IMG/VR virus record: IMGVR_UViG_3300025418_000451
Location: 1-24,276 of that record
Strand: one strand, 5' to 3'
Origin: a virus
DNA: 24,276 nt
The position numbers and the translations under genes were made by a program. The notes under the pieces are model-generated. The model was not told the origin of the DNA and ran no database searches. It saw only the letters and a program-made list of their open reading frames with translations. Shown piece by piece: positions 1 to 24,276 of the stretch (position 1 is its first letter; each line of letters starts with the position of its first letter).

Positions 1-1290
1 CAGTTCTGCATCTAACATAGCAGCATGACGGGCATCAAAACCTTCGGCTTCTTTATAGATCTGAACCGGCACTGTTTCTTGCTTTGTGCGTTGCGCTAAA
101 TCAAAACGATGGCGACCAGAAATAACTTCTTGGTCTCCGTTTAATCTCTCCCATACCTGTAATGGTCCCATGCCACGGCGGTCAAACTCACCTTGTAATG
201 GTTCTACTACGCCTTTTTCATTAGCGTTCTTTTTAAATTGTGGAACATCTGTAGATAACTTTAAATTTTTAACTGGTATTTCTTGAACAGGAAGCGTAGT
301 TTGATGCTCGCCAACAGGAGGATTAACTGGGGTAGCAGAAATCTTTTCTTCTCTTTCAACAGGGGTTTCTTCGTGTTGAACTACAGGGGGAGGCTCAGGC
401 GGTGGCTCTGGCTTAACTTCTGGTGGCTCATAACCCGGTTCCATCTCCCGCAACATTTCTTCTTTGTTAAGAGACTCAGAATGTGGAGTGAATTCTTGAA
501 TAACTTCTTCAGGTTTAGGTGGCGTTGGTGGCACAACTGGAGCTTCTGCAGGGGTTGGACGACGCAAAGCATTAACTGCAGCGCGTTGTGTAGCAGTTCC
601 TACGCTTTCTCCAATACCAGATAACTTTCTACCAACAGCGGTTTCTTTTTGGCCAAGCAACCCTAGCAAAGCTGATGTACCAACCCTTCTATAGTCCATA
701 GGCTCTTCGCCAACAGCTTGAAAGCCTAGTTCTGTACCAGCACCAATACCTGCCCCTAATGTAGCGTTGACTGCAGCAGCAGCCTTTTCAGCCCGCAATG
801 CTTTTGCGGCATCTTCAGACAAGCCTTTTGTGCTTTTAAATAATGCAGTGGATGGTCGTAATCCAATTAAAGATGGAACATAACCAGCAATCTCTGCAAT
901 CTCTGGATGCTCTTTAGCTTCTTTAGCCTGTGTCTCTGGGTCTAATCCTAGGAATCTAGCAACAGCTGGATAGTGTTCTAATACCTTTTCTTGCGCTGCA
1001 GATGCTGCAGATGCTGCACCAATCGCTCCAGTTAAACCTAATCCAAGAGCGCCAACTGGACCAGCAGGAGCGCCCAATACAGAACCAGCACCAGCACCTA
1101 CAAAACCAGCAGCAGTAGGAATGGCTTCACGCATCATAGAGTGTGCGGCGGCAGCAAAGCCACTTGTTTCAGGTTCTGCAGGATGTGCTTGATATTCGCG
1201 AATCATCTTAGCAATTTCGCGAGCATCATCTACGTTTCCAGCAGCATCTGCTTTTTGCAAAGCAGAAAACATTTGATCTAAATCAGCCAT
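1..1290 (-). CDS. Polyvalent (large ejected) protein with ParB-like domain, N-terminal part only
   Basis: The frame is open from the ATG at 1290 to the window edge (430 codons, no stop); the C-terminus is missing. An AAAGG ribosome site overlaps the stop of the upstream lytic-transglycosylase gene. Residues 1-35 are a short helical segment rich in A/D. Residues 58-100 are Ala/Gly-rich and hydrophobic (GAGAGSVLGAPAGPVGALGL), possibly membrane-active. Residues 250-330 are a Pro/Glu-rich linker. Residues 335-430 resemble the ParB-like domain of phage polyvalent (DdrB/DarB-type) proteins: DVPQFK at 348-353, FDRRGMGPLQVW at 369-380 and the ParB-type SGRHRFDLAQR at 391-401. Proteins of this class are thought to be packaged and injected with DNA and often carry further nuclease, methylase or helicase domains downstream. 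The ParB resemblance is by eye; catalysis and ejection are inferences. Confidence 0.8.
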   Translation of the reverse strand, partial: MADLDQMFSALQKADAAGNVDDAREIAKMIREYQAHPAEPETSGFAAAAHSMMREAIPTAAGFVGAGAGSVLGAPAGPVGALGLGLTGAIGAASAASAAQEKVLEHYPAVARFLGLDPETQAKEAKEHPEIAEIAGYVPSLIGLRPSTALFKSTKGLSEDAAKALRAEKAAAAVNATLGAGIGAGTELGFQAVGEEPMDYRRVGTSALLGLLGQKETAVGRKLSGIGESVGTATQRAAVNALRRPTPAEAPVVPPTPPKPEEVIQEFTPHSESLNKEEMLREMEPGYEPPEVKPEPPPEPPPVVQHEETPVEREEKISATPVNPPVGEHQTTLPVQEIPVKNLKLSTDVPQFKKNANEKGVVEPLQGEFDRRGMGPLQVWERLNGDQEVISGRHRFDLAQRTKQETVPVQIYKEAEGFDARHAAMLDAEL

Positions 1291-1299
1291 TGCTAGCCT

Positions 1300-3348
1300 T
1301 TATTTGTATTTGTCTAATAAAGCTTGTTGGTCAGAACTTAAAGTAGACGGCGCTGGGGTAGAGGAAGTGAATGGGTTTATACGACTTAAAAAGCCCGGCT
1401 CTTTAGGTTTGGTAGGCGGAGTAATTGTATCCATTTTTGGTGGAGTGTATTCTCTATTATGCTGTTTATAGATTTTAGCTGTTTCAGCATCAATCGCTTC
1501 CAAATACTTTCTTTCGCTCTCAGCCGTTAACATACCATTTTTTTGATCAGCAGCCATTCTAGCGTTTAATGAACGAATAGTAGGATTAATAGATAAATCT
1601 TTTTCTATTTTGCTAGAAATAACATCGTATTGATCTGGTTTGTTGCCAGCAATTTCACCATAAATTCTATTGCGCTCTTCAGCAGCCTTAGCGGCAGAAC
1701 CATATTTGTAAAGTGCATTTTGTTGTGCCAACAATTCATTAGCCTCTTTGCTGGATGCTTGATTAAGGGATGCATATGCACCAATACCTTTTTCTGCTCC
1801 CTGACCGATATTAACTGCAGCATATGGAGATGTGCCACCCATCATGCCAAAACCAGCTTGCATTAAAGCGAGATACTTATTCATTTCTCTATCTTTTTTG
1901 GACTCAGCTCTTTGCGCCGCAATATCTTTTAAATTTTGTGCAAGCATTTGATTGTAATCAAGCTGATCTATCCCAGCGGGTTTGGACTCTGGTAGAGCAG
2001 GTACAGGAGCTGGAGCCGGAGCTGGGGATGGAGCAGGAGCTGGAGTTGCCGCAGGAGCAACAGTCGTAGCCGAAGGTGCAACAGGGGATGGATTGGTAGA
2101 AGGAGTAGCAACTACTGGGTTAGTAGGGGCTGGAGCGCTAGTATCTGTAAAGCTTACATTTTTACGCGCGTTACTAGCTGCATTAAATCTTGCAGCCTGC
2201 TCTTCTTTTGTTTCATTTGCATAATCATGCGCAAACTTAGAAAATGGTTGACCTACGTTACGTTGATATAAATCATATAAATCATAATTTTTTGGAGTTG
2301 TAAATGCTGTTCCAACATCCTTTACGCCTTGAACTAATCCACGGCTACGTTGTAAATAAGCATTATCAGACATGGGATCGCCCATAGACTGATCGTCTGC
2401 TTGACTACCAGCATCATAATTTTCTTTTATTTCATCACCCTTTTTAAAATGGGCAATACCACCTTCGCTATAATTGCGAGTTTCTGCAGGCAAAGAAGCT
2501 AAACCTTGAGGATGACGTAAAGCTTTGTCTACGCGTCCGGGTCCAGCGTTATAAGCCATTAAAGTTAATTGCGGATTTTGATACTTATCATTCATTTGCT
2601 TTAAATAAGTAACCCCACCCTGAATGTTTTGCATAGGGTCGGTTGGATCTACGCCTAAAGATTTGGCAGTGGCTGGCATTAATTGCATAACACCAATAGC
2701 GCCTGCTTTTGAACGAGCTTTTTCTGGATCTTTCAATCCACCAGTTTCACGATACAAAGCATGAAGTGCAATAGCAGGATCTAATCCTTGGCGTTCTGCC
2801 TCTTTAACTACATAGTCGTGGTACTTGTGTCCTTTTCCAAAACCAATGCTTTCGGATTCAGGTCGCATTTGGATAGCAGCAGAGGGATGTACGTCAGATC
2901 CTCTACCGCGAGCAGCGATTGCTTGTATAAAGTCATTATCTGATCCGGATCCATAAAGCTGTTCCAGTTCTTGGTCTTCTGTTTCATCATCCATTCCTCC
3001 GCCAGCAAAATTTAATATTCCACCTTCTGCCATTTGCGTAGGTAAATTACTTTGTGCCGCTTCAATACCCTGTTCTGAAGCTTGTTCTATTTCTGGCGCC
3101 GCTTGCTCTTCTTGTGGCATTTTGCGTGGCATACGGCGTGGTGAAGAAGCCGCCATGATTTGGTCAGCAATAGGAGGTTGTTGCTGTGGTTGTTGCATAG
3201 CCATTGCTTGCTGTTGTTGATTCATTTTATCTTGAATCATTGGAATGCCAACATAAGCTGGTAATGTTCCATCTGCTACGGCTTGGTGTAATTGTTGTAC
3301 TGAAAGATTTTGCGCGCTATTCATGCGGCTCATTAGGCTATTTATCAT
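1300..3348 (-). CDS. Internal virion protein with lytic transglycosylase (SLT) domain
   Basis: This 682-aa protein has a soluble-lytic-transglycosylase domain at about residues 170-295. The catalytic Glu is in ALYRETGG (E201), followed by GVMQLMPATA (219-228), AYNAGPGRV (265-273) and LPAETRNY (286-293), the usual order of SLT motifs. The N-terminal 100 residues are Q/M/P-rich. Residues about 430-480 form a Pro/Ala/Val/Thr linker. The C-terminal third is helical in composition and ends in a Pro/Ser/Thr-rich tail. In podovirus-like phages an SLT domain in the last virion genes usually belongs to an ejected protein that opens peptidoglycan at infection; that role is inferred. The start ATG overlaps the upstream stop as ATGA. 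Two AEGGI/SEGGI motifs flank the SLT domain (107-111 and 294-298). Confidence 0.9.
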   Translation of the reverse strand: MINSLMSRMNSAQNLSVQQLHQAVADGTLPAYVGIPMIQDKMNQQQQAMAMQQPQQQPPIADQIMAASSPRRMPRKMPQEEQAAPEIEQASEQGIEAAQSNLPTQMAEGGILNFAGGGMDDETEDQELEQLYGSGSDNDFIQAIAARGRGSDVHPSAAIQMRPESESIGFGKGHKYHDYVVKEAERQGLDPAIALHALYRETGGLKDPEKARSKAGAIGVMQLMPATAKSLGVDPTDPMQNIQGGVTYLKQMNDKYQNPQLTLMAYNAGPGRVDKALRHPQGLASLPAETRNYSEGGIAHFKKGDEIKENYDAGSQADDQSMGDPMSDNAYLQRSRGLVQGVKDVGTAFTTPKNYDLYDLYQRNVGQPFSKFAHDYANETKEEQAARFNAASNARKNVSFTDTSAPAPTNPVVATPSTNPSPVAPSATTVAPAATPAPAPSPAPAPAPVPALPESKPAGIDQLDYNQMLAQNLKDIAAQRAESKKDREMNKYLALMQAGFGMMGGTSPYAAVNIGQGAEKGIGAYASLNQASSKEANELLAQQNALYKYGSAAKAAEERNRIYGEIAGNKPDQYDVISSKIEKDLSINPTIRSLNARMAADQKNGMLTAESERKYLEAIDAETAKIYKQHNREYTPPKMDTITPPTKPKEPGFLSRINPFTSSTPAPSTLSSDQQALLDKYK

Positions 3349-4433
3349 ACAATTCCGCCTTCAGCTTTATTCATGGTGTTATACAAACCCAATCCTGCAA
3401 TACCAGCGGTTCCCAAACCAGCAGCTTGAGAGATAGCGCTTGGAGCTGCTTGATATTGTTGTACAGTAGAGGACTGTAATGGCAAACCACGCAACTGAGC
3501 ATTCATAAATGCAAGCTGTTGTTGTGGGTACTGTTGAGCCACAGCGTAATTCTGAACCGCTTGGTTAATAATCTGTTGTTGTTGAGCTTGTTGTTGTGCG
3601 CCTGCAGCATTTTGTGCAGATAAAATACCTTGTTGAGCGCCCAATTGTTGGCCGCCAATATTTGCCAATTGACCAGCACCTTGAATGCCAGCTTGTGCGC
3701 CTTGTAATCCAACATTGGCTACATTGGTTGCTTGTTGTTGAGCATTACCAAAAGCTTGGCTATAAGCATTACCTACTAACTGATTTTGTGCCAACATTTT
3801 ATTTTGTTGGTTTAATCCAGACATCAAAGCTTCACGGCTACCACCAAAAGCACCAGCGCCTGTGGCTTGACCTTGTTCTTGAGCAGCTTGTTGTCCATAT
3901 TGCTGATTTAACAATGCCATAGATGGTTGCAATACATTTTGCAAATATGGATTCATGTATTGACCAATACCTTGAGCGCTTGTCAATGTATTCTGTAAAC
4001 CCATGCCAGCACCTAATGCTTGACCTGTACCAAATGCGGCAGCGCCTGTTGCTGTCCCATACTGACCGGGGGTTTGTAAATTTGCTACGCCCTGTTGAGA
4101 CTGTTGTTGTAATGGACTAAAGCCCGCTACATAGTCTTGTGGATTTTGACTGTATGGAACATAGGGTTTAACACCAGTAATTTGCACTGAACCATCAGGA
4201 TTTGTTGCTGTATTAAACAATTGCTGTTGCGTTGCACCAAGCATTGTTTCAACATAAGGTTGTGCGTAGTCAGGAATGTTGGTGTTTTGTACAGTAGTTT
4301 GGGTTGGGGCAGAAGATGGGGCAGGGGCAGATGGTCCGCCACCTTCTAATGTCATTCCACCACCAAATAGACGAGTTCCTAAGCGTGGGCTAAACGCTCT
4401 CTCTGGCAACATCGAATCTAATGTATATCTCAT
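3345..4433 (-). CDS. Gln/Ala/Gly-rich putative internal virion (ejection) protein
   Basis: A 362-aa low-complexity protein. After an N-terminal Pro/Ser/Ala stretch (residues 26-48) comes a conserved-looking block (IPDYAQPYVETMLGATQQQL). It is followed by about 230 residues dominated by Q, A, G, N and L with amphipathic helical character, including GAFGGSREALM at about 196-206. The C-terminus ends in AEGGIV, the same short motif seen in the next gene. Such Q/A-rich proteins just before an SLT protein are typical of the ejection or internal-core genes of environmental podovirus-like phages; the role is inferred from position and composition. The stop overlaps the next start (ATGA), implying translational coupling. 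No enzymatic motif is visible. Confidence 0.8.
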   Translation of the reverse strand: MRYTLDSMLPERAFSPRLGTRLFGGGMTLEGGGPSAPAPSSAPTQTTVQNTNIPDYAQPYVETMLGATQQQLFNTATNPDGSVQITGVKPYVPYSQNPQDYVAGFSPLQQQSQQGVANLQTPGQYGTATGAAAFGTGQALGAGMGLQNTLTSAQGIGQYMNPYLQNVLQPSMALLNQQYGQQAAQEQGQATGAGAFGGSREALMSGLNQQNKMLAQNQLVGNAYSQAFGNAQQQATNVANVGLQGAQAGIQGAGQLANIGGQQLGAQQGILSAQNAAGAQQQAQQQQIINQAVQNYAVAQQYPQQQLAFMNAQLRGLPLQSSTVQQYQAAPSAISQAAGLGTAGIAGLGLYNTMNKAEGGIV

Positions 4434-4436
4434 AAT

Positions 4437-4892
4437 TTACCCTAATATCTTTGTAAATACTTTATCTGTCCATTTGTATCCTAAATACTCAAACAATCTT
4501 GAATTGTCTAAATGTACTTTGGTATGCATAACAATTCTGTTAATGCCAAACTGTTTTAATACTTTTTCAGCGTACTGAAATAACTTAATTCCAACCCTGC
4601 CTTTGCGATAATCTTTTCTTACAAAATACAAATCTTCAAAAGCAGTAATGCAAGAACGGTAATGCATATGCCTACTAATGGTAAATACTATATATCCTAT
4701 TAGTTCACCATCTGCACGGCAAGTAATGCACCGCAACATCTTTGCTTTAGCTAAAGCTTGATATGCTTCAATATCAGGCTCTAACGGATATTCTTTTGTG
4801 ACACATAATTCTTCATAATGCAGAGGAAATAACTTTTCAAACTCTGGGAGGAACTGTAGCGCGTCTACATCCTCATAAATTAATTGTGTCAT
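4437..4892 (-). CDS. GNAT-family N-acetyltransferase
   Basis: A 151-aa protein of the size of a single GNAT domain. The acetyl-CoA-binding region is at about residues 86-115: a beta strand (AFEDLYFV), then the loop YRKGRVGIKLF, then a helix. The canonical pyrophosphate loop R-x-x-G-x-G/A is altered here to R-K-G-R-V-G, with Gly moved one place. The C-terminal strand/helix (NSRLFEYLGYKW at 130-141) is the usual GNAT ending. Substrate is unknown. It sits inside the putative ejected-protein cluster and overlaps its upstream neighbour by ATGA, so it is made with virion proteins. It could modify a virion or host protein or a small molecule. Family assignment is confident; function is not. Confidence 0.88.
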   Translation of the reverse strand: MTQLIYEDVDALQFLPEFEKLFPLHYEELCVTKEYPLEPDIEAYQALAKAKMLRCITCRADGELIGYIVFTISRHMHYRSCITAFEDLYFVRKDYRKGRVGIKLFQYAEKVLKQFGINRIVMHTKVHLDNSRLFEYLGYKWTDKVFTKILG

Positions 4893-5938
4893 GCTGGTAC
4901 GTATTTCTCGCCTTTAATTTGTTTAGCTTGGGATTTACGCCCTGTTCGTGCATGGCGTACTTTATCCATCATTTTATACAAATGCTTTGCTCCTGCATCA
5001 GTAGAGCCATTACCTAAACCAGATACTACATCTGCAGGCACTACAAACTCGCCATCAGCAAGGCGCGCTTCTTGTTTGCCACCAATGGTTGCAGGAATGT
5101 CATCGGACATACCATCACCGGGGCCTTTAAGCAAACGACCACCATCTGAATAGGAGCCTAAATCACTAACATTACCGCCAGATTTTAATGCAGTAATACC
5201 GCCATCGGCATAACCAGCTCCAGCCATACCGCTGTAATTAGCTTGATAAATTGGGCTAGGTGGAACTACTGTGTCGGGAGTATATTGATTTGGATCGTAT
5301 CTAAACTTTTGTAAATTTCCACCTTTGTATGGAGGAGGAGTATAAGCGCCAGCGGGTTTAGTATTTCCCATATAGCCTAAAGCATTGATACCACCAGCAG
5401 TATATAAGGCATTAGTAGGTGCGTTAAATGCTTGTGGAACATTGTTAATAAGTTTTGCGCCATCAAATCCACTGGTATAGGCTTGACCATATTGGTTTGC
5501 AGCGCTCATAGGAATTTGTCCAGAAGCAACTCCTTGACTCAATTCTTGAGGAGTCATTGTTCCTAATGTACCTCCCTGCATTGGCGTTCCTGCTGGCAGT
5601 GCAGCGCTACCTTGTGCTGCAGCTTGATTTGCCACATTAGGGTCTACACCTGCATTTGCAAGAGCAGATTGTCCAGATAAATAACCAGATGCTGCACCGC
5701 CTATACCGCCCATTAAAGCTGATCTACCTACATTTCCACCAGTAATTCCTGCTGCTGCGCCACTTAAAGCAGCGCCGGTAAGCCCTGTAGCCGCCATAGC
5801 AGCGGATGTGCCTTCTAATCCCATAAAGCCACCCTCTGCGGATAGCAATTCTGGAGCCAATTCAGGGGCGGCAACACCTGCGGCTACCATAAGCCCCATA
5901 TCTAATAGATTACTTCCGCCTCCGCCATTACTGCTCAT
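4889..5938 (-). CDS. Ala/Gly-rich putative internal virion protein
   Basis: A 349-aa protein. The N-terminal 110 residues are Ala/Gly-rich and hydrophobic (for example AATGLTGAALSGAAAGITGG), which could insert in or cross a membrane. The middle is Pro/Tyr/Asn-rich. The C-terminal 110 residues contain a conserved-looking block: YADGGITALKSGG (243-255), then GPGDGMSDDIPATIGGKQ (272-289) and LADGEFVVPADVV (293-305), ending in a basic tail. I recognise the DGMSDDIPATIGGKQ / ADGEFVVPADVVS combination as recurrent in environmental podovirus-like phages next to ejection proteins, but know of no assigned activity. A TAAGGA site precedes the start, in the widest gap of the window (37 bases). Confidence 0.8.
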   Translation of the reverse strand: MSSNGGGGSNLLDMGLMVAAGVAAPELAPELLSAEGGFMGLEGTSAAMAATGLTGAALSGAAAGITGGNVGRSALMGGIGGAASGYLSGQSALANAGVDPNVANQAAAQGSAALPAGTPMQGGTLGTMTPQELSQGVASGQIPMSAANQYGQAYTSGFDGAKLINNVPQAFNAPTNALYTAGGINALGYMGNTKPAGAYTPPPYKGGNLQKFRYDPNQYTPDTVVPPSPIYQANYSGMAGAGYADGGITALKSGGNVSDLGSYSDGGRLLKGPGDGMSDDIPATIGGKQEARLADGEFVVPADVVSGLGNGSTDAGAKHLYKMMDKVRHARTGRKSQAKQIKGEKYVPA

Positions 5939-5975
5939 ATAGATTCCTTAGAGAGAATTTTGCTCATTTTACCCT

Positions 5976-6260
5976 TTAAACTACCGTTCCGCTACTATTA
6001 ACCCACTTTGTTCCATTGTAGAAAATAGGGTATCCCAGCGTAGTATCAAAGAACATCTGACCAGTAGTTACCCCTACCGATGGTCTTTGATCGGTTGTTC
6101 CATATCTTATTGTAGAAGTTATTCTACTAAAATTATCAATTTGCACAAAATATAAGCGCAAAATGTTTAATATCTGATTCAAATAGGACTGGTCATATTC
6201 TTCGCCAGCAACTGGCAAGTTAGGCGCTTTTGTTGGAACAATGGTTGCTTGAATTGTCAT
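5976..6260 (-). CDS. Small conserved phage virion-associated protein
   Basis: A 94-aa protein starting inside the stop of the 861-aa hub-like gene (ATGA), so the two are probably translationally coupled. Residues 20-45 (EEYDQSYLNQILNILRLYFV) look helical. The C-terminal half (GQMFFDTTLGYPIFYNGTKWV, residues about 66-87, broken by short loops) is a beta-hairpin motif often found at the ends of phage fibre and hub-associated proteins. No enzyme motif is seen. A structural or chaperone role for the hub is plausible but unproven. Confidence 0.75.
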   Translation of the reverse strand: MTIQATIVPTKAPNLPVAGEEYDQSYLNQILNILRLYFVQIDNFSRITSTIRYGTTDQRPSVGVTTGQMFFDTTLGYPIFYNGTKWVNSSGTVV

Positions 6261-8842
6261 CTTCTGCCGTCCTGCTTAACATCATATCGAGGTGTTCCCA
6301 GCTGCCAAGCCGTGCCAATCGTGTTGGAATAGCATCTAAATGCCATTTGCCTGCCTCTCAAGCGGGTATATACTTCTCCAGTAAATTGTTGGACTGTATA
6401 CTCTTGTGGAGTAGGATAAGCATAAACTTGACTGCTGGTGACTGGGTTTAAATCCGTAGATCCATATGCTGTTCCTGAATTTTGGCGAGGATATAGGGCA
6501 TAGGTAACCTGTGGATTAGCCACATTAGAGCCATTAAAGTTTACGTCTGGCAATATGCGCCATACAAAGCCAAAGTGTTGACCAGAATTATTTTGGTCGC
6601 TCGCCATAATTCCAAAGTCAGAAGACTGGACATACGCATAAATAGGCTTAGTGCTGGATGTAGCATTGTCATCTACTCCGCTCTCATGGTACAAAAGACG
6701 GCTGTTATAGTCTGCTGCTACTGGATTAGACTGAATATTATTTTGAATCCATGCGCTTCTACCATTTAGCGCCCAAGCCGTTCCTGTGCCTGATCCAACT
6801 CCGGTAGCAATGAAATAAGTGCCGATATTGTTATTTGCTGCGCCTATTGCGGTAAAGTTGGTATTGCCTACAGTAGAAATAACATACTGTTTACCGACCA
6901 CAAATGATCCAGCAGCAACTTGCGTGGTTTCAAATGTTCCATAAGACCAAGCATTATCCAAATAGTTATAAATAACATACTTGTCAATTGAATTATCTAA
7001 GCTCTCATTGCTAACATAGAACCACCATATTTCATTAAAACCTTCATTTGCGCCCGCAAACACTTGGAATGCTTGATTAATATTTAAATCATCAAATACA
7101 TATTGACGCAAAGATGATGGAAGGGTATGGACCGTACCATCATATTTGTAGAATTTACTGGTTCCAATCCAATAGGTTATGTTGTTAACTGTAACCATAC
7201 AGTTTGGAGACATAACAGATATGTTGTCCATTAATATATTAAAAGACCAAACATATGGATACCCAATATACTGCATTGAATATAAAGCAGTATTAGTCCA
7301 AATCAAAATCTCTTGACGGGTAGCTCTAGCGCCCATAATGTATGAGCCATTACTTAAAGCAAATTCCCCAGATTGGTTAGTAGTTTGCGGAATCCATTGA
7401 TAAGCATTCGCTTGATCCGACCAACGTACAAGCATAGGGTTAAAGGTAGCACTGTAAGTTCCACCATTGTAGGAGTTAGAGCCAAACGCAATGACGAATT
7501 CTTGAATAGCAGACGTGATAACTTGCTGAGTAGATACTGGTACATATTGCCCCGCATAAGAAAAAGTTATATTGGTGCTAGAAGCTGACGCAATGGTATT
7601 TTGCGTTAAAGAAACAACTGTATTGCCTATTACATAATTAGGAGATACTTGAGTTCCAGAAGCAATTCCTGCGCCAGTTACATAGGCGTAAGGGTAAATA
7701 CCAGAGGGAGCGGATACAGTAACTGCGCCAACCCCACTGGCAAAAGAAACTGTTTGTATTGTGCTAGGGGAAGAATTAGCCAAAGAAGAAAGGCTGACTG
7801 CTCTAGTTCCTACGCCATTAGCGTCTTGCCAATAATAGATTGATCCGTTTCTTGGGGCAATTACTAAGTCTTGACCAAAGTTATCATTAGTCCAAAGTCT
7901 AATCTGCGATGTTAATGAAGATGTAGTTGCGGCAGTGTTCCAGCCCCTTGATCCAGACTGTTTAGTTACTTTAACATTAGAACCGCCGCCAGTTGTGGTA
8001 GATGTTGCTACAAAAGAACTAGGCAAAGTAATGCTGTAAGTGCTTGCGGTTAAGCTTGCGGTTACTGTATAGGTGGTATTTAAAACACTAGCTGAAATAC
8101 CATCTACGCTTGTTGACCCGCTAAAAGCAACATAAGTTCCGGCTGACAATCCATGCGCTGGTTGAGAAACAATAACAGTTCCGCTACCAGAAGTCGTTGA
8201 AAATGGATTGGTTGTTAAGCTAACAACATCAGGAACAGATACGCCGCCATACGGCCCAATGCCCCAACCATTAGATAACGCTGCAGTGCTGCCACCAGAA
8301 GGGTATTCATATTGAACTACATCCCCTGTACCACCCGTTGCGGTAGATGTTGCGGCGTTTGATGCGGTAATATAATAAGTTGTGGTACTTGGTACTGACG
8401 TTACCATATACTCACCGCTAATCGTAACTCCACCAACGGCTACACCTGAAGGAAAGTTAACATAATCGCCAACAGAAGGGTTGTAATTTAAATCTGTAAT
8501 TAAAACCAAAGTAGAACTAGCAGTAGTAGATATAGGGTTTGTACCTAGAGTGCTAGTGTAATAAATCGGGGTAATGTCGTTATAAGCGCCGCCAGAGTAA
8601 ATATAGTATTTGGCTGATGTTCCTAAACCAATATAGACGTTGCTATTAAGATCAACCCAAGTCCATAAAGAACGGCAGATACCAATAAATTGACTAGGGC
8701 TTACCTGAGTCCAACCACCAATTTTTTCAGGCTTACCAGAGCGAAAACGAATCTTATCGCCGTCATACCATTGCCCTTCGACAGAGTAGGCTGTACCTTC
8801 TCTGTTTAAACCGGGATTAAAATTAAGGCGTTGTAATGGCAT
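6257..8842 (-). CDS. Tail hub / packaged-DNA stabilisation protein, P22 gp10-like candidate
   Basis: An 861-aa protein. The N-terminus (MPLQRLNFNPGLNREGT, then WYDGDKIRFRSGKPEKIGGW at 25-44) is a signature of large virion proteins in environmental podoviruses, often placed with P22 gp10-type hub/stabilisation proteins. That match is from memory and distant. The protein looks like a scaffold with inserted beta modules: 100-170 (Gly/Thr-rich, VGDYVNF), 205-290 (AHGLSAGTYVAFSGS), 355-430 (VTGAGIASGTQV) and 642-690 (GKQYVISTVGNTNFTAIGAA). The stretches between (440-640, WWFYVSNESLDNSIDKYVIY, and 750-861) read like beta-propeller or jelly-roll strands. It lies just after the endolysin and ends in ATGA with the next gene. 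Virion role: high confidence. Exact position in the tail: inferred. Confidence 0.75.
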   Translation of the reverse strand: MPLQRLNFNPGLNREGTAYSVEGQWYDGDKIRFRSGKPEKIGGWTQVSPSQFIGICRSLWTWVDLNSNVYIGLGTSAKYYIYSGGAYNDITPIYYTSTLGTNPISTTASSTLVLITDLNYNPSVGDYVNFPSGVAVGGVTISGEYMVTSVPSTTTYYITASNAATSTATGGTGDVVQYEYPSGGSTAALSNGWGIGPYGGVSVPDVVSLTTNPFSTTSGSGTVIVSQPAHGLSAGTYVAFSGSTSVDGISASVLNTTYTVTASLTASTYSITLPSSFVATSTTTGGGSNVKVTKQSGSRGWNTAATTSSLTSQIRLWTNDNFGQDLVIAPRNGSIYYWQDANGVGTRAVSLSSLANSSPSTIQTVSFASGVGAVTVSAPSGIYPYAYVTGAGIASGTQVSPNYVIGNTVVSLTQNTIASASSTNITFSYAGQYVPVSTQQVITSAIQEFVIAFGSNSYNGGTYSATFNPMLVRWSDQANAYQWIPQTTNQSGEFALSNGSYIMGARATRQEILIWTNTALYSMQYIGYPYVWSFNILMDNISVMSPNCMVTVNNITYWIGTSKFYKYDGTVHTLPSSLRQYVFDDLNINQAFQVFAGANEGFNEIWWFYVSNESLDNSIDKYVIYNYLDNAWSYGTFETTQVAAGSFVVGKQYVISTVGNTNFTAIGAANNNIGTYFIATGVGSGTGTAWALNGRSAWIQNNIQSNPVAADYNSRLLYHESGVDDNATSSTKPIYAYVQSSDFGIMASDQNNSGQHFGFVWRILPDVNFNGSNVANPQVTYALYPRQNSGTAYGSTDLNPVTSSQVYAYPTPQEYTVQQFTGEVYTRLRGRQMAFRCYSNTIGTAWQLGTPRYDVKQDGRR

Positions 8843-8843
8843 A

Positions 8844-9431
8844 TCATCCTAGTACTACTAAAGCTTTATTAATCTTAGAAATGCGGTCATCCAAGCCCAA
8901 TGTTCCGCCATTGATGCGCTTGGTCATTGTCTCATAATCCCGTGCATCAGCCAAGTCATTTAGGCCGTGTTTACCCCAAAACCAACCAGCAGATAAGCAA
9001 GCCCCCTTGGGCATCGCCAAAAGCTCAGGATTAGTAATTAAAGCCAAACCCAAGGCATTCCCGCAATTACGATAATTATCCCGCCCTGTTAACTGTATAA
9101 CTCCGCGTCCATGATAAGCCCATCCATCGCCTTCTTCTGTGTTTCCCAAGCGTCCCGCATATACTTTGTTAGCGATTTTTTCTGGATTTCCAGCAAATTG
9201 TCCAGCCACATCTGCACTAGGAAATCTTGAGGGCCATGTACGCATAAGTCCATCGGCAGAGTAATGAAGGTTCTCTTCCAAAGATCTGAAATTGTTTGAT
9301 TCATGTTGGCATTGTCCTATAAAAGCAGCCTGTCTTAATGATGTATTAATTGAATATTTGTCAAAAGTTAAATTAAGCGGATCTAACCATTTTGGATCTA
9401 TGCCCAATGCAGTAAGCTGGTCAATGTTCAT
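8844..9431 (-). CDS. Endolysin, GH19 chitinase-like (peptidoglycan hydrolase)
   Basis: A 195-aa single-domain protein, the usual size for a GH19-type phage endolysin. HESNNF (43-48) carries the first catalytic Glu (E44) and EENL (52-55) supplies the candidate second acid. GDGWAYHGRGVIQLTGRDNY (101-120) and WFWGKHGLNDLAD (150-162) are the substrate-groove motifs, and RINGG (172-176) closes the domain. There is no signal peptide or transmembrane segment, so release needs the holin. It overlaps the 3' end of the i-spanin gene by 11 bases and is the last lysis gene. It hydrolyses the peptidoglycan glycan strand to free progeny. Identification is confident from motif order. Confidence 0.93.
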   Translation of the reverse strand: MNIDQLTALGIDPKWLDPLNLTFDKYSINTSLRQAAFIGQCQHESNNFRSLEENLHYSADGLMRTWPSRFPSADVAGQFAGNPEKIANKVYAGRLGNTEEGDGWAYHGRGVIQLTGRDNYRNCGNALGLALITNPELLAMPKGACLSAGWFWGKHGLNDLADARDYETMTKRINGGTLGLDDRISKINKALVVLG

Positions 9432-9864
9432 ATATACTCATCTGCTGATTAATCCAATCTTGTAAAGAAACTAATTGTTGGGTTGTTTGGGCGCATTGTT
9501 CGGCAACAAGTAATACGTTATGGGCTTCTCCATTAACTGTGATGGTGGCGCTGGGAACGCTGGACATTGCACCGCTACTGGTGTCGTGCATCCTGCTATA
9601 CATAGCATGAATGTTAGCAATACGAGCTTCATATGCATCTTGAACTCCTTTAGTAATTAATTCTGCTTCTTTTTTCTTTGCTGCTGTCTCAATTTCCTGC
9701 TTTTGAGCAACCAGCGCAATTTGATTTTGGTAATTAACAAATCGCAAATGATCCACATAAAAACCAGCACCAAAACCGCCAAGAACCAAAGCGAAATAAA
9801 TGTAAACTTGTCCACCAACACCGCCTATAAGATTGGATGCAAAACTGAGCAAATTTTTAAACAT
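9421..9864 (-). CDS. Rz: Rz-like inner-membrane spanin (i-spanin)
   Basis: A 147-aa protein with one N-terminal membrane anchor at about residues 19-40 (YIYFALVLGGFGAGFYV). A long periplasmic helical/coiled-coil region follows (QIALVAQKQEIETAAKKKEAE and on). The C-terminal CAQTTQQLVSLQDWINQQ pattern resembles the ends of Rz proteins. It lies between a holin-like gene and an endolysin, and a lipoprotein gene of Rz1 type is nested in it in another frame. The pair would span the periplasm and fuse inner and outer membranes in the last step of lysis. The ATG at 9864 coincides with the stop of the holin-like gene. Confidence 0.85.
   Translation of the reverse strand: MFKNLLSFASNLIGGVGGQVYIYFALVLGGFGAGFYVDHLRFVNYQNQIALVAQKQEIETAAKKKEAELITKGVQDAYEARIANIHAMYSRMHDTSSGAMSSVPSATITVNGEAHNVLLVAEQCAQTTQQLVSLQDWINQQMSIYEH
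9471..9638 (-). CDS. Rz1: Rz1-like outer-membrane lipoprotein (o-spanin), nested in the i-spanin gene
   Basis: A 55-aa frame lies wholly inside the i-spanin gene, shifted by one base. It begins MHMKLVLLTFMLCIAGC: a basic, hydrophobic signal peptide ending in the lipobox I-A-G-C, so Cys17 would be lipidated. The mature 39 residues hold nine prolines and the Rz1-like pattern CPAFPAPPSQLMEKP (25-39). A strong AAAGGAG ribosome site stands six bases before the ATG, although that site lies inside the host gene. Nested Rz1 genes are known from lambda and relatives. Lipobox, Pro-rich tail, location and ribosome site together make this convincing despite the short length. Confidence 0.88.
   Translation of the reverse strand: MHMKLVLLTFMLCIAGCTTPVAVQCPAFPAPPSQLMEKPITYYLLPNNAPKQPNN
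9645..9651 (-). promoter_or_regulatory. Shine-Dalgarno site for nested Rz1
   Basis: AAAGGAG on the minus strand, six bases upstream of the ATG at 9638. It lies within i-spanin codons and fixes the Rz1 start at this ATG; the in-frame ATG two codons later is less well spaced. Confidence 0.75.
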
Positions 9865-10091
9865 TATTGCCCCTGTTGTGTTGCAGCTTTACCGCCAATT
9901 AGAATACCGCTACCGCCCAGCACACTACCAAAGCCAATACCAAATTGACTGAAATCAAAGGTAACACCACGAAATGCGTGAATAAATCCAATGGCAATAA
10001 AAGCAATAACGCACAAAAGAGTGCAAAGCCTAGCGATGCAAAATGTCTGATTATCATCCTCTGTAAGAATATCAGTCAGAATTTTTTTCAT
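9864..10091 (-). CDS. Holin-like small membrane protein
   Basis: A 75-aa protein with a charged N-terminus (MKKILTDILTEDDN), a strong membrane segment at about residues 20-40 (CTLLCVIAFIAIGFIHAF) and a second, Gly-rich segment at about 48-67 (FSQFGIGFGSVLGGSGILIG). It ends in a short polar tail. Two membrane segments, small size and position directly before spanin and endolysin fit a class II-type holin that would permeabilise the inner membrane for the GH19 enzyme. It overlaps the preceding gene by 20 bases and the Rz start by one codon region. No family-specific motif proves holin activity, so it remains positional. Confidence 0.75.
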   Translation of the reverse strand: MKKILTDILTEDDNQTFCIARLCTLLCVIAFIAIGFIHAFRGVTFDFSQFGIGFGSVLGGSGILIGGKAATQQGQ

Positions 10092-10320
10092 CTTTTTTCA
10101 CCAAACGCTTTATTGCTTTTTTAGCAGCTTTCTTTTTGGCGGGTACAAAGCGAGCTTCTACGGGTTTACGAGTAGTTGCTTTTTGCACGGTTGGGCGCTT
10201 CTTTTTTGTAGACTCTGGCGCAGGAAATGGCCAAGGCGCTTCAACCACTTTACCAACTTGCATATCAATCTTTGGCATAAAGCCAAGCTTATCCATAATC
10301 CATGTAAATGTAAAATTCAT
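10072..10320 (-). CDS. Small basic protein of unknown function, before the lysis cassette
   Basis: An 82-aa protein. The N-terminus MNFTFTWIMDKLGFMPKIDM is partly hydrophobic. The rest is Lys/Arg/Pro/Ala-rich with a strongly basic C-terminal half (KKKAAKKAIKRLVKK). It starts immediately after the cupin stop and its 3' end overlaps the holin-like gene by 20 bases, so it is probably co-translated with the lysis genes. I do not recognise a function. A nucleic-acid-binding or membrane-surface role would suit the charge, but nothing in the sequence decides it. Confidence 0.7.
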   Translation of the reverse strand: MNFTFTWIMDKLGFMPKIDMQVGKVVEAPWPFPAPESTKKKRPTVQKATTRKPVEARFVPAKKKAAKKAIKRLVKKDEKNSD

Positions 10321-10602
10321 TTAATATTTTCCTTCTGCAAATACGTTAACAAATACGGTGTTGTCTTCTAGTGCTTCAATCTCATGCCACTCACCCGCAG
10401 GTAAGTTTAATGGCTGGCTATTTTTATCAATGGTATAACTACGACCTTCTAAACTCACTAAACAAGACCCAGAGTTACACATGGTTGCATGGCTGTAGTT
10501 ATGTCCATGTTTAGGCAAGCCCTCTCCCTTATTTGCGTGGTACACACTAAGTTGTGCGCCATCATAAGTAAAAGAATGAGTTGGAGTTATATTAACTACC
10601 AT
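10321..10602 (-). CDS. Small single-domain cupin
   Basis: A 93-aa protein that looks like a minimal cupin barrel. LPKHGHNYSHATMC (29-42) supplies the H-x-H and a further His, as in cupin motif 1. The Gly of LEGRSYTI marks the inter-motif strand, and LPAGEWHEIEA (67-77) is cupin motif 2 with its His. The usual motif-1 Glu is absent; Asn or Ser occupies the nearby positions. A metal-dependent or sugar-binding role is possible, substrate unknown. Its start overlaps the upstream stop (TAATG) within the fibre cluster, so it may be a virion accessory or act on fibre or cell-surface sugars; this is inference. Confidence 0.8.
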   Translation of the reverse strand: MVVNITPTHSFTYDGAQLSVYHANKGEGLPKHGHNYSHATMCNSGSCLVSLEGRSYTIDKNSQPLNLPAGEWHEIEALEDNTVFVNVFAEGKY

Positions 10603-10898
10603 TATGCAGCTTTAGTACCTGTGGTTGTAGGCTGCGATGGTGGGTCAGCCGGTTTTGGTTGATTAGTTGTTAAAACTGTACCATCCCAAGTAAAACCAAT
10701 ATCGCCAGAACCAACAACTTCACCCAATATCCAACCCGGAGGAAGCAAGTCATCAGATTTCCAAATCATTGCTGGAGTTGTGGACTGAACAAGCTGAATT
10801 GAATCGGTTGGTGGCATCCATGTACTTGTATTGCCGTCCCAAATAACGCTATTGGTTACTACGTTGTTTTCAATAATTAAATAATTTTGAGTTGTCAT
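10602..10898 (-). CDS. Small fibre-associated phage protein
   Basis: A 98-aa protein. YLIIENNVVTNSVIWDG (6-22) and DIGFTWDGTVLTTNQPKP (66-83) are beta-strand motifs that recur in small proteins next to phage fibre genes. The last 20 residues are Pro/Thr-rich. By position between a poly-Gly fibre and a cupin it may be a fibre-tip or assembly factor. No catalytic motif is present, and the similarity is recalled rather than computed. Confidence 0.7.
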   Translation of the reverse strand: MTTQNYLIIENNVVTNSVIWDGNTSTWMPPTDSIQLVQSTTPAMIWKSDDLLPPGWILGEVVGSGDIGFTWDGTVLTTNQPKPADPPSQPTTTGTKAA

Positions 10899-10904
10899 AT
10901 TAGG

Positions 10905-11573
10905 TTACCATTCAATATATACAAAACCGGGGCTGCCAGCAGCACCATTAGGAGAACCTCCACCACCGCCACTAGCGTAGCCTGAAGCAGCACTTCCATT
11001 AGCGGCTGGACCCGGACAATTTCCACTACCACCACCACCTGCTACTCCAAGCCCTATTGCAGAAGCACCCGCTGAACCACCACTAGTACCATTACCAGTT
11101 TGGCCGGGTAGTGCAAAAACATAACCGGTTGGTGTTCCCGCAGAACCTCCACCAACACCTGAACCACTAGCACCGGGTCCACCGCCACCACCAGTAAAGC
11201 GGAATGTTGTAATTGTTTGTGTACCAGATGTAACAGATGATGTTCCGCCAGTACCGCCATTAACACCTGCACCAACACCAGCAGTTCCAGCAGCTCCAAC
11301 AGTAACCGTTATAGTGTTACCCGGTGTTAAGCCAGTAAAATATTGAAAGGCAAGTCCGCTAGTACCACCGCCACCTCCGCCAATACTACCTCCGCCTCCA
11401 CCTCCGCCTCCACCCCCAGCAAGGGTTACTTTAATAGCAGCAACTCCGGTGGGGATAGTAAATGTACCAGATGATGAAAAATACTGACCGTAGACGCCAA
11501 CGTTAGCTGTACTTTGTGTTGAACCGTCACTAAAAGTTACGTTTGGTGTTGAACCACCTAATATTATTGACAT
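10905..11573 (-). CDS. Glycine-rich tail fibre / adhesin tip protein
   Basis: A 222-aa protein. After a short N-terminal segment (SDGSTQSTANVGVYGQYF) and a beta strand region (GTFTIPTGVAAIKVTLAG) comes a run of ten glycines at about residues 53-62 and another of six. Further GGGGG patches follow to the C-terminal SPGFVYIEW. Gly-rich domains of this kind occur at receptor-binding tips of phage fibres, where poly-Gly helices can pack into a sandwich with variable loops between; that structural analogy is inference. The nucleotide sequence is correspondingly CCN-rich on the plus strand. Probably a host-recognition protein. Confidence 0.78.
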   Translation of the reverse strand: MSIILGGSTPNVTFSDGSTQSTANVGVYGQYFSSSGTFTIPTGVAAIKVTLAGGGGGGGGGGSIGGGGGGTSGLAFQYFTGLTPGNTITVTVGAAGTAGVGAGVNGGTGGTSSVTSGTQTITTFRFTGGGGGPGASGSGVGGGSAGTPTGYVFALPGQTGNGTSGGSAGASAIGLGVAGGGGSGNCPGPAANGSAASGYASGGGGGSPNGAAGSPGFVYIEW

Positions 11574-11579
11574 ATATTT

Positions 11580-12185
11580 TTACTCGTATTGAATGTTGAT
11601 TGAACCAGCGTCAAATGTATCTGTGCCGTTTGCTGTAGTTAGCTGAACCCTATCTAAAGCGCCAGAAATGGTGACGCTTCCACCACTTACGTTAGTGTAG
11701 TTTGCGCCTGTTGAACCAAGTGTTCCTGATTGGACCCAGTTATTTCCGCTTACAAGTGTTAGAACAACATGTCCTGAATATGTTTGCGCTGCCGATACCG
11801 CAGATGATAATAAAAAAGCTGTCGTACTATTTACTAATGCAGAACCGTTACTTGCGCCACTGCTGTATCCAGATGTTGTGTAACTACCCGAACCTATTTG
11901 TATTTGATAATTAGCAGTTCCAGTTGTGGATACACCAAAAAACATTACAGTAATTTTTTTCACCCAACTTGGAATACTTGTAAAAGTTACAGAAGTGCCA
12001 GATGTAGTAGCTTGTGCAGTACCGCTAGTAATCAAAGAGGTTGCTGGAGTATAAGTATTTATAGATAAACCTGTAGACTGAGCTGTAGCAACAGTCGTGC
12101 CGTTACTCTGGAGCGCTAAGTTGCCAGACGTGTCGGAGGTAAGTACTACCCCGCTTGTTGTTGATGCGTTAAGTGATGCTGTCAT
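11580..12185 (-). CDS. Putative tail fibre protein
   Basis: A 201-aa Ser/Thr/Gly/Val-rich beta-strand protein. The N-terminal 45 residues (TSGVVLTSDTSGNLALQSNG) are of the kind used as fibre attachment segments. From about residue 60 there is a compact domain (SIPSWVKKITVMFFGVSTTG ... ISGALDRVQLTTANGTDTFD) ending in GSINIQYE. The ending resembles C-terminal domains of environmental phage fibres. The neighbours up- and downstream are also fibre-type. No enzymatic residues are apparent. Confidence 0.72.
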   Translation of the reverse strand: MTASLNASTTSGVVLTSDTSGNLALQSNGTTVATAQSTGLSINTYTPATSLITSGTAQATTSGTSVTFTSIPSWVKKITVMFFGVSTTGTANYQIQIGSGSYTTSGYSSGASNGSALVNSTTAFLLSSAVSAAQTYSGHVVLTLVSGNNWVQSGTLGSTGANYTNVSGGSVTISGALDRVQLTTANGTDTFDAGSINIQYE

Positions 12186-12186
12186 A

Positions 12187-12507
12187 TTAAACCCCTAAGG
12201 CGGATATTTCTTCCGCAGTTAATCCAAGTGCTGCTAATTTAGATACGGCGGTTGTCTTTGCTGTTTCTGCTGCTTGTTGTTTTGCAATGATTGCAGCTTT
12301 TTTGGTAGCATCTACTGTAACTACACCGCTATTCAAAACCCAAGCGTCAAAGTATTTAGCATCATCGCCTTGTGGAAGAACGGAGTCATCAACAATAATT
12401 GCACCTTCTGGGCAGTCTTTTGCTAAAACTTCGTTAATTGGCAATTCGCCTGTTGGAACACAGACTGCAACTTGACCATTTTGTTCGTAAATAATTACTT
12501 GAGCCAT
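12187..12507 (-). CDS. Small fibre-accessory protein with C-terminal A/K helix
   Basis: A 106-aa protein. The N-terminus (AQVIIYEQNGQVAVCVPTGE) and middle (CPEGAIIVDDSVLPQGDDAK, FDAWVL) form a compact domain frequent beside phage tail-fibre genes. The C-terminal 35 residues are an Ala/Lys helix ending KLAALGLTAEEISALGV, an ending seen on many phage tail-associated proteins. An AAGGA site stands before the start. A role in fibre assembly or attachment is likely from context but unproven. Confidence 0.75.
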   Translation of the reverse strand: MAQVIIYEQNGQVAVCVPTGELPINEVLAKDCPEGAIIVDDSVLPQGDDAKYFDAWVLNSGVVTVDATKKAAIIAKQQAAETAKTTAVSKLAALGLTAEEISALGV

Positions 12508-12516
12508 TTTATTTCC

Positions 12517-12951
12517 TTATCTAAATACTGCAAATGAATGTGGCTGACTATTATTACTAGAGTTTTGAGCAGTTTTATAACAAAATTGAGTGGTAGTTGG
12601 GTCAATTACTCCAGCATTAGAAGCTGATGTAGTACTTTCAAACGACATATTTTCGCTTCCACTGGCTAAAGTTACAACAGAACCAACATAGGAATAGTTT
12701 GCATCTGTTAAAGCATTAGCCATTGTTGCTTTCCAAATACCTGTAGCTAATAGTGTAACGCTTGACACATTATATGAAGCTAAAACTGTTCCTGATGCGT
12801 TTACCCTAGCCCAAGCACGGCATACACCGCAAGTTGCGTCATTTAAAACTGTTCCTGTAGTTCCGGGTAAAGTAATTGTTGTAGTTGTGCCGTCAGTAGA
12901 TTGCAGTGTTGCACTTCCACTTGATGCGCCTGTGAGTACTAATGTTCCCAT
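12517..12951 (-). CDS. Putative short tail fibre protein
   Basis: A 144-aa protein. The N-terminus (LVLTGASSGSATLQSTDG, then TTTITLPGTTGTVLND) is the repetitive beta segment common in phage fibres. Residues 42-144 form a domain (CRAWARVNASGTVLASYNVS ... SFAVFR) typical of fibre C-termini. It has three cysteines (41, 44 and near 123). An AAGGA site precedes the ATG. It probably contributes to adsorption; no direct function can be read. Confidence 0.75.
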   Translation of the reverse strand: MGTLVLTGASSGSATLQSTDGTTTTITLPGTTGTVLNDATCGVCRAWARVNASGTVLASYNVSSVTLLATGIWKATMANALTDANYSYVGSVVTLASGSENMSFESTTSASNAGVIDPTTTQFCYKTAQNSSNNSQPHSFAVFR

Positions 12952-12960
12952 TATTTTTCC

Positions 12961-13821
12961 TTATAAAACGACCCAACGGCTACCCGCTGGAATTGTAATT
13001 GTTACACCACTTGCTACCGTAATTGGTCCTGCGCTCTCACCGCTATTGCCAGCCGTCATTGTATAGTTTGAAGTGATGCTTTGCGTATTTTCATAGACTG
13101 CTCCGCCAGCGCTTGCCGAGCTTACAGAACCCCAAGTAAAGATACTTCCATTCCAAATTAAAGCTGTATTAGCGGAGGCTGGAGAAACAATAAACCCTGA
13201 TGTACTAGACGCACTTTGGTAAAGAATTTGATTGGCTGCTCCGCCCGATAAGCTAGAAGCTAGGGTGGCAGCTGTTGCCGTTCCGGTTAAGTTACCAGTA
13301 AATGTTGAACTTATTGCAGTTGCAGTTACAGTCCCTGTTAGGGTAGAGGTTCCTGATACCGTTAAATTACCGCCCACATTCCAGTTACCTGCCGCTGCGG
13401 TCTGAGCTGAATAGAACCCAATACCATTTCCGCTGACATTTGATGCATCGCAATAACATTGTCCAGTCGTTAAAGCTGGGATAACCAAAGAAGTAACCCC
13501 GCCTGATGCGGTCATCGTCAATGGCAAAGTGGTATTATTAACCACTACATAAAGCTTATTTTGCGCTGGAGCTGTAATTGTAGGAGCTGCAGAAGGGGTT
13601 CCAGTAAAGATTAAAGCCATATTGCGGGCATCGTCTGATACCCCATTTAAATTGGTTAGCGTATAAGCGCTTAGACCACTTAAAGAGATTGCAGTAACGC
13701 CAGTAATTGCCTGTTCCAGCAATGTACCTAAATTGGTATTGGTCGTGCTTCCCCATGTACCGGACTGATCTCCATTGCCAATCAGGGCAAGCTTTAAAGA
13801 CGGGCTATAAGTAGTAGTCAT
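12961..13821 (-). CDS. Tail fibre protein with shared GSRWVVL C-terminus
   Basis: A 286-aa protein. The N-terminus (YSPSLKLALIGNGDQSGTWG, then TTNTNLGTLLEQAI) is a common phage fibre N-terminal domain, followed by beta-strand-rich sequence. The segment at about 150-190 (GGNLTVSGTSTLTGTVTATA) is a typical repetitive shaft. The last 40 residues (SITSNYTM ... GPITVASGVTITIPAGSRWVVL, broken) match the C-terminus of the 165-aa protein at 19117-19614 although the rest differs. No good ribosome site is visible before the start, which lies three bases after the stop of the giant repeat gene. Confidence 0.8.
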   Translation of the reverse strand: MTTTYSPSLKLALIGNGDQSGTWGSTTNTNLGTLLEQAITGVTAISLSGLSAYTLTNLNGVSDDARNMALIFTGTPSAAPTITAPAQNKLYVVVNNTTLPLTMTASGGVTSLVIPALTTGQCYCDASNVSGNGIGFYSAQTAAAGNWNVGGNLTVSGTSTLTGTVTATAISSTFTGNLTGTATAATLASSLSGGAANQILYQSASSTSGFIVSPASANTALIWNGSIFTWGSVSSASAGGAVYENTQSITSNYTMTAGNSGESAGPITVASGVTITIPAGSRWVVL

Positions 13822-13824
13822 AGG

Positions 13825-15297
13825 CTATGGATAGTTATTGTTAATGGTTGACCAGCTTTGGTTTTCAGTATCATCAATATTGTTCCAACTTGAATTTTGG
13901 GAATCGGCAATGCTTGCCCAAGCTTGTCCTTGAGCATCGTTAATTTTATACCAGCCAAATATGAATGGGCTATCTGATAATACCAAATTCTCGACTATCT
14001 GGCTAGTAAAGGATGCTATTACTGTAATTGCGTCCTTTGGGTTAATACCTTCTGTAATTAAAGCGTTAAATATCTTTATAGCTGTTTCTGAGTCTGCTGG
14101 ACTGAAGTTTTCACTAATAGCCGCATTGTAAATTTTGACAACTGTGTTAATGTCATTAGCACTTAGGGTTTCCGATAAACTAGAAACAAAGCTGGCTAAA
14201 ACTGTTTCTAAATCGGCAACATTAGTAGCCTCATTGACAACAACTGAGAAGTTAGCGACTACTGACTCCGAGTCTGCTATTCCCGCACTTTCAAAAATAA
14301 CGCTGGCAAAGGTAACAAATACAGCTTGAGAGTCGGCAAAACTAATGTTTTCTGCTATAGATTTGTTATAAATAATGGTTATTGCTGGAGCATCAGCAAA
14401 TCTAGCTGCCTCACTAATAGAGCTGGCAAAACTCGCTACTCCCGCTAATAAGTCGGCTACAGATGTGTTTTCAGAAATTAAGCCTGCAAAAGTAGCTATT
14501 GTGGACTCAAAATCAGCCAATACAATATTTTCTAAAATAGCGTTTGAGAATGCCGCCTGAACGGTTTGGGCATCAGCCAAGCTTGTAGATTCGCTAATCG
14601 CGGCTGTAAATGCAAAGTTTACAGCGTTTAAATCCGCTAGGGTAATGGCTTCGTTTATTGCAGACGAGAAAACGGCTGTAAGAGTCTCTAAATCGGTTAT
14701 AGAGGATATGGCCTCGGTAATTGCCCCAGCAAAGATAGTTATGGCCGATTGGGAGTCAGATGGCTGTAAATCTTCGGTAATTGCGCTGGAGAAGGCGGCA
14801 ACTACCGATTGGGCATTTGCTATCGTAATAGATTCACTTATAGCCACAGCTAGGGCGTTTGCTACAGTCTCAAAATCCGCTAATACTAGAGCTTCAGATA
14901 TAGCCGCTGAGAAGGTAGCAATTACGGATTCTGAATCTGTCTCTGTAGAAATAACTTCAACAATAGCCGCCGAGAAAGTGGCAATAACAGACTCTGCGTC
15001 TGTTTCCGTAAGGATAGCTTCACTAATAGCGCTTAAAAATGCTGCAGCTGCGCTAGGTACGTCTGCTGGTTGTAGGTTCTCCGTAATAGCGCTGAAAAAT
15101 GCGGCTGCTACAGACTGCGCATCAGTCAAAGTTAGGGCTTCTGCTATGGCGCCTGCATATACTGCAACGGCTGATTCGGCATCCGTTATGGATGAGACGG
15201 TTTCTGTAATGGCTGAAGCAAATGACGCTATTACTGACTGGAGGTCTGCTGGTTGTAGGTTTTCACTAATAGACGTGACAAACGCAGTAACTACGCT
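13825..15297 (-). CDS. Giant repeat fibre B, 3' part (in-frame continuation after TAA)
   Basis: There are 490 sense codons in exactly the frame and repeat phase of the gene that stops at 15298. The first residues after the stop (SVVTAFVTSISENLQPAD) complete the interrupted 20-residue repeat. About 22 more repeats follow, more diverged than those before the stop and close to those of the 816-aa neighbour (for example ISEAILTETDAESVIATFSA at 14968-15027). It ends in four 11-residue W repeats (13828-13953). The stretch contains no Met codon at all; the TTG at 15129 is preceded by no ribosome site. Independent translation is therefore unlikely. Either the stop is read through, the gene was recently broken, or the stop is a sequence error. 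Confidence 0.75.
   Translation of the reverse strand, partial: SVVTAFVTSISENLQPADLQSVIASFASAITETVSSITDAESAVAVYAGAIAEALTLTDAQSVAAAFFSAITENLQPADVPSAAAAFLSAISEAILTETDAESVIATFSAAIVEVISTETDSESVIATFSAAISEALVLADFETVANALAVAISESITIANAQSVVAAFSSAITEDLQPSDSQSAITIFAGAITEAISSITDLETLTAVFSSAINEAITLADLNAVNFAFTAAISESTSLADAQTVQAAFSNAILENIVLADFESTIATFAGLISENTSVADLLAGVASFASSISEAARFADAPAITIIYNKSIAENISFADSQAVFVTFASVIFESAGIADSESVVANFSVVVNEATNVADLETVLASFVSSLSETLSANDINTVVKIYNAAISENFSPADSETAIKIFNALITEGINPKDAITVIASFTSQIVENLVLSDSPFIFGWYKINDAQGQAWASIADSQNSSWNNIDDTENQSWSTINNNYP
13828..13953 (-). repeat. Four 11-residue W repeats ending fibre B
   Basis: Trp occurs at exact 11-residue spacing four times (pattern W-x-x-I-x-D-x-Q/E, for example WASIADSQNSS, WNNIDDTENQS). 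The same pattern ends the 816-aa neighbour. Confidence 0.85.
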
Positions 15298-15300
15298 TTA
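15298..15300 (-). other. In-frame TAA interrupting giant repeat fibre B
   Basis: TAA at codon 455 occupies repeat position 11, where sibling repeats have Glu or Gln (DSESV or DSQSV). One base change from GAA or CAA explains it. The frame before and after is identical (15300 minus 15129 is a multiple of three). The context is GAC TCA TAA AGC GTA. Confidence 0.9.
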
Positions 15301-16662
15301 TGAGTCCGCTGACGAAATTGCTTCTGATATAGCTGTGGCAAAAGCTGTAACTACTGACTGGGAGTTTGCTATGCTTAAAGCTTCTGTTACGGCATTAGCA
15401 AAAGTCTGGGATACTGACTGGGAGTTCGCTACTGTTAATGCCTCAGATATAGCGTTAGCAAAGGTTTGAGCTACGGATTCAGAATCTGCTACCGATAATG
15501 CTTCGGATATGGCGTTAGCAAAAGTTTGAGCTACCGACTGAGAATCTGCTGAAGTTAAGGCTTCAGATATAACGCTTGCAAAGGCTGCTTTTACTGACGC
15601 AGAATCTGCGGCGCTTAATGCTTCTGAAATGCTTGTTATAAACGTGTAAAGAAAACTACTAGAGTCCGCCGTAGATAAAGCTTCTGATATAGCGCTTGCA
15701 AATGTGGCAGTTACCGATTCTGAATCTGCTGATGTTAAGGCTTCTGTAATAGCCGAGTTAAATATTTTAACTACAGACTCTGAATCTGCTGATGTTAAAA
15801 CTTCTGTAATTGCGGTAGCAAACGTTTGGGCTACGGACTCTGAATCGGCAGCGCTTAAAGCTTCTGTAATTGCATTAGCAAATGTTTGGGCTACAGACTC
15901 TGAGTCAGCTATTGTGGCGTTTTCTGATATAGCCGAATTAAATATTTTAACTACAGACTCTGAATCAGCGGCTGTTACAGGCTCAGATATTAGGTTTGAC
16001 GATGATTGTGTTGCGCTTTCTGAGTCAGCTGAAGTTACTGTTTCTGTAACGGCGCCGGTAAAAGCGTTAGTTGGTTTAAATGCTACAGCATAAGCATCAA
16101 GCGCTGCTGATTGGGCCGTAGTACCAGTATAAGAAGTCGTAGTTCCTGCTGAGGCTTGGTTAATATCAACCACCAGCATACCTGTTGTAGAGGTGGTTCT
16201 AGATTGACTAACCCGTTGTGTTGGCCCAGTTGGTGCAGTCCATGCTCTTGCTCCGCCAAAAAGAGCTGTTGCGCCACCATAAATACTTAATACCAAATCT
16301 GCTGCTGCGGTAGTTGTGGTGGTGTTGGTAGCAACGGAAGTAGCCGATGCCGTAGCGACTGTACTTACAACATCAAATACGGCTGTTCCGCTATAGGCTA
16401 AAACTACTGCGGCTGTGGCTGTATTGGAATTAGAAACCGTTTGCGCTGTCTCAGATGCCCCTGCAACCTTATACCATATTGCCGTAAATGGGCTGGCATT
16501 ATGAAGAGCAATTTGTGTATAGCCTGTAGGAGCAGCACTAAAAGTAGCCCCAGAAGTACCTACAATGATTAATAAGTTACCAGCAGATATACCGGTTGGA
16601 AGCGCTGGAGTAGGATTAGAACCAGTTGAGACCGCACCTACGTTAACAAATGCCCATGCCAT
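15298..16662 (-). CDS. Giant repeat fibre B, 5' part: N-terminal beta domain plus homogeneous 20-residue repeats
   Basis: 454 codons up to an in-frame TAA. Residues 1-200 form a beta-rich domain (WAFVNVGAVSTGSNPTPALP, YKVAGASETAQTV, then FGGARAWTAPTGPTQRVSQS and YAVAFKP). The domain is frequent in phage and bacterial surface proteins and has a carbohydrate-binding/jelly-roll look, though this is not provable by eye. From residue 205 come twelve and a half copies of a 20-residue unit with consensus I-S-E-A-L-S-x-A-D-S-E-S-V-x-x-x-F-A-x-A. They are much more uniform than those further on. The ATG follows the previous stop by two bases with only a weak ribosome site. Probably a tail fibre or adhesin. 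The natural product may be 945 residues long if the TAA is suppressed or erroneous. Confidence 0.8.
   Translation of the reverse strand: MAWAFVNVGAVSTGSNPTPALPTGISAGNLLIIVGTSGATFSAAPTGYTQIALHNASPFTAIWYKVAGASETAQTVSNSNTATAAVVLAYSGTAVFDVVSTVATASATSVATNTTTTTAAADLVLSIYGGATALFGGARAWTAPTGPTQRVSQSRTTSTTGMLVVDINQASAGTTTSYTGTTAQSAALDAYAVAFKPTNAFTGAVTETVTSADSESATQSSSNLISEPVTAADSESVVKIFNSAISENATIADSESVAQTFANAITEALSAADSESVAQTFATAITEVLTSADSESVVKIFNSAITEALTSADSESVTATFASAISEALSTADSSSFLYTFITSISEALSAADSASVKAAFASVISEALTSADSQSVAQTFANAISEALSVADSESVAQTFANAISEALTVANSQSVSQTFANAVTEALSIANSQSVVTAFATAISEAISSADS
15751..15960. repeat. Near-identical 30-bp direct repeats 180 bp apart
   Basis: 15751-15780 and 15931-15960 differ at one base (agccgaGtta versus agccgaAtta, then identical). 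The spacing equals three protein repeat units, pointing to a three-unit duplication. Confidence 0.8.
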
Positions 16663-16664
16663 AG

Positions 16665-19115
16665 CTAGCTCTGATTATCGTTTATTGGAGTCCAGTCATC
16701 TTTTTCTTCATCATTGATGATTGTCCACGGGTTAAGTTTAGTATTATCTACTAAAGAATAATTTTGTAATTGCGTATTATTTATGTTTGTCCAACTAGAA
16801 CCACCATTTGAATTAATTGAATTATAGTTTGGATTTTCACTATCAATAATATTGTTCCAAGCAGAGATAACTGCATTGTTGATTAAATTAAAGTTTGGAT
16901 CCTGACTATCATTAATTTTTATCCATGCAGCAGATAATAAAATATCAATAACATTAATGTTTTCTAGTATTGTTGTATTAAATATTTTTATAGTTTTCTC
17001 AAAGTCTTGAGCAAAAATATTTTCATTAATAAACGTACTAAAAATACTTACTACAAACTCAGCATCAGCCAAAGACATAGACTCTGATATAGCAACCACA
17101 GCACCAAATACGGCCTTTTCAGCATCCAACAAAGATAGAATAGGTTCAGATATGCTAGATGAAAAGTTTGCTGAAGACGATGCGCTGTCTAAGATGCTTA
17201 CTATGTTTTCAGATATGGCAGAAGCAAATGCGGCTATTACTGATTCTGAGTCCGCCAATGTGGTAGATTCGCTAATAGCCGAAGAGAATGCTGCAAGTAC
17301 CGTTTCTGCATCAGCTATATTTAATGCCTCTGTAATAGCGCTAGAGAATGTTACTGCTAATGACTCGGAATCAGTTTCAGCGGAAATAGCCTCAATAATA
17401 GCTACTGTAAACGTTGCTATTACCGCTTCTATATCAAGTTCTGTTAGTATATTTTCTGATATAGCGCTGGCAAAAGAAGCTACAACTGACTGAGAATCTG
17501 CTGGCTGTATATCTTCTGAAATAAAGGAGTTGGCTATAAGTATTGCAACTGCTTCTGGAACTGATGTTGAAGTAGTTAAGTAGTCAGCAAATCCACTAGC
17601 GCCAAACGGTAATGCAGCAAATGCTGCAGGTGTGTTAAGTGTCTGTAAATTAATGTTAATGTTTTCGGCAATCGCCGTTAACAAAGCTGCCGTAACGCTT
17701 TCAAAATCTGCAGAGTCTATTGCTTCTGTAACAGCCGTGGCAAACGTCGCATTAACAACGTCTAAATCGTCGGCATTAAAATTTTCTGATATTGCGCTTA
17801 AAAATGATGCGGTTACAGATGGCGTATCTGCTGGGCTTATATCTTCCGATATGCTAGAGGCAAAAGCTGCTACAACCGATTCAAAATCAGCAATACTTAA
17901 AGCTTCGGAAATAGCGGCTGAGAAGGTTGCGATAACGGATTCGCTATCGGTTTCTGTAAGGATGGCTTCAACAATCGCTGCTGAGAATGTAGCCAATACT
18001 GATTCAATATCAGACTCAGTAAGAATTGCTTCTGATATAGCTGTTAGTAGTGTGGCAGTTACATTTATAGAATCATTTGGCTGTATATCTTCCGTAATAG
18101 AAACAGAAGTAACAAAAACTGCAATAGCATTAAATATTGATTGAACAATTATTGACTGACCAGCAAAAGCGCTATCACCAAAAGCAAATGCAGCAAAGGC
18201 AGCGGGGTTGCTTATTGTGGTTATATCAACGCCAATAGCTTCATTAATATCTACACCATATGATGCCAATATAGACAACACATCATTTAAAGTTAAGTCT
18301 TCTGAAATGCTTGAACTAAATGTTGCGTTACCACTTGCTGAGTCTGCTGGGTTTAAATTTTCTGTAATAGCGCTTAGGAATGCAGCAAGAACAGACTCGT
18401 TGTCGTTTAAACTTATGTTTTCTAATATTGAATAAAAGAATGTTGCTACTACAACGTTTATATCAGCTACCGTAGCCGCCTCAGTAATTGCGCTAACAAA
18501 CGCCGCTGTTGCATTTGGCGTATCACTTATATTGGAAATAGCCTCAGTAATAGCTTGAGCATAAGTTGCTAAACCAACAGGGCTGTCTAGTATTGTGCTT
18601 ATGTTTTCAGATATAGCGCTAGAAAATGAAGCTAATACCGATGGCGTATCTGCTGGATTTACATTTTCATTAATTGCAGAAACAAAAGCCGTTGTAACAG
18701 AATCTAAATCGGCAATATTTAAAGCTTCTGATATGGCTGCCGAGAATGTGGCAATGACAGATTCACTGTCTGTTTCAGTAAGAATCGCTTCAACAATGGA
18801 TGCGCTAAATGTTGCAATTACGGAATCTATATCCGTTTCGGCTAGAATTGCCTCTGCTATTGCACTTAAAAAAGCGGCTGTTACTGAAGGTGTGTCTGCA
18901 GAACTTAGGTTTTCAGATATAGAATTAGCAAAGGATGCTTTTACTGATTCAGAATCTGCTGGGCTTAAAGCCTCTGATATAGCGTTGGCAAATGTGGCAT
19001 TTGCTGCAACAACATCTGCTACTGTAACTGCCTCTGAAATACTAACGAGGTAGCTAGTAGCACTAAATGCTAATGCCGCAAATGGTACTTGGGCAAACCC
19101 CGCATAGCCAAACAT
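16665..19115 (-). CDS. Giant repeat fibre A (816 aa)
   Basis: Read by eye the protein divides cleanly. Residues 1-25 are a Phe/Ala/Gly-rich start (FGYAGFAQVPFAALAF). Residues 26-289 hold 13 repeats of 20-21 residues, and 290-339 a 50-residue divider with PAAFAAFAFGDSAFAG. Residues 340-481 hold 7 repeats, and 482-531 a second 50-residue divider (PAAFAALPFGASGFAD). Residues 532-715 hold 9 repeats, and 716-816 a partial unit and eight 11-residue aromatic repeats. The repeat consensus is I-S-E-A-L-x-x-A-D-x-E-S-V-x-A-x-F-x-S-A; Asp9 is nearly constant. The unit is shared with the next gene, implying duplication. Position among fibre genes and Ser/Thr/Ala/Glu composition suggest an elongated fibre or adhesin. 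Function not recognised. The start is one base after the preceding TGA. Confidence 0.82.
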   Translation of the reverse strand: MFGYAGFAQVPFAALAFSATSYLVSISEAVTVADVVAANATFANAISEALSPADSESVKASFANSISENLSSADTPSVTAAFLSAIAEAILAETDIDSVIATFSASIVEAILTETDSESVIATFSAAISEALNIADLDSVTTAFVSAINENVNPADTPSVLASFSSAISENISTILDSPVGLATYAQAITEAISNISDTPNATAAFVSAITEAATVADINVVVATFFYSILENISLNDNESVLAAFLSAITENLNPADSASGNATFSSSISEDLTLNDVLSILASYGVDINEAIGVDITTISNPAAFAAFAFGDSAFAGQSIIVQSIFNAIAVFVTSVSITEDIQPNDSINVTATLLTAISEAILTESDIESVLATFSAAIVEAILTETDSESVIATFSAAISEALSIADFESVVAAFASSISEDISPADTPSVTASFLSAISENFNADDLDVVNATFATAVTEAIDSADFESVTAALLTAIAENININLQTLNTPAAFAALPFGASGFADYLTTSTSVPEAVAILIANSFISEDIQPADSQSVVASFASAISENILTELDIEAVIATFTVAIIEAISAETDSESLAVTFSSAITEALNIADAETVLAAFSSAISESTTLADSESVIAAFASAISENIVSILDSASSSANFSSSISEPILSLLDAEKAVFGAVVAISESMSLADAEFVVSIFSTFINENIFAQDFEKTIKIFNTTILENINVIDILLSAAWIKINDSQDPNFNLINNAVISAWNNIIDSENPNYNSINSNGGSSWTNINNTQLQNYSLVDNTKLNPWTIINDEEKDDWTPINDNQS
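16668..16925 (-). repeat. Eight exact 11-residue aromatic repeats ending fibre A
   Basis: Aromatic residues fall at 731(W), 742(F), 753(W), 764(Y), 775(W), 786(Y), 797(W) and 808(W), always 11 apart, with the pattern W/F/Y-x-x-I/V-N/D-D/N-S/T-Q/E. Confidence 0.88.
17523..17672 (-). repeat. 50-residue divider module 2 of fibre A
   Basis: Residues 482-531, centred on NTPAAFAALPFGASGFADY and followed by a hydrophobic VPEAVAILIANSF stretch. It is a diverged copy of divider 1, and both resume with an I-S/T-E-D-I-Q-P unit. Confidence 0.75.
18099..18248 (-). repeat. 50-residue divider module 1 of fibre A
   Basis: Residues 290-339, centred on NPAAFAAFAFGDSAFAGQS and followed by a hydrophobic IIVQSIFNAIAVFVTSV stretch. 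It has the same length and layout as divider 2. Confidence 0.75.
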
Positions 19116-19116
19116 T

Positions 19117-19614
19117 TCACAGTACTACCCATCTGGAGCCACTAGAAACTGTTACTGAAACACCTGAGGCAACTGTTATTGGACCTACAGAAAGCGCTCC
19201 TGTACTTGATGGAACTGTATAGTTTGAAGACACAGAAAGTCCGTTTTGGAAAAATGGTGAGGTACTTAAAGTAATCGTACCCGGTAAAGTAACGTTTAAA
19301 GATGCGTCTTCGTATACTGCTCGCTCTGAAGGGTATGTAACAAATATGTTAACAGTGCCGCTAAATGTAACAGCGCTTCCAGAGTTGGATGACGACAATA
19401 TGGTAGTGCGAGTTAAAGTTGGCCCCGTAGTTGAGTACGTACCAATACCTACTTCCCAGTTACCAGAACCATCATACGCACTGTAGTACGTTGTGTTACC
19501 GTTGCCGATAACCGAGAATGACTGGAAGCCAGTAACAGTACCTACAAGACTAAAGCTTATGGTAGTGTTGGCTGTTCCAGTCTGCTGTACTCTATCGTAT
19601 AGCGCCAGAGCCAT
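19117..19614 (-). CDS. Putative tail fibre protein with GSRWVVL C-terminus
   Basis: A 165-aa protein. The N-terminal 95 residues (LALYDRVQQTGTANTTISFS, FQSFSVIGNGNTTYYSAYDG, WEVGIGTYSTTGPTLTRTTI) are a domain recurrent in environmental phage fibre proteins. The C-terminal 40 residues (SNYTVPSSTGALSVGPITVA then SGVSVTVSSGSRWVVL) are nearly the same as the end of the 286-aa fibre at 12961. A strong AGGAG site stands six bases before the ATG. Likely a virion/fibre component upstream of the two giant repeat proteins. The shared C-terminus may be a trimerisation or attachment tip; that is inference. Confidence 0.78.
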   Translation of the reverse strand: MALALYDRVQQTGTANTTISFSLVGTVTGFQSFSVIGNGNTTYYSAYDGSGNWEVGIGTYSTTGPTLTRTTILSSSNSGSAVTFSGTVNIFVTYPSERAVYEDASLNVTLPGTITLSTSPFFQNGLSVSSNYTVPSSTGALSVGPITVASGVSVTVSSGSRWVVL

Positions 19615-19626
19615 GTCAGGCTCCTA

Positions 19627-20238
19627 TTAGCTAGTCGCTGTGGTTGTGTAAGTAATTGCTAAAGAGTCACCGTTGGAAACAATCTTGCTACCACCAGTAA
19701 ATGAACCAGCGCTATATAAAACGCCAGTAGTTGCACTTACAGTTGCAGAAGCAGATGCACCGCCGTTAATAAAGCAACCAAAAATAGTAGCGCTTGACAA
19801 CATACTGAATGTCAAAGCTGCAGCGTTTTTAGTAACGATATTGGATGGAGAAGCTTGTCCGCCATTGGTAGACGCGTTCCAGTTTGGTGACTGACGAGCA
19901 GCATATACGCTAGTTGCTGGCTCATACCAACCCGCATGGGTAACCATAGTATCTGACTGGAAATAGTTAGCAGTAGCCGATGCGCTGGTTACTAAACCAA
20001 GATAGTTTGCGCCAGAAGCTGTACCGCCACCAGTACCAGTTGTACCAAAGTAGTAGTCAAATAAAGATTGTTTACCTACAGCAGTTACTAAGTTAGGAGC
20101 TTTTTCTTCCCACTTTAAATTGCCTTCGCTGTCAAAACACTTTACATCATAATAGCCTTGTACGCCAAAGCCATCATTAGAGCCAGCGCCACGGGTAACA
20201 GTAGCAGTACTGACATCACCATAATTCGATTTTTCCAT
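19627..20238 (-). CDS. Conserved phage virion protein
   Basis: A 203-aa protein. GYYDVKCFDSEGNLKWEEKA (28-47), then PNLVTAVGKQSLFDYYF, THAGWYEP and a C-terminal GVLYSAGSFTGG ... ISYTT-like strand pattern are features I recall from a widespread small virion/tail protein of environmental podoviruses and siphoviruses. It has no catalytic residues and is rich in Gly, Ser, Thr and Ala. AGGAG precedes the start. It sits between a tail protein and fibre genes. A structural role is very likely; its exact place is unknown. Confidence 0.78.
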   Translation of the reverse strand: MEKSNYGDVSTATVTRGAGSNDGFGVQGYYDVKCFDSEGNLKWEEKAPNLVTAVGKQSLFDYYFGTTGTGGGTASGANYLGLVTSASATANYFQSDTMVTHAGWYEPATSVYAARQSPNWNASTNGGQASPSNIVTKNAAALTFSMLSSATIFGCFINGGASASATVSATTGVLYSAGSFTGGSKIVSNGDSLAITYTTTATS

Positions 20239-20247
20239 TTAAAACTC

Positions 20248-20676
20248 CTAACTAATTGTTAATACTGCTGTGGTTGATGTTGCCGTTGGGAAAGTAACGG
20301 TAAACGTATTTGAACTGGTAATTGTGCTACCAAAGTTCAAAATAAAGCAAGCCGCCCCAGTAGTGCTATTATATACTAATGCACCATTAGCGGAAATACT
20401 ACCATTCCAAGTCACATTATTAAATGAGATGTACGCTATATTATTCGTGGTATCTTGGGTTGGGGGGTTAGATATTGTCAATATTTGACCGCCAGCCGTA
20501 TATCCTGACCCTGTAGCTTCATTGGTAGTGGTATAGGCTGTGGTGGTATTGTTTAGATTGGCATTCCCGTTATAAAGGGCTATTTTGTAGGTATAAGGGG
20601 AAGTTAGGGTAAAGTTCTCTAAACCCGACAAAATATTGGCTTTAAATAAAGTGGTCTGGCCTTGGACGATTGGCAT
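20248..20676 (-). CDS. Conserved tail/virion structural protein
   Basis: A 142-aa beta-rich protein. VQGQTTLFKANILSGLENF (4-22), YKIALYNGNANLNNTTTAYT (30-49), GSGYTAGGQILTISNPP and NGALVYNSTTG form a pattern common in phage tail proteins that follow an adaptor gene. The start overlaps the adaptor stop (TAATG), so the two are probably produced in coupled amounts. Virion role likely; no more can be said. Confidence 0.78.
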   Translation of the reverse strand: MPIVQGQTTLFKANILSGLENFTLTSPYTYKIALYNGNANLNNTTTAYTTTNEATGSGYTAGGQILTISNPPTQDTTNNIAYISFNNVTWNGSISANGALVYNSTTGAACFILNFGSTITSSNTFTVTFPTATSTTAVLTIS

Positions 20677-21605
20677 TATGTATTAACCTTTAACTTGGTT
20701 TGACCATCTCTGTATGCATCACCACGCTCTAAGCCATCGCCTAAACGTTTCATTTCGTTGAGAGCTTCTTGGAATTTATCTTCGTAATACTTAATAATAT
20801 CCTGCTCCTGCTTTTGGAAAAGCATAGCTTCCCGCATAGCACCATAAAACAGCACGGGATCGTAGTTGTCGCCAAGCCAGCTAGTGCCAGTAGGATTATT
20901 GGTAGTTGCTACAGAAATGGTAAATCCTGATCCAGTTCCACCAATAGAAGAGGTTGCTGCGCTAAGTACATCCCCAACCTGATAGAAACTACCGCCATTT
21001 TGTAATGTAACGGATGACACATTACCGCTACCATTAACTAAGATATCCGCAGTTGCGCCAGAACCCGATCCACCAGTTAGTGGGATATTTTGGTATAAGC
21101 CGGGGCTATATAATGTACCAGCGGTGAATGAGGCATTCAAAGTAGCAACAACACCCTGAACAATGGATACTGGATAGTAGAAATAATGGAGTTCTACGCT
21201 GTAACTTTGGTCAGGAGTTGGGCCGACAATAGCGGTTAGCTGATTGTAATTAGTAATAGAATTGCCAAAAATAGCGTAGTACTTAGGTAAACTCCAGCTA
21301 GACGAGCCATTATTGGGGTACGCTTCACGGATAAAGTTAACATCTTTGTTAAGTAGGTAAGTGTAGTTTCCGCTTGAGTCAACGACAGCAATCGAATAAG
21401 TGGAAAGCCAGTCAAACGGCAAAGTTAAATACTGGTTTCCATATGAGAATGTGCCTGTGACGTTCTTGCGTAATGATGGAATCTGAACCGCATTGTAAAT
21501 ACGAAGTTCCGCCTCTTCAACAAAGAAGGGAATATTTGCTACAAACGTTGTTTCGCTTGTTTGAGCGTAAGTCTGTATGTTATTTACAAGCGTTTCGTAA
21601 TTCAT
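20676..21605 (-). CDS. Tail adaptor / connector protein with inserted beta module
   Basis: A 309-aa protein. The conserved parts are N-terminal (TTFVANIPFFVEEAELRIYN, RKNVTGTFSYGNQYLTLP, LLNKDVNFIREAYP, VGPTPDQSYSVELHYFYYP) and C-terminal (TSWLGDNYDPVLFYGAMREA, then YYEDKFQEALNEMKRLGDG). This family is frequent as a neck/tail adaptor in environmental phages. Between about residues 152 and 236, just before SWLGDNYDP, is an extra Gly/Ser-rich module (LYSPGLYQNIPLTGGSGSGA ... GGSFYQVGDVLSAA). It resembles modules found in other phage fibres and I believe it is not part of the basic family. Start and stop overlap neighbours as TAATG. Confidence 0.8.
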   Translation of the reverse strand: MNYETLVNNIQTYAQTSETTFVANIPFFVEEAELRIYNAVQIPSLRKNVTGTFSYGNQYLTLPFDWLSTYSIAVVDSSGNYTYLLNKDVNFIREAYPNNGSSSWSLPKYYAIFGNSITNYNQLTAIVGPTPDQSYSVELHYFYYPVSIVQGVVATLNASFTAGTLYSPGLYQNIPLTGGSGSGATADILVNGSGNVSSVTLQNGGSFYQVGDVLSAATSSIGGTGSGFTISVATTNNPTGTSWLGDNYDPVLFYGAMREAMLFQKQEQDIIKYYEDKFQEALNEMKRLGDGLERGDAYRDGQTKLKVNT

Positions 21606-21916
21606 TATGCCATCGGTCCACGAGCAATACGGCCTTTGGTAGCAGCACCATTACCGCGAGTTTCAAGACCTTCGGTTTTTACCTTGCCAGTACCATATGC
21701 AACGCCATTTGTTAATGGATCGCTAATAGATGCGTCTTTGGCTGACTTGGTTCTACCGTATTCGCCATCCTTCATAACTTCAGTGCCATCAACAGCTTTG
21801 CCAGCCATTGTATGTGGTGCAGCATAGGCACTAGCGGGTTTATCATCACGATTTTTACCAACCACCAATTTAGAAGAATTTTTGGTAGTAGGCTTTATAT
21901 TTTTTGCGGTTGCCAT
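21605..21916 (-). CDS. Small basic virion-cluster protein
   Basis: A 103-aa protein, Lys/Gly/Thr-rich and without hydrophobic segments; it looks partly disordered. Recognisable stretches are AYAAPHTMAGKAVDGTEVM, DGEYGRTKSAKDASISDPL and the C-terminal RGNGAATKGRIARGPMA, which I recall from small genes beside tail adaptors of aquatic phages. It starts one base after the previous stop and its stop overlaps the adaptor start. Function unknown; perhaps a minor head or neck protein. Confidence 0.72.
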   Translation of the reverse strand: MATAKNIKPTTKNSSKLVVGKNRDDKPASAYAAPHTMAGKAVDGTEVMKDGEYGRTKSAKDASISDPLTNGVAYGTGKVKTEGLETRGNGAATKGRIARGPMA

Positions 21917-21917
21917 A

Positions 21918-22169
21918 TTAACGACCTCTTGAGCTAGATTTCTGATTAGCTACACGAGCCATATTGCGACCCATGCTGCGTAAATTAGACTGAGTTACGC
22001 CACCCTTAGCCATCTTCTTAACATCCATGCCGCCCTTTTTGAGTTTTAGCTTGGTATGTTTTCCGGGATGCTCTTGAGCGTCGTGTTCTTTTATTGCTTT
22101 TCTGATTTCTTTATCAGCCATAGCTTTGTCTTGTTTCATGTCTTCTTTTTTGGATTCCATCTTTGCCAT
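21918..22169 (-). CDS. Small Lys-rich protein with KGGV motif
   Basis: An 83-aa strongly basic and charged protein. The first half is helical and K/E/D-rich (MAKMESKKEDMKQDKAMADK). The second half contains KLKLKKGGMDVKKMAKGGVT (about 41-60) and a basic C-terminus (GRNMARVANQKSSSRGR). AGGAG overlapping the upstream TAG sets the start. Possible nucleic-acid contact or disordered virion protein; function unknown. Confidence 0.72.
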   Translation of the reverse strand: MAKMESKKEDMKQDKAMADKEIRKAIKEHDAQEHPGKHTKLKLKKGGMDVKKMAKGGVTQSNLRSMGRNMARVANQKSSSRGR

Positions 22170-22178
22170 TTTTTACTC

Positions 22179-22607
22179 CTAAGTTGTTGTTACTGTTACT
22201 GAGTTAATATTACCATTGCCTACTAAATAATTAGGAGTAAGCTTCCTATCATATCCACTAGAACCACCTACTGGATACCAGCCCCACTGTATAACTCGAC
22301 TTCCGCCTTCTGGGTAACCGGCTTGCGAAACATTTGTTCCACCGCCCTGCTGCACCTGCAAGCCACTTGGTCCAGACGCATAATAACTAATATCAGGTCT
22401 TGGTTCACGAACCGCCTGAGGGTCATTAACCGGATACATACCCAAACGCAACTGCGGATGATCTGGATCCCAACACTCAGGACACACTTTAATGCTGACC
22501 AACTTGGTCTTGATTGTTAGCTTTTTTAATTCTACTAACTTATATCTTTGACCACATCTATCACATTCAGCAATACTGTGTTTGGCTGATGCATACTTAG
22601 TTGGCAT
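22179..22607 (-). CDS. Zinc-ribbon virion-cluster protein
   Basis: A 142-aa protein. Two CxxC knuckles, C15/C18 (ECDRCG) and C42/C45 (VCPECW), spaced 23 residues apart, make a zinc ribbon. It is followed by DPDHPQLRLGMYPVNDPQAV and REPRPD (69-74), a block I recognise as recurring in aquatic phage genomes between connector-type genes. The C-terminal 60 residues are Gly/Ser/Tyr/Gln-rich. It probably binds Zn for structure in the virion neck or tail; the protein's place is inferred from context. Confidence 0.8.
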   Translation of the reverse strand: MPTKYASAKHSIAECDRCGQRYKLVELKKLTIKTKLVSIKVCPECWDPDHPQLRLGMYPVNDPQAVREPRPDISYYASGPSGLQVQQGGGTNVSQAGYPEGGSRVIQWGWYPVGGSSGYDRKLTPNYLVGNGNINSVTVTTT

Positions 22608-22609
22608 AC

Positions 22610-23542
22610 TTACCTCGAATAAAACAAATTACGAGGCACAAATCTAATTGATACATCTTCTCTATCTTCTTCAATAGCCTGTTGCAACTGTTCCATGTAC
22701 TCGGCTTTTAAACCCATTGCGCGCTGAATATCCATATTAGGTAGCTTCATTGCCAAATAGTAAGACAATCCAGCCACCAAGCAGGTAATCCAACGAAATG
22801 GTATATCTTGAACATATACACCAGTACCAGAGTCTTGAACCCGTCTCATACGCCAATAAACGAGCGTATACGGCGTTGAATTGTCTGGGGTAGGCCATAC
22901 TGCCAAGCTCGGTAATTGCTGGTCGTAAATCGCCGCTCCTACATTATGTGATGCTGCTGTAGTATTGTACTGTCCACGGTAGCAGTTTAAAAGCTGGTTT
23001 CCTGAAATATTGACATATCCAATAATTTCGTTATCAATCTGCACAAAACCAGTTGACCGCATATTAAATGTAGAGGTAAGGGTAATTGTGGTAGCTGATG
23101 GGGTCAAGGTAGCCGCCAAACTTACGCCAGAATAAATATTAGAGTTGCCAGTCTGACGGTTGTACCAAACTTGAATTGGGCGACCATATGTCAGCTTATT
23201 AGGTATCGTAGAGTAAGTAGACTCTGAAATACGATTGAGGTTAATATCTTGCTGATTAGATGAACTAGCATTATTCGTGCGAGTAACCAAGTCTAAAATA
23301 TCAATCGTATCAGCGCCAACTGGATATATAGCTTGACCATATACCAGCGGGATAGAGATTTCTTCTACTGTCCAAAAGTTAATACCGCGATTAGCCCACT
23401 CAATCGTTAATAAATTGATAGACCGCTTGGCAGTTTTAAGGTCATATCCAGTGCGTAACTGCGAGCCACATCTTTCGAATGCCTCTTCCACCAATTCAGT
23501 TAAATCTAAATTAAAAGTAGAATTACCGCTTGTATATGCCAT
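22610..23542 (-). CDS. Neck/tail-connector-type virion protein
   Basis: A 310-aa protein. STFNLDLTELVEEAFERCGS (8-27), TAKRSINLLTIEWANRGINF (38-57) and WTVEEISIPLVYGQAIYPVG (58-77) are helical then beta motifs of a family very common in environmental podovirus-like phages, next to adaptor genes. A beta module (about 140-215: ATLTPSATTITLTSTFNMRS, VQIDNEIIGYV) with AVWPTPDN follows, and the C-terminal helical region (LAMKLPNMDIQRAMGLKAEY) ends in RFVPRNLFYSR. Such proteins are assigned to tail-tube/adaptor positions, but the assignment is by context. The start overlaps the previous stop (TAATG). Confidence 0.8.
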   Translation of the reverse strand: MAYTSGNSTFNLDLTELVEEAFERCGSQLRTGYDLKTAKRSINLLTIEWANRGINFWTVEEISIPLVYGQAIYPVGADTIDILDLVTRTNNASSSNQQDINLNRISESTYSTIPNKLTYGRPIQVWYNRQTGNSNIYSGVSLAATLTPSATTITLTSTFNMRSTGFVQIDNEIIGYVNISGNQLLNCYRGQYNTTAASHNVGAAIYDQQLPSLAVWPTPDNSTPYTLVYWRMRRVQDSGTGVYVQDIPFRWITCLVAGLSYYLAMKLPNMDIQRAMGLKAEYMEQLQQAIEEDREDVSIRFVPRNLFYSR

Positions 23543-23721
23543 TATTTTTTCTTCATGCCTTTAAGGGTTTCAGCCAATCTAGCTCTCTGCCCTAGTTTGC
23601 CGGGTTTCTTTGCCGCCGCAGCTAGTTTCTTAGCAGGAATAGTCTTGCCTTCCTTAACGCCTAATTCTTTTTTTAATGCACCGGGCTTTTTAATAGCCTT
23701 CTGTATCCATTTTTCTGCCAT
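23542..23721 (-). CDS. Small basic phage protein (KWIQKAIKKPGAL family)
   Basis: A 59-aa protein starting MAEKWIQKAIKKPGALKKEL and continuing with IPAKKLAAAAKKPGKLGQRA. This short basic family is very recurrent in aquatic phages. I chose the second of two adjacent ATGs (23721), six bases after AAGGAG; using the first (23724) would add one Met. The ATG overlaps the upstream TGA (TGATG). Function unknown. Confidence 0.8.
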   Translation of the reverse strand: MAEKWIQKAIKKPGALKKELGVKEGKTIPAKKLAAAAKKPGKLGQRARLAETLKGMKKK

Positions 23722-23981
23722 CATTTGCTCCTTGCAGCTCTCATATTGTCAACGAGATTTGGGTAAGGTCTGCCTGCTGCTTTAGCCATTGCTTTAGCTT
23801 TAGCTTTCTTTTCAGAAGACATCTTCTTTGGTTTACCTAATCCTTTTGGACGTGGTTTATCCCAAACTTCGCCGCCTTTTGCATAAAGGTCAACATCATT
23901 CGGATTATCCGTACGCTGGATAACCTTTTTCTTAGGCATTTTGGAAGGGCTAATTGCGCCCATTCCACGACTAGCTTTCAT
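23721..23981 (-). CDS. Small basic phage protein
   Basis: An 86-aa Lys/Ala/Pro-rich protein. KKKVIQRTDNPNDVDLYAKG (17-36) and GRPYPNLVDNMRAARSK at the C-terminus are conserved-looking; between them is a K/A-rich helical stretch. It contains AKGG, the short motif also seen in the 83-aa and internal virion proteins. The start overlaps the previous stop (TAATG). Initiation at a later Met (residue 7 or 15) is possible. Function unknown. Confidence 0.75.
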   Translation of the reverse strand: MKASRGMGAISPSKMPKKKVIQRTDNPNDVDLYAKGGEVWDKPRPKGLGKPKKMSSEKKAKAKAMAKAAGRPYPNLVDNMRAARSK

Positions 23982-24184
23982 TACTTCTTGCCCTTAGCAT
24001 AACCACCGCCACACATTGCTTTAACGTGTTCGTGGTGCAACTTGTGACCAGCAGCGTGTTTCTTGAAATGCTCGTGGTGTTGAGCGTGTCCGTCGCCGCC
24101 ATGATACTTTTCCATATGCTCTGGGTGAATCATATGCTCTTCAGCTTGTATATCTTTAGAGATTGGTGGGTGATCCATTTTCAT
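23981..24184 (-). CDS. Histidine-rich small protein
   Basis: A 67-aa protein with 14 His, many in H-x-x-H or HH arrangements (HPEHMEKYHGGDGHAQHHEH), one Cys and a Lys/Gly-rich C-terminus. I start it at 24184 (MKMDHPP) because AAAGGA lies just upstream; a longer in-frame start at 24247 would overlap the preceding gene's coding end. It has no signal peptide. The composition suggests binding of transition metals or a pH-sensitive role, but no family function is known to me. Neighbours are small virion-cluster proteins. Confidence 0.75.
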   Translation of the reverse strand: MKMDHPPISKDIQAEEHMIHPEHMEKYHGGDGHAQHHEHFKKHAAGHKLHHEHVKAMCGGGYAKGKK

Positions 24185-24190
24185 AATATT

Positions 24191-24196
24191 TCCTTT
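24191..24196 (-). promoter_or_regulatory. Ribosome site deciding the His-rich gene start
   Basis: AAAGGA six bases before ATG 24184, directly after the upstream TAA at 24200-24198. It favours this start over the in-frame ATG at 24247. Confidence 0.6.
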
Positions 24197-24197
24197 A

Positions 24198-24276
24198 TTA
24201 GCAATATTTACCGCGGGTTTTTCCCTTTTGTGCAATACCATCAGCACGGGATGATGCAGTACCGCCAGAAGCCATC
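24198..24276 (-). CDS. C-terminal end of a small phage protein (partial)
   Basis: The visible 25 codons read MASGGTASSRADGIAQKGKT then RGKYC and a TAA. The SSRADGIAQ-KGKTRG ending is recurrent in small proteins of aquatic phages. The first codon here may be the true start, but the window edge (one base further) prevents judging upstream sequence. Function unknown. Confidence 0.65.
   Translation of the reverse strand, partial: MASGGTASSRADGIAQKGKTRGKYC

Follow-up and report, generated by a model that had tools for sequence, protein, structure and literature searches.

In an uncultured tailed phage, a repeat-rich tail-fibre gene has probably been interrupted, and recently, by one nonsense substitution. 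This is how we read, from the sequence, a long minus-strand frame in the window, the whole 24,276-nucleotide stretch of IMG/VR virus record IMGVR_UViG_3300025418_000451 that was analysed. The frame (16662..13825) encodes 454 amino acids, meets an in-frame TAA, runs on for 490 codons, none of them for Met, and closes with TAG; the figure of 945 codons given in the original prediction is the sum of 454, the stop itself and 490. The two halves are one gene. The prediction of a single interrupted gene is borne out by the frame, the repeat phase, the codon usage, the synteny and the relatives, and the features on which the argument turns are collected in Table 1.

Table 1. Features of the interrupted fibre gene and of its neighbours in the window
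Feature	Coordinates	Strand	Remarks
Upstream tail gene	19117..19614	-	Syntenic anchor ahead of the fibre slot
Neighbouring intact repeat fibre, 816 aa	16665..19115	-	About 30 units; likewise W-terminated
N-terminal module, residues 1-200 (MAWAFVNVG...)	16063..16662	-	92.5% identical to L009
Upstream ORF, 454 aa	15298..16662	-	N-terminal module, 12 whole units and part of the 13th; closed by the in-frame TAA
In-frame TAA, codon 455	15298..15300	-	Interrupts unit 13 of the 35-unit array
Downstream half, 490 codons	13825..15297	-	22 in-phase units, W-rich terminus, TAG; own start absent
C-terminal W-repeat module (FGWYKINDAQ...NNNYP) and TAG	13825..13956	-	Placed by alignment
Downstream tail gene	12961..13821	-	Syntenic anchor after the repeat fibre in relatives

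The array consists of units of about 20 residues, the hallmark of the repeat fibre family, and the unit holding the stop reads TAISEAISSADS*SVVTAFV, the asterisk being the TAA. At the matching position, 25 units of the split fibre carry GAA, GAG, CAG or CAA. The claim that the TAA stands where sibling units have Glu or Gln was thus confirmed, though in the relatives these residues occupy the equivalent position in only 117 of 310 units, so they are common there but not obligatory. The repeat phase is unbroken across the TAA, the stop unit being preceded by 12 whole units and followed by 22, and a repeat HMM recognises the two halves with E-values of 1.5e-53 and 1.1e-74; frame and phase do continue through the 490 open codons, as had been claimed. 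Alignment also agrees that the downstream half ends in the same kind of W-rich terminus as the neighbouring fibre; this C-terminal module belongs to the whole frame and is absent from the 454-aa ORF taken alone. Mean DNA identity among units shifts near the stop, from about 0.6 before it to about 0.5 after it. We considered a junction of two unlike arrays at this point and rejected it, since both sides are in phase and such a join explains no stop.

The downstream half has every appearance of coding sequence. At its base composition, 490 open codons would arise by chance with P of about 3e-13, and each of its other five frames holds between 6 and 62 stops. Its codon usage scores +0.40 bits per codon in frame; the remaining two forward frames score -0.39 and -0.55. 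It contains neither a second stop nor a frameshift. The last 198 codons share 62% and 58% protein identity with two intact fibres (those of L015 and L016, respectively), with pN/pS values of 0.32 and 0.34. Between intact relatives the ratio ranges from 0.26 to 0.48 (0.26 for L015 against L016), although near-saturation of the synonymous sites makes it a weak test of selection. Since the second half is open, in coding register and conserved like its functional relatives, the break in the fibre gene would be of recent date or else an artefact. That no further decay has set in is equally compatible with a base-call error and with a recent mutation.

The comparison with relatives places the gene. 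We gathered 244 related viral loci, to which six more were added later, and the repeat HMM retrieved 73 distinct repeat ORFs. The W-rich terminus ends 69 of the 70 distinct ORFs that are complete at the 3' end (245 viral sequences), and the sole exception is the 454-aa ORF of the window. Homologues of both anchor genes, 19117-19614 and 12961-13821, occur together in 86 loci, some of them overlapping pieces or near-copies of one phage. In these, a repeat fibre between the two anchors, where it stands in the window too, forms one frame that opens with a module of its own, usually MFG or MYG; it is nearly always W-terminated, mostly right before the homologue of 12961. In whole-ORF BLAST searches, 58 relatives align to the C-terminal end of the 454-aa ORF and extend more than 30 aa beyond it, and none ends there. 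No relative carries a stop inside its array. The window is therefore the only member of the family whose fibre is not a single unbroken frame, and we filed it as an interrupted member. This is the pattern of a lesion of the lambda stf kind: the homologues in relatives are intact and the break is private to one record. Among the family, five loci (L015, L016, L010, L013 and L042) and about 100 more uncultured IMG/VR phages resemble the window in having units of about 20 residues, the same terminus and the same slot before the homologue of 12961-13821. Their fibres differ in being uninterrupted, mostly 200-400 aa long, and in starting for the most part with MFG or MYG, not MAWAF.

The same comparison bears on whether two genes might be present, a short fibre up to the TAA and a second fibre restarted within the downstream half. 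What could be said for such an arrangement is that a TTG 57 codons past the stop opens a 434-aa ORF (13825-15129). However, this is the first start-like codon in a half that has no ATG, as the original prediction had stated, and no ribosome site is visible in the 25 bases ahead of it. The restart would fall in mid-unit and have no N-terminal module, in which it would differ from all relatives whose start can be read, and the upstream product would be left without a terminus. In none of the related contigs compared did the two halves each possess a start and a terminus, and no relative has an array starting directly behind an in-frame stop, the downstream half of the window being unique in this respect. 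In a wider check, all the start-less repeat arrays began at a contig edge; two further loci, L079 and L177, have start-less frames too, but these are not repeat arrays. We consider two genes highly improbable.

One long gene interrupted by an in-frame TAA is also what reassignment of TAA to a sense codon would produce, and this explanation we regard as next to impossible for this phage. Homologues of the window genes that end in TAA finish at the equivalent residue, whether with TAA, TAG or TGA; this holds, for example, in 137 of 139 cases for 19627-20238 and in 68 of 68 for 21605-21916. TAA therefore terminates in this phage, in keeping with the earlier judgement that general reassignment is unlikely. 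The other marks of a recoded genome, in-frame stops in many genes and a stop codon unused as terminator, are likewise not seen. As for the suppressor tRNA that had been suggested as a further check, searches of the window, of the 244 loci and of 15 longer related records (36-68 kb) gave no tRNA gene, and the same search was positive in 14 of 14 controls; the window being a 24-kb fragment, such a gene may still lie elsewhere in its genome or in the host. Phage phAss-1 offers the contrasting case. There, TAG is recoded to Gln; 41 ORFs contain TAG stops, and genes for three suppressor tRNAs are present (PMC10607447). It resembles the window in having in-frame stops inside structural genes, but the window has one TAA in one gene, ends other genes with TAA and carries no tRNA gene that we could find.

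Functional readthrough or suppression at the TAA, giving a short fibre of 454 aa and a long one of about 945, would account for a downstream half that is conserved and keeps both frame and repeat phase, as expected of an extension; also in its favour, the base following the stop is an A, the strongest context being U (PMC5289835). The stop itself, however, is kept by no relative, so the conserved extension lacks a conserved stop. UAA is the bacterial stop with the least readthrough (PMC5289835). The RNA fold downstream is barely better than that of shuffled sequences (z -1.16) and gives no readthrough signal, and the tRNA searches described above apply here as well. The short form would also miss the C-terminal module that all relatives keep. 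The short/long switch by suppression that the original prediction thought notable thus found no positive support; we judge functional readthrough very unlikely, and a leaky or host-suppressed TAA whose two fibre lengths are tuned by the translation state of the host would be, if anything, slightly more doubtful.

The explanation that competes most directly with a nonsense substitution puts the TAA down to a wrongly called consensus base or a misassembly in the array, the true gene being intact and encoding about 945 residues. We think this unlikely, yet by no means negligible: the event is a single base in a repeat, there is no downstream decay, and there is no second copy. The stop was found in this one metagenomic record, and an exact-pattern scan around it, with the codon left open, gave no match in viral or genome contigs. 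L009 and L011, two relatives whose arrays are the most similar, both end inside them, L009 before the stop-equivalent position. Evidence on the other side comes from L253, a separate IMG/VR record whose sample number is unlike those of the other loci discussed, though it may share reads with the window. It represents the same phage population, being 99.5% identical over window positions 16739-23488 in a gap-free alignment. It reproduces the neighbouring 30-unit array, the covered part of that fibre (16739-19115) being identical except for one base. Of its 34 differences from the window, 33 are confined to two short blocks within gene 22610-23542, so that a single isolated difference outside these blocks is found over 6,750 bases. 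This copy suggests that arrays assemble consistently here and that isolated consensus errors are rare. As 3.4% of substitutions create a stop, by our arithmetic the false stops expected in the split gene, scaled from the L253 comparison, number below about 0.02. An in-phase join of units from two strains would not in itself create a stop. Contig ends, which we tried as a sign of misassembly, fall in arrays in six loci, not clearly above the 2.2% share of sequence that arrays occupy. L253 ends 77 bases short of the split gene, and the stop therefore has no second witness. Among the three options originally listed, then, a recent mutation is favoured, readthrough has gained no positive support, and error is indistinguishable from mutation without the reads.

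In the vicinity of this comparison, the two blocks that distinguish L253 (22736-22832 and 23399-23441) contain mostly synonymous changes, the remaining 6.6 kb differing by one base, and they look like patchy exchange with a divergent allele.

Under the favoured reading, that of a recent nonsense substitution, one of the two repeat fibres of this phage would be truncated. Ribosomes would end at the TAA, and the product would be a stub of no more than 454 residues, missing the C-terminal module and, as a fibre, probably non-functional. The laboratory allele of the side-tail-fibre gene stf in lambda PaPa is a frameshift, and lambda stf is the closest precedent for a truncated fibre gene: in both cases a small mutation splits a tail-fibre gene, and in lambda the rest of the phage is functional. 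The two differ in the kind of break, a frameshift there and an in-frame nonsense codon here; their sequences are unrelated, and the stop of the window is known from one metagenomic record. In lambda, stf loss is selectable and the gene hypermutable, and structured environments select for variants without the fibres (PMC2762979). Such selection for the loss of accessory fibres in other phages, together with the intact 816-aa neighbour, would let the allele persist, at least for a while. If the stop is real, it adds one more phage population whose accessory fibre is dead or shortened, within a family whose fibre arrays expand and whose N-terminal modules are swapped. The observation is ordinary in kind and leaves the understanding of such fibre genes unchanged. 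It also carries a caution, namely that one metagenomic record with an in-frame stop is no evidence of recoding before it has been confirmed by reads or by a further copy.

With tblastn against phage isolates neither half was matched, the tail module had no near DNA match, and no relatives of the fibre were found in bacterial genomes. The N-terminal module belongs to no Pfam or PHROG family, and L009 was the only other viral locus found to carry it. Weak PHROG and Pfam matches of the 454-aa ORF (to a helicase and an ant venom peptide) were taken as low-complexity chance. Structure predictions, with mean pLDDT of 47 and 45, were unusable; Foldseek with the first of these low-pLDDT models gave no match at E < 0.001, and solved structures gave no significant match.

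The fibre slot and its surroundings vary among these phages in several other ways. Among relatives, the typical frame in this slot has a median length of about 285 aa, and both window fibres are two to three times as long. At its N terminus the second fibre has a module of the MAWAF type in the window and in L009, and one reading MFGKQP, VFGKQP, MFGQQP or MFGRQS among L010, L011, L013, L015 and L016; differing N-terminal modules joined to common repeats and a common terminus are, to judge from the sequences compared, a case of module swapping. Units of the TETDSESVIATFSAAI kind are present in both fibres (17881-18032 and 14870-15021, 74% DNA identity), which suggests exchange between the two arrays. 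Further along, about 200 bases after 10072-10320 have no clear gene, and relatives of that gene match its first 50 or so residues only, the remainder of the protein being different. In 19117-19614 the first 110 residues are conserved, and the C-terminal part and the length vary, from 165 to 672 residues in relatives. Finally, the ORF homologous to 3345-4433 extends more than 30 residues further in 13 relatives, so the end of this gene differs between phages.
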